From NCBI RefSeq assembly GCF_003259895.1, contig NZ_QLME01000016.1, positions 1 to 64,000 of the forward strand: DNA of 64,000 nucleotides. The letters are read 5' to 3'. Under the pieces are notes generated by a model. That model saw only the letters and a program-made list of their open reading frames with translations, searched no databases and was not told where the DNA came from. The translations under genes and the position numbers were made by a program. Below are positions 1-64,000 of the stretch, piece after piece. Source of the DNA: Halanaerobium saccharolyticum (GTDB lineage: Bacteria > Bacillota > Halanaerobiia > Halanaerobiales > Halanaerobiaceae). Position 1 is the stretch's first letter; each line of letters opens with the position of its first letter.

Positions 1-1
1 T

Positions 2-49
2 CCAAATGAAGCTTTTGAAGATCAACTAAAACAAATTCTATACAATTAA
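2..49 (+). CDS. C-terminal tail of a gene entering from the left edge
   Basis: An open frame runs from the window edge to a TAA at 47-49 and encodes only about 15 residues (ending KQILYN). It is on the plus strand, unlike everything after position 472. Too little is visible to name it. It may be the end of a real gene or chance. Confidence 0.25.
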   Translation, partial: PNEAFEDQLKQILYN

Positions 50-114
50 AATTATTACAGTTTGAAATTAGTTCAATTTAACATTGCAATTTAAGACCTA
101 TATATAACTTATTA

Positions 115-309
115 TTGTTAAAGTATAAAAATCCTGCAGAAATTAATTTAATTATTGAAAATTCTTTAATTGAAGCAACTAATGATGTATTTAAAGAAAT
201 TAGATATGTTTCAAATAACTTGGGTGATTCGATAAATAATATGGTTGATAGAATTGGATCTATGTCAGAAGACTTGTTAGAACATATAAATGGTTTTAAA
301 GTGGAATAA
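115..309 (+). CDS. Short ORF resembling a chemotaxis-receptor tail, possibly a remnant
   Basis: This is a 64-codon plus-strand frame starting at TTG, with no clear ribosome binding site. The frame is open back to about position 82. The product is helical and polar, with a stretch DSINNMVDRIGSMSEDLL and a final INGFKV that looks like the end of a methyl-accepting chemotaxis protein signalling domain. That likeness is by eye only. If right, it is a detached or frameshifted receptor tail, because no receptor body lies upstream in the window. It sits before a strong hairpin (380-411) and converges with the uronate operon. Function is not assigned. Confidence 0.3.
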   Translation: MLKYKNPAEINLIIENSLIEATNDVFKEIRYVSNNLGDSINNMVDRIGSMSEDLLEHINGFKVE

Positions 310-379
310 ACTTTTTATAAAAAGTGGAATAAATTTTCTATTAAGAATAATTATTTAATTTACCAAACACACCAATTGT

Positions 380-411
380 AAAAGGGTCCAGTATTTAAAC
401 TGGACCCTTTT
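380..411. terminator. Bidirectional rho-independent terminator
   Basis: There is a perfect 13-bp stem (AAAAGGGTCCAGT and its complement) around a 6-base loop, with T runs at both ends. It lies between the convergent left-edge plus-strand frames and the end of uxuB at 472, so it can close transcription from both sides. The stretch 310-471 otherwise shows nothing. Confidence 0.85.
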
Positions 412-471
412 CATTTGTTAAAACTCTCAACTTAACTCTTTTAAATTTTAAATTATCTCAGTAAAGACTTA

Positions 472-2091
472 TTATAAAAGATATTTATTTAAGGTAGCTC
501 TGACTGCTCCTTTTTCTGCAATCATTTCCTTAAAGTATCCTTCTATTTTTTCTCCCAGTCCTACTTTGTAAAGATCTAAGCCCATCAGCTTTTCGTTACT
601 TAAAATAGAATGCAGCTTATCTCCTACAGAATCAGGATTACCAAATTCTATTTCTTCTAACTGTGGTGTCAGCTCATCTAACATTGGATCTGAGCTTAAG
701 GACATCTTCTGACCCTGATCATCCACTGCCAGCAGATATCTCAACCAGCCTGCAATAGCAAGTGGCACTACCACTAAGTCGGCCGGATCTAAGTCATCAG
801 CATCTCGATAAGACTTAATTGTCTCTCCAAAACGGATAGCCACCTTCTGTGAGGTATCCTTGGCTATTCTCTGTGGTGTATCAGGTATATAGGGATTAAC
901 AAGTCTTTCTTTTACTACCTCATCGATAAAAGCTTTCGGATCAAGTACTCCCGGATCTACAACAACCGGCAGCCCTTCTTTGTAACCAATCTGTTCTACT
1001 AAGGCCCTGATTTCCTGATCTTCCATCTCTTCTGCAATCGAAGTATGACCTAACAGACAGCCGTAAACTGCCATTGCTGTATGCAGTGGGTTAAGACAGG
1101 TTGTAACCTTCATGGTTTCCACCTGGTTGACTGTATCCCGATCGGTATAGATTGCGCCTGCTTTATCTAGAGGTATTTTACCATTGGGGAAACTGTCTTC
1201 GATCACTAAATATTCCGGGGCCTCTGAGTTAACAAAAGCAGCTATTTCTGTACTTTTATCTGTTTTAACAATCTCGGTGTTCTTAAACCCTGAGTCTTTT
1301 AGTTTCTGCTGGACATCTGGGGCTGGTCCTGGTGTAATTTTATCAATCATGGACCAGGGAAACCCTACTTTAGATTCATCATTTAAATAGGCCAGGAATC
1401 CTGCTTCTACCAGATCATTGTCAGCCCATTTTTCAGCTACAGTTAAGACTGCATCTTTAAGCTTCTGACCATTATGGGAGCAGTTATCCATACTGGCAAA
1501 AGCAAAGGGATAGGCTCCTGCTTTAAAGCGCTCATAGGCTAAAGCTGTTACCTTGGCCATCAGATGATTTAAATCTCCTTCAGGTCCAGCTTTAAAATCT
1601 TCTTTAACAAAAGGGAAAAATTCACCATCCATATTATCGAGGCTGTAACCTTTTTCAGTCACGGTAAAGCTGGCCATTTTTAAACTGGGTTTTCTAAAAA
1701 TTTCTTTCAGTTCCTGCCAGTCCTCTTTAAACTGAGAATCTGCCTTTAAACCCTCTGTAATACTGGCCAGCAGAGTTTTTTCTAATTTGCCGTCAGCAAA
1801 CATCTTGACAACCAGACTTAAGTTATCAGCTGGCTGATAAACCTTATCTATAATCTCATAGTCAAAGCCTTCGGCTGCTATAATACCTGTCTCTACCTCT
1901 CCCTGATTGAGCAGTTCCTGCTGCAGGCGAGCAATAAAAGCTCTAAAAATATTACCAGCACCAAAGTGAACCCATTCCGGATCTTCTTTTGTCTTATCGA
2001 TTAAGTTCTGATAATCAAATTGCGGAGGCTTAATCCCTGCCTCTTCCCACTGAGCTTTATCTTTTAGTTCTTCTTTTTTTAGTTTTAGCAT
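472..2091 (-). CDS. uxuB: Fructuronate reductase (D-mannonate oxidoreductase), mannitol dehydrogenase family
   Basis: This enzyme reduces D-fructuronate to D-mannonate with NADH in the cytoplasm. It is the step between UxaC and UxuA, both encoded just upstream. The 539-residue length suits the long-chain polyol dehydrogenase family. A nucleotide-binding segment VHFGAGNIFR lies at 41-50 and SMDNCSHNG at about 200-208. The catalytic K-x5-N-x2-H pattern is visible as K328, N334 and H337. A tagaturonate reductase (UxaB) is the alternative; the neighbouring mannonate dehydratase and glucuronate isomerase favour UxuB. The gene follows a strong hairpin (2131-2173) after uxuA, so it depends on read-through or on a weak promoter in the 40 bases before its ATG. 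Confidence 0.85.
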   Translation of the reverse strand: MLKLKKEELKDKAQWEEAGIKPPQFDYQNLIDKTKEDPEWVHFGAGNIFRAFIARLQQELLNQGEVETGIIAAEGFDYEIIDKVYQPADNLSLVVKMFADGKLEKTLLASITEGLKADSQFKEDWQELKEIFRKPSLKMASFTVTEKGYSLDNMDGEFFPFVKEDFKAGPEGDLNHLMAKVTALAYERFKAGAYPFAFASMDNCSHNGQKLKDAVLTVAEKWADNDLVEAGFLAYLNDESKVGFPWSMIDKITPGPAPDVQQKLKDSGFKNTEIVKTDKSTEIAAFVNSEAPEYLVIEDSFPNGKIPLDKAGAIYTDRDTVNQVETMKVTTCLNPLHTAMAVYGCLLGHTSIAEEMEDQEIRALVEQIGYKEGLPVVVDPGVLDPKAFIDEVVKERLVNPYIPDTPQRIAKDTSQKVAIRFGETIKSYRDADDLDPADLVVVPLAIAGWLRYLLAVDDQGQKMSLSSDPMLDELTPQLEEIEFGNPDSVGDKLHSILSNEKLMGLDLYKVGLGEKIEGYFKEMIAEKGAVRATLNKYLL

Positions 2092-2130
2092 AAGTTATTC
2101 ACCTCTAATATAAGATTTTTTAAAAACAAA

Positions 2131-2173
2131 AAGGAATTCTCTTTTTTAGCAACTGTTATTTAGAGAATTCCTT
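2131..2173 (-). terminator. Hairpin terminator or attenuator between uxuA and uxuB
   Basis: A 12-bp perfect stem (AAGGAATTCTCT and its complement) is followed on the minus strand by TTTTTGTTTTT, a classic intrinsic terminator. It sits 12 bases after the uxuA stop and only 40 bases before the uxuB start, so it probably lowers uxuB expression rather than ending the pathway. Confidence 0.75.
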
Positions 2174-2184
2174 AATTTAGATTA

Positions 2185-3252
2185 CTACTTATTCATCTTT
2201 ATAATTGCTTCCCATAAACCATTGATATATGTAGCACCAAGTGCTCTATCATATAATCCATAGCCCGGTCTAGCTTTTTCATCCCAGATCATACGTCCAT
2301 GATCAGGTCTAATATAACCATCAAATCCGATATCATAATATGCTTTCATAATTTCAAATAAATCTAAAGAGCCATCACTTGATAAATGAGAAGTTTCATG
2401 AAACTTTCCATTTCCGTCAAATTTTAAGTTTCTGACATGTCCAAAATGGATACGATCTCCAAATTCTCTGATTAAACCTGGTACACTATTTTCTGGATTT
2501 GAGCCTAAAGACCCACTACATAAAGCAAGTCCATTATAAGGATTATCTACCATATCTAAGAATTTGCGGATATTTTCTTTTCCAGTCATAATCCGGGGCA
2601 GCCCATAAATTGGCCATGGTGGATCATCTGGGTGAATAGCCATTTTAATATCATTTTCTTCACAGACTGGTAATATTTTTTCTAAAAAGTATTTAAGATT
2701 ATCGAATAGATCATTTTCATCGATATTCTCATACTTATTCATTATATCTTTTAATTCAGCTAAACGTTCTGGTTCCCAACCAGGCAAAGAAAATCCTTCA
2801 GCCCCTTTATCAAACTCCTCTACAAGTTTTACAGGATCAGTATTATTAATCCATTCTTCATCATAAGACATTGTAGTTGAACCATCTTCAAGCTCTTCAG
2901 CCAGATCGGACCTCAGCCAGTCAAAAACCGGCATAAAATTATAACAAACCACCTTTATACCCTCAGAAGCAAGATTTTCAAGAGTTATCTTGTAATTTTC
3001 AATATACTTATCCCGGGATGCTAAACCGACTTTTATATCTTCATGGACATTAACACTTTCTATTACTTCTAGTTCTAATCCGGCATCATTAATTTTATTT
3101 TTCAGTTCTTTGATCTTATCTACCGGCCAGACTTCTCCCACCGGAATATCCGAAAGAGCACTTACTACCCCTGTCACACCCGGTATTTGTTTAATTTCTT
3201 TTAAACTGACACTATCATCATTTTCGCCAAACCAGCGAAATATCATTTTCAC
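2185..3252 (-). CDS. uxuA: Mannonate dehydratase, copy 1
   Basis: This enzyme dehydrates D-mannonate to 2-keto-3-deoxy-D-gluconate. At 355 residues it is of usual length and starts with the family signature FRWFGENDDSVSL. Later motifs include AIHPDDPPWP, CSGSLGSNPEN, HFGHVRN and RPDHGRMIW, which hold the metal and active-site residues of the family. I place the start at the GTG at 3252, because it aligns with the ATG of the very similar copy at 12841-13908 and follows a GGTGAT element. TTG at 3264 or ATG at 3246 are possible. It lies 29 bases after uxaC and ends at a terminator. The second copy differs at only a minority of positions. Confidence 0.95.
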   Translation of the reverse strand: MKMIFRWFGENDDSVSLKEIKQIPGVTGVVSALSDIPVGEVWPVDKIKELKNKINDAGLELEVIESVNVHEDIKVGLASRDKYIENYKITLENLASEGIKVVCYNFMPVFDWLRSDLAEELEDGSTTMSYDEEWINNTDPVKLVEEFDKGAEGFSLPGWEPERLAELKDIMNKYENIDENDLFDNLKYFLEKILPVCEENDIKMAIHPDDPPWPIYGLPRIMTGKENIRKFLDMVDNPYNGLALCSGSLGSNPENSVPGLIREFGDRIHFGHVRNLKFDGNGKFHETSHLSSDGSLDLFEIMKAYYDIGFDGYIRPDHGRMIWDEKARPGYGLYDRALGATYINGLWEAIIKMNK

Positions 3253-3280
3253 TTTTATCACCAACTTTTTATAATCTTTT

Positions 3281-4648
3281 TTACTTATTATTAAAAAATA
3301 ATTCTAGAGGTCTATTATACGATAAATCAACTGCTATTTTTTCTGCCAGTGAAATCGGAAGCTGCTTTTTTGAGACTCTTTTCCCCAATAAATTAGCTAA
3401 TGTTCTCCTATACACTTCAGTTCGGGATGCATATGATAATATCTTTCTAGAATCAGTCACCATCCCTGTTTGTTTAGCCAAAATATCAACTGCAGCAATA
3501 TAATCAAGGTGTTTATTCATCCCATAGGCACTATCATTAAACCACCAGGAAGAACCTAAATTTAAATTAGGAAAAGCTCGGGCAATAGTAACTAAAGGAG
3601 GGAGATAATTATCATTAATTATATAAGCGACCATGGTCAGGTTCTCAAAATTATTAAGTAAATAAGACAGACCATCTACAAGATTAACTTCAGAACCTAT
3701 TATATCTCCACCAGAATTAATTCCTACATTATCCAAAAGACTTTTTCTATAGTTTCTTTCAACTCCAATATGCAGCTGCATAACCCAATCTTTATTTCTG
3801 TTCAACTCCGCATAATAATTAAACATAAAAGCTTTAAAATCTCTAATTTCTTTTTCTGTTATTTCCTGTTCTATTTTTTTATTAAAAATATTTTTTGCCT
3901 GCTTAAAACTTACTGCTTTACTAATTAAATCAGGTAAATCATGATCACTGGATACACAACCAATTTCATCAAAATAGGAATGTGATAATTCTAAAGCTTT
4001 TAATAAGTTAGTAAGTGATAAATCATTACTATCTAAGTATTTTTGAATAAGCTTTAGAACTTTTTCTTTCCATGTCTCTTTTCCAATTTTGCTGTAGTTA
4101 TCAGGTCGCCAGGTTGGATAAATTTTCAGATCCTCAATCTCATCTTTAGCTATTTTGTGATACTTTAAATCTGAGACAGGATCATCTGTAGTACACATGA
4201 TTTCTACTTTCATTTCTTTCAATAGTGATCTGGGTTTGTAATTATCTTTTTGTAATTTAGATTTAGTTATTTCCCAGATTTTATCAGCGTTACTGGAATC
4301 TAATAATTCTTCAACTCCAAAAATATTTTTTAGATCAAGCTGCATCCACTCAAATACAGGATTAAGTGCAAAAGAAGGAAAAACTTCGGCAAAAGCGTTC
4401 CATTTTTCCTTATTAGAAGCATTACCAGTTATCTTATTTTCCTTAATTCCCATTCTTCGCATTAACTGCCAGATATAATGATCTGTTTGGCCCTCAACCT
4501 CCCAGATATCCTGCCAGTTTTTATTTTCTATAATTTCTTTTAAATCACTATGATTATGAGGATCAATTATTGGTAAATCTTCAATCTTTTTATAGATATC
4601 TTTGGCCTTATTATTGCTCAATAGATAATCATCATTTAAAAATTCCAC
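3281..4648 (-). CDS. uxaC: Glucuronate isomerase
   Basis: This enzyme converts D-glucuronate to D-fructuronate (and galacturonate to tagaturonate), the entry step for uronates. The 455-residue protein has the amidohydrolase-type metal motif IIDPHNHSD near residues 27-35, then W-rich segments and the late SSWWFND and DSRKI stretches typical of UxaC. It begins with GTG at 4648, nine bases after GGAGG. It sits between the TRAP permease dctM and uxuA in the dctP operon, so the substrate imported by the TRAP system is probably free glucuronate. Confidence 0.92.
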   Translation of the reverse strand: MEFLNDDYLLSNNKAKDIYKKIEDLPIIDPHNHSDLKEIIENKNWQDIWEVEGQTDHYIWQLMRRMGIKENKITGNASNKEKWNAFAEVFPSFALNPVFEWMQLDLKNIFGVEELLDSSNADKIWEITKSKLQKDNYKPRSLLKEMKVEIMCTTDDPVSDLKYHKIAKDEIEDLKIYPTWRPDNYSKIGKETWKEKVLKLIQKYLDSNDLSLTNLLKALELSHSYFDEIGCVSSDHDLPDLISKAVSFKQAKNIFNKKIEQEITEKEIRDFKAFMFNYYAELNRNKDWVMQLHIGVERNYRKSLLDNVGINSGGDIIGSEVNLVDGLSYLLNNFENLTMVAYIINDNYLPPLVTIARAFPNLNLGSSWWFNDSAYGMNKHLDYIAAVDILAKQTGMVTDSRKILSYASRTEVYRRTLANLLGKRVSKKQLPISLAEKIAVDLSYNRPLELFFNNK

Positions 4649-4665
4649 TTATTATAACCTCCAAT

Positions 4666-5949
4666 TTATAAACTATAAACTAAATTAGGTAAGAATAATA
4701 CAAGATTTGGAAAAAATGCTAAAATAACTATTAAGACAATAATTGCCAGAGTAAAGGGAATAGACTGATATACATAATCTTCTACCGGCACATCCATCAG
4801 TGAACATACAGTATACATTGTTACTCCAACCGGTGGAGTCATTCCCCCCATAGTTACAATAGTCATCATCATAATTCCAAAATGTACTGGATCAATTCCA
4901 ACAGACTTTATAATTGGAAGAAAAATAGGAGTTAAAAGCAAAACATTTACTGTTGCTTCCATCAGCATCCCGGCAATAAATAAGAAACCTAAGATCATAA
5001 ATAATAATAGAGTTGGATTTTGAGTAATAGAAGTAATAACCTGAGCCATCTGCTGTGGCACCTGGTTTGCTATAATTACATATCCAAAAATTGAAGAACA
5101 GGCAATTATAAGTACTATTACACCATTATCAAATAAGGACTGCTTTAATACTTCTTTTAAATCAGACCATTTTAATTCTTTATAAACATATTTTCCAATA
5201 ATAAATGCATATACTACTGCAAAAGCACCAGCCTCAGAAGGGGTAAAGAAACCGAATCTAATTCCAATAATCAAAATTAAAGGAAAAATAATTGCCCAGA
5301 TACTCTCTTTTAAACCATTCCAGACCTCTTTTTGGGTTGGAGCTTTTTCTCTCACAGGAGTATAACCTCTTTTTTTAGAAGTTATATAGGTTGTAACCAT
5401 TAATAATAAAGCCATTAATAATCCAGGAATTATACCGGCAATAAATAATCTTCCGATAGAAACCTGACCTGTATAACCATATAAAATTAGACCGATACTT
5501 GGTGGGATAGTAGCTGTAATTAAAGAACTCAAACCAATAACCGCAGCACTGTAAGCTTTATCATAGCCCTGTTTTGTCATGGAAGGGCCTAAAATTCTTG
5601 CTTCCATAGCTGCATCAGCCACAGCTGATCCAGAAATACCTCCCAGTAAAGAACTTAAAACTATACTGACATGAGCTAAACCTCCTGTTAAGTGACCCAC
5701 TAAAATTGTAGAAAATTTTATTAAACGTTTGGTAATCCCGGTAGCATTCATCAAATTACCTGCTAAAACAAAAAAAGGAACAGCCAGCAGTGGATAATTT
5801 TGAGTTGCAGCAACCATTCTTTGAGTCACAATAGAAAATGGCAGTCCGGCTTCAAATATAAAAAATAGTGAACTTGAAATACCAATAGTAAAAGCTAAAG
5901 GCATTCCTGTTAATAATAAAACTGCAAAAACGCTAACTACTAGTGTCAT
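4666..5949 (-). CDS. dctM: TRAP transporter large permease subunit (DctM type)
   Basis: This is the large membrane subunit of a sodium-driven TRAP importer. Its 427 residues are almost wholly hydrophobic with about a dozen predicted spans. Family motifs include the opening PLAFTIGISS, the GGISGSAVADAA stretch and the late MTPPVGVTMY. It has ATG at 5949 with AGGAGG seven bases upstream. It follows dctQ by 11 bases and precedes uxaC, which points to a uronate (glucuronate or related acid) as cargo. Specificity comes from DctP and is inferred from context. Confidence 0.92.
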   Translation of the reverse strand: MTLVVSVFAVLLLTGMPLAFTIGISSSLFFIFEAGLPFSIVTQRMVAATQNYPLLAVPFFVLAGNLMNATGITKRLIKFSTILVGHLTGGLAHVSIVLSSLLGGISGSAVADAAMEARILGPSMTKQGYDKAYSAAVIGLSSLITATIPPSIGLILYGYTGQVSIGRLFIAGIIPGLLMALLLMVTTYITSKKRGYTPVREKAPTQKEVWNGLKESIWAIIFPLILIIGIRFGFFTPSEAGAFAVVYAFIIGKYVYKELKWSDLKEVLKQSLFDNGVIVLIIACSSIFGYVIIANQVPQQMAQVITSITQNPTLLLFMILGFLFIAGMLMEATVNVLLLTPIFLPIIKSVGIDPVHFGIMMMTIVTMGGMTPPVGVTMYTVCSLMDVPVEDYVYQSIPFTLAIIVLIVILAFFPNLVLFLPNLVYSL

Positions 5950-5960
5950 TAATTTACCTC

Positions 5961-6449
5961 CTATATCAGATCCTTTTGTTCAGTTTCTGAACTAAGAATA
6001 TCATTTGTAATAAATTTATAGATAATGGTTCTAAACATCAATAAACAACCTACTGGTACACCTGCTGTAGCATATGAATAACTAATTCCTAGAGTATTAA
6101 AATTTCTTGAAACATTTCTAATTGTTAGATCAAAACCATAATATATAATACCGCTTAAAAATAATAAAATAAATAGATAGTGAAGTATGTATATATATTT
6201 TTTTATTTTTCTGGGTAAAAAATTTACAAAAAAATCTACACCAATGTGATTATTGGTTTGTAAAGCCCTATCAGCACCTAAAAATACCACCCAGACAAAT
6301 AATAATTGGGCAAGATCAACACTCCAGACAATTGGATTTCCTAAATATCTTAGAGCTGCGGCTAAAAAAACCAGAATAACCAGTATACCTAAAGCCAGGG
6401 AACCAACGGTATTTTCAATTTTATTTATTGACTCATTAATATTATTCAC
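5961..6449 (-). CDS. dctQ: TRAP transporter small permease subunit (DctQ type)
   Basis: This is a 162-residue protein with four hydrophobic segments, the normal size of DctQ. It carries the family's W-x7-FxWVVFLGA region (near residues 42-58) and a GVDFF stretch. It bridges the binding protein and the large permease. It starts at GTG 6449 after GGAGG. A perfect 18-bp-arm hairpin separates it from dctP, while dctM follows 11 bases later. Confidence 0.88.
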   Translation of the reverse strand: MNNINESINKIENTVGSLALGILVILVFLAAALRYLGNPIVWSVDLAQLLFVWVVFLGADRALQTNNHIGVDFFVNFLPRKIKKYIYILHYLFILLFLSGIIYYGFDLTIRNVSRNFNTLGISYSYATAGVPVGCLLMFRTIIYKFITNDILSSETEQKDLI

Positions 6450-6470
6450 ACCTATACCTCCATTTCATCT

Positions 6471-6506
6471 GTTTTTGCGGCCTTCAAATTTGAAGGCCGC
6501 AAAAAC
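6471..6506. terminator. Intercistronic hairpin after dctP
   Basis: A perfect inverted repeat with 18-base arms, GC-rich in the middle (GCGGCCTTC). It lies between the dctP stop (6514) and the dctQ start (6449). The position suggests partial termination or protection of the mRNA 3' end, giving more binding protein than permease. Confidence 0.75.
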
Positions 6507-6513
6507 AACATAT

Positions 6514-7506
6514 TTAGTTTAATACTTCATTTTGAATTTGCTCTTTTAACTCATTGTATCCCAGTTCTTCATAAACTCCCTGTACACTTTCTACAAAAGC
6601 TTCAATATTAGGTTCAACAATTGTTACACCCATTTCTTCCATTTCAGCTTCATACTCTTCTCCTAATTCAATTGTCAGTTCAGAAGCATAATCTCCTGCA
6701 TTAATAGATTCTTCCATTACGATATTTTGGTAATCTTCTGGAAGACTATTAAACCATCTGGTTCCAACAACTAAACCTGTCATTAACTGAAAATGACCTG
6801 TTTTATTAATGTAATCTATTACCTCATATAGAGAAGAACCATATGTTGCTGTATGCTGAGCTTCTGCACCATCAATAACTCCCTGCTGAATTCCAGGATA
6901 AACTTCAGACCAGGCTAATGGAGTAGGAGTTGCTCCCATTGCAGCTACACTTTTTCTCCAGACTTCTGAGCCAGGAGTTCTAATTTTTTGTCCATTTAAA
7001 TCGGCAGGAACTTCGACTCTAGTATTTGTCAAGAAATGTCTTGCACCCTGATACCAGTTAAATGAAAGTACTTTATAATTATCTTCAGTTAACTGATTTG
7101 ATAAATCTCTAAACATATCTGATAAAACAATTCTTCTCACATCCTCATAGTTTGTTGCAATATAAGGGGCATTCAAAATACCGATTTCAGGTAACACATC
7201 AGCAAGTCTACCAGCATCTGTTATAACTGCTACATTTGCTCCCATTTTTGCCTGTTCCTGTAAATCATCAGTGCTTCCTAATTGAGAGTTAGGAAAGACT
7301 CTAATTTCTAGATTTCCATCGGTTCTTTCCTCTACATTTTCTTTTAATCTCATAGCACCTTTATACATTGGGTTTGTTTCACCAACAGCCATTCCAATAT
7401 TCAATGTATGCTCCTGAGCCAGTAAAGCTGGACTAAAAACTAAACTCAATGCTAGAATACTTACCAGAACTAATAATGAACTTTTTAATAAATTTTTATT
7501 TTTCAT
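6514..7506 (-). CDS. dctP: TRAP transporter substrate-binding protein (DctP type), probable uronate binder
   Basis: This is the extracytoplasmic binding protein of the TRAP importer. The 330 residues begin with a signal peptide (about residues 1-30, ending ALLAQ) and the mature start HTLNIGMAVGETNPMY. The segment NGQKIRTPGSEVW holds the arginine that in this family clamps the substrate carboxylate, followed by PLAWSEVYPGIQQGVIDGAE. First gene of an operon with dctQ, dctM, uxaC and uxuA, so a uronate ligand is likely. A promoter overlapping a GntR operator lies at 7658-7686, and an isolated SD-like element lies in its leader. Confidence 0.92.
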   Translation of the reverse strand: MKNKNLLKSSLLVLVSILALSLVFSPALLAQEHTLNIGMAVGETNPMYKGAMRLKENVEERTDGNLEIRVFPNSQLGSTDDLQEQAKMGANVAVITDAGRLADVLPEIGILNAPYIATNYEDVRRIVLSDMFRDLSNQLTEDNYKVLSFNWYQGARHFLTNTRVEVPADLNGQKIRTPGSEVWRKSVAAMGATPTPLAWSEVYPGIQQGVIDGAEAQHTATYGSSLYEVIDYINKTGHFQLMTGLVVGTRWFNSLPEDYQNIVMEESINAGDYASELTIELGEEYEAEMEEMGVTIVEPNIEAFVESVQGVYEELGYNELKEQIQNEVLN

Positions 7507-7587
7507 ACTTTATTCCTCCATATTTTAATATTATTTAATAGCAATAAATATTCTTCCCAAAACATTATAATTTCTGAATAAAAATTA

Positions 7588-7598
7588 TCCCCTCCTTT
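7588..7598 (-). promoter_or_regulatory. SD-like element with no gene in the dctP leader
   Basis: The minus strand reads AAAGGAGGGGATAA about 85 bases before the dctP start, with no start codon at a usable distance. It is between the promoter at 7658-7686 and the true ribosome binding site. The same kind of element precedes three other binding-protein genes in the window and resembles mRNA-stabilising SD (STAB-SD) sequences. Confidence 0.4.
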
Positions 7599-7654
7599 TT
7601 TTAAAAAAATTATCTTATAGGCTTATAATCTTATTCTGTAAAATTGATGTTCTA

Positions 7655-7686
7655 ATTATACTAACATGTCAGTTAAATTAGAACAA
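7655..7686 (-). promoter_or_regulatory. dctP promoter with GntR operator over the -10 box
   Basis: On the minus strand, -35 TTGTTC (7681-7686), a 17-base spacer and -10 TAGTAT (7658-7663). The near-palindrome CTGACATGTTAG (7661-7672) overlaps the -10. The same geometry and operator occur in front of both gntR genes, so a GntR protein probably represses this operon until a uronate is present. Confidence 0.7.
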
Positions 7687-7705
7687 AATTAGATGTCTGG
7701 TTTTA

Positions 7706-8389
7706 TTACTCAAAATAATCAGGAAAATCATTTTTTAATTTTTCCTGATCAAATTTTATCCTACTAATATGAGAATTCATTGCTTTCAAAGCTTCCTTGC
7801 AATTTCTGTTCTTTATAGTATCAATTATTCTCTGATGATCTTCTATAACATCAGAACGGTTAAAATCTGCTGACAGACTTAAAACTCTCATTCTATTTAA
7901 ATGATTACTAATTTGTTCTATAGAAATCCAGATGTTTTCCATATTACATCCGGCAAATAGCATTTTATGGAATTCATTATCATATTCAAATAGTTTTATA
8001 TAATTATTTTGGTCTAAGCTCATTTCCTGAACTTTCAAATTAGCTTCTAGTTCAAACATTTTTTCATCTGGAAAAACTTCACATGCTAATTTAACTATTT
8101 TCGTTTCTAATGCTTCCCGCATAAACTTTGCTTCCTGAACCTTATTTAAATCAATGAAGGAAACAAAAGTTCCCCGCTGAGGATAAACATCTATTAAACC
8201 CTCTTCTTTTAATTTAACAAATGCTTCTCTAATTGGGGTTCTACTTACTTTAAATTCTTTAGCAATTTCTTCTTTTCTTAAAGTTGTACCAGGTGTTATA
8301 CTTAAATTCATTATGTTCTCTTTTAAAACATTATAGACATAGTCTTTCATATTTAAATTATTATATTTTTTATGAAATGCCAAATTCAT
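7706..8389 (-). CDS. GntR-family (FadR/UxuR-like) transcriptional regulator, copy 1
   Basis: A DNA-binding repressor, 227 residues from the ATG at 8389. An upstream ATG at 8395 also exists, but the second is better placed after GGTGG and matches copy 2. The N-terminal winged helix includes LRKEEIAKEFKVSRTPIREAFVKLKEEGLIDVYPQRGTF split over about residues 38-80. An all-helical FCD-type ligand domain follows, with D and H residues (EFHKML, SHISRIKF) suited to metal and acid binding. It lies between the uronate TRAP operon and the aldouronate operon. Its own promoter overlaps the same operator, which implies autoregulation. Confidence 0.9.
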   Translation of the reverse strand: MNLAFHKKYNNLNMKDYVYNVLKENIMNLSITPGTTLRKEEIAKEFKVSRTPIREAFVKLKEEGLIDVYPQRGTFVSFIDLNKVQEAKFMREALETKIVKLACEVFPDEKMFELEANLKVQEMSLDQNNYIKLFEYDNEFHKMLFAGCNMENIWISIEQISNHLNRMRVLSLSADFNRSDVIEDHQRIIDTIKNRNCKEALKAMNSHISRIKFDQEKLKNDFPDYFE

Positions 8390-8422
8390 ATCCATCCACC
8401 ACCAGTATTTAGTATATTAATT

Positions 8423-8451
8423 ATACTAACATACTAGTTTTGAATTGTCAA
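8423..8451 (-). promoter_or_regulatory. gntR copy 1 promoter and operator
   Basis: -35 TTGACA (8446-8451), 17-base spacer, -10 TAGTAT (8423-8428), with the operator half-palindrome CTAGTATGTTAG (8426-8437) across the -10. It is almost identical to the promoter of the second gntR gene at 21217-21245. Confidence 0.7.
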
Positions 8452-8466
8452 ACTATTTTCAAAAAA

Positions 8467-8513
8467 ATAATGCAGGATAAGCTTATTTTGATTAACTTAT
8501 CATCCTGCATTAT
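8467..8513 (-). terminator. Terminator of the opp-uxuA-GH67-GH3 operon
   Basis: A 12-bp stem ATAATGCAGGAT and its complement with a 23-base interior. The minus strand continues into a run of seven T. It lies just after the GH3 stop at 8528. Confidence 0.85.
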
Positions 8514-8527
8514 AAACATATCAGTTA

Positions 8528-10711
8528 TTAATATTCTAATTTAAGATCTTCACCTTTAACTTTAATCTCAGCACTTAACACTTTTTGATCATTAAGAATC
8601 TGACTGTATTGATCTGGTTGACTACCGCCAACAAAAATCTTAAACTTACCAGTTTCCAGTACTGCCTGACCATCATTGTCAATTAAAGCAAAATCCCTTG
8701 GAGTTAAATTAAATTCAACTTCCTTTTCTTCACCTGCTGCTAAATCTAATGCTTTAACACCACGCAGCTCATATTTAGCTACAGGAACTGATGCTTCTAA
8801 ATCCCTAAGATATAATTGAGCAACCTCTTTGCCTGCAGTATCACCTGTATTTTTAATCTTTACTTTAACTTTGGTTTCACCAGAGAAATCACTATTAAAT
8901 TCAGTTTGAGAAAGCTCTAAGCCACTGTATTCAAAGTCAGTATAACTTAAACCAAAACCAAATGGGTACAGAGGATCTTCTTCCATAAATCTGTAAGTTC
9001 TATTCTGCATGGAATAATCTCTAAAATCAGGCAGCTGGTCCATAGATTTAACAAAGGTCACCGGGAGCTTTGCAGATGGATTATAATCTCCAAATAAAAT
9101 ATCTGCTACAGCGTTTCCGCCTTCCTGCCCTGGATACCAGGCTTCTAATACCGCTTCTGCTTTCTCAGTTACCGAATTAAGTTCGACTGGACTTCCATTT
9201 GTAATTACTGCAATTATTGGTTTACCAGTTTCAGCTACAGCAGCAAGCAGTTCTTCCTGCATCCCGGGCAGTTTAAGATCAATTTTATCTCCACCACCAT
9301 CTGAATTAGCAACTGCACCTTCTTCTCCTTCTAATTCTGGCGAAATACCAAGACAGATAACAACTACATCTGACTTTTCAGCAGCTGTAACTGCTTCAGC
9401 AAATCCAGCATCAGGCTGATTTCCCCAGTAAGAAGGTTCTGTTGTTCTCAAATCACAGCCTTCTGCATAATACACACGGGTATTATCATTTACTGCATTG
9501 TGTATCCCATCAACTAAAGTCACATACTTAGAAGCTTTTCCACTGTAATTACCAATTAAAACCGGCTGACTGTCAGCATTTGGACCAATTACCGCAATCG
9601 AATCCAGTTCATTTTTAGCCAGCGGCAGGATAGAATCTTTATTTTTGAGCATTACAATTGACTGTCTTGCTGTTTCACGAGCCAGCTCTCTATTTTCTTT
9701 ACTATCATTAACTTGATAAGGAATTTTATTAAATGGTACCTCTGCTTCTGCATCAAACATTCCTAACTTAAATCTAGTTTTCATCAATCTTTTTACTGAT
9801 TTATCAATAGTTTCTTCATCTAAAAGTCCTTCTTCAACTGCAATTTTCATACTCTCATAAACTCGACCGCAGTTTAAATCACAGCCTTTATTAACAGCCA
9901 TTGCTGCTGCTGCTTCTGGACTATCCTGAACCTTATGTCTAACATATATATCTTCAATAGCACCACAATCAGATACATAATGACCATCAAATTCCCATTC
10001 TCCGCGTAAGATGTTTTCCATGAGTTCTTCACTGGCACAGGCAGGTTCGCCATTAACTCTATTGTAGGCTCCCATTACTGCTTCTACATCTGCTTCTTTA
10101 ACTGCATCTCTAAAAGCAGGCAGGTAAGTTTCTCTTAAATCTTTTTTATTAACTACTGCATCAAAATGGTGGCGCTCACTTTCGGGACCACTGTGAACTG
10201 CAAAGTGTTTAGCACAGGCTGCAGCTTTTAAGTATTTAGGGTGATCACCCTGCAGACCTTCAATAAATGCTACCCCCAGACGCCCTGTTAAATAAGGGTC
10301 TTCACCATATGTTTCCTGACCTCTTCCCCAGCGTGGATCTCTAAAAATATTAATATTTGGAGTCCAGAAAGTCAGACCTTTGTAAATTCCCCGGTCATTA
10401 TGTTTTTGTGCTTCATTGTATTTTGCACGAGCTTCATCAGCAATTGTATCTGCAACATCATGCAGCAGTTCTTCACTAAAAGAGGCTGCCATCCCAATTG
10501 CCTGTGGAAAAACAGTCGCAGTTCCTGCTCTGGCAACACCATGCAGACATTCATTCCACCAGTTATATTTTTTGATATCCAGTCTTTCAACTGCTGCTGC
10601 ATCATAAATCATCTGTGACATTTTTTCTTCTAAGGTCATTTTCGAAAGCAGATCATCCACTCTTTCTTCCAGTGGTAAATCTGGGTTTTTATATTTATTT
10701 TCTTCAGTCAT
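8528..10711 (-). CDS. GH3 beta-xylosidase, cytoplasmic
   Basis: Releases xylose from the non-reducing end of xylo-oligosaccharides. The 727-residue protein has no signal peptide. The N-terminal TIM barrel carries KHF at 168-170 and the nucleophile D248 in YVSDCGA. An alpha/beta sandwich (around 370-560) and a C-terminal FnIII-like domain follow. The NECLHGVARAG stretch near 53-63 is typical of GH3 xylan 1,4-beta-xylosidases. It is the last gene after GH67, 21 bases downstream, so it probably finishes the oligomers that the alpha-glucuronidase has cleared. A broad beta-glucosidase activity cannot be excluded. Confidence 0.88.
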   Translation of the reverse strand: MTEENKYKNPDLPLEERVDDLLSKMTLEEKMSQMIYDAAAVERLDIKKYNWWNECLHGVARAGTATVFPQAIGMAASFSEELLHDVADTIADEARAKYNEAQKHNDRGIYKGLTFWTPNINIFRDPRWGRGQETYGEDPYLTGRLGVAFIEGLQGDHPKYLKAAACAKHFAVHSGPESERHHFDAVVNKKDLRETYLPAFRDAVKEADVEAVMGAYNRVNGEPACASEELMENILRGEWEFDGHYVSDCGAIEDIYVRHKVQDSPEAAAAMAVNKGCDLNCGRVYESMKIAVEEGLLDEETIDKSVKRLMKTRFKLGMFDAEAEVPFNKIPYQVNDSKENRELARETARQSIVMLKNKDSILPLAKNELDSIAVIGPNADSQPVLIGNYSGKASKYVTLVDGIHNAVNDNTRVYYAEGCDLRTTEPSYWGNQPDAGFAEAVTAAEKSDVVVICLGISPELEGEEGAVANSDGGGDKIDLKLPGMQEELLAAVAETGKPIIAVITNGSPVELNSVTEKAEAVLEAWYPGQEGGNAVADILFGDYNPSAKLPVTFVKSMDQLPDFRDYSMQNRTYRFMEEDPLYPFGFGLSYTDFEYSGLELSQTEFNSDFSGETKVKVKIKNTGDTAGKEVAQLYLRDLEASVPVAKYELRGVKALDLAAGEEKEVEFNLTPRDFALIDNDGQAVLETGKFKIFVGGSQPDQYSQILNDQKVLSAEIKVKGEDLKLEY

Positions 10712-10732
10712 TTAAAATCCCTCCAATTTTAA

Positions 10733-12826
10733 TTAATAAATTTCGCGTTCAAACTCATCCTCAATCCCTGAGATCCTGTGAAAATAGGTATTTACCTGAT
10801 CTCTCCACTCGATTGCGTTTTCAAGCTGCATTTCAAGTCTTTCTTCTACATTTTTATAAATACCTTCATCCACTTTTCCTTCTAGTTTCTCCCAGTATCC
10901 CTGTAATTCTTTGACAGCAGCTACTCCTCTAAAGTGGCTGTCATAAATATGCTGGATTACAGTTTTACCTGAATCAAGCTCATAAGTATAGTGAACATGG
11001 TGGAAAAATAGTAATAGTTCATCCGGACAATTTTCTGCAGTCTCATATTTTTTTGCATTTTCTTCAAAATACTGGCCTGCATAGCCGGTTCCAGTTGCCA
11101 CACTGCGGTCAACACCTATTCCCTGATGATCAGCTCGGTGATAGGTCCCCCAGCGTGAATATTCATAACCATTAACATTTACTCCATAGTGATGGCCGGG
11201 ATTTACCATCCAGCCAATCCCTAGCGGTGATGTATAATCTTCGTAAATTGTCCAGGAGTATAATAACATTCTGAGCAGACTTTCCATTACTTTTTGATCC
11301 TGACCAAAAGTCATTTTGATCCACTCTTCCGTGATTTCGACTGCACTTAAATCTGGATTCCAGGCCAGGCGACCATAACCATAAAAATTAGCCTGAGCTA
11401 AATGATGACCTGTCCAGTTTTCATCATCACCAACATTAACTACAGCAGCAAAACCTGTATTTTCCTGATTGTAAGTTGAACCATCTACAATTCTCTTAAC
11501 AGGAGTGCTTTCTCCCTGAGCATAGGTATCAAAGTCAGTAATCTTTTTCCACTGAGGAATTAAATAACATAAATCTTTCTGCTGACCAGTGTATTCCTGA
11601 GTTACCTGAAGTTCAAGCACCTGATTTGTTTCCGGCATCACCCCAAAAAGTGGAGTTACAGGTTCTCTCACCTGAAAATCCATGGGACCATTTTTAATCT
11701 GTAAAAGCACATTATCCTTAAACTCACCATCTAAACCTTTAAAATTATCATAGGCTGCTCTGGCTCTATCAGTTTCTTTATCTCTCCAGTCCTGCTGACA
11801 GTTATAAACAAAACAGCGCCAGATTAAAAGACCACCATAAGGCTCTAATGCTTCTGCCATCATATTTGCCCCATCTGCATGAGTACGATTATATGTAAAT
11901 GGACCCGGTCTTCCCTCAGAGTCTGCCTTAACCACAAAACCACCAAAGTCTGGTATAGCTTCGTAGATCTCAGCAACTTTTTCCTGCCACCAGAGTTTAA
12001 CTTTCTCGGCCAGGGGATCAGCTGTATCAAGATTACTCAACTGCATAGGAGAAGCATAATTGGCACTTAAATAGGTTGTTATCCCATAATCTCTTAAAAT
12101 ATCAGAGATAGTAATTACCATCTCTATTTTATCATCAATAAGCCTGGTTTCTTCATAAGAAACATTAACATTATTAATCGATAAAGCATTAATCCCAATT
12201 GAAGCCAGCATTCGGGCATAATCTTTAATTCTTTTTAAATCATTGCGCAAATTATTATCTTGATAAAAAATTGATTGACCTGCATAGCCTCTTTCAATAC
12301 TGCCATCTAAGTTATCCCAGTGATTTAACATTCTAAGATTATTTTTTGGATTAGACAGGATATCTAATTCTTTTAAGTTGTTTTCCTGCTGTATTTCTTT
12401 TAAAAGAGCAAAAGTTCCATATAAAAAACCCTTATCTGTTTTAGCTGTAACTAATAGAAGATTATTCTCCTGAAAATATTTAAGAATATATCCTTCAGTA
12501 TTTAAATCCTCAAAATTAATTTCTTTTAATAGCTCCTGCATTTGATCATCTGCTGCTGCAATTGCTTCTAAATCGGATTGAGCTGCAAATATAATTTCAT
12601 CTTCAGCATCCGGGCTTATCTTAAAAGTAAAATCTGTGTCTAAAAATCTACTAAAAGCCCTATCTAACTCTTCTCTAATAGAGCCTGTAATAGCACTGCT
12701 GCCAAAAAGTGAGATTTTATTCAGCAGGTCATTAAACTTATTTAAATATTTATCATTCAGCTGGCTATAACTCAGCCAGGCCTGATAGGATTTAGAGCTT
12801 TTATCTACCATTTTAGTTTCTGACAT
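10733..12826 (-). CDS. aguA: GH67 alpha-glucuronidase, cytoplasmic
   Basis: Removes (4-O-methyl-)glucuronic acid from the terminal xylose of aldouronic acids. The 697-residue protein starts at ATG 12826, eight bases after GGAGG. An in-frame ATG at 12871 would overlap uxuA and lacks such a site. Visible active-site segments are VKADSEGRPGPFTYNRTHADGAN, given here as key residues E (acid) with R and H, and later KNGPMDFQVREPVTPLFG with the D and E pair acting as base. No signal peptide, so substrates must be imported, presumably by the Opp system encoded upstream. Its glucuronate product feeds UxaC. Confidence 0.95.
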   Translation of the reverse strand: MSETKMVDKSSKSYQAWLSYSQLNDKYLNKFNDLLNKISLFGSSAITGSIREELDRAFSRFLDTDFTFKISPDAEDEIIFAAQSDLEAIAAADDQMQELLKEINFEDLNTEGYILKYFQENNLLLVTAKTDKGFLYGTFALLKEIQQENNLKELDILSNPKNNLRMLNHWDNLDGSIERGYAGQSIFYQDNNLRNDLKRIKDYARMLASIGINALSINNVNVSYEETRLIDDKIEMVITISDILRDYGITTYLSANYASPMQLSNLDTADPLAEKVKLWWQEKVAEIYEAIPDFGGFVVKADSEGRPGPFTYNRTHADGANMMAEALEPYGGLLIWRCFVYNCQQDWRDKETDRARAAYDNFKGLDGEFKDNVLLQIKNGPMDFQVREPVTPLFGVMPETNQVLELQVTQEYTGQQKDLCYLIPQWKKITDFDTYAQGESTPVKRIVDGSTYNQENTGFAAVVNVGDDENWTGHHLAQANFYGYGRLAWNPDLSAVEITEEWIKMTFGQDQKVMESLLRMLLYSWTIYEDYTSPLGIGWMVNPGHHYGVNVNGYEYSRWGTYHRADHQGIGVDRSVATGTGYAGQYFEENAKKYETAENCPDELLLFFHHVHYTYELDSGKTVIQHIYDSHFRGVAAVKELQGYWEKLEGKVDEGIYKNVEERLEMQLENAIEWRDQVNTYFHRISGIEDEFEREIY

Positions 12827-12840
12827 CTTTATACCTCCAT

Positions 12841-13908
12841 TTAACTGTTCATTTTTGTGATTGATTCCCATAATCCATTGATATATGCTGCTCCCATTGC
12901 TCTGTCATAGAGTCCATAACCCGGTCTTGCTTTTTCTCCCCAGATCATCCGTCCGTGGTCAGGTCTGAGATAACCATCAAAACCAGAATCATAATAGGCC
13001 TTCATTATTTTAAATATATCAAGTGAACCATCAGTGGAAAGGTGAGAAGTCTCATGAAATTTGCCTTCTCCATCAAATTTTAAGTTCCTGACATGAGCAA
13101 AATGTACTCGGACGCCAAATTCTCTTACCAGTGCTGGTACATCATTTTCTGGATTTGAGCCTAAAGAACCACTGCACAGTGTAAGTCCATTATAGGGACT
13201 GTCCACCATCTTAAGTATTTTGCGTAAATTTTCTTTGCCGGTCACTATTCTGGGTAGTCCATAAATCGGCCATGGTGGATCATCAGGATGAATTGCCATT
13301 TTGATCTCATTTTCTTCACAGACCGGCAGAATAGCCTCGAGAAAATATTTCAAATTATCTAGTAAATCTTTTTCCGAAATATCTTCATACTGTTTCATAA
13401 TTTCTTTCAACTCAGCCAGTCTTTCTGGCTCCCAGCCTGGAAGTGAAAACCCCTTTGATTCCTTATCAAACTCTTCTACCAGTTTAACAGGATCTGTGTT
13501 ATTTATCCAGTCTTTATCATAAGACATTGTAGTTGAACCATCTTCTAACTCTCTTGCTAAATCAGAGCGCAGCCAGTCAAAAACAGGCATAAAATTATAG
13601 CAGACTACTTTAATTCCTTCGTCTGCTAAATTTATTAGTGTTTCTTTATAGTTCTCTATATATTTATCCCGGCTGGGAAGTCCTAATTTAATATCTTCGT
13701 GGATATTAACACTTTCTATAACTTCCAGCTCTAGTCCTGCCTGATTAATTTTATTTTTTAGTTCTTTTATTTTATTTTTAGGCCAGACCTCACCTACAGG
13801 AATATCCTGGAGGGCACTAACCACTCCAGTCATCCCCGGTATCTGTTTGATTTCATTTAAACTAACACTATCATCATCTTCGCCAAACCAGCGAAATATC
13901 ATTTTCAT
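12841..13908 (-). CDS. uxuA: Mannonate dehydratase, copy 2
   Basis: Same reaction as the copy at 2185-3252: D-mannonate to 2-keto-3-deoxygluconate. 355 residues from ATG 13908 (MKMIFRWFGEDDD), preceded by AGGTGA. All the motifs of copy 1 are present (HPDDPPWP, CSGSLGSNPEN, RPDHGRMIW), so both copies should be active. Differences are scattered substitutions such as HFAHVRN for HFGHVRN. It lies between oppF and GH67, so mannonate dehydratase is made together with aldouronate import even when the TRAP operon is silent. Confidence 0.95.
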   Translation of the reverse strand: MKMIFRWFGEDDDSVSLNEIKQIPGMTGVVSALQDIPVGEVWPKNKIKELKNKINQAGLELEVIESVNIHEDIKLGLPSRDKYIENYKETLINLADEGIKVVCYNFMPVFDWLRSDLARELEDGSTTMSYDKDWINNTDPVKLVEEFDKESKGFSLPGWEPERLAELKEIMKQYEDISEKDLLDNLKYFLEAILPVCEENEIKMAIHPDDPPWPIYGLPRIVTGKENLRKILKMVDSPYNGLTLCSGSLGSNPENDVPALVREFGVRVHFAHVRNLKFDGEGKFHETSHLSTDGSLDIFKIMKAYYDSGFDGYLRPDHGRMIWGEKARPGYGLYDRAMGAAYINGLWESITKMNS

Positions 13909-13940
13909 TGTAATCACCTATTCCCTTAACCATTGATTCT

Positions 13941-14963
13941 CTATTTTAATTTAACACCCATCAGTTCAATCTCATCTTTACGATGACAGGAAACCCAGTG
14001 GCCATCACCTATATCTACCAACTCAGGTGCCTTATTTTCACAAATCTCTTCAGCATAAGGACAGCGAGAAGCAAAATTACAGCCTTTAATTTCTGCAGAT
14101 GGATCAGGTACTTCCCCTTTTAAGTTTTCTCCCAGCCACTCCACATGTGGATCTGCTTCCGGTACTGCATTTAATAAAGAAGCTGTATAAGGATGTTTGG
14201 GATTTGTATATAACTCTTCTGTTTCTGCTATTTCAACCAGTTTTCCTAAATACATTACTGCAACTTTATCACAGATATAGCGGATTACACTTAAATCATG
14301 TGCAACCATTAATAAGGTTAAATTCATTCTTTCCTTTAGTTCATCTAATAAATTTAAAATTTGAGCCTGAACTGAAACATCAAGCGCGGATACAGGCTCA
14401 TCAGCTACAACTAATTCTGGTTCTAAGGCCAGAGCCCGGGCAATACCAATTCTCTGACGCTGTCCCCCACTAAATGCATGAGGATAACGGGTCATATATT
14501 TTTTATCCAGACCAACAAGATCTAATAATTCTTCTACCCGTTCTTTATATTTTGATTTAGGCCAGCCCTGAACTTTTAAAGGTTCAGCAATAATATCTAA
14601 AACTGACATTCTTGGATTTAAAGAAGAAAATGGATCCTGAAAAATCATCTGAATTTCACTGCGTACATCTTTTAAATCTTCATTATTTAATTGAGCTAAG
14701 TCTACAACCTCTTCATTTTTTCTTCTAAATAAAACTTCACCCTCTGTAGGATCAATAGCTCTTAAAATTGAACGAGAAGCAGTTGTTTTACCACAGCCCG
14801 ATTCTCCCACAAGTCCCATAGTTTCACCTTTATTGAGAGTAAAGCTAATTCCGTTTACCGCTTTAACATCACCAACATGACTGTTGAAAAATCCTTTTGT
14901 TATCGGGAAATATTTTTTTAAGTCATTGACTTTTAAAATTTCATTTTCAGCTAATTTTGCCAT
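13941..14963 (-). CDS. oppF: Oligosaccharide/oligopeptide ABC importer ATPase (OppF type)
   Basis: One of two ATPases driving the Opp-type importer. 340 residues with Walker A GESGCGKTTASRS, a Q-loop (MIFQDPFSSLNPRM), signature SGGQRQRIGIARAL and Walker B LVVADEPVSALD. The C-terminal extension contains a cysteine-rich motif (CNFASRCPYAEEIC and a late C) as in OppF/DppF, where such cysteines can bind a cluster. The start overlaps the oppD stop by one base. The operon context (GH67, GH3, uxuA) points to aldouronates or xylo-oligosaccharides rather than peptides. Confidence 0.92.
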   Translation of the reverse strand: MAKLAENEILKVNDLKKYFPITKGFFNSHVGDVKAVNGISFTLNKGETMGLVGESGCGKTTASRSILRAIDPTEGEVLFRRKNEEVVDLAQLNNEDLKDVRSEIQMIFQDPFSSLNPRMSVLDIIAEPLKVQGWPKSKYKERVEELLDLVGLDKKYMTRYPHAFSGGQRQRIGIARALALEPELVVADEPVSALDVSVQAQILNLLDELKERMNLTLLMVAHDLSVIRYICDKVAVMYLGKLVEIAETEELYTNPKHPYTASLLNAVPEADPHVEWLGENLKGEVPDPSAEIKGCNFASRCPYAEEICENKAPELVDIGDGHWVSCHRKDEIELMGVKLK

Positions 14964-15970
14964 TATTTATCACCTAAATCCTGATGTAGATAACAATTCA
15001 CATAGTGATTTTCGCTAATTTCCTGAGTTCTGGGAAATGCACTTTCACAGACTTCACCTATTTTTTTGCGGCAGCGAGTATGGAAAGGACAGCCCGCTGG
15101 TAGAGAATAAGCATCAGGAACTGAACCCTCAATTGATGCCAGTTTTCCTTCATTTCCAGTCATTTTTGGAATAGATTTTAATAAATCCTGTGTATAAGGA
15201 TGAGCTGGATTATCAAAAATCTCTTCTACCGGGCCTGATTCTACTACCCGACCCAGATACATTACATTAACATAATCAACCATATGAGCAATAACACCTA
15301 AATCATGTGTAATCAAAATTAAGGATAGATTATAATCTTCCTGCATCTCCTTGATAAGTTTTAAAACCTGAGCCTGAATAGTTACATCAAGTGCTGTTGT
15401 TGGCTCATCAGCAATTAAAAGCTGTGGCTCACAGGCTAAACCCATGGCAATCATTGCTCGCTGACGCATACCACCACTGTATTGAAATGGATATTCGTCA
15501 ATTCGCTGTTCTGGTTTAGAAATACCAACCTTATTTAATAATTCAATAGTTTTTCTGCGGGCTTCACTTTTATCAATATCTTCATGATAAAGTAATTTTT
15601 CCATAATCTGATTTCCAATTGTGTGCACAGGACTAAAAGCTGTCATTGGTTCCTGAAAAATCATGGACATTTCTGGTCCTCTAATTGACCGCATATGTTC
15701 ACCATCAGCTTCTAAATCAATAATATTATGTTTCTTCTTTTCCTTATCATAATATTTTATTGTCCCATTAGCTATTTCTCCAACTCCAGGCAGAAGTCGC
15801 ATTACAGAAATAGAGGTAACCGACTTACCACAGCCTGATTCACCAACTATTCCCACAGCCTGGCCTCTTTCAACATTAAAATTAACTCCGTTTAAAGCTC
15901 TAACAAGACCTTCATCAGTTCTAAAATGGACATTTAAATTTTCAACTTCTAATATATTATTATTTGCCAT
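14963..15970 (-). CDS. oppD: Oligosaccharide/oligopeptide ABC importer ATPase (OppD type)
   Basis: Partner ATPase of OppF. 335 residues with Walker A GIVGESGCGKSVTS, Q-loop MIFQEPMTAFSPVHT, signature SGGMRQRAMIAMGL and Walker B LLIADEPTTALD, plus the C-terminal CPFHTRCRKKIGEVC cysteine motif. It overlaps oppF by one base, which suggests translational coupling, and follows oppC by 33 bases. Confidence 0.92.
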   Translation of the reverse strand: MANNNILEVENLNVHFRTDEGLVRALNGVNFNVERGQAVGIVGESGCGKSVTSISVMRLLPGVGEIANGTIKYYDKEKKKHNIIDLEADGEHMRSIRGPEMSMIFQEPMTAFSPVHTIGNQIMEKLLYHEDIDKSEARRKTIELLNKVGISKPEQRIDEYPFQYSGGMRQRAMIAMGLACEPQLLIADEPTTALDVTIQAQVLKLIKEMQEDYNLSLILITHDLGVIAHMVDYVNVMYLGRVVESGPVEEIFDNPAHPYTQDLLKSIPKMTGNEGKLASIEGSVPDAYSLPAGCPFHTRCRKKIGEVCESAFPRTQEISENHYVNCYLHQDLGDK

Positions 15971-16003
15971 TATAATTCACCCTGTCTTTCGCGTGTAGTT
16001 TCT

Positions 16004-17128
16004 TTATTTAGAATATGGATCTGCTGCATCTCTGATACCATCTCCTAAAAAGTTAAATGCCAGAACAGTGATAATTACAAATAAACCGGGCAGCATCATC
16101 CAGGGAGCATTAGCTATAGTATAGAGATTCTGGGCTTTCTGGAGTAGAACTCCCCAACTTATAACAGGAGCCTGCAGACCGATTCCAAGAAAACTCAAAG
16201 CGGTCTCTCCCAAAATCATTCCTGGAATTGCAAGAGTTAAAGAAGCAATAATATGACTTAAAAATGAAGGAAGCATATGAATAAAAATGATTTCTAAAGG
16301 ACTTCTACCCATTAAACGGGCTGCTATTACAAATTCTTCTTCTCTTAAAGATAAAAATCTTCCTCTTACTACTCTTGCCAGACTGGTCCAGCTCATCAAT
16401 GATAAAATAATTGTGATTGCCAGATAAATCTGGATTGCTGACCAGCTAGAAGGTAAAGCAGCACTCAATCCCATCCAGAGTGGTAATTGAGGAATAGATC
16501 TTACTAATTCAATCATTCTCTGAATAAAAAGGTCAATTTTTCCTCCAAAATATCCACCAATACCTCCAATTAAAATACCTAAAAACAGACTGACTGCCAC
16601 ACCGATCAATCCAATGGAAAGCGATATTCTGGCCCCGTGAATTATTCTGGCAAACAAGTCTCTACCAAGCGAATCAGCACCAAATATAAATACTGGCACA
16701 TCTTCCTCTCCCGTACCAAATAAATGAATATCTGTCTCAAATAAACCTAATACTTCGTATTCAAAACCCTCGACAAAAAACTTGATTGGAGTAGGATTAG
16801 CTGTATCTTCAGTATAAATATCCTCAAATGTCTCCATGTCAACTTCTTTTGTGTATGGATAAACCATTGGTCTTAAACTAAAATTACCTTCTGCATCCTG
16901 AAAGTGCAGTTCATGTGGTGGAGCTTCCTTATAGCTAACTCTTCGCTGATAAGGATCCTGTGGTGAAAAGAAAGGTGCAAAAATTGCAAGAGAATACATA
17001 ATAATTAGAACAATACCAGCTGTCATTGCCAGTTTATGTTTTTTAAAGCGCCTCCAGATTAACTCCTTTTGTGAGGCAGCATATAATTCACTTTCATAGT
17101 TTTCATTTTCTTGATTATTGTTTTCCAT
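16004..17128 (-). CDS. oppC: Oligosaccharide ABC importer permease (OppC type) with a large insert
   Basis: Membrane subunit of the Opp-type importer. At 374 residues it is about 70 longer than common OppC proteins. A soluble insert of roughly 100 residues (about 57-155) lies between the first membrane span and the GADSLGRDLFARI motif that normally follows soon after it. Five later spans and the EAA-type loop (EFVIAARLMGRSPLEIIFIHMLPS) are normal. This loop contacts the ATPases. The insert faces outside and may help receive a bulky ligand; this is inferred. Confidence 0.9.
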   Translation of the reverse strand: MENNNQENENYESELYAASQKELIWRRFKKHKLAMTAGIVLIIMYSLAIFAPFFSPQDPYQRRVSYKEAPPHELHFQDAEGNFSLRPMVYPYTKEVDMETFEDIYTEDTANPTPIKFFVEGFEYEVLGLFETDIHLFGTGEEDVPVFIFGADSLGRDLFARIIHGARISLSIGLIGVAVSLFLGILIGGIGGYFGGKIDLFIQRMIELVRSIPQLPLWMGLSAALPSSWSAIQIYLAITIILSLMSWTSLARVVRGRFLSLREEEFVIAARLMGRSPLEIIFIHMLPSFLSHIIASLTLAIPGMILGETALSFLGIGLQAPVISWGVLLQKAQNLYTIANAPWMMLPGLFVIITVLAFNFLGDGIRDAADPYSK

Positions 17129-17144
17129 TATTTATTCTCCCCCC

Positions 17145-18128
17145 CTACACATATCTTATTCTGGGATCTACCAGGGCCAGCAAAATATCAGAAATAAAAG
17201 TACCGATTACAGTTAATACACTGAGCAGCATAATAAAACTACCGGCAAGATACATATCCTGACTCTTAAGTGCATCCAATAAAAGTGGTCCTGTAGTAGG
17301 TAAACTCAATACTACTGCTGTAATTGTAGAACCAGAAATTAATTTTGGTAACTGCCAGCCTAAGGTTGAAATAAACGGATTCAAAGCTATTCTTACAGGA
17401 TATTTTAAAATTACTTTATGATTAGGAATCCCCTTCGATTTAGCTGTTGTTACATATGGTTTACCTAATTCATCTAAAAGATTTGCTCTCATTATTCTTA
17501 CCAGACCTGCAGTACCAGCTGTACCAACAACTACAACCGGAATCCATAAATGCTGAAGTAAATCAGATACTTTTGCCAGACTCCAGGCAGCTTCTGCATA
17601 TTCCGGGGAAAATAGTCCTCCTACATTTATTCCAAAATATCGAAAACTGACATACATTAAAACTAAAGCCAGCAAAAAGTTTGGCGTAGCAACACCAATA
17701 AAACTAATAAATGTAAAAAAGTAGTCACTGAGTGAGTTTTGTTTGAGGGCTGTATAGATACCAATTGGAAAAGCAACTATCCAGGTAAAAAGAAGTGAAG
17801 AAATTGAAATAACTAAGGTTAGCCCAAGCCTCTCCCAGACTAATTCGTTAACCGGCCGATTCCAGGCAAAAGAAAAGCCCATATCTCCTGTTAAGAAATT
17901 ACCAATCCATTTAAAATATTGGACATAGACTGGATCATCTAAACCATATTGTTCTCGCAAATAATCAATTTGTTCATCCGAGACATCTGTTCCCATAGAT
18001 CTCAGTTGAGTTATATAAGAAGTAAGATAATCACCGGGTGGAAGCTGAATAATAATAAATGAAAGCATGGAAATAACTACCAGGGTTATAACCATAAAAA
18101 TAAGTCTATGCATTATAAATTTGGACAT
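17145..18128 (-). CDS. oppB: Oligosaccharide ABC importer permease (OppB type)
   Basis: Second membrane subunit, 327 residues, with the family start (short N-terminus, one span, then the external TDVSDEQIDYLREQYGLDDP loop and GDMGFSF). The EAA loop is YVTTAKSKGIPNHKVILKYPVRIALNP. ATG at 18128 follows AGGAGG. It is first after the binding protein and separated from it by a 14-bp-arm hairpin. Confidence 0.92.
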   Translation of the reverse strand: MSKFIMHRLIFMVITLVVISMLSFIIIQLPPGDYLTSYITQLRSMGTDVSDEQIDYLREQYGLDDPVYVQYFKWIGNFLTGDMGFSFAWNRPVNELVWERLGLTLVISISSLLFTWIVAFPIGIYTALKQNSLSDYFFTFISFIGVATPNFLLALVLMYVSFRYFGINVGGLFSPEYAEAAWSLAKVSDLLQHLWIPVVVVGTAGTAGLVRIMRANLLDELGKPYVTTAKSKGIPNHKVILKYPVRIALNPFISTLGWQLPKLISGSTITAVVLSLPTTGPLLLDALKSQDMYLAGSFIMLLSVLTVIGTFISDILLALVDPRIRYV

Positions 18129-18150
18129 TAAAAAACCTCCTTATTTTGAA

Positions 18151-18179
18151 ACTACACTGCAGCAGTGCTGCAGTGTAGT
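18151..18179. terminator. Intercistronic hairpin after oppA
   Basis: A perfect 14-base inverted repeat ACTACACTGCAGCA around one base (in practice a small loop). It lies between the oppA stop (18191) and oppB start (18128), the same arrangement as in the other import operons of the window. Confidence 0.7.
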
Positions 18180-18190
18180 AGAATATATTT

Positions 18191-20179
18191 TTACTTAGTT
18201 GTAAACCACTGTTCAGGTTTTGTAATCTGCCAGGCTCCTGTAGCATTAGAATAGGGAGCAGATTCTGGAACATTATGCAGTGTATTTGTCACAATTGCAG
18301 GTGCCATTGGACGAGCAACAGTACCTATTATATATGTTTGATCCATATAATACTGCCAGATTTCACCTAACATTGAATTCATCTCTTCCTGACTTGGAGC
18401 AGAGGAATACTCGTGGATCCGTCTTAACTGTTCTTTTGCATGTTCTGGTGGTTCTGTACCTTTAAGAGGCTCTTCACCTTCACGCCCAGTTTCATCCCAC
18501 ATTCTCCAGTTATCCCACTGTGCCCACTCTGTAGCATAACGGATACCATCGGAATCAAAACCAAAGGCACTAATATCTCTAGTAACATTTACCGGCCAGA
18601 CACCAACATCATGTTCACCAGCTTCCGAACGTTCCTGATAAAGCTCACGAGATAATGTTTTTAAATTAACTTTTACCCCAACATTTTCCCAGTAAGCTTT
18701 AACTAATTCTGCTACCTGACCCAGCTGTGCGGTTCCACCAACAGATCCAGGTGCCGGAATTTCTAAATCAACTATTAGAGTTTCACCATCAGGTAATTCT
18801 CTAAAGTCATCACTATCTCTTTCATCTAAACCAATTTCATCCAGTAATTCTCTGGCTAATTCTGGATCATGCTGAGCAAAATGATCTAACCACTCTTCTT
18901 TAAAATATGGAGCGCCAGGTTTAGCAGTCGCCTGTGCTTCTTCAGCTAAACCGCGATAAGCAAACTCATTAATTTCATTCCTGTTAAGAGCAACAGACAT
19001 TGCCTGTCTGAATTTCTTATTAGAATATACTTCTCTTTTGGCTTCTTCTGGATGATTTACATTAAAAGCAAGTCCAATTTGCGCCTGTACCGGGTTATTA
19101 TAGGCATAGGTAGTATAATTACCTGTTTCTTCATTTTGTTTATACATTGGAAATTCACTTGGGTTTAAGATACGAGCTGCAAAATCTGCACTACCCTGGA
19201 GAGCATCTACTTTAGCAACCTCTGCATCTGACTTGATTGTGATTTCCCATTCATCTACATAAGGAAGCTGATTTCCTTCACTATCAACTTTGTAATAATA
19301 TGGGTTACGAACAAATAGTTTTCTGGATGAATTGATATCTTTTAAAATCCAGGCACCCATTGTTGGTAATTCAGTATTTGTCTGGACAGGTCCAACTTCC
19401 ATCTTGTTAGTAAAATATTGAACCCAGCTCCCATAACCTTCTTCTTCGGCAATTTCTTCTACTCCTGGATTATAATCAGCATGAAACTGTTTTAAGTAAT
19501 GTTTTGGAGAAAAGAAGAAACTCTGCTGACTTCTCCACCAGGTTAAAGTACTATCAATAATGGTAGGATTTGATCTTGGAAATTCAATTTTTAAAGTGTA
19601 GTCATCAACTGCTGTAAACTCTGCAGGAACTCCATCCATTTTCCAGTTCCACTGAGTCCAGTGATTCACTTCTTCGTGCATTGCAACATCTTCCCACCAG
19701 AAGATAATATCCTCTGTAGTAAAAGGATGACCATCTGACCACTTTAATCCTTCCCGTAAATGGATTGTTAAAGTTTTAGCTTCATTGGTTAATTCAAAAC
19801 TTTTTGCAATATCTGGTACTGCATTCCCCATAGTTTTATCTAATTGAAACATCCAGGGACGCATTACTGTACCATCTGATTCAGTACTGGGACCAATAGC
19901 TGCTGAGACAACTCGCCCTCCATACTGACCTATTTTTTCTACAGGTTCAAGTACCTGAAGATCTTCTGGTACAGGAATTCTTTCTTCTACAGGTGGTAAT
20001 TTACCAGTATCTACTCTCTCATCGAGTACAGGTGATTGATTAAATTCTGTAATTCCTGCTTCAGCTGCTGTCTGTGGATCAGACCAGCTATCAGGAATTT
20101 CTGCAGCACCTACTGCAGCAGTCATTAAGGCAATAATCATAACTACTAGCGAAAAAACAAACTTCTTTGATTTAAACAT
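18191..20179 (-). CDS. oppA: Extracellular solute-binding protein family 5, probable aldouronate/xylo-oligosaccharide binder
   Basis: Captures the ligand for OppBCDF. 662 residues, longer than peptide-binding OppA proteins (about 540). It has a signal peptide (about 1-25, ending AVGAAE) and an SBP_bac_5 core with LHIHLREGLKWSDGHPFTTEDIIFWWED-type features (visible as LREGLKWSDGHPFTTEDI). No lipobox cysteine is evident. Strongly acidic and tryptophan-rich, which suits sugar stacking. First gene of an operon reaching GH67 and GH3, so a carbohydrate ligand is likely. Its leader holds two LacI operators and one GntR operator. Confidence 0.88.
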   Translation of the reverse strand: MFKSKKFVFSLVVMIIALMTAAVGAAEIPDSWSDPQTAAEAGITEFNQSPVLDERVDTGKLPPVEERIPVPEDLQVLEPVEKIGQYGGRVVSAAIGPSTESDGTVMRPWMFQLDKTMGNAVPDIAKSFELTNEAKTLTIHLREGLKWSDGHPFTTEDIIFWWEDVAMHEEVNHWTQWNWKMDGVPAEFTAVDDYTLKIEFPRSNPTIIDSTLTWWRSQQSFFFSPKHYLKQFHADYNPGVEEIAEEEGYGSWVQYFTNKMEVGPVQTNTELPTMGAWILKDINSSRKLFVRNPYYYKVDSEGNQLPYVDEWEITIKSDAEVAKVDALQGSADFAARILNPSEFPMYKQNEETGNYTTYAYNNPVQAQIGLAFNVNHPEEAKREVYSNKKFRQAMSVALNRNEINEFAYRGLAEEAQATAKPGAPYFKEEWLDHFAQHDPELARELLDEIGLDERDSDDFRELPDGETLIVDLEIPAPGSVGGTAQLGQVAELVKAYWENVGVKVNLKTLSRELYQERSEAGEHDVGVWPVNVTRDISAFGFDSDGIRYATEWAQWDNWRMWDETGREGEEPLKGTEPPEHAKEQLRRIHEYSSAPSQEEMNSMLGEIWQYYMDQTYIIGTVARPMAPAIVTNTLHNVPESAPYSNATGAWQITKPEQWFTTK

Positions 20180-20312
20180 TATTTTCCTCCCTCATAGTAT
20201 TTATATATTACCTATATTTTATATACTTATATCCCGTTTGAGATTGTTATTATAGATTTTATATTCATTAAGTAATAATAGATTTTTTAATTAACAGCGA
20301 TTATAACTCTTT

Positions 20313-20322
20313 TCACCTCCTG
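20313..20322 (-). promoter_or_regulatory. SD-like element with no gene in the oppA leader
   Basis: Minus strand CAGGAGGTGA, near-perfect complementarity to the 16S rRNA tail, 133 bases before the oppA start with no usable start codon after it. It belongs to a group of four such elements in binding-protein leaders. Confidence 0.4.
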
Positions 20323-20369
20323 CTTAGGTTTTAGTTGTTATAAAGTTATAATTCAAAAAAATTTATATA

Positions 20370-20381
20370 GAAACCGGTTTT
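20370..20381. promoter_or_regulatory. LacI-type operator 1 of oppA
   Basis: GAAACCGGTTTT, an inverted repeat centred on CG as in LacI-family operators. Its centre is 45 bases from the second copy. The same motif flanks lacI and GH8 at 31367-32469. Confidence 0.75.
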
Positions 20382-20414
20382 TATAAAATATAAAAAAATT
20401 TATTTTTAAACTTA

Positions 20415-20426
20415 GAAACCGGTTTT
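20415..20426. promoter_or_regulatory. LacI-type operator 2 of oppA
   Basis: GAAACCGGTTTT again. Paired operators 45 bases apart could allow cooperative binding or looping by the LacI protein encoded at 31447-32442. Confidence 0.75.
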
Positions 20427-20481
20427 TATGGCTATAAATTTTATTTTAATTAACTTCAGTTCCATCTTGATTCTAGTCTTA

Positions 20482-20493
20482 CTAACATGTTAG
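20482..20493. promoter_or_regulatory. GntR operator upstream of oppA
   Basis: CTAACATGTTAG, the only perfect palindrome among the four GntR sites. It is 14 bases past the gntR copy 2 stop and about 300 bases before oppA. Confidence 0.65.
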
Positions 20494-20506
20494 AATAAAA
20501 AAATAT

Positions 20507-21190
20507 TTAAACAAAATAATCAGGATAATCTCTTTTTAACTTTTCCTGGTCAAACTTAATTCTACTAATATGAGAATCCATAACTTTTTCTGCTTCCACA
20601 GGGTTTCTATCTTCAATAGCATTAATGATTCGCTGATGATCCTCAATAACATCAGATCGATTAAAGTCAGCTGACAGACTTAACATTCTCATTCTATTTA
20701 AATGAGTACTAAGCTGTTCAATTGCATTCCAGATATTACCTTTATTACAACCTTCAAAAAGCATTTTATGGAATTCATTATCATAATCAAATAATTTAAT
20801 ATAATTATTCTGTTTTAAACTCATTTCCTGTACTCTTAAATTCGCTTCCATATCAAACAATTTTTCTTCTGGAAAAACTTCACAGGCAAGTTTAACAATC
20901 TTAGTCTCTAAAGCCTCCCGCATAAATTTAGCTTCCTGAACTTTATCTAAATCAATATAAGAAACAAAAGTTCCTCTCTGGGGATAAACATCAATTAGCC
21001 CTTCCTCTTTCAGCTTAACAAAAGCTTCTCTAATTGGTGTTCTGCTGACTCCAAATTCTTTGGCAATTTCCTTTTTCCGGAGTGCTGTTCCTGGCTTTAG
21101 ACTTAAGTTCATAATATTCTCTTTTAAAACATTATAAACATAATCTTTCATATTTAAATTTTTATATTGATCATGTTTGGCTAAATTCAT
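20507..21190 (-). CDS. GntR-family (FadR/UxuR-like) transcriptional regulator, copy 2
   Basis: 227 residues, closely similar to the regulator at 7706-8389 along the whole length, including an almost identical recognition segment (FGVSRTPIREAFVKLKEEG against FKVSRTPIREAFVKLKEEG). It should therefore bind the same operator. The ligand domain shows more changes (for example EGCNKGNIWNAIEQLSTHLN). ATG at 21190 follows AGAGGTGA. It is transcribed toward oppA and has an autoregulatory promoter. The two copies probably sense related uronates and cross-regulate. Confidence 0.9.
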   Translation of the reverse strand: MNLAKHDQYKNLNMKDYVYNVLKENIMNLSLKPGTALRKKEIAKEFGVSRTPIREAFVKLKEEGLIDVYPQRGTFVSYIDLDKVQEAKFMREALETKIVKLACEVFPEEKLFDMEANLRVQEMSLKQNNYIKLFDYDNEFHKMLFEGCNKGNIWNAIEQLSTHLNRMRMLSLSADFNRSDVIEDHQRIINAIEDRNPVEAEKVMDSHISRIKFDQEKLKRDYPDYFV

Positions 21191-21216
21191 GTCTTCACCT
21201 CTTTTATATATTAATT

Positions 21217-21245
21217 ATACTAACATACCAGTTTTGAATTGTCAA
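21217..21245 (-). promoter_or_regulatory. gntR copy 2 promoter and operator
   Basis: -35 TTGACA (21240-21245), 17-base spacer, -10 TAGTAT (21217-21222), and the operator CTGGTATGTTAG (21220-21231). It differs from the copy 1 promoter by very few bases. Confidence 0.7.
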
Positions 21246-21263
21246 ACAATTAACAATTATTTT

Positions 21264-23156
21264 TTATATTTTCTCTAAAAAAGTTCCAGCAGGTAAATTG
21301 ATTTTGTTAAATAGATTTGCTTTTTCTGGGTTATCTCGCCAGGCATAGCGAAAATACTCTGGGTTTTGTATCTCTTTTTGATATAAAATAACTTTATCAT
21401 TCTCAATTTTTGCTTCTGCTTTTTTAAAAATTTTATCAGCTGCAGCAATTTCAAATCCTGTCAATTTATCTCCTTTAATTTTTAATCCACCATCTACCAT
21501 TTTGAATGAAATAATTATTCTATCTTCTATTGCCTCAGCTTTATCAAACTGAGGGCCACTATAAACTACATCTTCCCCATAAGCTATATTACGGGCAGCT
21601 AAATAAAATCTATGGGCAACATCTTTTTTATTCAAGGGATGGAGATCATTCCACTCCCCCAGGTCAAGATTAACAGTCATTGCCGAGTTATTTAATTTTA
21701 AGGCCTCACGCTGAGCATTCCGAAAAGCTGCCCAGATTTCTCGATTATTTTCTTCCGGAGGTTCAAAGTTAGGAAGCTGAGCATAGATAAAAGGAAGTTC
21801 CTTCTGCTCAAATCTATGACGCCAGAGTTTGATCATTTTTATAAATAATTCTTTATACTCCTCTTCTCTCCCAGTATTTGATTCCCCCTGATACCAGCAG
21901 ACACCTTTTAATTTATAATTGAACAGGGGGGCAAGCATTGCATTAAATAATCCTGTAGGCTGCCACTGAATGAAAATTTCATTTTTTTTATCTTCCTTAA
22001 TCACAGCTCCAACTTTATATTTCCATTCCCCTCTTAAATCTATTTCTTCGTCTCCTAAAATTAATTTATATGGCTTATCTTCAACAAATTCACCCTGGCC
22101 ATCATTAACTACAATTCTAATGGCAATTAAATTTTTACCTTCTTTTAAAATTCCTTTTTTAAGTTCATATTTTCTGGGTGGATACTTATAAGTAACTCCT
22201 CCCACTCTTTTTCCATTTACATAAGCTGTATCAGCGTCTACAATTCTTCCCAGCCAGAGTCTTGCTTTCTTTTCTGATTGTTCTTTAGTTAATTTAATTT
22301 CTTTTCTAAACCAGACAACACCATTTTTATGCTTAAAGTTTATTTGATCAAATTTAACTGGAATTTCAACTTTACTCCAGTCTAAATCATTATAAGAAGG
22401 TTTATAATAATCTGGATCTTGCTGGAGACCCTGATCACTATTATATATTTTATCTGCCCACTCTTTATTAACTTTTAGATTATATTTTTTAGCCTGATTT
22501 ATATTTTGGGGTTCTGCAAACTCATCTGCTTTTTTTAAATATTCGGGATAATCGTTTAAAGCTTTCCTGCTCATCCAGGCTTCAACAGGGGAACCACCAA
22601 CACTGGCATTTATAACTCCAACCGGAACTTTATATTTTTCATTTAATTTTTTTGCAAAAAAATAGCTAACTGCAGAAAAATCTAAAATATTATCCCGTTT
22701 AACCTTTTTCCAGTTAGCTCCAAATATATCTTGATTCTCTTCTTTAAAATTATATAGAATTGGGAGCTTAAATATTCTTAGCTGATCGTTTCCTGCTTTT
22801 TTAATTTCTTCAGCATAACGATCTTTAACCCTCTGCATCGGCAGTTCCATATTTGACTGACCTGAACAGAGCCAGACTTCTCCAACTAAAATATCTTTTA
22901 ACTCAATCTTCTTTTCAGAGCTTGATATTTTCATTTCAAAAGGACCACCTGCTTTTTGGGGAGGTAAAACAAGAGACCATTCTCCGAGCGAATTTACTTC
23001 AGTTACATATTCCTGTCCTTTAAAATAGATTTCAACTTCCTGCCCTGCTTCTGCCCAACCCCAGATTTTAATTTCTTCATCTCTCTGCAAAACCATTCCA
23101 TCACTCACTAAGGAAGGTAATTTCAAACTTCCTTTTTTATCTATTTTATCTGACAT
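21264..23156 (-). CDS. SGNH-type acetylesterase (sialate O-acetylesterase family), probable acetyl-xylooligosaccharide esterase
   Basis: Probably removes acetyl groups from imported xylo-oligosaccharides. 630 residues without a signal peptide. It begins with a beta domain (LVSDGMVLQRD, 18-28), then block I serine motif CSGQSNMELPMQ near residue 100 and a late DLHPLNK segment holding the D-x2-H acid/histidine pair. A jelly-roll-like insertion interrupts the middle. The family includes sialate and xylan esterases; the hemicellulose setting favours xylan. It ends just before gntR copy 2 and lies behind AKR with a 146-base gap and a hairpin. Confidence 0.8.
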   Translation of the reverse strand: MSDKIDKKGSLKLPSLVSDGMVLQRDEEIKIWGWAEAGQEVEIYFKGQEYVTEVNSLGEWSLVLPPQKAGGPFEMKISSSEKKIELKDILVGEVWLCSGQSNMELPMQRVKDRYAEEIKKAGNDQLRIFKLPILYNFKEENQDIFGANWKKVKRDNILDFSAVSYFFAKKLNEKYKVPVGVINASVGGSPVEAWMSRKALNDYPEYLKKADEFAEPQNINQAKKYNLKVNKEWADKIYNSDQGLQQDPDYYKPSYNDLDWSKVEIPVKFDQINFKHKNGVVWFRKEIKLTKEQSEKKARLWLGRIVDADTAYVNGKRVGGVTYKYPPRKYELKKGILKEGKNLIAIRIVVNDGQGEFVEDKPYKLILGDEEIDLRGEWKYKVGAVIKEDKKNEIFIQWQPTGLFNAMLAPLFNYKLKGVCWYQGESNTGREEEYKELFIKMIKLWRHRFEQKELPFIYAQLPNFEPPEENNREIWAAFRNAQREALKLNNSAMTVNLDLGEWNDLHPLNKKDVAHRFYLAARNIAYGEDVVYSGPQFDKAEAIEDRIIISFKMVDGGLKIKGDKLTGFEIAAADKIFKKAEAKIENDKVILYQKEIQNPEYFRYAWRDNPEKANLFNKINLPAGTFLEKI

Positions 23157-23261
23157 TTATATTCCTCCAAAATTTTTTCATTAGCATAAATATTTTTAAC
23201 AGTTAATAATAAAATTAATTAAAATCTATTTATCTGCTGCTTTATTTCTAACTATGTAGTC

Positions 23262-23291
23262 ATAGCAGGACAGAAAATACTATCCTGCTAT
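23262..23291. terminator. Hairpin between the aldo/keto reductase and the esterase
   Basis: A 9-bp stem ATAGCAGGA and its complement with a 12-base loop. There is no clear T run on the minus strand, so it may be an intercistronic processing hairpin rather than a full terminator. Confidence 0.5.
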
Positions 23292-23302
23292 TTTATATCT
23301 TT

Positions 23303-24247
23303 TTAAAATTTTGTTTCAGTCATTGCTTTCATCATATCTTCACTTAAATCAAGTTCTAAACTACCAATTGCTTCTTTAAATTGTTCATCTGTTGTTGCAG
23401 CAATCAGTGGAATTGCTTCTGGATCTCTATTCATCAACCAGTAATATACAAGCTGATTTCTCGTTGCTCCGGTTTCCTCAGCTATTTCATCTAAAATCGC
23501 AAGTCGTTTATCTGTATCAGGTCCTTGATAATGTTCTTTAAATTCTTTATTAGGATTTGTATATGCTCCCTGCAGCAGGGGAGAATAGGCAACTAAAGAT
23601 ATACCGGTATCTTTAACAAATTCAAATAAACCCTGATTGGCAGCAACCTGGTTTCCAAAATCCCAGCCACTTTTCGGTCTTAAGTATGAATAACGCTGCT
23701 GAATAGCACTGTAGCTCTGCCAGTTATTTCTCTTAGCAATCTGTCTTGCCCGCTCCAGCCTCCAGGCTTTAAAATTGCTGGCACCAATTGCTCTGACCTT
23801 ACCTTCTGTAATCAATTCATTGAAAGCTTCCAGTGTTTCTTCCATTGGTGTCCCAAAATCATCTGTGTGAGCATAATATAAATCAATATAATTTGTTCCC
23901 AATCTTTTTAAACTCTTATGGAACTCTTCTTTTATCTGTTCCTTGCTTGTTCCATATTCTGTACCTGGATAAGGAAAACCTACTTTTGAAGCTATAATTA
24001 CTTCTGAACGATTATTTCTTGCCTGCAGCCACTCAGCAATCATTTTTTCACTTTCTCCACCTTTTGTCTGATCATCTATCCAGTGGGAATAAATGTTAGC
24101 TGTATCCAGAAAATTACCACCAGCTGCCAGATACTGATCCATTCTTCTAAAAGATTTTTCTTTGCTGTCACGAGCTCCAAAATATAAACAGCCTAACCCC
24201 ATCTGACTGACCTGAAGATCTGTATTACCAAGTTGAACTTTTTTCAT
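23303..24247 (-). CDS. Aldo/keto reductase
   Basis: NAD(P)H-dependent oxidoreductase of the AKR superfamily, 314 residues. The catalytic tetrad is visible: D and Y in FLDTANIY (about 47-54), K in IASKVG and H in YYAHTDD. The C-terminal cofactor-binding stretch is IPLIAATTDEQFKEAI. The substrate is not clear; reduction of a sugar aldehyde, or a reversible sugar dehydrogenase role, would suit the neighbours. It follows the GH10 gene by 40 bases with AAAGGAGG, so it is probably co-transcribed. Confidence 0.85.
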   Translation of the reverse strand: MKKVQLGNTDLQVSQMGLGCLYFGARDSKEKSFRRMDQYLAAGGNFLDTANIYSHWIDDQTKGGESEKMIAEWLQARNNRSEVIIASKVGFPYPGTEYGTSKEQIKEEFHKSLKRLGTNYIDLYYAHTDDFGTPMEETLEAFNELITEGKVRAIGASNFKAWRLERARQIAKRNNWQSYSAIQQRYSYLRPKSGWDFGNQVAANQGLFEFVKDTGISLVAYSPLLQGAYTNPNKEFKEHYQGPDTDKRLAILDEIAEETGATRNQLVYYWLMNRDPEAIPLIAATTDEQFKEAIGSLELDLSEDMMKAMTETKF

Positions 24248-24287
24248 ACTGATAAACCTCCTTTATATCTATTATATTATAATTACT

Positions 24288-26327
24288 TTATTTTACAAAA
24301 ATTAAGTTTCCAAGTCCAGACATATTTCTCCAGCCTTCTCCACTCTGATCATTCCAGATTGTTACACCATCTCTAGAACCATCACCATTTGCATCATCAT
24401 TTACCTGAAAATCAAAACCGATTATCTGACCTTCCTCAGCAGTAATTTCTACAAAAGGAACTGCTGCCTCCAGCTCAGAACTTCCATTTCTTCTAATCTG
24501 ATAGTGTTTGATATCCTCCTGTACTGCCTCTTCTTTGGCATTATATTCATCTACAAATATTTCTATAGAATCTTCAGGATTTACACTTTGATCACTTATT
24601 TGACCATATAAATAGATATTATTTTCATCCCAGCTTAACTTTAAATCTCCACCTAAGAATTCATTTTCTTCCAGGTTAAGGGTGTTACCTGTATTTGCCC
24701 ATATTTCATCGTTTTTTGCATCAATCTCTGGACTTCCCTGAGAAACATCAAATTTTTTGGTGATTACAGGCAGTCTATCCGGATCAACAACTCCCCAGAA
24801 CGCTAGTTTTGCCTTTAATTCCCGATCAAATAACAGCGGCCAGTTATTTCTTTCTACCGGGAATCCTGTTAACCAGGTATAATCATCACCAATACCCCAG
24901 AGTGCAACATTTGTAATCTGATCAGAATACTGCTTAAACAAATTGAAAATTTCTCGATAGCGGTGCCCCTGTTTAACAGCTAGCTCTTCACTAAAAGTGT
25001 CAAAACTCTGACTGTTATTGGTATAAACACTCATATCAAGTTCTGTTATCTGTAAATCAACACCCAGGGAAGCAAATTTCTCAATTGATCTCTCCATAGT
25101 GGAGATAGAAGGTGATTCAATGTTAACATGTCCCTGCATTCCAATACCATCAACTGGTATTCCTTCGGCCAGTAAATCCTGCACAAGCTTATACATAATA
25201 TCTCTTTTTGCTGGATCTGAAAGCAGACTATAATCATTAATGTACAGTTTAGCTTCAGGATCTATTCTATTTGCATGAATAAAAGCTTCCTTAATATAAT
25301 CAATTCCGGCAATCTGATACCATTTACTATTTCTTAACCCATCTGTTTCTTCAGAAGCAGGATCAATTGCCTCATTAACTACATCCCAGCTATCAATATC
25401 ACCTTTAAAATGTTTCATTGTAACTTCAATATGAGTTCTCATTCTATCTAATAAAACTTCTTTTGGAACAAGTTCTCCCTTTGGCCCTTCAAAAAACCAG
25501 TCTGGAATCTGACTGTGCCAGACTAAAGTATGCCCTCGCATAACCATCTTATTTTCTTTTGTAAATTCACGAATCTTATCAGCAGCAGTAAAATCAAACT
25601 GTCCTTTTTCTGATTGAATAGTCTCTGGTTTCATTACATTTTCTGCTGTTAAACTATTAAAATGTTTTTTCAGTATTTTTGCATGTTCTCCCTCTAATTG
25701 ATAAGGTTCAATAGCAGCACCAATTTTGAAATAATCTTTATATGTTTCTGCTAAAGAAGGAATATCTGTTTCTATTTCCTGCACAATTTCACCCTCTTTC
25801 TCAATTTTTAAATCATCAATATAAAATTCAAGTTCTGCTGCAGGAGATTCAGCATAAAGTGTTATTCTATCCATATCAGGTTTAACTGTATATTCACTAC
25901 TTATCTCAACCCACTCAGCTGCTGAAGCTTCTACAGTGGCAATATTATCCCAGGAGTTATCTCCATCTTTATTATTTTCAGTACTTATTGTGATTTCGGC
26001 AGGTTCAGAACCTTCTGCCAATTTAACTTTTAAAGAAAATAAATATTCCTCATTAGCTTCCACAAAACTCTGAAGATCTAAACTCGGTCCATGCCAGTTT
26101 TGCTTTCTACCGCTGACAAATAAGCTCTGACTGCCGCTTGCTGCTTCCCTCTCAACTACTTCTAATTCAACCCCATCACCTCTGGGAGCCCAGTTACCAC
26201 TTCCACTTTCAAAGTCAAACTCATAAATTTTTACTGCTGTGGCTGCTGAAGAAAATATAGAAATTGAAATAATTATAATTATCAAGATCCCAAAACTCTG
26301 TAAATTATTTTTCGAAAATAGATTCAC
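24288..26327 (-). CDS. Secreted endo-1,4-beta-xylanase, CBM22-GH10-CBM9
   Basis: Cuts the xylan backbone outside the cell. 679 residues starting at GTG 26327 after AGGAGGG. A signal peptide covers about 1-31 (SAATAV). A CBM22/CBM4_9-like sheet domain lies at about 33-175 (DFESGSGNW, FYIDDLKIEK). The GH10 barrel lies at about 195-510, with acid/base E319 in DVVNEAID and nucleophile E429 in QITELDMSV, plus GHTLVWHSQIPDWF. A C-terminal CBM9-like domain (about 520-679) ends GLGNLIFVK. With GH43 it is one of only two clearly exported glycosidases here. No cell-wall anchor is seen. Confidence 0.93.
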   Translation of the reverse strand: MNLFSKNNLQSFGILIIIIISISIFSSAATAVKIYEFDFESGSGNWAPRGDGVELEVVEREAASGSQSLFVSGRKQNWHGPSLDLQSFVEANEEYLFSLKVKLAEGSEPAEITISTENNKDGDNSWDNIATVEASAAEWVEISSEYTVKPDMDRITLYAESPAAELEFYIDDLKIEKEGEIVQEIETDIPSLAETYKDYFKIGAAIEPYQLEGEHAKILKKHFNSLTAENVMKPETIQSEKGQFDFTAADKIREFTKENKMVMRGHTLVWHSQIPDWFFEGPKGELVPKEVLLDRMRTHIEVTMKHFKGDIDSWDVVNEAIDPASEETDGLRNSKWYQIAGIDYIKEAFIHANRIDPEAKLYINDYSLLSDPAKRDIMYKLVQDLLAEGIPVDGIGMQGHVNIESPSISTMERSIEKFASLGVDLQITELDMSVYTNNSQSFDTFSEELAVKQGHRYREIFNLFKQYSDQITNVALWGIGDDYTWLTGFPVERNNWPLLFDRELKAKLAFWGVVDPDRLPVITKKFDVSQGSPEIDAKNDEIWANTGNTLNLEENEFLGGDLKLSWDENNIYLYGQISDQSVNPEDSIEIFVDEYNAKEEAVQEDIKHYQIRRNGSSELEAAVPFVEITAEEGQIIGFDFQVNDDANGDGSRDGVTIWNDQSGEGWRNMSGLGNLIFVK

Positions 26328-26370
26328 TATAATCCCTCCTGATTTTTAATAATAATCTGCATTTTACCTG

Positions 26371-26394
26371 TATTGACCAGCTAATTGGTCAATA
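26371..26394. promoter_or_regulatory. Inverted repeat upstream of the GH10 gene
   Basis: TATTGACCA and its complement around six bases, 45 bases before the GH10 start and downstream of a terminator. It may be an operator or an mRNA leader hairpin. It matches none of the three recurring operators. Confidence 0.45.
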
Positions 26395-26410
26395 CTCTAT
26401 TTAAAAAAAG

Positions 26411-26450
26411 AAAAGCTATAAAACATTTTCTTAACTGAATTATAGCTTTT
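26411..26450 (-). terminator. Terminator of the GH8-lplABC operon
   Basis: An 11-bp stem AAAAGCTATAA and its complement, followed on the minus strand by CTTTTTTT. It lies about 90 bases after the stop of the downstream permease gene. Confidence 0.8.
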
Positions 26451-26540
26451 CATTTATTTTCTTAATTAGTACCAAATTCAAAATAGTTAGTGTTTCTGAA
26501 AATTTGAATCAGGCAGCAGGAACAGGAATCAAAGCAAATA

Positions 26541-27440
26541 TTATTCTTTTACTCCCCCAAGAGTTAATCCGTGAACAAAGTATTTCTGTAAAAACGGATA
26601 AATAACAGCAATTGGAACGGTAACTATAATTGTCATTGTTGCTCTAATTGCTCGTGGGGTTATTTGAGAACTTTGAGCAGCATTTGCTAACCCTTGCTGC
26701 ATTGAACCGGACATTGAGTTAGCACTGGCCAGAACTTTCATTAACTCATACTGCAGTGTTGATAAAGCTGGATTGGATGAATTATAAAGGAAAACATCCC
26801 ACCAGGCACTCCAGTGATAAACAGCTGTAAAAATAGCTATAGTTGCCAGTACTGGTTTACTTAAAGGTAGTATTATCTTTAAGAAAATAGTAAACTCTGA
26901 AGCTCCATCAATTTTAGCTGATTCGATTAAACTTTCCGGCAAACCATTAATATACGTCCTTACAATAATTAAGTTAAAGGCAGCTACCAGACCAGGTAAT
27001 ACATAGACCCAGAAGTTATTTGTTAATCCCAATCTCTGATAAAGAAAATAAGTTGGAATTAGTCCTCCCTGGACATACATTGTTAAAACATAGATAAAGG
27101 TAATAAATTTTCTTAGCACAAAATCCCTGCGGCTGATTACATAAGCCAGCATTGCTGTTAAAAAAGTTCCAAAAACAGTTGTTAAAACTGTTCTGGCCAG
27201 AGAAACACCAGCAGCATGGAATATCTGAGAATCGGTTAACAGTGATTGATAATTAAAGGTTGTAAATTCTCTCGGCCAGAGGTAAATTCCACCTTTTATA
27301 CTGTCCATCCCCTCATTTAAAGAAACTGCTAATGTATTTAAAAATGGATATAAAGTAATTGCTATCAATAAAAACAAAAATGTATAAATAAATACATCTA
27401 ATAATATATCTTCTAAACTTCGTTTTTTGGATCTTAACAT
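26541..27440 (-). CDS. lplC: Sugar ABC importer permease, LplC/YtcP type (CUT1)
   Basis: MalG-like membrane subunit, 299 residues and six spans. The EAA loop is ESLIESAKIDGASEFTIFLKIILPLSKP, and the end FVHGLTLGGVKE is typical of LplC/YtcP. ATG at 27440 with AAGGAG. It pairs with the permease 20 bases upstream and the binding protein at 28533. No ATPase gene lies near, so a shared MsmK-type ATPase from elsewhere is expected. Confidence 0.92.
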   Translation of the reverse strand: MLRSKKRSLEDILLDVFIYTFLFLLIAITLYPFLNTLAVSLNEGMDSIKGGIYLWPREFTTFNYQSLLTDSQIFHAAGVSLARTVLTTVFGTFLTAMLAYVISRRDFVLRKFITFIYVLTMYVQGGLIPTYFLYQRLGLTNNFWVYVLPGLVAAFNLIIVRTYINGLPESLIESAKIDGASEFTIFLKIILPLSKPVLATIAIFTAVYHWSAWWDVFLYNSSNPALSTLQYELMKVLASANSMSGSMQQGLANAAQSSQITPRAIRATMTIIVTVPIAVIYPFLQKYFVHGLTLGGVKE

Positions 27441-27460
27441 GAGCTAATTCTCCTTCCTTA

Positions 27461-28384
27461 TTAAATTAATCTTTCTTCTCCCATCATCTTTGCTATTTTA
27501 TTGGCACTAAAAACCAGCACTACACTAACCAGACTTCTAAAAATACCTGCCGTTGTCGCAAAGGAGTAACGCATCATTTTCAGCCCGTAATCAAGCTCAA
27601 AGATTCTAAAGATCCTTGAATATTCAATTACACGTCCATTACTTAAAAGATATATCTGTTCAAATCCCATATTCATTAAACGGCCAACATTGATAATTAA
27701 TAAAATTATAATAACTGGTTTTAAGGCCGGTAAGGTAATATATCTTATTCTCTGTAATCTGCTGGCTCCATCAATAACTGCAGCTTCGTATAAGCTGGGA
27801 CTAATAGAAACTATGGAAGCTAGATAAAGTATTGCTCCAAATCCAACAGTTTTCCAAACATGTGAAGCACCAATAATCCCCCAGAAAAGTTCAGGCATCC
27901 CCATAAACATAATTGGAGAATCAATAATATTTAAACCCATTAGGACTTCATTAATAATACCACCATCTGTTGATAAAGCATTCATAACCAGGTTAGCTCC
28001 AACCACCCAGGAAATAAAATGTGGTAAATAAGATATTGTCTGAGTTAATTTTTTAAATTTAGTCCACCTAACTTCATTTAATGCTAAGGCAAGTATAATA
28101 GAAAAAAACATTCCTGATATAAGTTTAATTAAACTCATAGCAAGTGTGTTACGAAGTACATCATAAAATATTGGGTCTGTTAATAATAATCTAAAATTTT
28201 CTAAACCCACCCAGGTCTGATTAAAAAATGACTGTCCCGGCCAGTAATTTTGAAAGGCCATTAACCAACCCCATAATGGAATATATTTAAAAATAATAAC
28301 ATAAATTATAAATGGAAGTGACATCAAAACTAAAGCTTTTTGCTTCCAGAGTTTCTGCCAGAAAGTATTTTCACTTCTCTTCAC
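27461..28384 (-). CDS. lplB: Sugar ABC importer permease, LplB type (CUT1)
   Basis: MalF-like subunit, 307 residues, with EAA loop SLYEAAVIDGASRLQRIRYITLPALKP and the LplB-type opening KALVLMSLPFIIYVIIFKYIPLWGW. The start is GTG 28384 after AAGGAGG. It follows the binding-protein gene after a small hairpin. Confidence 0.92.
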   Translation of the reverse strand: MKRSENTFWQKLWKQKALVLMSLPFIIYVIIFKYIPLWGWLMAFQNYWPGQSFFNQTWVGLENFRLLLTDPIFYDVLRNTLAMSLIKLISGMFFSIILALALNEVRWTKFKKLTQTISYLPHFISWVVGANLVMNALSTDGGIINEVLMGLNIIDSPIMFMGMPELFWGIIGASHVWKTVGFGAILYLASIVSISPSLYEAAVIDGASRLQRIRYITLPALKPVIIILLIINVGRLMNMGFEQIYLLSNGRVIEYSRIFRIFELDYGLKMMRYSFATTAGIFRSLVSVVLVFSANKIAKMMGEERLI

Positions 28385-28481
28385 AAATTTTCCTCCTTAT
28401 TTCTCTTTTTTAATCATATACTTTTTTAATCATATAATTATAAAAATTACTTAAATCAAAAATAATCAAATTTTTATTTGA

Positions 28482-28507
28482 GGAGCAGAGGAAAAATCCT
28501 CTACCCC
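28482..28507. terminator. Intercistronic hairpin after the Lpl-type binding protein
   Basis: Core stem AGAGGA/TCCTCT with a four-A loop, extended by GG/CC pairs across two mismatches. It lies between the binding-protein stop (28533) and the lplB start. Weaker than the others but in the same place. Confidence 0.5.
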
Positions 28508-28532
28508 TATTATTATAATTAATGAATATTTT

Positions 28533-30152
28533 TTACCAGTTTTCCATTCTCCAGTCAATCTGTTTCTGGTATTCTTCAATCTGAGCATCCATTAAACCAT
28601 TGATCTGTTCAGTATAAGCATCCCAGTTAGTTTCAAACTTATCTGTTGAATCCATTACCAGAGTTGGAATATGCTGTACTAAAGCGTCAGTCATTCTTGT
28701 AGATTCGATCTGAGCTTCAGAGTTAGTTGGTAAGGTAATTGTCCAGAGTGGGAAGTATTTTCTGTCTTCAAATGGCTTATTATATAATCCTGTAAAGGAT
28801 TTAACACCATAAGCATCCATTACTTCTTTTTCTGCATCTGAACTATTAGCATAAATTGCACTTGGCTGTCTAATTGGCATATAACTGTTACCATTGGAGT
28901 CAAGTCCTGTTAAGCTTGGGAATGCATTATAGTAATAATGACGCCCAAACTCATCTCTAACCCAGGCAGGGTCCTGGAACATTGCCAGCTGTTCTTCAGT
29001 TCTGTAGAACATACCATCTTCATCAACTTGATAGTGTTCTCCTTCAATACCCCACTGCAGCAGGTGCTGTGTTTCTTCTTTAACAAGATAATCTAAATAT
29101 TTAATAGCAGCTACTGGATCTTCTGCATCAACTGTAATTCCCATACCCTGTGTAGTCTGAACATATGGTTTTTCTCTTACGTGTTCTTCTACAATTGGAT
29201 CATATGTTACAGGGAAAGGAATCATAATATTGTCAGGATGTTCATCAATTAAAACTTCCTGAGCCTGCTGGATCTGCCAGTACTGATTATGAGTACCTAA
29301 TACCCGGCCAGAACTCAACTTTTCTAAGTACTGATCAAAGTTAGATACAAAAGCTTCCTGATCCATTACACCTTTGTTGTACATTTCATTTAATTTACCA
29401 TAGTAATATTTTTCAACATTGCTGCCATAATATGGTCTTACAACATATTCTCCACCTTCTTTAACAGGTACAAATCCACCTTCATTTGGATAACCCATTA
29501 AGTGCATCGGACCATTAGTGGTAGCAAATCTTCTCCAGCTATCAAATAATGTTGTATAACCAATTGTATTTTGCTCATTATATTCAGGATTTTCATTTTG
29601 ATAATCCTCAATTAATTGGAAATACTGATCCATTGATTTAATTATTGGATAATCATTGGCCTCAAGAACTCTTTTACTGATAAAGAATCCTACTGCAGGA
29701 TATCTTCTTTCAGCAGGTTCAAAAGGAATAGCTAACTGAGGTAGATAATAAATGTGACCATCTTCCTTGGTAAGCGCATCCAAATGGTTTGCATAATATT
29801 TTTTGATGTTTGGTGCATGTTCTTCAATTAAATCTTCCAGAGGAATTAAAGCTCCTGCTTCCACAAATTTATCAGTGAAATGAGCTGCCACTAACATATC
29901 AGGATAATCCTGACTGGCAATCATTAAACCAACTTTTTGCTCTAAATCACCAACAAGATACTCTCTGTTAAGCTTGATACCTGTATCTTCCCGAATAATA
30001 TCACCAACAATTGATGAGCCAGAATAATCAGGTAAAGCAACAGAAATAAAAACATCTAATTCCTGTAAATCTTCATCCTGGGCTGCTGTTACAGCTGTAA
30101 AAGCTAAAGACAGAACCAACATTAAAATTAAAATACTAAAACCTTTTTTCAA
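28533..30152 (-). CDS. lplA: Sugar ABC importer binding protein, LplA type
   Basis: 539-residue extracellular binding protein with a signal peptide (about 1-24, ending AVTAAQ). The long SBP_bac_1 fold belongs to the LplA/YtcQ branch, which often takes complex oligosaccharides. It begins at TTG 30152 behind GGAGGG, and the sequence around this start is nearly the same as at the arabinose binding protein (62372). No lipobox cysteine is seen. It follows GH8 by 77 bases, so xylo-oligosaccharides are the likely ligand. Control would come from the LacI operators in front of GH8. Confidence 0.88.
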   Translation of the reverse strand: MKKGFSILILMLVLSLAFTAVTAAQDEDLQELDVFISVALPDYSGSSIVGDIIREDTGIKLNREYLVGDLEQKVGLMIASQDYPDMLVAAHFTDKFVEAGALIPLEDLIEEHAPNIKKYYANHLDALTKEDGHIYYLPQLAIPFEPAERRYPAVGFFISKRVLEANDYPIIKSMDQYFQLIEDYQNENPEYNEQNTIGYTTLFDSWRRFATTNGPMHLMGYPNEGGFVPVKEGGEYVVRPYYGSNVEKYYYGKLNEMYNKGVMDQEAFVSNFDQYLEKLSSGRVLGTHNQYWQIQQAQEVLIDEHPDNIMIPFPVTYDPIVEEHVREKPYVQTTQGMGITVDAEDPVAAIKYLDYLVKEETQHLLQWGIEGEHYQVDEDGMFYRTEEQLAMFQDPAWVRDEFGRHYYYNAFPSLTGLDSNGNSYMPIRQPSAIYANSSDAEKEVMDAYGVKSFTGLYNKPFEDRKYFPLWTITLPTNSEAQIESTRMTDALVQHIPTLVMDSTDKFETNWDAYTEQINGLMDAQIEEYQKQIDWRMENW

Positions 30153-30229
30153 AATAAACCCTCCTTATAATTTTGATGTAGATTTGATAAAATTAAACAA
30201 TTTTATCCGAAAATCAAGAATCATTTAAA

Positions 30230-31351
30230 CTAATAAATTCTAAACCTGCCGCTTAAAGCCAGTAAGGCAAATAGATATAAGAAATTATCATAATAGCGGC
30301 GTTCATCTTTTCTCAGCTCAGACTCCCAAAAATCATGAATAAATTTTTCTGTATATTTATTTTTTCCTGCTAAGGAAACTGCTGCATTAGCTGCTTTCAA
30401 ACCCAGATAATGGAGATATTCCGGCTTTTCTAAAGCTGTTCCATCTATAGAATATTTGGTAAATTCATTTTTATCATAAAAAAAGTTTTGCAGTTTAGAT
30501 GCTTCTTGCTGCTGCCAGGGGTCTTTATTAAACCATTCGGCATCCAGCCCAATATTAAAAGCAACTCGATAGGCATCACTAAAAAAGTTTCCATGACCTT
30601 CTTTAAAACGAGGACTGCCGTCATATTCTGCATATTCAGCTGCTAAACCGGTTTCTATATGACAGGATTTTTGCAAATATTCTCTGCTTGCTTCAGCTGC
30701 CTGCAGCCAGAATTCTTTATCCTCCTGCTTACCCCATCTGGCAAAAAGTTCATAAAAATGAGGTAAATGATAGGAAGGATCCGAAAACTCAACTTCTGGA
30801 ATGAATTTAATTAAATAATTATCTGGATTCCACATTGGATTACCAGGAGTATTTTCTCCCTTATGAACAACCTCATTCAGAATTTCCTTAGCCTGCTCTG
30901 AATAATTAAGAGGAGCTTTCTCATCACCCCAGCGGTTGGAAGCCAATAATAAGGCCATTGCAAAATACTCTTCTCCATCTGGAGCCGGTCCTTCAAAATT
31001 TTTATTACCATTCAAATCACAGGACCAGGCAAAATAACCTTTATATTTCCCCTCAGGCTGGTACATATATTCTTTTGTCCAGCGCCAGAGCCTATCAAAG
31101 ATATCTTTCCTGTCCATCTGAACAGCGGCCATCATCCCATAGGACATTCCTTCTGTTCGAACATCATCATTCCCTGTATCAGTAATATAAGCCATATTGT
31201 TTTCAGTTTCCTGATAAAATTTTAGATCAGCATTAGAAAATATTGCACTCCAGCATTGATTAATTTTTTCTTCAATCTCTTGATCGCTGTATCCAAATTC
31301 TTTTAACAAGTTATTATATTTTTTAGTATAAAAAGCTCCCTTATTACTCAA
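30230..31351 (-). CDS. GH8 reducing-end xylose-releasing exo-oligoxylanase, cytoplasmic
   Basis: Removes single xylose units from the reducing end of xylo-oligosaccharides of three or more units. 373 residues, no signal peptide. The (alpha/alpha)6 barrel shows the acid E67 in RTEGMSYGMM, an aspartate in AWSCDLNGNKN and the base D in FFSDAYRVAFN, matching the three key acids known in Bacillus halodurans Rex. The start is TTG 31351 after AAGGAGGAAG. Two LacI operators lie just upstream and a third perfect copy lies inside the gene (30644-30655). It is first in the operon with the Lpl-type importer. Confidence 0.9.
   Translation of the reverse strand: MSNKGAFYTKKYNNLLKEFGYSDQEIEEKINQCWSAIFSNADLKFYQETENNMAYITDTGNDDVRTEGMSYGMMAAVQMDRKDIFDRLWRWTKEYMYQPEGKYKGYFAWSCDLNGNKNFEGPAPDGEEYFAMALLLASNRWGDEKAPLNYSEQAKEILNEVVHKGENTPGNPMWNPDNYLIKFIPEVEFSDPSYHLPHFYELFARWGKQEDKEFWLQAAEASREYLQKSCHIETGLAAEYAEYDGSPRFKEGHGNFFSDAYRVAFNIGLDAEWFNKDPWQQQEASKLQNFFYDKNEFTKYSIDGTALEKPEYLHYLGLKAANAAVSLAGKNKYTEKFIHDFWESELRKDERRYYDNFLYLFALLALSGRFRIY
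30644..30655. promoter_or_regulatory. Intragenic LacI-type operator copy
   Basis: TAAACCGGTTTC inside the GH8 reading frame, about 700 bases downstream of the promoter operators. It could be an auxiliary site or chance: the codons read fine as protein (ETGLA). Confidence 0.4.
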
Positions 31352-31366
31352 ATAACTTCCTCCTTT

Positions 31367-31378
31367 GAAACCGGTTTA
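31367..31378. promoter_or_regulatory. LacI-type operator next to the GH8 ribosome binding site
   Basis: GAAACCGGTTTA directly before AAAGGAGG of GH8. It is the inner of two sites whose centres are 50 bases apart. Confidence 0.8.
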
Positions 31379-31416
31379 AAAATTGAAAATTAAAAAATTT
31401 AACACAATTTTTACTA

Positions 31417-31428
31417 TAAACCGGTTTA
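31417..31428. promoter_or_regulatory. LacI-type operator upstream of GH8
   Basis: TAAACCGGTTTA, a perfect 12-base palindrome, 66 bases from the GH8 start and 19 bases past the lacI stop. Confidence 0.8.
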
Positions 31429-31446
31429 AATAAATAAAAATTGAAA

Positions 31447-32442
31447 TTAAATTTCTTTACAGGTTTCCCCTTCTATTAATCTGGTTGGCAGAATAATAGG
31501 TGAAAATGATTTTTGGTTTATTATATTTAAAAGCAATTTAGATGCGGCCTGTCCCAATCCAATTTGATCCTGAGCAATAGTAGTTAAGTGATAATGTCTT
31601 CCAATCTCTATGCTGTCAAAACCAATAACTGAAAAATCTTCTGGAACACTTAAATCAGCCTCTCGAATTGCTTTTATAGCACCAATAGCAATTAAATCCT
31701 CAGCGAAAATCGCAGTCGGTTTTTCCTCAAGCCTGAGTATCTCTTTCATAGATTGATAACCTGTTTCCATGCTGTAATCTCCATCAAACATCCATTTTGA
31801 GTTATAGGGAAGATTTAAAGCCTTAACAGCCTGCTGAAAACCAACAAATCTATCAGTTGCTACTTTAAAACCATTGAGCCCTCTAATCATTGCTATTTTC
31901 TTGTGCCCTAAGTTATATAAGTATTCAACGGCTTTGCGGGCACCACCGGTATTATCAGAAGTAATATAAGAAGTATTTGAACCAACTAAGTCTAAATCAA
32001 CAAATACAGATGGGATCTCCGAATTTAACAGTCGATCAAATTGAGCAATATTAACTTTTCCATAACCCATCATAATTACTCCATCAACATTTCTGTTCTC
32101 ACATTTTTCTTTATAACTGTAATCAACCCATGATTCATCCCACTGTTTATTGGTAAAATATAAGAGATCATAACCCTTATCTCCCATAATATTTTCTATT
32201 CCTTCAAAAACTTCTCTAAAAAAGAAGTTATTTAATATTTGAGGACCAAAAATACCAATAGTGTGAGATTTTTTTGTTGATAGACTTCTGGCAACGGAAT
32301 TAGGCCAGTAATTATTTTCCTTCATTATTTTTAGAACTTTTTCTTTTGTATCATCACCAACTCCTTTGTAATTATTAATTACTTTAGAAACGGTTGATTT
32401 AGATACTTTCGCTTTTTTTGCAATGTCATTAATTGTAACCAT
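31447..32442 (-). CDS. LacI-family transcriptional regulator of xylo-oligosaccharide genes
   Basis: 331-residue repressor. The N-terminal helix-turn-helix TINDIAKKAKVSKSTVSKVINN (shown in part) and hinge WPNSVARSL are canonical. A periplasmic-binding-like sensor domain follows from about residue 60. Its own start is preceded by an operator copy at 32458-32469, and two copies follow it in front of GH8. Together with the two copies before oppA this defines a regulon of oligosaccharide uptake and intracellular xylanase genes. The effector is unknown; xylobiose or a related oligomer is a fair guess. Confidence 0.92.
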   Translation of the reverse strand: MVTINDIAKKAKVSKSTVSKVINNYKGVGDDTKEKVLKIMKENNYWPNSVARSLSTKKSHTIGIFGPQILNNFFFREVFEGIENIMGDKGYDLLYFTNKQWDESWVDYSYKEKCENRNVDGVIMMGYGKVNIAQFDRLLNSEIPSVFVDLDLVGSNTSYITSDNTGGARKAVEYLYNLGHKKIAMIRGLNGFKVATDRFVGFQQAVKALNLPYNSKWMFDGDYSMETGYQSMKEILRLEEKPTAIFAEDLIAIGAIKAIREADLSVPEDFSVIGFDSIEIGRHYHLTTIAQDQIGLGQAASKLLLNIINQKSFSPIILPTRLIEGETCKEI

Positions 32443-32457
32443 TTTATCACTTCCTTT

Positions 32458-32469
32458 GAAACCGGTTTA
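32458..32469. promoter_or_regulatory. LacI-type operator in front of lacI
   Basis: GAAACCGGTTTA adjacent to the AAGGAAG ribosome binding site of the regulator gene, pointing to autoregulation. Confidence 0.8.
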
Positions 32470-32579
32470 CTTAATTATACTAAAAAAACTCCAAAATTTC
32501 AAGAGGGAATAATAAAATATTTCAATATTATTTAAATTTTAATAATTTTAACTTTTATGAGGATTTTTAGATAATGAAA

Positions 32580-32602
32580 CTGGCGGCAAGTTTCACCGCC
32601 AG
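32580..32602 (-). terminator. Hairpin terminator after xylA
   Basis: Stem CTGGCGG/CCGCCAG with a 9-base loop, 30 bases after the xylA stop. The following T run on the minus strand is short. Confidence 0.65.
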
Positions 32603-32631
32603 CTCACCTATTAGCAGGTAAAATTTTATAT

Positions 32632-33951
32632 TTAATTATTTAAGATATACTGATTTAATCTTGCTTCTAGCATTTCCTGGCGTCCTGAATGATTTTCGAC
32701 TTCACCAAGTTCTAATGCATATTCAGCAAGTTCTTCCAGACCTACTTCTTGATTGACAATCTTCTTACCAATTCCGCTTTCATAGCTTGCATATCTTTCT
32801 GCTACAAATTCTTCTAGAACTCTATCTTCTAATAATTTATTAGCTATCTTTAATCCCTTAGCAAAAGCATCCATTCCAGCAATATGTCCGTAAAATAAAT
32901 CTTTCATTTTAAAGGAAGGTCGGCGTACCTTAGCATCAAAGTTTAGTCCACCTGTACCCAGACCATTATTTTTAAGAATCTCATACATTGCTAAAGTAGT
33001 TGTGTAAATATTTGTTGGGAACTGATCTGTATCCCAGCCCAGTAATAGATCTCCCTGATTAGCATCTACACTACCTAACATATCATTAATTCTGGCAAAA
33101 TGAAGCTCATGCTCAAATGTATGACCGGCTAAAGTAGCATGGTTTGCTTCCAGATTTATCTTAAAGTGATCAGCAAGATCATACTTTCTTAAGAAGGCAA
33201 TAACATTTGCTGCATCAAAGTCATACTGATGTTTTGTAGGCTCTTTTGGTTTAGGCTCAATTAATAATTGACCGTCAAAACCAATTTTTTCTTTATAATC
33301 TACAGCCATTTCCAGGAAGCGGGCCAGGTTATCCTGTTCTAAAGCCATGTTTGTATTTAAAAGAGTCTCATAACCTTCACGGCCGCCCCAGAATACATAG
33401 TTCTGACCGCCAAGTCTTTTGGTAACTTCCATAGCTTTTTTAACCTGAGCAGCTGCCATAGCAAATATATCTGCATTAGGTGAGGTAGAAGCTCCGTTCA
33501 TAAAACGAGGGTGGCTAAACATATTTGCTGTTCCCCAGAGCAGCTTAATTCCAGTCTCATCCATTTTACCTTCAATCAGATCAACAATAGTATCTAAATT
33601 TTTATAACTTTCTGCTACTGTTTTTCCTTCTGGGGCCACATCCCGATCGTGGAAACAGAAATAAGGAGCACCTAATTTCTCCATAAAAGTAAAGGCACCT
33701 TCAACTTTAGCCTTTGCTCTATCTAGAGGGTCTTTAATATCAGCCCAGGGATAATTTCTGGTCCCAGCACCAAAAGGATCCTCACCAGTATCAGCAAAAG
33801 TATGCCAGTAAGCAATTGAAAATCTTAAATGCTCTTCCATTGTTTTACCAGCAAGCTCTTCTTCTGGATTATAATATTTAAAAGCCATTGGATTATCTGA
33901 TTCCGGTCCTTCATATTTCACTTTCTTAAAATCTTTAAAAACATTTTTCAT
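32632..33951 (-). CDS. xylA: Xylose isomerase
   Basis: Converts D-xylose to D-xylulose. 439 residues, the class II length. Visible active-site segments: [11 protein letters not shown] (catalytic H), [12 protein letters not shown], the metal-binding [29 protein letters not shown] and the late LNFDAKVRR. The ATG at 33951 follows GGAGG. It has its own promoter carrying the shared TTAATTTAA module (34019-34082) and a terminator, so it is a single-gene unit behind xylFGH. No xylulokinase gene is adjacent, which is unusual for xylA loci. Confidence 0.97.
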
Positions 33952-34018
33952 AATTTGATTACCTCCATTTTGTAATAAATATAAGTTTGAGACATTAACA
34001 ACATTATTAATTCAAGTA

Positions 34019-34082
34019 TTAATTTAAGTGTTAAATTAACTCTCTGTTTATATTATTCAAGACTGAATTAAAATTTCCTGCA
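34019..34082 (-). promoter_or_regulatory. Shared promoter module, copy A (xylA)
   Basis: Read on the minus strand: TGCAGGA, 30 bases including CTTGAATA, AGAGAG, then the palindrome TTAATTTAA-CAC-TTAAATTAA (34019-34039). The same order and spacing recur before xylF, the malE-like gene and the dehydratase. TTGAAT may be a -35 box, with the palindrome covering the -10. Confidence 0.65.
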
Positions 34083-34108
34083 TTTATTTTAACTTTTTTA
34101 ATTATTTT

Positions 34109-35251
34109 TTAAGCGGCAGCATTTTTATTCTTAGTATACATATCTACCCAGACAGCTAAGATCAAAATTAAGCCTTTAATTATTGACTGCCAGAAATTTT
34201 GGACATTCATTAAACTCATACCATTATCAAGACTTGCCATTACAATAGCACCAACAACTGCCCCTCCAACTTTACCAATACCACCAGCAAGGCTGGCTCC
34301 ACCGATAACACAGGCTGCGATAGCATCAAGCTCTGCTCCATCACCTGCAGCAACAGAGGCAGCATTTAAACGAGAAGTAAGCAGAATCCCACCTATAGAA
34401 GCCATTAAACCATTGATCATAAAAACGACTAAAGTAATCTTTTTAAGATCAATACCTGATAGTTTTGCAGCATCTGCATTTCCACCAATGGCGTAAATAT
34501 GGCGGCCAAAAACTGTTTTACTGGTTATAAAGGAAAAGATCGCCAGAAAAATAGTTAAAATCATTAAAGGTACCGGTATACCACGATAAGAATTTAAAAC
34601 CAAAATAAAGACAACTAATAAGATAACAGATAGAGATATTTTTGCAATTTCCAATTTTAAAGGTAAAACATCAAAATCATATTTTAATTTGTCCTGTCTG
34701 GATTTCCACTGTACAAAAATTACTGCCAGGCCAGCCAGCACAGCAAAAATAACTCCAGTAGTATCCGCTAAATATCCTTTTCCTAAATAATAAAATATAT
34801 CACTCATCGGACCAATAGTAGTACCGCGAGTAATTCCGACTAATACTCCTCTAAAAATAAGAAGTCCACCAAGAGTTACAATAAAGGAAGGAACTTTTTG
34901 ATAGGCAACCCACCATCCATTCCAGAGACCTAAAATTAATCCTAATAATAAAGTAAGACCAATTGAAAAGACAGGATTCATACCCTGCCAGACATCCAAA
35001 ATCGCAATTACTCCTCCAGCAAGTCCAACCAGAGAACCAACAGATAAATCAATATGACCCATTATTATTACTAAAACCATTCCGATCGCCAGTACAGATG
35101 TAAAAACTGACTGTCGGAATAAATTAGATATATTTCTGGCACTTAAAAAGGAACCACCGGTTGTAAAAGAAAAAATAATCCAGATAGATACTAGAGCTAC
35201 TATCATCATATATGTTCTAAAATCAATTTTTAATTTGCTTTTTTCAGCCAT
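34109..35251 (-). CDS. xylH: Xylose ABC importer permease
   Basis: CUT2-family membrane subunit, 380 residues with ten or so hydrophobic spans. Motifs include MGHIDLSVGSLVGLAGG, the GGLLIFRG stretch and the long GAELDAIAACVIGGASLAGGIGKVGG motif typical of RbsC/XylH. Its ATG overlaps the end of xylG by eight bases, which suggests translational coupling. D-xylose is inferred from XylF likeness and the adjacent isomerase. Confidence 0.93.
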   Translation of the reverse strand: MAEKSKLKIDFRTYMMIVALVSIWIIFSFTTGGSFLSARNISNLFRQSVFTSVLAIGMVLVIIMGHIDLSVGSLVGLAGGVIAILDVWQGMNPVFSIGLTLLLGLILGLWNGWWVAYQKVPSFIVTLGGLLIFRGVLVGITRGTTIGPMSDIFYYLGKGYLADTTGVIFAVLAGLAVIFVQWKSRQDKLKYDFDVLPLKLEIAKISLSVILLVVFILVLNSYRGIPVPLMILTIFLAIFSFITSKTVFGRHIYAIGGNADAAKLSGIDLKKITLVVFMINGLMASIGGILLTSRLNAASVAAGDGAELDAIAACVIGGASLAGGIGKVGGAVVGAIVMASLDNGMSLMNVQNFWQSIIKGLILILAVWVDMYTKNKNAAA

Positions 35252-36773
35252 TCATTTCCCCTCCTGTAGCATAAACCATAATTTCTTCCTGTGAAATATC
35301 TTTTTTCCTATTATCAAATTCTTTTGTTATTTCTCCTTCATGCATTACTAAGATGCGGTCACTCATTCCTAAAACTTCTGGTAATTCTGAAGAAATCATA
35401 ATTATTCCCATGTCATTTTCAGCAAAACTATTCATTAATTCATAAATCTCCTGTTTGGCACCAACATCTATCCCTCTTGTGGGTTCATCCATAATTAAAA
35501 CTTCCGGTGTTTCCAGCAAGTTTTTAGCAAGAATTACTTTTTGCTGATTTCCTCCACTCAAATTAACAATTTTTGTATTTAAAGAAGCTGTTTTTACTCT
35601 TAATTTATCAACCATCTCAGAGGTTCTAACTATCTCTTCATTTTCATCAATCACAAAAAGATTTTTGAATTTCTCAAGAAATGAAATAGATATATTTTCC
35701 TTCACACTCATCGGAGGAATTATACCAAACCTTTTTCTATCTTCAGAAATCAAGGCTATCCCCTTTTCAAGGGCCTCTTTGGGAGATCTAATATCAACTT
35801 CATTTCCCTCTAGATAAATCTTACCCTGTTTACTACCAGGAAGATAACCAAATAAAGTGTTTGCAACTTCTGTGCGTCCAGCTCCAATTAAACCAAAAAT
35901 ACCTAATATTTCACCCTCGTGTAACTCAAAATTTATATTCTCCAGTATTTGCTGACCTTCATTATTATCTAAATTTAAATTTTCAACTCTTAAAATTTCC
36001 TTACCTGCTTTTTTGCTTTTATTTGGAAACATTTGCTCAATCGAACGCCCCACCATCATATTGACAACTTCACGTTCACTTAAATTAGATTTTTCATCTC
36101 CACCAATATATTGACCATCTCTTAAAACTGAGATATAATCCGCAATCTCAAAAACTTCTTTTAACTTATGAGAAATATAAATACAGGTAACTCCTTCATC
36201 CCTTAAATCACGCAAAATATCTATCAGTAGTTCAACTTCACTATCTGTTAAAGAAGCTGTTGGCTCATCTAAAATTAAGAGATTCGAATTTTTGTTAAGT
36301 GCTTTTGCAATCTCAATTAGCTGCTGTTTACCAACTCCCAGCTCGCCAACTTTTGTAGAAGGTTTTACCCCTTCCAATTTTAGCTTTTTTAACCAATTTC
36401 TAGTTTGAGAAAACATTTCATTCCAGTCCATATAGCCTTTATGAGATATTTCATTCCCCATAAAGATATTTTCCGCTACATTTAACTCTTCAAAAAGAGT
36501 TAATTCCTGATGAATAACTGCTATCCCATTTTTTTCGGCTTCATGAATATTTGCAAATTCTTTTTTTTCTCCATTTAATATTATTTCACCCTCATAACTA
36601 CCGGTAGGATAAACTCCACTCAATACTTTAATAAGCGTAGATTTGCCGGCTCCATTTTCTCCACAGAGAGCATGTATTTCATTTTCTCTCACTTTAAATG
36701 AAATTTCATCAAGAGCTCTAACTCCTGGAAAATCCTTGATTATTTTATTAGTTTCAAGTAATATTTCTGCCAA
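35244..36773 (-). CDS. xylG: Xylose ABC importer ATPase, tandem domains
   Basis: CUT2 ATPase of about 509 residues with two nucleotide-binding domains. The first has Walker A GENGAGKSTLIKVL and signature LGVGKQQLIEIAKAL; the second has a degenerate Walker A (GLIGAGRTEVANTL), signature LSGGNQQKVILAKNL and Walker B VLIMDEPTRGID. I prefer the TTG at 36773, eight bases after GAGGGGAG; a GTG at 36782 is in frame but touches the SD. It lies 54 bases after xylF, past a hairpin. Confidence 0.93.
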   Translation of the reverse strand: MAEILLETNKIIKDFPGVRALDEISFKVRENEIHALCGENGAGKSTLIKVLSGVYPTGSYEGEIILNGEKKEFANIHEAEKNGIAVIHQELTLFEELNVAENIFMGNEISHKGYMDWNEMFSQTRNWLKKLKLEGVKPSTKVGELGVGKQQLIEIAKALNKNSNLLILDEPTASLTDSEVELLIDILRDLRDEGVTCIYISHKLKEVFEIADYISVLRDGQYIGGDEKSNLSEREVVNMMVGRSIEQMFPNKSKKAGKEILRVENLNLDNNEGQQILENINFELHEGEILGIFGLIGAGRTEVANTLFGYLPGSKQGKIYLEGNEVDIRSPKEALEKGIALISEDRKRFGIIPPMSVKENISISFLEKFKNLFVIDENEEIVRTSEMVDKLRVKTASLNTKIVNLSGGNQQKVILAKNLLETPEVLIMDEPTRGIDVGAKQEIYELMNSFAENDMGIIMISSELPEVLGMSDRILVMHEGEITKEFDNRKKDISQEEIMVYATGGEMNG

Positions 36774-36798
36774 ATTATTCACTCCCCTCTAAAAGAGA

Positions 36799-36826
36799 TA
36801 AAAGAGGCAAATTAATGCCTCTTTTA
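36799..36826. terminator. Intercistronic hairpin after xylF
   Basis: Stem TAAAAGAGGCA and its complement with a 6-base loop, 10 bases after the xylF stop. Same placement as after the other binding-protein genes. Confidence 0.75.
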
Positions 36827-36835
36827 TTGTTGTTT

Positions 36836-37870
36836 TTACTGTTCTGGCCATTCTGATTCAGGTACATTTTTATATACTTCTTCCATTTCGTGGAATCCAT
36901 CTTCGATAACTGTATCTACCATATTACCTTTATGAACCTGAACTGGAGTCAGAAGAATAGAAGGTACATCATATTCACCATTATTAATGGCACCATTAGT
37001 TTCTACTTCTTCTCCTCTGGCCATCTTAACTGCAATTTCAGCACCACTAGTTGCTAAATTCTGAATAGGTTTATAAATAGTCATAGTTTGAGTTCCTTCA
37101 ACAACTCTCTGAACAGCAGCAAGGTCAGCATCCTGTCCGGAAACCAATACTTCTCCAGCTAAACCCTGTTCGGCCAGGGCCTCAATTGCTCCACCAGCTG
37201 TACTATCATTTGAAGCAACAATAACATCGATATCATTATTATTTGCTGTTAAAGCATTTTCAATGATGCTTAATGCTTCCTGTGGTAACCAGTCTTTAGC
37301 CCACTGATCTCCAACAACTTCAATTTTACCTTCGTCAATATAAGGCTGCAGTACATTCATCTGTCCTTCTCTAAATAACTTTGCATTATTATCAGTTGGA
37401 GAACCACCTAATAAGAAATACTTACCTTCAGGCTGTCTTTCAACTAAAAACTCTGCCTGCAGTTCACCTACGCGAACATTATCAAAGGAAAGATAATAAT
37501 CCACTTCACTATCCATTAACATTCTATCATAAGCAAGTACAGGTACATCATTGGCATGAGCTTCTCTAACAATACTTCCCATTACCTGACCATTATGGGG
37601 TACAACTACCAATACATCGATACCCTGAGTAATTAAGTTTTCTGCCTGTGACAGCTGAACCATGTCATCACCATTAGCAGACTGAACCAGCACTTCTGCT
37701 CCTAATTCTTCAGCCCGTTCTACGAAAATATCTCTGTCATGCTGCCATCTCTCAAGTCTTAAGTTATCCATTGATAGTCCAATTGTAATACCATCCTGAG
37801 CCATTACACCAAAAGATCCTAAAAATAGTACAACTGCTAACAATGTTGAAATAACAATACTTTTTCTCAT
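36836..37870 (-). CDS. xylF: D-xylose-binding periplasmic-type protein
   Basis: 344 residues with a signal peptide (about 1-24, FGVMAQ). The segments GLSMDNLRLERWQHDRDIF, VLAYDRML and the late GQDADLAAVQRV match XylF, including the tryptophan/arginine sugar-contact region. Cargo D-xylose. It heads xylFGH under copy B of the shared promoter module, with an SD-like element in its leader. Confidence 0.94.
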   Translation of the reverse strand: MRKSIVISTLLAVVLFLGSFGVMAQDGITIGLSMDNLRLERWQHDRDIFVERAEELGAEVLVQSANGDDMVQLSQAENLITQGIDVLVVVPHNGQVMGSIVREAHANDVPVLAYDRMLMDSEVDYYLSFDNVRVGELQAEFLVERQPEGKYFLLGGSPTDNNAKLFREGQMNVLQPYIDEGKIEVVGDQWAKDWLPQEALSIIENALTANNNDIDVIVASNDSTAGGAIEALAEQGLAGEVLVSGQDADLAAVQRVVEGTQTMTIYKPIQNLATSGAEIAVKMARGEEVETNGAINNGEYDVPSILLTPVQVHKGNMVDTVIEDGFHEMEEVYKNVPESEWPEQ

Positions 37871-37940
37871 TAAATTAATCCCCCTTAAATTTTTATGAAG
37901 TTAAAACTAAAATCTAATTCATTTTATTTTTTTATTCTTA

Positions 37941-37950
37941 TCCCTCCCTC
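37941..37950 (-). promoter_or_regulatory. SD-like element with no gene in the xylF leader
   Basis: Minus strand AGAGGGAGGGATAA about 73 bases before the xylF start, followed by no useful reading frame. The real ribosome binding site (AAGGGGGATT) lies next to the ATG. Confidence 0.4.
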
Positions 37951-37968
37951 TGTAATTCTTATATTGAT

Positions 37969-38045
37969 TTAATTTAAGATTTAATTTAAGTATTAAATTA
38001 ACTCTCTATTTAATAACTTTCTCCATAATTAGTTAAAGTCCTGCA
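37969..38045 (-). promoter_or_regulatory. Shared promoter module, copy B (xylF)
   Basis: TGCAGGA, 31 bases, AGAGAG, then TTAATTTAA-TAC-TTAAATTAA (37981-38001) and one extra half-site (37969-37977). This copy lacks the CTTGAATA segment of the other three. Confidence 0.65.
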
Positions 38046-38083
38046 ATGAAATGTTATTTTTTTTAATATTTAGACATAATATT

Positions 38084-38108
38084 CCGGGCTCTGTCAGACA
38101 GAGCCCGG
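38084..38108 (-). terminator. Terminator of the malEFG-GH3 operon
   Basis: An 11-bp GC-rich stem CCGGGCTCTGT and its complement with a three-base loop, directly after the GH3 stop at 38116. It is a strong structure although the T tract is poor. Confidence 0.8.
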
Positions 38109-38115
38109 TTTTATG

Positions 38116-40467
38116 CTATTTAACCTTAACTTTTGTAAAATAGCCTCTTGCAGCTGTTAATTCAACTTTATCACCTTTAAGCTCTATAACATCTTCCAAT
38201 CTGATATCAGTTGAAGAACTGCCAATCATAATTTCAAACTCACCAGGTTCAACAACCAGGTTCATATCTTTATCATAAAATGCCAGCTGTTCAGCTTTTA
38301 ATTCAAATTCAACAGTTTTACTTTCTCCTGCCTTTAATTCAACTCTTTTAAAACCTTTGAGTGACTTAATTGGTCTGGTTAGAGAAGCAATTCTGTCATG
38401 AATGTAAAGCTGCACTACTTCTGCTCCGTCCAGCTTACCAGTATTTTTGATATCAACCTTAATTGTTATTGTTTTATTACCTTCAAATTCTTTTGGACTT
38501 ATCTTCAGATTAGAATATTCATAATCTGTATAACTCAACCCAAAACCAAATGGATATAATGGTCTGTTACCTGTAAATACATAATCCCGGTAATGAGACA
38601 TATGGCGGCGGTTATAATGAATTGGAGTTTGGCCAACATTTTTGGGAATTGAAACAGGGAGTTTTCCTGCCGGATTATAATCTCCAAATAATACATCGGC
38701 TACACCATTTCCACCTTCTTCTCCCGGCAGCCAGGCCTCTAAAATTGCATCAGCATTTTCTGCTGTCCATTCAATTGATAGCGGACGTCCATTGACTAAA
38801 ACAACTACTACAGGAGTTCCAGTTTTAATAATTTCTTTGATTAACTTTTCCTGTACTCCAGGCAGATCTAGAGAAGTTCGATCATGGTGTTCTCCGGTGG
38901 TATCAGTAGTATTTTGCAATTCACTTAAGAAAGCCCCTCCTTCAAAATCAACTACATCATCGTCACTGTTTTCATTTTCTCCCATCCCGGAAAGACCTGA
39001 TTTACCACCCACAACTACTACTGCTACCTCAGATTCTTTAGCAGCCATAACAGCTTCTGCAAAACCATCCTGGTTATTATCCATTATGCCACAGCCATTG
39101 GCGTAATTAATTTTTGTATCTGAAGATATTTTATTTTTAATTCCATCCAGTATACTGATAACCTCAACCGCATCCTCTTTGCTGTCAACATGAGCACTAT
39201 AGGCATAATCTCCCAGTAAATTACGGGTGCTGTCTGCCGAAGGTCCGATTACTGCCAGTGAAGATATTTCTTTAGATAAGGGTAATAAATCATCATTGTT
39301 TTTAAGTAAAACCATAGATTTTCGGGCTGATTCCCGGGCCAGCTCTCTCTGCTCTTTTGTTTCAAAAAGACCTGCAATTTTATCTAAATCAACATAGCGC
39401 TGATCAAAAGCATTAACTTTAAATTTATAGCGCAGGTGTCTTCTCACTGACTGATCAATCACAGCTTCTGAAATTAAACCTTCATTTACTGCCTCAACAA
39501 GTTTTTGCCCATAACATTCTGTTTCCGGTAATTCTATATCAAGTCCAGCTTCTAAAGCTTTAATACCTGCTTCCTGCATAGAACGGGCCACCTTATGTTC
39601 ATTATGCAGCATCTTAATACTCCAGTAATCAGATACAACAACCCCATCAAATCCCCATTCTCCTCTTAAAATATCAGTTAATAACTTGCGGGAAGAAGCA
39701 CAGGGTATACCGTCAATATCATGATAGGCATTCATCACTGAACCAGCATTTGCAGTTTTAATTGCCGCTTCAAATGGAAATAGAAAGCTTTCTCTCAGTT
39801 CTCTTTCCGAAATATTCACCGGTGCATGATTGCGCCCACCTTCGGAATAGCTGTGGCCGGCAAAGTGTTTAAGTGTTGCCACAATTCCTTCTGAAAGTTT
39901 ATCTCCCTGCAGTCCTCTAACATAAGAACTAACCATTTCTGCTGCCAGATAGGGATCTTCACCAAAAGTTTCTTCAACTCTACCCCAGCGTAAATCTCTG
40001 GCTACATCTGCCACAGGTGATAGTGCTAAATGAGCTCCAATTGAACGCAGCTGTTTTCTTATAACATCAGTCTGCCTTTCCAATAATTCCGGCTCCCAGC
40101 TGCTGGCAACTCCAATTGATTGAGGAAAGGTTGTTCCACCTTTACCCATATAACCGCTCAAACATTCTTCATGAACAATTGCTGGAATTCCAAGCCGGGT
40201 ATTTTCAGCAATATATTTCTGCATTTTATTTGCCGCATCAGCTGCAGCCTCTGGTTCCAAGGCACTTGCTCCTGCAATCCTGGTAATCTGTCCAATTCCA
40301 TTTTTTAAATATTTAGCTGCTTTTGCCTCAGAAAATTTCCCCTTCTCTAAAATCTTATCCGGTCCAATAGAACCAAGCTGAGCAACTTTTTCCTCTAGAG
40401 TCATTTCTTCTAATAGTTTTTCTACCTTTTCCTCTAAAGAATAATCCTCTAAATTAAATTCTGCCAT
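38116..40467 (-). CDS. GH3 beta-xylosidase/beta-glucosidase, cytoplasmic
   Basis: 783 residues from ATG 40467 (after GGAGAGG; an ATG at 40488 is less well placed). No signal peptide. The GH3 barrel shows VEETFGEDPYL, KHFAGHSYSEGG and the nucleophile D in GVVVSDYWSI. The second domain has GFGLSYTDYEYS and a C-terminal FnIII-like domain follows. The fold differs clearly from the GH3 at 8528-10711 (for example SDYWSI instead of SDCGAI), placing it in another GH3 subgroup. It is last in an operon with a CUT1 importer, so it probably splits the disaccharide or oligosaccharide that importer brings in. Confidence 0.88.
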   Translation of the reverse strand: MAEFNLEDYSLEEKVEKLLEEMTLEEKVAQLGSIGPDKILEKGKFSEAKAAKYLKNGIGQITRIAGASALEPEAAADAANKMQKYIAENTRLGIPAIVHEECLSGYMGKGGTTFPQSIGVASSWEPELLERQTDVIRKQLRSIGAHLALSPVADVARDLRWGRVEETFGEDPYLAAEMVSSYVRGLQGDKLSEGIVATLKHFAGHSYSEGGRNHAPVNISERELRESFLFPFEAAIKTANAGSVMNAYHDIDGIPCASSRKLLTDILRGEWGFDGVVVSDYWSIKMLHNEHKVARSMQEAGIKALEAGLDIELPETECYGQKLVEAVNEGLISEAVIDQSVRRHLRYKFKVNAFDQRYVDLDKIAGLFETKEQRELARESARKSMVLLKNNDDLLPLSKEISSLAVIGPSADSTRNLLGDYAYSAHVDSKEDAVEVISILDGIKNKISSDTKINYANGCGIMDNNQDGFAEAVMAAKESEVAVVVVGGKSGLSGMGENENSDDDVVDFEGGAFLSELQNTTDTTGEHHDRTSLDLPGVQEKLIKEIIKTGTPVVVVLVNGRPLSIEWTAENADAILEAWLPGEEGGNGVADVLFGDYNPAGKLPVSIPKNVGQTPIHYNRRHMSHYRDYVFTGNRPLYPFGFGLSYTDYEYSNLKISPKEFEGNKTITIKVDIKNTGKLDGAEVVQLYIHDRIASLTRPIKSLKGFKRVELKAGESKTVEFELKAEQLAFYDKDMNLVVEPGEFEIMIGSSSTDIRLEDVIELKGDKVELTAARGYFTKVKVK

Positions 40468-40508
40468 TAAAACCTCTCCTTTTTTCAAATAATATTAGCT
40501 TTGTCTGC

Positions 40509-41333
40509 TTAGCCTTTTAACGCTCCAGCAGTCATTCCTTTAATAATATGTTCCTGTAAAAATACATACAGTACAATCAATGGTAAAACTGATAAAAATA
40601 GCGCCGTTAGGGTTAAAGGAATGTTTATTCCATGCTGCCCCTGAAATTCAAATAAACCAAGTGTCAGAATACGTTTACCTGGGCTTGAGGTTAAAACAAG
40701 AGCATAGGCAAACTGATTCCAGAGTAAAGTTAGATTATAAATAGCAACTGTAGAAATTGCCGGTTTAACTAAGGGTAAAATTATATCTTTAAAAATTCTA
40801 AACCTGCTTGCCCCATCTATAATTGCTGCCTCTTCCAGCTCATAAGGTATATCATTTATAAATCCAGTTAAAATGAAAACAGAAATTGGAAGACTAAAAG
40901 CAACATAGGGACCAATCAAAGCTGAAAGTCTATCATATAAACCCATAGAAAGTGTTATCTTATAAATGGGAATCAATGTGGAATGAATCGGAATCATCAT
41001 CCCTGCTAGAAATAAAATATAGACAAGTTTATTAAATTTAAAATCTATGCGTGAGATAGCATAACTGGCTAAGGCGGAAACAATTATAATAATTGCAACA
41101 GATATAAAACAAACTATTATACTATTGATAAAATAAATATAAAATCCAGATTCCATAACTTCGATATAGTTTTGTAAGGTGAAATTAGCCGGTAATGACC
41201 AGACAGGGTTCCGAAAAAACTCAAGTCTGACTTTAAAACTATTCTGAACTAAAAATACAAGTGGATAACCTGTTATAACTAACCAGATTGACAAAAACAA
41301 ATAAATAACTAACTTTTTTATTCTATTAACCAT
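40509..41333 (-). CDS. Sugar ABC importer permease, MalG type (CUT1)
   Basis: 274 residues, six spans, EAA loop YELEEAAIIDGASRFRIFKDIILPLVKP, C-terminus IIKGMTAGALKG. It follows the MalF-type gene by 10 bases. No ATPase accompanies it. Confidence 0.92.
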   Translation of the reverse strand: MVNRIKKLVIYLFLSIWLVITGYPLVFLVQNSFKVRLEFFRNPVWSLPANFTLQNYIEVMESGFYIYFINSIIVCFISVAIIIIVSALASYAISRIDFKFNKLVYILFLAGMMIPIHSTLIPIYKITLSMGLYDRLSALIGPYVAFSLPISVFILTGFINDIPYELEEAAIIDGASRFRIFKDIILPLVKPAISTVAIYNLTLLWNQFAYALVLTSSPGKRILTLGLFEFQGQHGINIPLTLTALFLSVLPLIVLYVFLQEHIIKGMTAGALKG

Positions 41334-41343
41334 CTTCTCTCAC

Positions 41344-42231
41344 CTAATTCCTGACATCTTTTTTGCTGAATCTTAAAAATACAACAGATACTATAAGCGC
41401 AACTAAGAACAAGGCTACAGAAATTGTACTACCATAACCCATATTCATTTCTGTAAAGGATTTTGAATAAAGATAAGTAGCCATTAATTCGGAAGCATGA
41501 TTTGGTCCCCCACCTGTTAGAGCAAAAATCATGGCAAAATATTTAAGTGAACCAACAATAATCAATACAGATGCATTAACTACTGTAGCTCTGAGCATTG
41601 GTAAAGTAACAAAGAAAAACATCTGCCAGTTATTGGCACCATCAATCTCTGCTGCTTCGTATAATTGTTCTGGGATATTTGAGATAGCTGCCATAAAAAT
41701 AATCATATATAGTGGTATAAAACGCCACTGAATTGGAGCTGCTACAGAATAGAAAACAATATCGGGATTTCCAAGCCAGCTCTGTGTTAAGTGTTCCAAC
41801 CCTACTAAATTTAAAACTCCATTAATCAGGCCAAAAGTCGGATCATACATATAACGCCAGAGAAATGCTACAGCAATTGAAGATAATAGCATTGGCACAA
41901 AAAATATAGTTTTAAAAAAACTTGCTCCCTTAATTTTACGGGTTAACAGTACTGCCAAAAATAAAGCAATTGGTATCTGGATTACCAGGGATATTGCTAC
42001 CAATTTAAAGTTGTTTGCCATTGAAGACCAGAATATAGGATCACTTAATAATTCTGCCCAGTTATCAAGCCCTAAAAATTCCATTGCTCCTATACCATCC
42101 CACTCAAAAAAGGAATAATAAGCTGAAAGTGGAATAGGAATAATTAAATACACTAATGAAAAAATAAGGGCTGGCAGCAAAAATAAGGCTGCAATAAAAT
42201 ATTTATTATTCATTAATTCTTTTTTATTCAT
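41344..42231 (-). CDS. Sugar ABC importer permease, MalF type (CUT1)
   Basis: 295 residues from ATG 42231 (GAGGTG upstream; an in-frame start at 42267 would run into the hairpin). Six spans and EAA loop EQLYEAAEIDGANNWQMFFFVTLPMLR. Pairs with the permease at 40509. The binding protein and substrate are upstream. Confidence 0.9.
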   Translation of the reverse strand: MNKKELMNNKYFIAALFLLPALIFSLVYLIIPIPLSAYYSFFEWDGIGAMEFLGLDNWAELLSDPIFWSSMANNFKLVAISLVIQIPIALFLAVLLTRKIKGASFFKTIFFVPMLLSSIAVAFLWRYMYDPTFGLINGVLNLVGLEHLTQSWLGNPDIVFYSVAAPIQWRFIPLYMIIFMAAISNIPEQLYEAAEIDGANNWQMFFFVTLPMLRATVVNASVLIIVGSLKYFAMIFALTGGGPNHASELMATYLYSKSFTEMNMGYGSTISVALFLVALIVSVVFLRFSKKDVRN

Positions 42232-42255
42232 TATTATAACACCTCTTAAATTAGA

Positions 42256-42279
42256 GCAGAGAGGCAAATACCTCTCTGC
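42256..42279. terminator. Intercistronic hairpin after the malE-like gene
   Basis: A 9-bp stem GCAGAGAGG and its complement with a 6-base loop, between the binding-protein stop (42300) and the permease start. Confidence 0.75.
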
Positions 42280-42299
42280 ATTAATTAATTTAGTTAAAT

Positions 42300-43580
42300 T
42301 TATTCACTATAATATTCTTGAGCGGCCTCTTCCATCTGATCAGCTGCTTCCTCAGGAGTCATTTCCATACCAAATAAAGCTTGAGTCGTATTTAAATGAA
42401 CCTGTGCCAGCTCTAATGGTAATGTCTGATCATACCACAGCTGAATATGATTTGCATTTTGACTTGCATCATATATTTTCTTCATAATTGGATCTTCTAT
42501 TTTTTCACCAACACCAGTAAAGGGAGGTATATTACCGATTTCAATTAATTGTTCACCCATCTGAGAATCTGTCAGGTATTTTAGAAATTCTACAGCAGCT
42601 TCTTTATTTGGAGCCTGAGTAGAAACAGAGTAATAATTATCCCCTGGAGTACCAACCAGGTTAGATGGATCTCCTGCACCAGATTCAATTTCCGGGAAGT
42701 TAAAGAAACTAAACTGATCTACCATATCAGAAGCTTCGTTTTTAAAGGAAGAATAGGCCCAACTGCCCATCAAATACATAGCTGCCCGATCGGTATAAAG
42801 CAGGGTTCTGGACTGAGCTGCATTTTCATCAAGACCATTAACCCCATCCGGGAAAGCGCCCATTTCTACCAGTTCCTGAATTCTTCTACCTGCCTCTATA
42901 AATGCCTCATCATTAAAAGCACCTTCTCTACTAATTGCATTCTGTAATGCTTCTGGTCCACCAATTCTATCTACAAGATACATAAAATACATTGAACCAG
43001 GCCATTTATTACTATTGGCCAGAGCAAATGGAGTAATTCCATTTTCAGTAAATGTTTCTACTACATTTAATAATTCATCGTAGGTTTCAGGTACTTCCAG
43101 GTCATATTCCTCAAACAAATCTGTTCTATACCAGACAAGCGCAGGTGATACGTTTGTCACTGGCACACCATACATCTCATTATCAACTCTACCTAAATCA
43201 AGAGCAGCTAGCATAAAGTTATTTTCCCAATCTTCCGTCATGTTGGATTCTAGAGAATAAACTTTATCTGCATCAACATATCTTTCCAGACTTGCACTAC
43301 CCCAGGTCATAAATAAATCTGGTGCATTATCTGCTGACATTGCTGTTCTTAATTTTGTTTTATAATTGTCATTTTGAGTTGGAACATGCTCAATTGTTAC
43401 ATTTGGATTATCTGCCTCAAACCGTTCAATTGCATCTTTAACTGCTGGAGTTGCCTGGTCAGCAGCGGTTCTGATATCCCATAATGTTAAAGTAACCTCG
43501 TCCTGAGCCATAACACTACCAGCAAAAACAAAAGAAAATACCATTAATAAAGTAAGCGATAAAATTAAAACTTTTTTCAT
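42300..43580 (-). CDS. Sugar ABC importer binding protein, MalE type (CUT1)
   Basis: 426 residues from ATG 43580 (GGGAGG upstream; the longer in-frame start at 43631 lacks one). Signal peptide about 1-25 (GSVMAQ), then SBP_bac_1 fold with TLTLWDIRTAAD, DLFMTWGSASLERY and GTPGDNYYSVS. Family members bind xylobiose, cellobiose or similar. With GH3 in the operon a xylo-disaccharide is plausible. The promoter carries shared module copy C. Confidence 0.9.
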   Translation of the reverse strand: MKKVLILSLTLLMVFSFVFAGSVMAQDEVTLTLWDIRTAADQATPAVKDAIERFEADNPNVTIEHVPTQNDNYKTKLRTAMSADNAPDLFMTWGSASLERYVDADKVYSLESNMTEDWENNFMLAALDLGRVDNEMYGVPVTNVSPALVWYRTDLFEEYDLEVPETYDELLNVVETFTENGITPFALANSNKWPGSMYFMYLVDRIGGPEALQNAISREGAFNDEAFIEAGRRIQELVEMGAFPDGVNGLDENAAQSRTLLYTDRAAMYLMGSWAYSSFKNEASDMVDQFSFFNFPEIESGAGDPSNLVGTPGDNYYSVSTQAPNKEAAVEFLKYLTDSQMGEQLIEIGNIPPFTGVGEKIEDPIMKKIYDASQNANHIQLWYDQTLPLELAQVHLNTTQALFGMEMTPEEAADQMEEAAQEYYSE

Positions 43581-43670
43581 AAAATTATTCCTCCCTTTTA
43601 ATTTGAAATTCATAGATTTTTCAACTCTCAAAGTTAGTAATTAAAACAAGAGAACATTTATCCCTCCTTT

Positions 43671-43680
43671 AAAATGTTAC
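43671..43680 (-). promoter_or_regulatory. SD-like element in the malE-like leader
   Basis: Minus strand AAAGGAGGGATAA about 92 bases before the gene start. Here an ATG follows at five bases and opens a 7-codon frame (MFSCFNY, then stop), so a leader peptide is possible. The other three copies lack such a frame. Confidence 0.4.
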
Positions 43681-43708
43681 ATTTTGAAACATAAAATTAG
43701 AAAATTTA

Positions 43709-43784
43709 TTAATTTAACCATTAATTTAACCGATAAATTAACTCTCTAATATTATTATTCAACACTCAGCCAAAAAATCCTGCA
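43709..43784 (-). promoter_or_regulatory. Shared promoter module, copy C (malE-like gene)
   Basis: TGCAGGA, 30 bases with GTTGAATA, AGAGAG, then the inverted half-sites TTAATTTAt-CGG-TTAAATTAA (43721-43741) and a third half-site at 43709-43717, all separated by three bases. The gap 43581-43896 holds only this, the SD-like element and the terminator at 43828. Confidence 0.65.
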
Positions 43785-43827
43785 AGAAATTTCAGATTTT
43801 TTTGTGATTCTCTTAAAAAATCAAAAA

Positions 43828-43849
43828 AGCTGCTAAATTAATAGCAGCT
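43828..43849 (-). terminator. Terminator of the dehydratase-aldolase operon
   Basis: Stem AGCTGCTA/TAGCAGCT with a 6-base loop, followed on the minus strand by TTTTTT and more T. It lies about 50 bases after the aldolase stop. Confidence 0.85.
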
Positions 43850-43896
43850 CGCACAGAATTATTATTCTCTTGAATTTTTATCCATTATTAAATTTT

Positions 43897-44793
43897 TTAT
43901 ATTAATTCAGCTTCCCTTAGAATCCTTTTAATTTTCAAAGTCTGTTCATTATTTAATAACCCAACCGGTTCCTTACAAACTGCATTTAAATTACTCCCGC
44001 TTAAAGAAACAGCCTTTTTTATTGCCGGGAAAAAAGGATCAGAAACACTGTATATTCCCATCATAATATTAATTTTTCGGGATATTAGTTTTAGTTTACT
44101 AAAATCATTTTTTTGATATGAATTATAGAATTCAGTAAATAATTGAGGAGCAACATTCGACAATCCACCAATCAAGCCATTTCCTCCATTGAGAAGATTG
44201 GGGAGAAAATATTCGTCAAAACCAGAGTAAACTGCAAACTCTCTATCCAGTGTTAATTTGACTTTCTGGATCAACTCTCTAGTGTGGCTGATGGTATCCA
44301 GTGTATCTTTAATTCCCACAATATTGTTATAGTTTTTTGCCAGTTTAAAAACTGTTTCCGCAGAAATATTTACCCCACTGCGAGCAGGAAAATTATAGAG
44401 ATATAAATCCAGATCAACATTTTTAGCTATATAACTATAATAATTGTAAAGAATTTGTTGATTAAACTGGAAAAAATAAGGAGTTATTACAGCTGCTCCA
44501 TCTACCCCTTCTTTTCTGGCAAAATTACTTAATTCTATTACATCTTCTGCTGCTGTGCCACCGGTTCCTACCAGTACTGGAACTCTATTAGCAACTATTT
44601 GAACAGCAAAAGAAATCAGCTCCTTTTTTTCTTTTAAGGTCATTGCAAAAAACTCTCCGATACTTCCTAAAAACAAAATACCGTTTACTCCACCCTGAAT
44701 AAGATTTTCAATATGTTCTTTTGTTGCTTTATAATCATTGTTTTTGTTTTCATCAAAAACTGTAATGGTTGGTGTTATAATACCCTTAATCAA
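43897..44793 (-). CDS. 2-keto-3-deoxy-sugar-acid aldolase, YagE/YjhH-like (DHDPS family)
   Basis: Class I aldolase of the DapA superfamily, 298 residues. Schiff-base lysine K162 in GIKDT, catalytic tyrosine Y133 in YNFPA, and VGTGGT at about 75-80. The segments GTGGT, YNFPA and GIKDT match, from memory, E. coli YagE and YjhH, which split 2-keto-3-deoxy-xylonate to pyruvate and glycolaldehyde. The partner gene 31 bases upstream is a YjhG/YagF-like dehydratase, the same pairing as in E. coli. A KDG aldolase role, which would also serve the glucuronate pathway, is the main alternative. Confidence 0.85.
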   Translation of the reverse strand: MIKGIITPTITVFDENKNNDYKATKEHIENLIQGGVNGILFLGSIGEFFAMTLKEKKELISFAVQIVANRVPVLVGTGGTAAEDVIELSNFARKEGVDGAAVITPYFFQFNQQILYNYYSYIAKNVDLDLYLYNFPARSGVNISAETVFKLAKNYNNIVGIKDTLDTISHTRELIQKVKLTLDREFAVYSGFDEYFLPNLLNGGNGLIGGLSNVAPQLFTEFYNSYQKNDFSKLKLISRKINIMMGIYSVSDPFFPAIKKAVSLSGSNLNAVCKEPVGLLNNEQTLKIKRILREAELI

Positions 44794-44824
44794 TATTTTA
44801 TCCTCCTAACAAATAATCATCTCT

Positions 44825-46576
44825 TTACATATTCTTATTAATTAACTCACTCAAATAATCTGTGTCAATATAGGCACCCTTCATTGGAGAAGCAGCAAGC
44901 TGAGTGAAGATCCCCAGTGATCCATTTTTGAATTTTTGAGCTGGTTTACTCCATTTTTGAGAACGTTCTTTTAAAATTTTAGTAATCTCTGGCTCAGTTT
45001 TTTCTTGACCATCAACTCCAACAATATTTAAGGCTCTTTTTTTGATATCAATTTCTATCAGATCATTTTCTTCTACCAGAGCTATCGGTCCTCCAGAAGC
45101 GGCCTCTGGTGAAACATGACCAATTGCCGGTCCTCGAGTAGCTCCAGAAAATCTGCCATCAGTTATTAGAGCAGTTGTTTTATTCAATTTAGGATCGGAA
45201 GCTATAGCCTCTGTAGTATAATACATTTCAGGCATTCCAGATCCTTTGGGTCCTTCATAACGGATAATTATAGCGTCTCCAGACTTAATGCTGCTATTCA
45301 AAACAGCTTCCATTGCCTCTTCTTCCTGGTCAAAAACTCTGGCTCGTCCGGTAAAGTTTCTCATTTCATCTGGAAGTGCTGAATGTTTGACCACTGCCCC
45401 TTCTGGGGCCAGATTACCTCTTAAAATTGCAACTGCCCCCTCTTTATTGATTGGCGAATTGATACTAAAAATAACCTTTTCAGAATCCGGCATAACTGCC
45501 GGCTTATTTTCCATTTCCTCCAGATAGGGAAATTCAGACAGCGATTCCAAATTTTCACCTACAGTTTTCCCTGTAATAGTTGGTAAATCAAGATTTAAAT
45601 GCTGCTTAATCCTCTTCATTACCTCAGGTACTCCACCTGAATACCAGAAATATTGAGTTGGATAATCCCCACTGGGAATTGTATTAACCAAAAAGGGAAC
45701 TTCCCGATGAATTTGCTCAAATAAATCACCATCAATTTCAATTCCCAGTTCATGAGCAATTGCAGGTAGATGCAGCAGTGCATTGGTAGAGCCACCAATA
45801 GCAGCATGAACAGCAACAGCATTTTTAAGTGATTCCTTTGTTATTATCTGAGCTGCTCTAATATCTTTTTTTACATTTTCAGTTAAATACTCAGCTGCCA
45901 GAGAAGTCATTTCTGTTAATTGAGTAGTATTGGCAGGAATTAAGGCTGATCCTGGAAGAGCCAACCCTAAAGCTTCAGCCATAACCTGCATTGTAGCAGC
46001 TGTACCCATAAATTGACAGGCTCCACAGGAAGGACAGGCTAATTTTTGGGTTTCTAAATATTTCTCTTTAGTGATTTCTCCTCGTTTATATTTAGCATAA
46101 TCACTGGCAGTCATATCAACTGTAGTTTTTTTCTTACCCAGAGCCATTGAGCCACCGGGAACGTGAACTGTAGGTAAATTCAGCCGGGCCGCAGCCACTA
46201 GATGAGCAGGAACTGCCTTATCACAGGCTGAAATCATCAACATTCCATCATAGGGAGCCGCTTTTGTCTGTACTTCTACCATATTAGCTATCATTTCTCG
46301 GGAGACTAGAGAATAATTCATCCCATCATGACCCTGGGCCATTCCATCACAGATATCACTGACTATCATCGAAGCACCTTTGGCATCATGATTTTTTAAA
46401 CTCGAGAGTGCTTTCTCAACCAGTTTGTCCAGATGGAAACTACCGGGATGCCCATATCCATAAGTACTGCTGACAATTATCTGTGCTTTTGATAAATCAG
46501 ATTGATCCCAGTCCATCCCCATTTTAAGCGCATCAAGTTCAGGACTGCTTTCTCTAATTTTTTGACTTTTTAGCAT
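44825..46576 (-). CDS. Sugar-acid dehydratase, IlvD/Edd family, YjhG/YagF-like
   Basis: Fe-S dehydratase of about 583 residues. I take ATG 46576, eight bases after GGAG; a GTG three codons earlier overlaps that site. Likely cluster cysteines lie in SDICDGMAQG, ISACDKAVPAH and ACPSCGACQFMGTAATMQ. This last segment and the following LGLALPGSALIPA resemble xylonate dehydratases YjhG/YagF more than IlvD of branched amino acid synthesis. With the aldolase it forms the lower Dahms route for pentonates. The start of the route, a xylose dehydrogenase, is not evident in the window. Under shared promoter module copy D. Confidence 0.85.
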   Translation of the reverse strand: MLKSQKIRESSPELDALKMGMDWDQSDLSKAQIIVSSTYGYGHPGSFHLDKLVEKALSSLKNHDAKGASMIVSDICDGMAQGHDGMNYSLVSREMIANMVEVQTKAAPYDGMLMISACDKAVPAHLVAAARLNLPTVHVPGGSMALGKKKTTVDMTASDYAKYKRGEITKEKYLETQKLACPSCGACQFMGTAATMQVMAEALGLALPGSALIPANTTQLTEMTSLAAEYLTENVKKDIRAAQIITKESLKNAVAVHAAIGGSTNALLHLPAIAHELGIEIDGDLFEQIHREVPFLVNTIPSGDYPTQYFWYSGGVPEVMKRIKQHLNLDLPTITGKTVGENLESLSEFPYLEEMENKPAVMPDSEKVIFSINSPINKEGAVAILRGNLAPEGAVVKHSALPDEMRNFTGRARVFDQEEEAMEAVLNSSIKSGDAIIIRYEGPKGSGMPEMYYTTEAIASDPKLNKTTALITDGRFSGATRGPAIGHVSPEAASGGPIALVEENDLIEIDIKKRALNIVGVDGQEKTEPEITKILKERSQKWSKPAQKFKNGSLGIFTQLAASPMKGAYIDTDYLSELINKNM

Positions 46577-46653
46577 TACGATCACTCCAGATATTATTTT
46601 TATTTCTACTTATTATTTTTTATAAACAATTCTTTTCTTTTGCTTTTAAATAA

Positions 46654-46716
46654 TTAATTTAGGAATTAAATTAATCTCTACTATTTATATTCAAGACTCA
46701 GATTAAAAGCCCTTCA
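46654..46716 (-). promoter_or_regulatory. Shared promoter module, copy D (dehydratase operon)
   Basis: A variant GAAGGG box, 30 bases with CTTGAATA, AGAGAT, then TTAATTTAA-TTC-cTAAATTAA (46654-46674). The order and spacing match copies A and C. Confidence 0.6.
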
Positions 46717-46755
46717 GGTAATTTTAGATTTTTGAAGTTTTAAAATAAAAAAAAG

Positions 46756-46785
46756 AAAAAACCGCCATTTTACTGGCAGCTTTTT
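46756..46785 (-). terminator. Terminator of the two-component operon
   Basis: A stem with core GCCA/TGGC extended by A-T pairs across two mismatches, then TTTTTTCTTTTTTTT on the minus strand. It lies 18 bases after the response-regulator stop. Confidence 0.75.
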
Positions 46786-46802
46786 CTATAATTTAGAAGC
46801 TT

Positions 46803-48416
46803 TTATTTGTTTTTTCGCTCATATTCACTGGGAGTTATACCTTCAAAATCCTTAAAAACTTTAAAAAAATAATTGTAATTATTAAATCCTACCTGACTTA
46901 CTATTTCTTTAATATTCCTCTTTCCTTCAGTTATCATTTTTTTTGCTTTTTTGATTCTCAACTGATTTAAATAATCACTAAAACCCTGCCCGCATTCTTC
47001 TTTGAATTTTCGACTGAGATAAGAATAACTGACTCCAATTTCTGCAGCCACCTGACCTAAAGTTAAATCCTGATCATAGTTTTTATCTATATAAAGCAAT
47101 GTCTGATTGATTAAATTTGAATAATTATTCTTATCTTTTAATTCTGCAACTAAATTAATATAAATTTTAATTATCCAGTCTTTAAATTCTGTCAGAGAGT
47201 TTAATTCTTCTAACTTTTGATAGGGGTTTCCTTTTTCCTCAAAAATATTTTCGCCCCTTAATCCCTTATCTTTAATACTGCTGTTGATAATATTGATTAA
47301 GGAAATAAGGGTCATCTTTAAAACTGATAACCCAGGTTTAATCCTGGCTATATCATTAAATAAATTTTCCAGTTCATTTTTTAAAGCTGTCGAATCTTTT
47401 TTTTCTATATATTTTAATAAAAGCTTCTCTCTTTTAATATCAAGATTAAATTGTTGATTATCAATTCTATTATTCTGATTCTGATAAATAATCATATCTT
47501 TACCCTGGTAGAATTTATCTTCCAGCAGCTCTGCTGTTTGATTATAACTTTTCGCTATCTCCAGAGGATTATGCAAAATATTACTTACTGCAAAACTGGC
47601 AGTAATATTTAAATAATTTTTCAAAGCAGATTTAATTCTATTGATAGCAGAAGCAGTACTGTTGTTAATTTTTAATTCACTGTTGTCCCGAAAAGAAAAC
47701 AAAAAGAGAAAGTTCTTTTCATCCTTTAAAACTGCAAAAGATTTACCATTTTCCTTTAAAATTTCATCTGCCATATTGATAAATGAGCGTTTAATATTCA
47801 ACAATTTTGCTGCTGTATACTTCTGCTGCAGATCCTGATAATTATCAAATTGCCCAATTGTAATAACAATATTTTTGAGTTCAAAATTAATGGACAGCAG
47901 TTCAATCTGCTTTTTTAAATCATTTTTATTATTAAAATATCCCCTGACCAGCTTCTCAGCAAAATTCTGGATCAGGATATTTTTTTGATCCAGAAAAAAA
48001 CTTTCTTCAAAAACATCACTATTCTTATCTTCTTTATTCTGCTCAATTTTTATTCTTAAAGCTGTGAGTAGACTAATTAAACTATCTTTTTTTAATTCAT
48101 GTTTTAATATATAATCTTCTGCCCCTGCTTTTAAGCTTTTTTTAACATAATCAAATTCTTTATATCCACTTAAGGCAATTGATTTGATCTCCGGATAATT
48201 TTCAGCTATATATTTGATTAAGTCGGCTCCACTTTTACCAGGCATCTTCATATCAGAAATAATTATATCAAATCTTTCCTCTTCTAGTTTCTTTTGTGCT
48301 GCCTCTACATTTTTAATCTGTTCTGATATTTGAAAACCCTCCTGGTTCCAGTCAATTATATTTTTCAAATGGGTATAATCAAAAATATCATCTTCAACTA
48401 TCATTACTTTTAACAT
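46803..48416 (-). CDS. yesN: AraC-type response regulator (YesN family)
   Basis: 537 residues from ATG 48416. The receiver domain has acidic E8-D9-D10 and the phosphorylation site D55 in IIISDMKMPG, with a late K in LKHELKK. A long middle region and a C-terminal AraC helix-turn-helix pair (LTLGQVAAEIGVSYSYLSRKFKEE; NIKEIVSQVGFNNYNYFFKVFK) follow. It overlaps nothing and starts 46 bases after the kinase. YesN proteins usually activate an adjacent CUT1 importer; the system at 50497-54917 is the best candidate, the malE-like one the next. Confidence 0.92.
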   Translation of the reverse strand: MLKVMIVEDDIFDYTHLKNIIDWNQEGFQISEQIKNVEAAQKKLEEERFDIIISDMKMPGKSGADLIKYIAENYPEIKSIALSGYKEFDYVKKSLKAGAEDYILKHELKKDSLISLLTALRIKIEQNKEDKNSDVFEESFFLDQKNILIQNFAEKLVRGYFNNKNDLKKQIELLSINFELKNIVITIGQFDNYQDLQQKYTAAKLLNIKRSFINMADEILKENGKSFAVLKDEKNFLFLFSFRDNSELKINNSTASAINRIKSALKNYLNITASFAVSNILHNPLEIAKSYNQTAELLEDKFYQGKDMIIYQNQNNRIDNQQFNLDIKREKLLLKYIEKKDSTALKNELENLFNDIARIKPGLSVLKMTLISLINIINSSIKDKGLRGENIFEEKGNPYQKLEELNSLTEFKDWIIKIYINLVAELKDKNNYSNLINQTLLYIDKNYDQDLTLGQVAAEIGVSYSYLSRKFKEECGQGFSDYLNQLRIKKAKKMITEGKRNIKEIVSQVGFNNYNYFFKVFKDFEGITPSEYERKNK

Positions 48417-48461
48417 TCTAAATATCCTTTCTAAAATAAATTGATAATTATTCATTTAATT

Positions 48462-50312
48462 TCAATTAATCTCAGGTAAAATAATTTTAACAGTTGTAAA
48501 ATAACCTTTTAGACTCTCAATTTCGATTCCATATTCTTTGCCAAAATAAAGTTCAATTCTCTCTTTAACATTATTAATTCCAATTCCTGAAAATTGATCC
48601 TTGTTTTCTCTCTTTTTATTTAATAAATCTTCTATTTCTGCTTCAGACATTCCTATTCCATCATCTGTAATTGTAAAAATAACCTGGTTATTTTGAGTAA
48701 AACCCTTTATTTCAATTAATCCCTGTCCAGACTTGCCACTTATTCCATGAATGATAGAATTTTCTACAACCGGCTGCAGTAAAAAACGAGGTATTTTATA
48801 ACTCATTAAATCAGCTTCAATTTCAAATTTAACATCAAATTTATTGTGCAGTCTAAACTGCTGGATATTTAGATAACTTTTAAGATATTCTACTTCTTTC
48901 TCCACTGTAATCAAGTCCTCTTTGTTATTCATACTTAAATGCAGTAGATTTATTACAGAAGAGAGAAAATTTTCCAGATTATCTGCATTCTGCATATCTG
49001 CCAGCAGACGGGCTGTATTTAAAATATTAGAAAGAAAATGAGGATTAATCTGGGCCTGAAGTGCTTTAAATTCTAAATTGCTTTTCTGTTTTTCTTTTTC
49101 TTTCACATCTTCCAGTAAACCTTTTAACTCTTCAACCATCTGATTAAAGTTAGAGCTGGCTTCAGCAAGCTCATCCTGGGCCTGGTCATCAATTTTAACT
49201 TCTAAATTTCCTTCTTCAACCTGGTTCATTGCTTCAACTAAATTATTAAGCGGATCAGAGATACTTTTTGTAAATATATAAGACAAAAACACTGCCAATA
49301 AAAAGATAATCAAGCTAACTCCCATTATATCTCTGGCAATTTGACCTGTTTCTCTAGTTAAATAAGAAAAAGGTATTGTACTGACAATATACCAATCTGC
49401 ATCTTTGATTGGAGCATATGCTGTCAAATTTCTTTCTTCGCCAATTGTTAATTCAAAACTCTCATTTTCAGCATCCGAGTTGGCTCTGATTTTTTGAATT
49501 AACTCCGGTTCTGGATATTTTTCATTAAATGAAATATTATTATTTCTGGTGGAAACAACAGTTCCTTCCGAATTGACAATAAAAATTTCAGTTCTCTGAC
49601 CTAAATCAATATTTCGATAAACATCTGAAAATAAGTCTTCATTAATCCTGATAACAATTGATCCCAATTCACTACCATCATATAATTCTTTAATTGTTCT
49701 CCCAATTATTATACCATATGATTTTTCAGGTGTATTTTCAGGATAAACTCTACTAACCTGATGCAGCTCGTCACTAAAATCTACTGCTTCCCAGACAGGA
49801 GCGCCATTTTTATCCCGTATCTCAGCAAGTAAATTTTCTCTAAAATCATCTTTAAAAGTTAAGGTAAAGCCGGTATCACCATAAGCAATAATTTTATCTC
49901 CCTGGTCTGTAAATAACTGAACATCAGAAATATATTCGGAAAAAGAAAATTTGCGCACCATATCAGCCCTCATTCGATATCTGGCATCATAAACTTCCCA
50001 CTCACTCAACTTCTCATAATTACTGAGGGTATTTTGTACAAGTTCCGAAAAAGCAATTTCTATAGTCTGATATTCCATTCTGGTTAATTCTTCTTCAATG
50101 TTTTTTGCCACCTGGTTAACCACTTCTACTGAATAGGTATTAATTTTATCATGAATTGCCTGACTTGATTTCTGATAGGAGTAAATACCTGTAATTAACA
50201 TTGGAAATAGAGAAAGTATTAAAAATAGAACAATTAAACGATTCTGGATATGTGTTTTTCGAAGATAACGATATAATTTTATTTTGATTTTAATTAGCAA
50301 GTTTTCTTTCAT
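48462..50312 (-). CDS. yesM: Sensor histidine kinase (YesM family)
   Basis: 616 residues. Two membrane spans (about 26-43 and 330-348) enclose an extracellular cache-like sensor of about 285 residues. HAMP at about 349-402, His_kinase motif QAQINPHFLSNIL with H425 (FLSN instead of the more usual FLYN), then an ATPase domain with DDGIGMS and GIGINNVKERIELYFG. Extracytoplasmic sugar or a ligand-loaded binding protein is the usual signal. It is transcribed first, with a possible TATAAT at 50345-50350. Confidence 0.93.
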   Translation of the reverse strand: MKENLLIKIKIKLYRYLRKTHIQNRLIVLFLILSLFPMLITGIYSYQKSSQAIHDKINTYSVEVVNQVAKNIEEELTRMEYQTIEIAFSELVQNTLSNYEKLSEWEVYDARYRMRADMVRKFSFSEYISDVQLFTDQGDKIIAYGDTGFTLTFKDDFRENLLAEIRDKNGAPVWEAVDFSDELHQVSRVYPENTPEKSYGIIIGRTIKELYDGSELGSIVIRINEDLFSDVYRNIDLGQRTEIFIVNSEGTVVSTRNNNISFNEKYPEPELIQKIRANSDAENESFELTIGEERNLTAYAPIKDADWYIVSTIPFSYLTRETGQIARDIMGVSLIIFLLAVFLSYIFTKSISDPLNNLVEAMNQVEEGNLEVKIDDQAQDELAEASSNFNQMVEELKGLLEDVKEKEKQKSNLEFKALQAQINPHFLSNILNTARLLADMQNADNLENFLSSVINLLHLSMNNKEDLITVEKEVEYLKSYLNIQQFRLHNKFDVKFEIEADLMSYKIPRFLLQPVVENSIIHGISGKSGQGLIEIKGFTQNNQVIFTITDDGIGMSEAEIEDLLNKKRENKDQFSGIGINNVKERIELYFGKEYGIEIESLKGYFTTVKIILPEIN

Positions 50313-50405
50313 AATATCTCTGCTTTCCTGTATAGTATACTCATATTATAACATTTTAATGTTAATTAAACATCCTTTTAAACTAATAATCTAAATAAAT
50401 AACAA

Positions 50406-50430
50406 AAGAACTCCCATAATGAGAGTTCTT
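50406..50430. terminator. Terminator after the GH43 gene
   Basis: Stem AAGAACTC/GAGTTCTT with a 9-base loop, followed by TTTTGTT on the minus strand. It lies 67 bases after the GH43 stop and 94 bases before the kinase start. Confidence 0.7.
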
Positions 50431-50496
50431 CTGTTAGGAAGTATTATTCAAAAAAGTTATATTAACTACCTTAGTCTAAACTTTAAAACAATTAAT

Positions 50497-51771
50497 TTAG
50501 TCAATTATAATTTCTGCAGTGACATCTTTACTGCCTCTTATTTCATATCCTGGAATACCATATACAGGATTATTATTTTGATCCCAGAAAAACCGCTGAA
50601 CTCTGGTATGTCGGTTTGGATCATAAAGTGGATCTCCACTAATTTCCTTATATGATCTGGAATGATAAACTAAGATATCGTTTCCATTTTCAGATACTGT
50701 AAAAGAATTATGTCCCGGTCCATACTCTTCCGTCAGCTCACTGCTTTTAAAAATAGGAGAATCATATTTTGACCAGGAATCAGGATCTAATAAATCATCA
50801 TCCTGACTGGCTGTCAGCAGCCCCACTGCATAATTAGAATTAGTAGCACTGGCAGAATAAGAAATAAAAATCTTATTCCCTTTTTTAATTACAGCTGCTC
50901 CTTCATTTACATTAAAACCTTTTCTCTCCCAGCTATAAATTGGCTCAGCAATTAATTTTTGCCTGCCTTTAATTTCCCAGGGAGTTTTAAGTTCTGCAAT
51001 ATATAGATTTGAATCTCCATATTTTTTCTGAGCCCAGACCAAATATCTCTGGTTTTGATGTGTAAAGGTGGTAGCATCAAGGGTAAATTCTTCAAAGTTC
51101 ATTTCCATTTTCCCTTTTTCTATCCATTTGCCTTCCATTGGATTAGCAGAATCGTTTTTTATAACATACTGTCTTATCGCCCAGATTGCATCAGTTCTGG
51201 CAGCTGCAAAATAAATGTACCAGCTGCCATCAATAAAATGGATCTCAGGAGCCCAGATATGTTTGCTCATTTCCTTATCAGGATGCTTCCACCAGACCAC
51301 CTTTTCTTCAGCCTCTTTTAAACCAGAAATTGTTTTAGACCTGCGCATAATAATTCGATCATATTCTGGATAAGAAGCAGTAAAGTAATAGTAACCATCC
51401 TGATGTTTGTATATAAAAGGGTCAGCCCGCTGCTCAATTAAAGGATTGGGGTAATCTTTAACAATTATTTTACCTGCAATTTGATAATTTCCTTTTTCCT
51501 GATAATTAAGCTGACCGTTAAGATCCCACTCAACAGGGAACTGAGTCAGGATTCCACTTTCAAATTCAACATCTATTTTTTCGGGTAATTTAATCTTTTC
51601 CCCGGCTTCTGCTCTAATTTCAACGTTTTCAAGTTCTTTAATCTGAAAATGATCTTCCATAACAACTGGAGCTGCTGCCAGGACTAAACCTCCAGAAACT
51701 GAAATTATTAATAATGTGCTTAAGAAAATAAACAGTTGTTTTGACAGCCGTAAATTCAATTTAGATTTCAA
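50497..51771 (-). CDS. Secreted GH43 glycosidase with an Ig-like N-terminal domain
   Basis: Probably an arabinofuranosidase or arabinan/xylan-acting exo-enzyme. I choose the TTG at 51771 (AAGGAG eight bases upstream), giving 424 residues; an ATG at 51804 would overlap the permease. A signal peptide or anchor (LFIFLSTLLIISVSGG) is followed by a bacterial Ig-like region (about 40-105) with the five-bladed propeller after it. The three GH43 acids are visible: D in QRADPFIY, D in TLDATTF and E in VNEGAAV. Near the arabinose genes and downstream of a CUT1 importer, suggesting that arabino-oligomers are released and imported. Confidence 0.87.
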   Translation of the reverse strand: MKSKLNLRLSKQLFIFLSTLLIISVSGGLVLAAAPVVMEDHFQIKELENVEIRAEAGEKIKLPEKIDVEFESGILTQFPVEWDLNGQLNYQEKGNYQIAGKIIVKDYPNPLIEQRADPFIYKHQDGYYYFTASYPEYDRIIMRRSKTISGLKEAEEKVVWWKHPDKEMSKHIWAPEIHFIDGSWYIYFAAARTDAIWAIRQYVIKNDSANPMEGKWIEKGKMEMNFEEFTLDATTFTHQNQRYLVWAQKKYGDSNLYIAELKTPWEIKGRQKLIAEPIYSWERKGFNVNEGAAVIKKGNKIFISYSASATNSNYAVGLLTASQDDDLLDPDSWSKYDSPIFKSSELTEEYGPGHNSFTVSENGNDILVYHSRSYKEISGDPLYDPNRHTRVQRFFWDQNNNPVYGIPGYEIRGSKDVTAEIIID

Positions 51772-51787
51772 TGTGAATTCTCCTTTT

Positions 51788-52624
51788 TTATCCTTTGACT
51801 CCACCCACTGTTAAACCAGAAATAAATGAATTCTGCTTAAACATGAAGAGAATAATAATTGGAACAACCGAAATCACCGCACCAGAAAATAACATATCAT
51901 AACTATTACCATAAGGGGTAATCAAGGAAGCAAGACCTATAGGTAAGGTGAAGTTTTCATTTGAACGTAAAACAATCAGCGGCCAGACAAAGGCATTCCA
52001 GCTAAACATTGCCTGCAGAATAATCATTGCCCCAAAAGCAGGTTTCATTAAAGGCATCATTATTTTAAAGAAAATAGCAAATTCGGAAGCACCATCAATT
52101 CTGGCTGCATCAATTAATTCTGTAGGTAGGCCAACTGCAAACTGCCGGAAAAAGAAGACCGCTACCGGTGGTACAATAAAGGGCAGTATTACCCCGGCAT
52201 AACTATCAAGAATCCCCAGAGTAATAGATAATTTATACAGAGGAAGTATTAAAATTTCAATTGGAACCATCATTAAAACTAAAACTAAGATAAAAATTAT
52301 ATTTTTACCTTTAAATTCATAAACTGCAAGTCCATAACCAACCAGAGAACTTAAAAACACAGCTGCTGCTGTCTGGATTGTAGTTATTAAAACACTATTT
52401 TTATACCAGTGAAGATAAATTCCACTTCTTTCTGTAAATAATGTCTTATAATTCTGAAAGGACATTATTTCAAAATCTAGACTGGCACTAATTCCATTTT
52501 TAATTATCTGATCACCCGGTTTAAAAGAAGAAACCAGCATAAAGAAAAATGGGGACAATGCAAAAAATGCGAAAAAAGATAAAACTAAAATTATAACTGT
52601 AACCTGAATTGTATTTTTAGACAT
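51788..52624 (-). CDS. Sugar ABC importer permease, MalG type (CUT1)
   Basis: 278 residues, six spans, EAA loop TELIDAARIDGASEFAIFFKIMMPLMKP, C-terminus FISGLTVGGVKG. Its ATG overlaps the preceding permease stop by one base. No ATPase gene is nearby, as for the other two CUT1 systems in the window. Confidence 0.92.
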   Translation of the reverse strand: MSKNTIQVTVIILVLSFFAFFALSPFFFMLVSSFKPGDQIIKNGISASLDFEIMSFQNYKTLFTERSGIYLHWYKNSVLITTIQTAAAVFLSSLVGYGLAVYEFKGKNIIFILVLVLMMVPIEILILPLYKLSITLGILDSYAGVILPFIVPPVAVFFFRQFAVGLPTELIDAARIDGASEFAIFFKIMMPLMKPAFGAMIILQAMFSWNAFVWPLIVLRSNENFTLPIGLASLITPYGNSYDMLFSGAVISVVPIIILFMFKQNSFISGLTVGGVKG

Positions 52625-53529
52625 TACTGTTCCCCCTTTTTGAATAAGCCGAATAAATTAAGTTGAATCACATTAACTATTAAAACAATTAATAAGAGAG
52701 TTATACCAATTGCTGAGGCAAAACCCATATTAAAGTTATTAAAACCTGTCTGATAAATATAAGAAACTATTGTCATTCCAATATCATTAGGGGTTGCTGT
52801 CTGCCAGTAAGCATAGCTTTCGGCAAACATTTTGTAACCTCCAAAAACACTGATCGTAATTACATAAATAATTACAGGTTTTAAAGAAGGAATAGTAATG
52901 TATTTAAACTTATCCCAGCTGCTGGCACCATCAATATCTGCAGCTTCGTAAATTTCTTCAGGGATACTCTGCAGTCCTGATAGGAAATAAATTATATTTA
53001 CCCCCATCCAGCGCCAGACACATAAAACAACCAGGGCAATCATAGCTGGAATAGAATTCTGCAGCCAGGTAATCGGTTCTAAACCAAAAACACCAATAAT
53101 TGAGTTAGCTAAAGTTGAAGCCTGTTCCCCAAAAGCATATCTAAAAAACATACCTGCAACAATTACAGAGGTTAAAGCTGGCATAAAAATTGAGGATCTA
53201 AAAAAGTTTGTGAATTTTGTTTTATCACTATTTAAAAGCACCGCCAGAATAATTGGTAAAGGTACTAAAATTAAGATTGTCCAGAAAGTATAATTAGTAC
53301 TTGTTAATAATGCATTTTTATAATGAACATTAAATAATTTTTTGTAATTTGCCAGCCCAACAAATTCTGGATCTCCAAAACCAATTTCCTGAAAACTCAT
53401 AATTATAGTTGAAATCATGGGATATAAATAAAATACAAGAAATACGATTATAAATGGAGATACAAAAATATAGGGTGCCACTTTTTTTGAATTAATATAT
53501 TTTTCATAGAAATTTTTAAGTATCTGCAT
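52624..53529 (-). CDS. Sugar ABC importer permease, MalF type (CUT1)
   Basis: 301 residues with six spans and EAA loop EEIYEAADIDGASSWDKFKYITIPSLKP. Coupled by a one-base overlap to the next permease. It follows the binding protein by about 117 bases. Confidence 0.92.
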   Translation of the reverse strand: MQILKNFYEKYINSKKVAPYIFVSPFIIVFLVFYLYPMISTIIMSFQEIGFGDPEFVGLANYKKLFNVHYKNALLTSTNYTFWTILILVPLPIILAVLLNSDKTKFTNFFRSSIFMPALTSVIVAGMFFRYAFGEQASTLANSIIGVFGLEPITWLQNSIPAMIALVVLCVWRWMGVNIIYFLSGLQSIPEEIYEAADIDGASSWDKFKYITIPSLKPVIIYVITISVFGGYKMFAESYAYWQTATPNDIGMTIVSYIYQTGFNNFNMGFASAIGITLLLIVLIVNVIQLNLFGLFKKGEQ

Positions 53530-53645
53530 AGAAATTCTCCTTAATAAAAGACTAAAAGATCCAACTTAACCTTTCATATTATCAGGATTAGAGCCGAACC
53601 TTTTAGCCTATTTAGTAATTTGTTTTATTTATTAAAACTAATTCT

Positions 53646-54917
53646 TTACTGTCTCAGTTCTGCTGCTGCTTCTTCTAAAGCTTCTGCAGGAGTATGACTC
53701 TGCTCTTTGATTACTTTAAAGGAAACATTTTTCTTAAGTAAATCAATTGCAGAAGGATATTTTTCGGTTACCATTGTTGGATTAATTTCGTCTCTAATTT
53801 CTAATAACATTCCGAAAATATCTTCATTTCTAAAGTATTCGGTATACTGGTTAGGTTCTGACATAATTGGATCATCCCAGACTTCCCATCTTACAGGGTC
53901 AAAACCAAGTTCGGTCCACAATTTATGAGATGCTTCAACTGATAATTTAGCTTCAGCTAAAAATTCTTTTGCCAGCTGCTGCTGCTCACTCTGAATTGTT
54001 ACAACTGTGCCTGTACCACCCATACCGGCTGATCTGTTTCCACCTTCATCCCAGACTGGTAACGGACGGATAGCAATCTTATCTTTTAAGTCAGGCATAT
54101 ACTGAACAAATCTTCCCATATACCAGAGAGGCATCATTAAAGAAGCGGCTCCTTCATTATTCATGAAGTTCCAGTATTCTTCTGAATGATGGAATCCACC
54201 TGGTGCAGGAACTGCAATTTCAGACTCATGTACCATATCATCAATAAATGATAACACTCTTTCGTTCTTTTCATTGTCTAAAATAACGCTGCCATCTTCA
54301 GCAAAAATATCAGAGCCAATCTGACTGATCATTGGATAAAGTGTCCAGTGCTCTGTAACTTCGACAGTTGTCATTGGCTTATCGGTAGCAGCTTTAACTT
54401 TTTTACCTGCTTCTACAAAATCGTCCCAGGTAACTATTTCGTCAATATTAACACCGGCTGCATCCATCATTTCCATGTTATAATACATTACAGTTGCTCC
54501 AACATGATAAGGCACACCATAATAGTTGCCATTTTTTGCATAGTTAGCAAATCTAGCCTCGATCATTTGATCCATATTTGGTTCTACTACATCATTCAAT
54601 GAAACTAACTGAGGATTACTTCCTTTTAAATAATTAGCAAATTTACTGATTTCAATATCTGCTATATCAGGAGCACCAACACCAGACTGTAAGGCAATTA
54701 AAAGTTTGTTGTGCATCTGGTCATAAGGATAAACTGTTGTCTCTAAATTAATAACATCATCTGGATTGTTTTCGTTCCAGCGAGCAACCTCTTTTTCTAA
54801 AAACTGCTGATGTAATTCCTGAAAAGTCCAGAAAGTAAGAGTTGTCTCAGCCGCAGCAGAGAAAGTGAAGATTAAAAGCATTGATGAAACTAAAAGAATA
54901 AGTAAAGATTTTTTCAT
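53646..54917 (-). CDS. Sugar ABC importer binding protein (CUT1)
   Basis: 423 residues from ATG 54917 (GGGAGG upstream; ATG 54935 overlaps that site). Signal peptide about 1-22 (FSAAAET), then an SBP_bac_1 fold (TLTFWTFQELHQQFLEKEV, GVPYHVGATVMYYNMEMM, GGTGTVVTIQSEQQ). The branch is like arabinose/arabino-oligosaccharide binding proteins such as AraN, judged from context and general likeness. The GH43 gene and ara operon support an arabino-oligosaccharide ligand. Confidence 0.88.
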   Translation of the reverse strand: MKKSLLILLVSSMLLIFTFSAAAETTLTFWTFQELHQQFLEKEVARWNENNPDDVINLETTVYPYDQMHNKLLIALQSGVGAPDIADIEISKFANYLKGSNPQLVSLNDVVEPNMDQMIEARFANYAKNGNYYGVPYHVGATVMYYNMEMMDAAGVNIDEIVTWDDFVEAGKKVKAATDKPMTTVEVTEHWTLYPMISQIGSDIFAEDGSVILDNEKNERVLSFIDDMVHESEIAVPAPGGFHHSEEYWNFMNNEGAASLMMPLWYMGRFVQYMPDLKDKIAIRPLPVWDEGGNRSAGMGGTGTVVTIQSEQQQLAKEFLAEAKLSVEASHKLWTELGFDPVRWEVWDDPIMSEPNQYTEYFRNEDIFGMLLEIRDEINPTMVTEKYPSAIDLLKKNVSFKVIKEQSHTPAEALEEAAAELRQ

Positions 54918-54947
54918 AATAATTATTCCTCCCATTTTTTAATTTTA

Positions 54948-54961
54948 TTAACTTAAGTTAA
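54948..54961. promoter_or_regulatory. Palindrome in the leader of the CUT1 binding protein
   Basis: TTAACTTAAGTTAA, a perfect 14-base palindrome 31 bases before the start. It is related in composition to, but not the same as, the TTAATTTAA operator, and lacks the AGAGAG and TGCAGGA parts. Confidence 0.35.
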
Positions 54962-55081
54962 TTTTAAGACAATTTAGATAAATAGTCACTACATTATTTT
55001 TACCTCTTACTACAAAATTTTTCACATTTAGTCTTTTCTAATAATATATGAGGTTATTTTCTAATTTTTTAGGTTTTGAAT

Positions 55082-55546
55082 TTATTTTAACTGAATAATA
55101 TTAACCGAATGAGGCTTTAATTTTATCTGCAATTTATTACTGTATTCTTCCAGTTTTTCTCCTTTTATTTTAACCTCATTTCTATTAATATCATTAGAAT
55201 CTTTATTTACAGCAGCCACTGCAACACCTTTTTTATCAGACCATTTAGTTGCCAGTAAATCTATACTTTCAACTTCAACGGACTCTCCGATTTTAGAAAC
55301 CACTTTAAAGCCTGGAATCTCGTCTGACCAGACATCAATTATTGTGTCTCTAAGTATGTTCTTCGTATAGGCCATATACTGTTCGTAATCTGCCAGATTA
55401 TTTTCTTCTGGAGCCATATCCCAGTATTCGTGAATTGAAATCCAGTCCAGAAAATCTCCACAATTTTTCAATAAATTAATATTCCATTCTAAATCTGGAA
55501 GTGCTGCAGCTAAAAGCTCTGTCTCTGGATCAATATGCTTGATCAT
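55082..55546 (-). pseudogene. GH51 alpha-L-arabinofuranosidase remnant
   Basis: A 154-codon frame matching only parts of a GH51 enzyme. The first part (DPETELLAAALPDLEWNINLL, DFLDWISIHEYWD, YEQYMAYTKNILRDTI; shown in pieces) is the middle of the catalytic barrel. It then jumps at about residue 70 to the C-terminal beta domain (SDEIPGFKVV, ATKWSDKKGVAVAAVNKD, LKPHSVNIIQL). The N-terminal half with the acid/base NE motif and the segment with the nucleophile (DEWN in the family) are both missing. No ribosome binding site precedes the ATG. The reading frame is nevertheless intact, so decay is recent or a short product is still made. Confidence 0.8.
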
Positions 55547-55593
55547 TATTTTAACTACTTACTATAATATTTTTTAGTTCTAAATTTTATAAA

Positions 55594-55620
55594 AGTGCTG
55601 AAATATTTAATTCCAGCACT
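55594..55620 (-). terminator. Terminator of the arabinose operon
   Basis: Stem AGTGCTG/CAGCACT with an inner AA/TT extension, then TTTTATAAAATTT on the minus strand, 45 bases after araM. Confidence 0.75.
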
Positions 55621-55664
55621 CAATTAGTCGATTTATTTTTTCTTTTTTCCTATAAACCAATAAT

Positions 55665-56993
55665 CTAAGCTATTTTTTCTTCCAGCTTAGCTATTCCTTC
55701 TTCTCCCCACTGATCCAGCATTCTTACCTGCCTTAAGAGAGTAGAAATCGTGTAGCGGAAACGAATTTCAAAACAGTGATTTACTGCTTTTTTTAGCCAG
55801 TCACGATTTAAATTTTTCACATCTTCCCTCTCGAAAAAACCAAAATCTTCCAGAATAGTTTCCACACTTAAGAGATACTGTTCAAATTTTCTAATATTAT
55901 TCTTAATTTCTTCTTCCGCAGCTAATAAATCAGATTCTGTTATTAAATCATGCTCCCAGCGCTGATCCAGCAGTTCCAGAATCCCCTCTGCTTTATCCAG
56001 ATAAGCTTCCTTAATTTCTTTTTCTCTTGCCTCACGGTCATGATTAATTTCAAACTGAGAAAAATCTGTTTCCAATAATTTTAGATAATAATGACTGCTG
56101 ATTAAAGCAGCTGTCCCCACTTTAATTCCGTGAGTGGGGACATGCTCACCAAAAATCCCGGCATACATATCAAAAAAATGAGAAATATGATGTTCAGTAC
56201 CGGAAGCAGGTCTTGAACTACCAACCATCATCATCGAAACTCCAGAATAGATTAACCCTTTTGTTAAAATTTCTATCCCCTCTTTTTCTCTAGCAATAAT
56301 ACTTTCGGAGTTATTGATTAAATCATTTAAGACATTTTCTACTAGATCAAAAGCTTCCTGACAGAAATATTCATCAAAAATTGCTACCCCTAATTTCCAT
56401 TCTAAAAGTGAAGAAACTTTCCCCAGCAAATCTCCCAGACCGGACTGGATTAATTTCCAGGGAGCATCTTTTAAAATATTTAAATCTGCAATAATTAATT
56501 CTGGCGGAGTTGTATTATAGGTTTTTTTAACACCGTTTACTGTAATTGAGGAGACAGAAGAAGCATACCCATCCATCGAAGGTGCAGTTGCAAAAATTGA
56601 ATAAGGCAGCTGCATTTTATGAGCAGCATATGCTGTTAAGTCATTAATTGAACCAGAACCACAGGCTAAGATATAGCCATCAGGCTCAATTTTTTCAATG
56701 ATTTTGAAAAGTGTTCCTGGCTCTGGAACTAAATGATCATCTTCTTCTCTTTCTTTAAGCAAAATTTCTTCTACCTCAAAATTTGCTGCTAATAATTTTT
56801 CTTTGAGTTCTGCTCCAGCTGCTTTTTTTGTATTCTGATCCACTATCAGATATATTCGCTGCTCTTTAGTAATCTTTTTTATAAGAGCAGCAGTTTTGTC
56901 TAAAGCATTTTCTTCGATAATTACATCTTCAATTGGAATCTGATGGATCTCACCACAGGAACATTTTTCTCCTGAAATTTTTTTAATATCCAT
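55665..56993 (-). CDS. araM: sn-Glycerol-1-phosphate dehydrogenase (AraM)
   Basis: 442 residues from ATG 56993 (GGGAGG upstream). NAD-dependent family related to archaeal G1P dehydrogenase; the Bacillus subtilis AraM is a nickel enzyme making glycerol-1-phosphate from DHAP. Visible are the cofactor region ILACGSGSINDLTAYAA, the APSMDGYASS stretch, the metal aspartate in SGLGDLLGK and histidines in SGTEHHISHFF and PTHGIKVG. It is last in the arabinose operon as in B. subtilis, but why an arabinose operon carries it is not known. It follows araB after a hairpin. Confidence 0.9.
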   Translation of the reverse strand: MDIKKISGEKCSCGEIHQIPIEDVIIEENALDKTAALIKKITKEQRIYLIVDQNTKKAAGAELKEKLLAANFEVEEILLKEREEDDHLVPEPGTLFKIIEKIEPDGYILACGSGSINDLTAYAAHKMQLPYSIFATAPSMDGYASSVSSITVNGVKKTYNTTPPELIIADLNILKDAPWKLIQSGLGDLLGKVSSLLEWKLGVAIFDEYFCQEAFDLVENVLNDLINNSESIIAREKEGIEILTKGLIYSGVSMMMVGSSRPASGTEHHISHFFDMYAGIFGEHVPTHGIKVGTAALISSHYYLKLLETDFSQFEINHDREAREKEIKEAYLDKAEGILELLDQRWEHDLITESDLLAAEEEIKNNIRKFEQYLLSVETILEDFGFFEREDVKNLNRDWLKKAVNHCFEIRFRYTISTLLRQVRMLDQWGEEGIAKLEEKIA

Positions 56994-57107
56994 TTTAATT
57001 TTACCTCCCAAATTTTATAAATTTAATTAAAAACTTTTTTCAAGTCCTGAATTATCTTTATGTTATTTATAATTAACTGTTAACTGGCTTTTTCCTGCAT
57101 TTAAAAT

Positions 57108-57143
57108 TAAATTAACCCCAACCAATTAGTTGAGGTTAATTTA
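57108..57143. terminator. Intercistronic hairpin between araB and araM
   Basis: TAAATTAACCCCAAC pairs with GTTGAGGTTAATTTA around six bases, with one C/A mismatch. It lies 17 bases after the araB stop and 115 before araM, probably limiting araM expression. Confidence 0.65.
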
Positions 57144-57160
57144 GAGGTTATTCAGTCAAA

Positions 57161-58765
57161 CTATTCTAGATTTTCTACAGCTGCTCTTTCAATTGGCAGA
57201 CCAGCTTTATATCTCTCCATAAATTCTTCAAAACCTTCAACATCTTCCTGATCGGGCTCAACAATTTTTTCATTCTGGTTAGTAAAGATTTCCTGGTTAA
57301 GGAATTCTTCCAGACTCTGTCCCTCTTCTTTATTTAAATGATAGGAAGCTAATAAAGCAATTCCCCAGGCACCACCTTCACCAGCTGTTTCCATAACCGA
57401 TACCGGTGCATTGACAGCTGCTGCCATCATCTTTTGGGCCACATTTTCTGTTTTAAATAAGCCTCCGTGGCCTAACATTTTATCTAATTTAACATTTTCT
57501 TCTTTTAACAAAATATCCATTCCAATTTTCATTGCCCCTAACGCACTCTGCAAGTTAACCCGCATAAAATTAGCCAGATTAAACTCACTGTCAGAAGTCA
57601 TAGTAAATAAAGGGCGTCCTTCTTCAAAACCTGTTATATGTTCCCCGGAAAGATAGCCATAACTTAAAAGACCTCCACAATCTTTATCACCTTCCAGAGC
57701 TTTATTGTATAAGGTTTCATATAAATCATCCATTTCTACTTCAAAACCAAGAGCTTCTACTGCCTCTTTAAATACGTTAATCCACTTGTCCAGATTAGAT
57801 GAACAATTATTAGAATGAGCCATAGCTACCAGCTTACCAGTTGGTGTCATTACTAGATCAAGTTCTGGATGAGGTTTTGATAACTCATCTTCTAAAACTA
57901 CCATTGCAAAGACAGAGGTTCCTGCAGATACATTACCAGTTCTGGGAGCTACACTATTGGTCGCAACCATTCCAGTTTCAGCATCTCCTTCAGGTGGACA
58001 CATCAAACTACCAGCTTCTAAAGTTCCAGATGGATCTAAGAGTTTGGCCCCTGCTTCTGTTAGTCGACCTGCATCTTCTCCAGCTAATAAAGGTTCGGGG
58101 AGAATTGATTCCACATCCCGGGGAAGATCATAATCTGAAACAAGATTATTGAATTGATTGATCATTTTTTGATTATAATCATTAGTTTTTAGATCAACCG
58201 GAAACATTCCGGAGGCTTCTCCAATTCCAATTATCTTTTCACCTGACAACTTCCAGTGAATAAATCCTTCTAAGGTTGTTAGAAAATCTATTTTGGAAAC
58301 ATGCTCTTCCTTATTAGTCACTGCATGATACAGATGAGCAATACTCCAGCGCTGAGGAATCGGATGACCAAAAGTTTCGGTCAATTTGCGGCTGGCTTCT
58401 TCAGTAAAATTATTGCGCCAGGTTCGAAAAGGGACAAGCAGTTCTCCTTCCTGGTCAAAAGGCATATAGCCGTGCATCATAGCACTAAACCCAATTGCTG
58501 CAATTTTTTTTAGCTCTAATCCATACTCTGCTTCAATATTTTTGGCTAAATCCTGATAACTGGACTGCAGACCTCCCCAGATATTATCCAGATTATAAGT
58601 CCAGATTCCATCTACATAATCATTTTCCCAGCTGTGGCTGCCGGAAGCAATAATTTGATTATTATCACCATTTAATAAAACTGATTTAATTCTGGTTGAA
58701 CCAAATTCAATTCCTAAAACAGTATTACCCTTTTCTATAGCTGTCTCATTCTTGGCTGTAGTCAT
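57161..58765 (-). CDS. araB: FGGY-family carbohydrate kinase, probable ribulokinase
   Basis: 534 residues from ATG 58765, seven bases after GGAGG (an ATG at 58822 lies inside araD). The FGGY N-terminal ATPase motif is [15 protein letters not shown]; the catalytic-region segment [13 protein letters not shown] and the C-terminal AGTSVFAMV and [11 protein letters not shown] follow. Set between araD and araM, it should phosphorylate L-ribulose. The sequence is not of the classic E. coli AraB type, so xylulose could also be a substrate, which matters because no separate xylulokinase is seen. Confidence 0.85.
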
Positions 58766-58793
58766 AAATAAACCTCCATCTGAATATTTTAAA

Positions 58794-59483
58794 TTATTCC
58801 TGCCCGTAATAGGCATCTTCACCGTGCTTTCTCAAAAAGTGTTTGTCAAGTAGAACCTGATCAATTTGTTCTAATTCAAAATTTAAGTTAACTGATCTGT
58901 AGGCCATTTTAGCAACTTCTTCCATTACAACTGCATTATGAACTGCATTAGCTGCATCTGTTCCCCAGCTAAATGGACCATGATTATTAACTAAAACACC
59001 CGGTCTTTGAGTTGGATTAATATCTTCAAATCTTTCTACTATAACTTTCCCTGTGTCTTTTTCGTATTCACCCTTGATTTCTGCTGCTGTCATTTTGCGG
59101 GTGCAGGGAATTTCTCCATAGAAATAATCTGCATGAGTTGTACCAAAAGCCGGAATACCTTTTCCAGCCTGTGCCCAGCTGGTGGCCCAGCTAGAATGTG
59201 TATGCACAATTCCACCAATTTCTTTGAAGTGATTATATAAATAAAGATGGGTTGCAGTATCTGAAGATGGTTTTAACTCACCTTCTACCTTATTCCCATC
59301 TAAATCAACAACTACCATATCTTCCGCTGTCATCTGATCATATTCGACTCCACTTGGTTTAATTACAAAAAGTCCTTTTTCGCGATCAATACCGCTGACA
59401 TTACCCCAGGTATAAGTCACTAAACCTCGTTCAGGTAACTCTAAGTTTGCTTCTAAAACTTCTTTTTTTAGTTTTTCCAGCAT
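58794..59483 (-). CDS. araD: L-ribulose-5-phosphate 4-epimerase
   Basis: Converts L-ribulose-5-phosphate to D-xylulose-5-phosphate. 229 residues from ATG 59483, seven bases after AGGAG, close to the 231 of E. coli AraD. The zinc site is visible in [16 protein letters not shown] (shown in part: H-T-H) and the later [13 protein letters not shown], with the family GNVSGID and [10 protein letters not shown] segments. It lies between araA and araB in the normal pathway cluster. Confidence 0.95.
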
Positions 59484-59535
59484 CTGCATTCTCCTTTCCG
59501 ATTTAATCCAGATAAAAAAGTAAATTTTTAAATTC

Positions 59536-59608
59536 CTCCATATAAACAACTTTTCCCAGCTCAAAAGGGGGTACTTTATTATTACTGACAAAAAGTGCTT
59601 ATATGGAG
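59536..59608. promoter_or_regulatory. Structured leader between araA and araD
   Basis: Arms CTCCATATAA and TTATATGGAG lie 53 bases apart and enclose possible inner stems (ACTTTT with AAAAGT, CCC with GGG). The 226-base gap also holds a perfect palindrome at 59636-59655. It may be an mRNA structure that tunes araD and araB. Confidence 0.45.
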
Positions 59609-59635
59609 AGAATTATTAATGAGAAATCTATTTGT

Positions 59636-59655
59636 ATATCTGTTTAAACAGATAT
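59636..59655. promoter_or_regulatory. Perfect 20-base palindrome after araA
   Basis: ATATCTGTTT and its exact complement with no spacer, 55 bases after the araA stop. Candidate operator for an arabinose regulator, or a weak hairpin. No other copy was seen. Confidence 0.4.
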
Positions 59656-59709
59656 TTATATCTTTTAAAATTAATTATAACCAATTAAGAATCAGCTTAT
59701 AATCCTTAA

Positions 59710-61206
59710 TTACTTCAGCTTATAATAAACATCATTCCATTTAAGCTCTTTTTTAAACTCATTTACATCAGTCTGATCATCAATATCTAAAAACTCAATA
59801 TCAGCAATCTCTGCAAAATCTCTTAAGTGTTCAGCAGTAACTGCTTTAGAGAAACCTGTATGATGAGCCCCACCTGCATAAATCCAGGATTCTACAGCAT
59901 CTCTTAAAGTAGGCTGTGGCTTCCAGAAAACTCTGGCCACAGGTAATTCTGGCATCTCATGCTCAGGTGCCTCAACTTCAACTTCATTGACTATCATTCT
60001 AAATCTATTGCCCATATCTGTAATTGTAGCGTTAACTGCTGGTCCAGAAGCAACATCAAAAACTAATCTTGCCGGGTCTTCTTTGCCGCCAATTCCTAAT
60101 GGATGCATCTCTAAGTTAGCTTTACCATCAGCTATACTTTCACAGATTTCTAACATATGAGCTCCAAGTACTTTGGTATCTTTCGGGTCAAGGTGATAGG
60201 TATAGAATTCCATAAATGAAGTTCCACCTTCCAGACCAGTACCCATAACCTTCATCGCTCTAACTAAGGCTGCAGTTTTCCAGTCCCCTTCACCACCAAA
60301 TCCATATCCTTCTCCCATCAGTCTCTGGACTGCGAGTCCAGGGAGCTGTTTCATTCCGTGTAAATCCTGAAAATTAGTAGTAAAGCCTTTAAAGTCTCCA
60401 TCTTCCAGAAATTTACGCAGTCCAATCTCTATTTTAGCAGATTCTTTAAGAGATTCTTTTCCTTCACCTTCTAATAAATCTTTTTGTACATTATATTCCT
60501 GTTTATATACTTCAATTAGTTCAGCTATTTCTGCCTGATCAACCTCATTGATATATTCAACTAAATCACCAATACCGTAATAATGAACCTCATAACCAAA
60601 TTTCATCTGAGCTTCTACTTTATCTCCCTCGGTAACTGCAACATTACGCATATTGTCACCAAATCTAACGAATTTAGCACCCTGTGCATCAGCCCAGGCA
60701 GCTGCAGCTCTGGTCCAGACACCAATTCGGCGCTGTACTTCTTCATCCTGCCAGTGACCAGCCACAACTTTGCGGTTTTTATCCATCCGGCTGACCATAA
60801 ATCCATATTCACGACCACCATGAGCAGCTTGATTAGTATTCATAAAGTTCATATCAATTTCATCCCAGGGAATATCTCTGTTAAACTGGGTGTGTAAATG
60901 AAGTAGTGGTTTTTGCATTGCTTTTAAACCTGCAATCCACATCTTTGCAGGTGAAAAGGTGTGCATCCAGGTAATGATACCTATACAGTTATCACTGCTG
61001 TTGGCTTCTAAAACTACTTTTCTAATTTCTTCAGCTGTTGTCACCACATTTTTAAATCTAATTTCTACCGGTATTTCTTGAGCAGCAGAAAGCCCCTCTG
61101 CTATTTTTCTGCTGTTTTCTTCTACTTCTTTTAAAACCTCGTCTCCATATAAATGCTGACTTCCTGTAACAAACCATAATTCCTGTGTTTCAAAAATATT
61201 TTTCAT
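59710..61206 (-). CDS. araA: L-arabinose isomerase
   Basis: Converts L-arabinose to L-ribulose. 498 residues, normal length. Start [17 protein letters not shown], then [15 protein letters not shown], the substrate/metal segments [19 protein letters not shown] and [12 protein letters not shown], and a late GGAHHTGFS with conserved histidines. ATG 61206 follows AAGGAGG. It is separated from the upstream binding protein by two tandem hairpins. Confidence 0.97.
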
Positions 61207-61290
61207 TATTTTCCTCCTTATTACTTTAGTATATTTTATTAACTCTAAAGTAGTTTATTGATAATTAAAAGTAAAACTAAAAATTTTTAT

Positions 61291-61339
61291 ATTAATTAAA
61301 TTTTCAAGACCAAAGATTCCGATTGAAAATTTAATTAAT
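61291..61339. promoter_or_regulatory. Long AT-rich inverted repeat upstream of araA
   Basis: A perfect 17-base arm (ATTAATTAAATTTTCAA) and its complement around a 15-base loop GACCAAAGATTCCGA. It lies directly next to a second hairpin (61340-61365). May act as an attenuator, RNA stabiliser or operator. Confidence 0.55.
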
Positions 61340-61365
61340 AAGGAGAGGCAGTAAAACCTCTCCTT
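61340..61365. terminator. Intercistronic hairpin after the arabinose binding protein
   Basis: Stem AAGGAGAGG/CCTCTCCTT with an 8-base loop, 15 bases past the binding-protein stop. Confidence 0.75.
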
Positions 61366-61379
61366 ATATTATACATTAT

Positions 61380-62372
61380 TTAGTCAGCCATATAAAATTC
61401 AACATTTTCTTCAGTTACCAAATTTACACCAGTATCTACATAATCAGGTAATGGGTTGATTCCAGCTTCCTGCCAGTTTCCATTTTCGATTGGATTTAAA
61501 AGGTCTTCATTTAAATGGAAGAGGAACATTTGTCCCCAGTATCCCATATTCCAGGTACCCTGAGCTAATGTAGCATCAATAACTCCAGCTTCAATAAAAT
61601 CTAATGTACCAGGATCAGTATCAAAACTAACAATATCAATGTTATCTACCATATTACCTTCTCTAACTGCAGTTGCTGCCCCCACACCAGTAGAAGCTTC
61701 AGTAGTAAATACTCCTACTAAATCTGGATTAGCCTGCAACATTGAACCCATTGCTCTTGCAGAAGCAGATTGATCTGACTGACCATCCTGAACTGAAACA
61801 ACTTCCATATCTGGATAGTCATTAGCAATTGTTTCCTGGAAACCACGAGCACGTTCCTCATGATTAAGCTGACCAGGAATAGTAATTAAACCTAAGTTAC
61901 CTGTTTCATCATTTAATTCAGCCAGATAATTTGCTGCCCGAACACCAGCTTCATAGTTTGAAGTTGCTAAGAAAGAATAACGATTTGAATCTGGTGCATC
62001 TGCATCAAAGGTAACTACAGGTATTCCAGCTTCCATTGCTCTGTTAATTGGACCAACTAAAGCATCAGGATTAATTGCTGTTAATAAAATTCCTGCAGGC
62101 TGCTGAGAAATAACCTGTTCTAAAACTGTTACCTGCTGATTAATATCATAATCAGTAGCACCAGTATAGCGTGTTGAAACTCCTAAGTTTGCAGCGGCTT
62201 CCTCCATACCTCTAAATGCCGGCTTCCAGTATTCAATACCAGAAACAAAGGTTACCATTACATATTCATCTTCCATATCACCCTGTAATGGTGAATCACT
62301 CTGTGCAGCTGCCATTCCCACAAAACTGAGAGTTAAAGCGAAAACCATGACTAAAACTAATAATTTTTTCAA
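61380..62372 (-). CDS. Sugar ABC importer binding protein, CUT2 type, probable L-arabinose
   Basis: 330 residues starting at TTG 62372 behind AGGAGGGG (an upstream in-frame ATG at 62393 sits before the ribosome site). Signal peptide about 1-22 (FVGMAAAQ). Periplasmic-binding fold of the RbsB/GguA kind with ILLTAINPDALVGPINRAMEAGIPVVTFDADA. The order permease, binding protein, araA, araD, araB makes arabinose the likely cargo. Confidence 0.9.
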   Translation of the reverse strand: MKKLLVLVMVFALTLSFVGMAAAQSDSPLQGDMEDEYVMVTFVSGIEYWKPAFRGMEEAAANLGVSTRYTGATDYDINQQVTVLEQVISQQPAGILLTAINPDALVGPINRAMEAGIPVVTFDADAPDSNRYSFLATSNYEAGVRAANYLAELNDETGNLGLITIPGQLNHEERARGFQETIANDYPDMEVVSVQDGQSDQSASARAMGSMLQANPDLVGVFTTEASTGVGAATAVREGNMVDNIDIVSFDTDPGTLDFIEAGVIDATLAQGTWNMGYWGQMFLFHLNEDLLNPIENGNWQEAGINPLPDYVDTGVNLVTEENVEFYMAD

Positions 62373-62403
62373 AATAAACCCCTCCTGTTTCATTTTTTAT
62401 TTA

Positions 62404-62423
62404 AAGTGTGTAAATACACACTT
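62404..62423. terminator. Hairpin between the CUT2 permease and the binding protein
   Basis: AAGTGTGTA/TACACACTT with a two-base gap (in practice a four-base loop). It lies in the 67 bases between the permease stop and the binding-protein start; may raise stability of the downstream message. Confidence 0.5.
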
Positions 62424-62439
62424 AAATAATCAAATTAAA

Positions 62440-63408
62440 TTACTTATTACTGTGAACTTTCACATCAATAATTACAGCACTTAGAAGTACTAAACCAACA
62501 ACTAACTGCTGCCAGTAAACTGAAACTCCAAGCAGTACCAGTGCATTATTAACTAAAGCAACTAAGATTATCCCTAAAAAGGCACCTAATACTGTTCCTT
62601 CTCCACCAGTTAGACTAGCTCCACCAATTACTGCTCCAGCAATAGCTCTTAATTCAGCTCCTGTACCTGCTGTTGGAGTAGCCACTCCAAAACGAGCTAA
62701 ACTTAAAATACCAGCAAAACCTGCTAAAGTGGAACACAATATATAAACCATTATTTTTATCTTATTTACATTTATTCCAGAAAATTTAGCTGCTTCTTCA
62801 TTTGAACCAACATAATAAATCTTTCTAAATGTTTTAGAATTACGCATTAAAAAGTCCATAACTATTACTAAAATTATCAATATTAAACCAGGATTAGGAA
62901 TTCCAAATGTTTTTCCTCCCCCGATAAAGTCAAAGGTTTGGGAAATACTACCGATACTAACAGGAGAACCTTTAGTAATTATATAAGCCATTCCACGCCC
63001 AATTGACATCATACTCAAGGTTGTAATAAAAGGACTTAAATGAATTTTAGTAATAAACTGAGAAATACTAAATCCAATAAAAACAGATAAACCTATTGAG
63101 ATAAGTACAGCTAACCAGATATTTAAACCAAGTGTTACCATTGTCATGCCAGCAAGTACATTAGCAAAAGCCATAACTGAACCCACTGAAAGGTCAATTC
63201 CACCTACAACTAAAACTAAGGTCATTCCTACTGCCAGAATTCCATCCATAGATAAACCAATCAAAGTAGTATTAATATTATAGGCACTTAAAAATCCAGG
63301 TGCCATAAAACTTAATAAAGCTGCAAAAGCAATAATTATAAGTGCAAGAGATGCTTCTCGTAAACCAAATAATTTCTTTAGAAAACTAGAATCTTGTGTA
63401 TTTTGCAT
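62440..63408 (-). CDS. Sugar ABC importer permease, CUT2 type, probable L-arabinose
   Basis: 322 residues, RbsC/AraH type, with VVGGIDLSVGSVMAFANVLAG and the long GAELRAIAGAVIGGASLTGGEGTVLG motif. About ten spans. It follows the ATPase by 21 bases. Confidence 0.92.
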   Translation of the reverse strand: MQNTQDSSFLKKLFGLREASLALIIIAFAALLSFMAPGFLSAYNINTTLIGLSMDGILAVGMTLVLVVGGIDLSVGSVMAFANVLAGMTMVTLGLNIWLAVLISIGLSVFIGFSISQFITKIHLSPFITTLSMMSIGRGMAYIITKGSPVSIGSISQTFDFIGGGKTFGIPNPGLILIILVIVMDFLMRNSKTFRKIYYVGSNEEAAKFSGINVNKIKIMVYILCSTLAGFAGILSLARFGVATPTAGTGAELRAIAGAVIGGASLTGGEGTVLGAFLGIILVALVNNALVLLGVSVYWQQLVVGLVLLSAVIIDVKVHSNK

Positions 63409-63429
63409 TCCTATTTATCCCTCCATTTA

Positions 63430-64000
63430 TTAATTTTTAAAATCATTTTTTCTACCTGAAGCATACATCATTATATCTTCTTCTGTTGCTCCCTCAGCAT
63501 CAAGTTCACCTACTAATTCTCCCTGATGCATTACCAAAATCCTATCACTTAAACCAAGAATTTCCGGTAGTTCAGAAGAAATAAACATTACTCCATGACC
63601 ATTATTAGATAATTCTCTTAAAGTTGAATGAATCTCAAATTTAGCTCCAACATCTATACCCCTAGTTGGTTCATCTAGAATTAAAACTCTTGGTTCAACT
63701 GCAAGCCATTTAGCTAATAAAACCTTTTGTTGATTACCTCCACTTAGACTTCTAACTGGCTGATCTAAACTTGCATATTTAGTATTCATTATTTCTACAA
63801 ATTTTTCACCAATTTTATTAACTTTTTTCTTTTTAACGAGAGAGTTTTCAGATACCTGTTCCAGATCAGCGGCAACAACATTAGCATTTAAATCCATATC
63901 TAAAAATAACCCCTGTTCTTTTCGATCTTCGGTGATGTAGATTAAGCCCTGATCAATGTTCTTTCTGGTATTATTAGCTGTTATATCTTCATCCAATAAT
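63430..64000 (-). CDS. Sugar ABC importer ATPase, CUT2 type (C-terminal part; gene cut by the window edge)
   Basis: About 190 residues are visible. The part corresponds to the second nucleotide-binding domain of a tandem ATPase such as AraG/RbsA: YITEDRKEQGLF, signature LSGGNQQKVLLAKWL, Walker B VLILDEPTRGID and the end EEDIMMYASG. The frame stays open to the right edge, so the start and first domain lie outside. First visible gene of the arabinose operon; its promoter is not in the window. Confidence 0.93.
   Translation of the reverse strand, partial: LLDEDITANNTRKNIDQGLIYITEDRKEQGLFLDMDLNANVVAADLEQVSENSLVKKKKVNKIGEKFVEIMNTKYASLDQPVRSLSGGNQQKVLLAKWLAVEPRVLILDEPTRGIDVGAKFEIHSTLRELSNNGHGVMFISSELPEILGLSDRILVMHQGELVGELDAEGATEEDIMMYASGRKNDFKN

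Follow-up and report, generated by a model that had tools for sequence, protein, structure and literature searches.

Gene pair and surrounding locus

The window, that is, the whole stretch of 64,000 nucleotides analysed here, carries two intact neighbouring ORFs on its minus strand that encode a putative sugar-acid dehydratase and a putative aldolase, and their coordinates agree with those of an earlier reading of the DNA (hereafter the sequence-only reading). The pair and the features around it are as follows.

44828..46576, minus strand: leading gene of the pair, encoding a 583-aa sugar-acid dehydratase of the IlvD/EDD family
43897..44793, minus strand: following gene of the pair, encoding a 298-aa 2-keto-3-deoxy-aldonate aldolase related to YagE/YjhH (DHDPS superfamily)
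46803..50312, minus strand: genes for an AraC-type response regulator and a histidine kinase, lying upstream of the pair
42300..43631, minus strand: substrate-binding protein of an ABC transporter of the xylo-oligosaccharide type (SBP_bac_1; among its close solved relatives is 3zkk, which bears the name XOS binding protein)
40509..42267, minus strand: two permease genes of the same transporter, order kept in L005, L006 and L047
38116..40488, minus strand: GH3 glycosidase, beta-xylosidase type by context, in the transporter operon
36836..37870, minus strand: xylF, xylose ABC transporter binding protein, above both curated cut-offs
32632..33951, minus strand: xylA, xylose isomerase, 741.5 bits (cut-off 533)
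46654..46674, unstranded: single perfect operator upstream of the dehydratase; a gene-strand TTGAAT ends 14 nt before it
43709..43741, unstranded: two overlapping operators (1 mismatch, perfect) ahead of the operon with the ABC transporter and GH3 genes
37969..38001, unstranded: two overlapping operators (1 mismatch, perfect) before xylF
34007..34039, unstranded: two overlapping operators (2 mismatches, perfect) before xylA

The dehydratase starts with an ATG at 46576, in agreement with its relatives, while the mechanical ORF begins at a GTG at 46585. It contains the Pfam domains ILVD_EDD_N (1.1e-106) and ILV_EDD_C (5.2e-63). The aldolase ORF has a TTG start with AGGAGG upstream and matches Pfam DHDPS (5e-68). 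The presence of xylA and XylF confirmed that this is a xylose isomerase locus, as had been proposed. A GH43 gene and an araA/B/D-type operon (ara names assigned by eye) also lie in the window. The host is a salt-loving, xylan-eating anaerobe. The AraC-type regulator and histidine kinase are a possible second layer of control over the pair.

Operator and predicted xylose regulon

The operator is the palindrome TTAATTTA-N5-TAAATTAA. A scan with a 4-base spacer gave background only (80 versus 112 in the control), and the signal emerged at 5 bases. The window contains four perfect copies, which precede xylA, xylF, the transporter gene at 42300-43631 and the dehydratase, against a mean of 0.017 and a maximum of 1 in 60 dinucleotide shuffles. 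Genome-wide there are five, the fifth lying 130 nt upstream of a transketolase gene. The suggestion that the pair has the same promoter module as xylA and xylF therefore holds, since the exact palindrome precedes each of them.

Two operators with one mismatch each were found directly upstream of a ROK-family XylR-like gene that adjoins xylulokinase. In the relative G012, a ROK gene 49% identical to it is preceded by a 1-mismatch operator and followed by genes of the xylulokinase and isomerase types. Both sequence marks of a XylR (ROK) regulon are thus present: xylA and xylF have the same operator as the pair, and the operator also accompanies a ROK gene. Because it shares its operator with xylA and xylF, the pair is predicted from sequence to belong to the XylR (ROK) xylose regulon.

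Family placement of the dehydratase

Both domains and the CDG, CDK and TDGRxSG motifs (roles of the latter two: PMC5770437) confirmed that the dehydratase is a member of the IlvD/EDD superfamily, but it did not exceed any NCBIfam cut-off. It scored 350 bits against the YjhG/YagF model TIGR03432 (cut-off 808), to which E. coli YagF as a control gave 1161 bits, and 521 bits against the ilvD model (cut-off 618). In the best trees its clade is sister to YjhG/YagF with support of 100/99, and the YjhG/YagF branch is long. Grouping the clade with IlvD was rejected by the AU test (p 0.001), while grouping the Halanaerobiales rows alone with YjhG/YagF was not (p 0.074), so that the finer branching around YjhG/YagF is unsettled. 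Judged by models and the best trees, the dehydratase is an IlvD/EDD-family enzyme that is not an IlvD and probably not a YjhG/YagF either. The earlier label "YjhG/YagF-like" is thus loose: the exclusion of IlvD stands, but the score falls short of the YjhG/YagF cut-off, and a sister relationship is the more probable placement.

The dehydratase is 63% identical to a paralogue on contig C9 of the same genome, 57% to a relative in C. magnum (L022) and 35% to the dehydratase of E. coli yagEFGH. Clostridial members of its clade adjoin genes for gluconate permease, KDG kinase and KDPG aldolase. Among the loci of 79 clade relatives, a GntP permease lies within four genes in 28, a KDG kinase in 18 and a KDPG aldolase in 17, with kinase and KDPG aldolase together in 16. 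A YagE-like aldolase lies equally close in six of the 79, none of which has the KDG kinase/KDPG aldolase cluster. By these neighbourhoods, its nearest relatives beyond the Halanaerobiales resemble gluconate dehydratases.

Family placement of the aldolase

YagE is the best solved relative of the aldolase (196 bits; the next one gave 151), and in the tree the aldolase falls on the YagE/YjhH side, apart from DapA and NanA. Both results agree with the YagE/YjhH-like label given to it before. The join with YagE/YjhH has support of 94/95, slightly below the star threshold, and the DapA rows separate at 99/98. A constraint joining only the Halanaerobiales, L060, YagE and YjhH rows was rejected (p 0.0225), which is consistent with the C1 and C18 aldolase copies of this genome belonging among these rows. 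The invariant Tyr (Y133) and Schiff-base Lys (K162) are kept, and GSIGE is found where DapA has GTTGE. The score against the NCBIfam dapA model (207.6) passes the cut-off of 206.15 only marginally, by 1.5 bits, and the kinase-linked C1 aldolase likewise passes it (209.3).

The sequence-only reading had named a placement that would speak against it, namely the dehydratase in the IlvD clade and the aldolase with dihydrodipicolinate synthases or sialic acid lyases. The phylogeny gave neither, since the dehydratase is not IlvD and the aldolase lies on the YagE/YjhH side.

Related genes elsewhere in the genome

As had been stated, the window has no KDG kinase or KDPG aldolase; the genome's two KDPG-aldolase matches and 16 PfkB matches all lie off contig C16. 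A KDG-kinase-like gene and a KDPG aldolase gene sit together at C18:14982-17128, and no operator was found near the uxu genes with up to two mismatches allowed. The earlier alternative that the pair handles keto-deoxy acids from glucuronate by way of UxuA is thereby weakened, because KDG-kinase-like and KDPG aldolase genes do exist outside the window, and we rejected UxuA-derived KDG as the main role of the pair on these two grounds. A second dehydratase/aldolase cassette, arranged like E. coli yjhIHGF, was found on C18; this cassette could be the xylonate system in place of the window pair. Biosynthetic IlvD and DapA are probably encoded by other genes of the genome.

A search for a xylose dehydrogenase, which the sequence-only reading had proposed, gave 17 genome matches to a single model, Gfo6, which is not of the SDR type, and none was above the 350-bit cut-off. 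The nearest was a Gfo/Idh protein on C9 (172 bits). No glycolaldehyde enzyme was seen in the predicted regulon. The lactaldehyde reductase model had 10 matches in the genome, none above the cut-off (best 499.5 versus 523); the best one lies within a cluster that resembles rhamnose genes by eye.

Distribution in relatives

The pair is present in four of 14 family genomes, and all four are among the six with xylA above the cut-off. One xylA-bearing relative keeps the rest of the regulon without the pair. In H. saccharolyticum L005 the operator is followed by GH43 and GH120 genes and then by the dehydratase and the aldolase. In H. kushneri L006 the genes between the operator and the dehydratase/aldolase pair are those of the binding protein and two permeases. 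Four other Halanaerobiales genomes have an orthologous pair that lacks the operator and has no obvious sugar genes around it. This suggests that the substrate need not derive from xylan.

Proposed function and alternatives

We propose, with a probability of roughly 0.55, that the two genes form a small accessory operon within the predicted XylR regulon and that their products would break a sugar acid, with D-xylonate as the likeliest one, down to pyruvate and glycolaldehyde. The sequence support comprises the enzyme families, the adjacency of the genes, the exact shared operator, the conserved xylosidase/xylo-oligosaccharide transporter setting in other Halanaerobium species, and the regulon without the pair in one relative. 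The dehydratase would convert the sugar acid, probably D-xylonate, to 2-keto-3-deoxy-D-xylonate and water, and the YagE-like aldolase would split this product into pyruvate and glycolaldehyde without phosphorylation. D-xylonate might be taken up free or remain on oxidised xylo-oligosaccharides. The ROK protein would repress the pair, one of the iron alcohol dehydrogenases encoded in the genome would probably reduce the glycolaldehyde, and the pair would operate alongside the isomerase route rather than replace it.

A tentative extension concerns the source of the substrate. Xylo-oligosaccharides ending in D-xylonate, produced by C1-oxidising fungal enzymes or by chemical oxidation, may enter through the xylo-oligosaccharide transporter and be shortened by the xylosidases under the same control, and the remaining xylonate then be cleaved by a pair that the XylR regulon would have recruited from a gluconate-type lineage. 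Isomerase and aldonate routes would thus stand under one switch without a xylose dehydrogenase, and E. coli yagEFGH would have come to this trade independently. We found no literature joining Halanaerobium with xylonate, or on the catabolism of oxidised xylo-oligosaccharides.

Where the xylonate originates is also the point of the complete Dahms pathway, a special case of our proposal, in which the cell itself would oxidise xylose by an unrecognised dehydrogenase and a lactonase before the pair acts. An SMP-30-type lactonase gene (C18:30322-31050), the C9 Gfo/Idh protein and the genome's SDR and aldo-keto reductase genes could supply the parts, but the matches to the one dehydrogenase model all fall below its cut-off and none of the perfect operators was seen to precede a dehydrogenase or lactonase gene. 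We consider this quite unlikely. It is fairly unlikely that the pair serves hexonates, with D-gluconate or a different six-carbon aldonate as substrate of the dehydratase, or UxuA-made KDG as that of the aldolase, and with pyruvate and glyceraldehyde as the products. The gluconate-type neighbours of the clade relatives point that way, as do YagE itself, which carries a KDG aldolase annotation and has been crystallised together with KDG, and the cluster of the C9 paralogue, which in a relative includes a putative hexonate epimerase above the cut-off. However, the pair brings its own non-phosphorylating aldolase, unlike the GntP/KDG kinase clusters, it lies within the predicted xylose regulon, and kinase-like and KDPG aldolase genes for KDG already exist on C18. 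A 1-mismatch operator does stand 18 nt ahead of where the KDG kinase gene starts (C18:16106), but it is single, abuts the ribosome site and lacks the promoter module, and a reversed control pattern matches six times in the genome.

L-arabinonate or another pentonate, reached through the arabinoxylan side of the locus, would fit the GH43 gene and the araA/B/D-type operon, but the operator links the pair to xylA and xylF rather than to the ara genes, and we regard this substrate as improbable. That the two are displaced amino-acid enzymes, a dihydroxy-acid dehydratase and a dihydrodipicolinate synthase, is hardly credible: against the marginal dapA score stand the dehydratase's shortfall of about 100 bits from the ilvD cut-off, the rejected IlvD grouping, the missing GTTGE motif and the other IlvD and DapA copies. 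We therefore discarded a role in amino-acid biosynthesis on the tree, the motifs and the separate ilv and dapA loci.

If D-xylonate is the substrate, the pair would represent an aldonate-cleaving route within the xylose isomerase regulon of a fermentative anaerobe, with a dehydratase lineage from outside the known xylonate dehydratases. It would also point to a testable natural origin of the substrate of xylonate operons, and the salt-tolerant enzymes could be used to make products derived from glycolaldehyde. Should the substrate be gluconate, the pair would be an ordinary extension of the regulon.

Comparison with known systems

E. coli yjhIHGF has the same two enzyme families as the window pair. 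It differs in its IclR-type regulator and its GntP-type transporter. The layout of this operon is better matched by the C18 cassette than by the window pair. The Firmicutes XylR regulons are like the predicted one in having a XylR regulator with sites before xylose genes; sites have been described before xylA, xylB, xylFGH, xyloside genes and xylR itself, and the words "dehydratase" and "xylonate" do not occur in the main text of that report (PMC2873477). The clostridial gluconate cluster, typified by the predicted gluconate dehydratase CA_C3604 of C. acetobutylicum (PMC4179846), shares the dehydratase clade, the place of CA_C3604 itself there being assumed, but has GntP, KDG kinase and KDPG aldolase in place of a YagE-type aldolase.

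E. coli K-12 yagEFGH also combines an aldolase with an IlvD/EDD-family dehydratase, adjoined by a transporter and a putative xylosidase/arabinosidase gene. It serves D-xylonate catabolism and is controlled by XynR, an IclR-type protein responding to 2-keto-3-deoxy-xylonate (PMC13279387). The Halanaerobium pair, by contrast, is predicted to be under the xylose regulator and not under an IclR-type repressor; its dehydratase falls in a different clade in the best trees, and the E. coli pair sits on a prophage. The enzyme parts are of known kinds, and their predicted combination under the switch of the xylose genes is unusual.

Locus, operator and predicted xylose regulon

The genome holding the window comprises 3.31 Mb in 63 contigs, and among named organisms Halanaerobium species are its nearest relatives, with dehydratases of 81-82% identity. 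The window, on contig C16, is a xylan and arabinoxylan locus encoding glycoside hydrolases GH10, GH8, GH67, GH43 and GH3 as well as xylose isomerase and XylF; the names of its uxu, ara and other transport genes come from inspection of the sequences by eye. The gene pair consists of:

43897-44793, minus strand: aldolase, intact, adjoins the dehydratase
44828-46576, minus strand: dehydratase, intact, adjoins the aldolase

The pair is real and conserved, and it is predicted to be xylose-regulated. A 154-aa ORF at 55082-55546, without Pfam match, resembles by eye an arabinofuranosidase C-terminal piece and is probably a gene remnant.

Our analysis found exactly four perfect TTAATTTA-N5-TAAATTAA operator copies in the window, against a mean of 0.017 in 60 shuffles; they stand 68-111 nt ahead of xylA, xylF, the transporter gene at 42300-43631 and the dehydratase. 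This confirms the promoter module that the sequence-only reading had described as common to the pair, xylA and xylF. With one mismatch allowed, the window held six copies with spacer 5 and at most one with any other spacer, and the genome held 17 (6 in the reversed control), of which five were perfect, the fifth lying 130 nt before transketolase. A ROK-family regulator gene (Pfam ROK, 1e-54) has two 1-mismatch copies in front of it and adjoins xylulokinase, itself over its cut-off (611 vs 380). In G012, a genome of another genus, a ROK gene 49% identical has a 1-mismatch copy before it and xylulokinase- and xylose-isomerase-type genes after it. For the ROK protein of the window's own genome, a putative XylR, the best solved relative was another ROK regulator, with the XylR entry 4ija lower.

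At xylA, xylF and the transporter the operator is accompanied by an overlapping second copy at a distance of 12 nt; the dehydratase promoter has a single copy and may therefore be under weaker control. In the xylA, transporter and dehydratase promoters, 14-15 nt separate the end of TTGAAT from the operator, whereas TTGAAT was absent at that spacing from the xylF promoter; the operator would cover the -10 region. The transporter's binding protein was closest to solved binding proteins of xylo-oligosaccharide type, among them 3zkk, so named in its entry, and 4g68 and 3vxb, which are also of this type.

Other elements were noticed nearby. TGCAGGA precedes the xylose operator by 41-44 nt in most promoters (window 34076, 38039 and 43778; related loci L005, L006, L047 and L234) but has a degenerate form at the dehydratase; TCCTGCA is likewise present about 80 nt ahead of an araM-like gene (57093) and ahead of a GntR gene (8470, 8503). 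This is perhaps the site of a wider regulator. The LacI-family gene by xylA (31400-32480) has AAACCGGTTT palindromes on either flank, which differ by eye from the TTAATTTA operator and are probably its own sites.

Conservation and distribution

The pair was present in 4 of 14 family genomes (two of the 14 being less than 90% complete), all four among the six with xylA over cut-off, and the xylA-dehydratase distance was about 10.9 kb in each. H. saccharolyticum MA284 (L005, genome G008) has one operator followed by GH43, GH120, dehydratase and aldolase, with the stop of GH120 overlapping the dehydratase start. In H. kushneri (L006, G003) an operator is followed by a second set of transporter genes and then by dehydratase and aldolase. 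The GH43-GH120-dehydratase-aldolase order is kept in H. saccharolyticum WC1 (L047, G007), where transposase-like ORFs (by eye) separate it from the nearest upstream operator. G009 holds operators, transporter, GH3, xylFGH and xylA; the pair is missing from that place, and no close copy was found elsewhere in this genome, which marks the pair as an accessory piece. In place of the pair, G009 has a LacI-type gene and a further ABC transporter (L234, 2826-7133; named by eye), so this stretch is apparently a swap point.

An aldolase at least 61% identical was found in 8 of 38 genomes of the order, comprising the four pair holders and G015, G016 (L008), G017 (L007) and G022. In the latter four it likewise follows a dehydratase (split into two ORFs in G015), with a GntR-type gene before the pair in two and no operator at the pair in any; the G016 contig ends at that point.

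Identity of the two enzymes

The YagE/YjhH-like label proposed for the aldolase stands. YagE was its closest solved protein (196 bits; the runner-up, a DapA, 151). In a 16-row tree it clustered with two aldolases of its own genome (C1:144942 and C18:53337) and one Lachnospiraceae protein; this group joined YagE/YjhH (94/95), with DapA (99/98) and NanA apart. The aldolase keeps the invariant tyrosine and lysine, and has GSIGE at the GTTGE position of DapA. Its score lay 1.5 bits above the NCBIfam dapA cut-off; a likely biosynthetic DapA is on contig C28. The YagE-like aldolase at C1:144942 (L112) adjoins a KDG-kinase-like gene and an enolase-superfamily dehydratase.

The YjhG/YagF-like label of the dehydratase needs correcting: the score was 350 bits against a YjhG/YagF cut-off of 808. 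The protein passed no NCBIfam cut-off (PRK00911 subfamily, 553 vs 644; ilvD, 521 vs 618), and its nearest solved enzymes were dihydroxy-acid dehydratases (347 bits). Its clade (37 rows of a 49-row tree) joined YjhG and YagF (100/99) with IlvD outside, and a 22-row tree gave the same placement. In the latter, forced grouping of the clade with IlvD-type rows without YjhG/YagF was rejected (AU p 0.001); grouping Halanaerobiales rows with YjhG/YagF alone was not (p 0.074). Because of the long YjhG/YagF branch, the sister relation should be taken with caution. The dehydratase carries CDG, CDK and TDGRxSG motifs. A passage of PMC5770437 gives the CDG form as known in phosphogluconate, not pentonate, dehydratases and as a possible signal of another cluster type; the CDG form is likewise present in YjhG and YagF of E. 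coli. A likely biosynthetic IlvD lies on contig C3 within a leucine/valine cluster (neighbours named by eye).

Candidate substrates

We fetched 80 loci of dehydratase relatives, 79 with a scorable dehydratase ORF (L068 was dropped), and counted neighbours within four genes, each family being named from one representative. GntR-type genes occurred in 31 loci, GntP permeases in 28, KDG-kinase-like genes in 18 and KDPG aldolases in 17 (both in 16), and YagE-like aldolases in 6, never together with the kinase or KDPG aldolase; 27 loci had none of these. The same type of context underlies the prediction of C. acetobutylicum CA_C3604 as a gluconate dehydratase (PMC4179846). Given this prediction and the clade's GntP, KDG kinase and KDPG aldolase context, hexonate was probably its ancestral substrate. 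In the pair, direct cleavage would replace phosphorylation and KDPG aldolase, as a five-carbon acid would need.

The sequence-only reading had also offered KDG made by the UxuA enzymes as the substrate, an alternative now weakened. KDG has a route of its own at C18:14982-17128, where a KDPG aldolase gene (over cut-off) lies close to a KDG-kinase-like one (below KDG kinase cut-offs), and no operator was found within two mismatches at the uxu end of the window. A 1-mismatch copy 18 nt before the C18 kinase gene speaks against this, but it is single, abuts the ribosome site, and about six such copies per genome are expected by chance (reversed control).

For the xylonate role the pair has a rival on C18 (L110, 9339-14224), where an IclR-type regulator (by eye), a dehydratase exceeding the ilvD cut-off, a GntP-like transporter (49 bits) and a YagE-like aldolase follow in a row, a layout like that of E. 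coli yjhIHGF. The genome has one SMP-30 lactonase, and G009 has a similar gene near a C18-type cassette (by eye). Of 17 matches to the D-xylose dehydrogenase model (Gfo6 type), the best reached 172 bits and none exceeded the cut-off of 350; the lactaldehyde reductase model, used for glycolaldehyde reductase, gave 10, none over cut-off. On contig C9 (L111) and in L156-L162, a paralogous dehydratase is accompanied by transporter genes, a dehydratase of the enolase superfamily and a putative nickel-dependent hexonate epimerase, whose L156 copy scored 600 bits against a cut-off of 500; the G012 version adds KDG-kinase- and KDPG-aldolase-type genes.

The main text of PMC2873477 contains neither 'dehydratase' nor 'xylonate', and no joint mention of Halanaerobium and xylonate was found in the open-licence PMC literature. 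D-xylonate is our best guess for the pair, at slightly better than even odds (roughly 0.55), because of the xylose operator, the xylosidases and the parallel with E. coli yagEFGH, whose yagH is annotated 'putative xylosidase/arabinosidase'. The same two families make up a Salmonella xylonate operon, as reported in PMC12445098.
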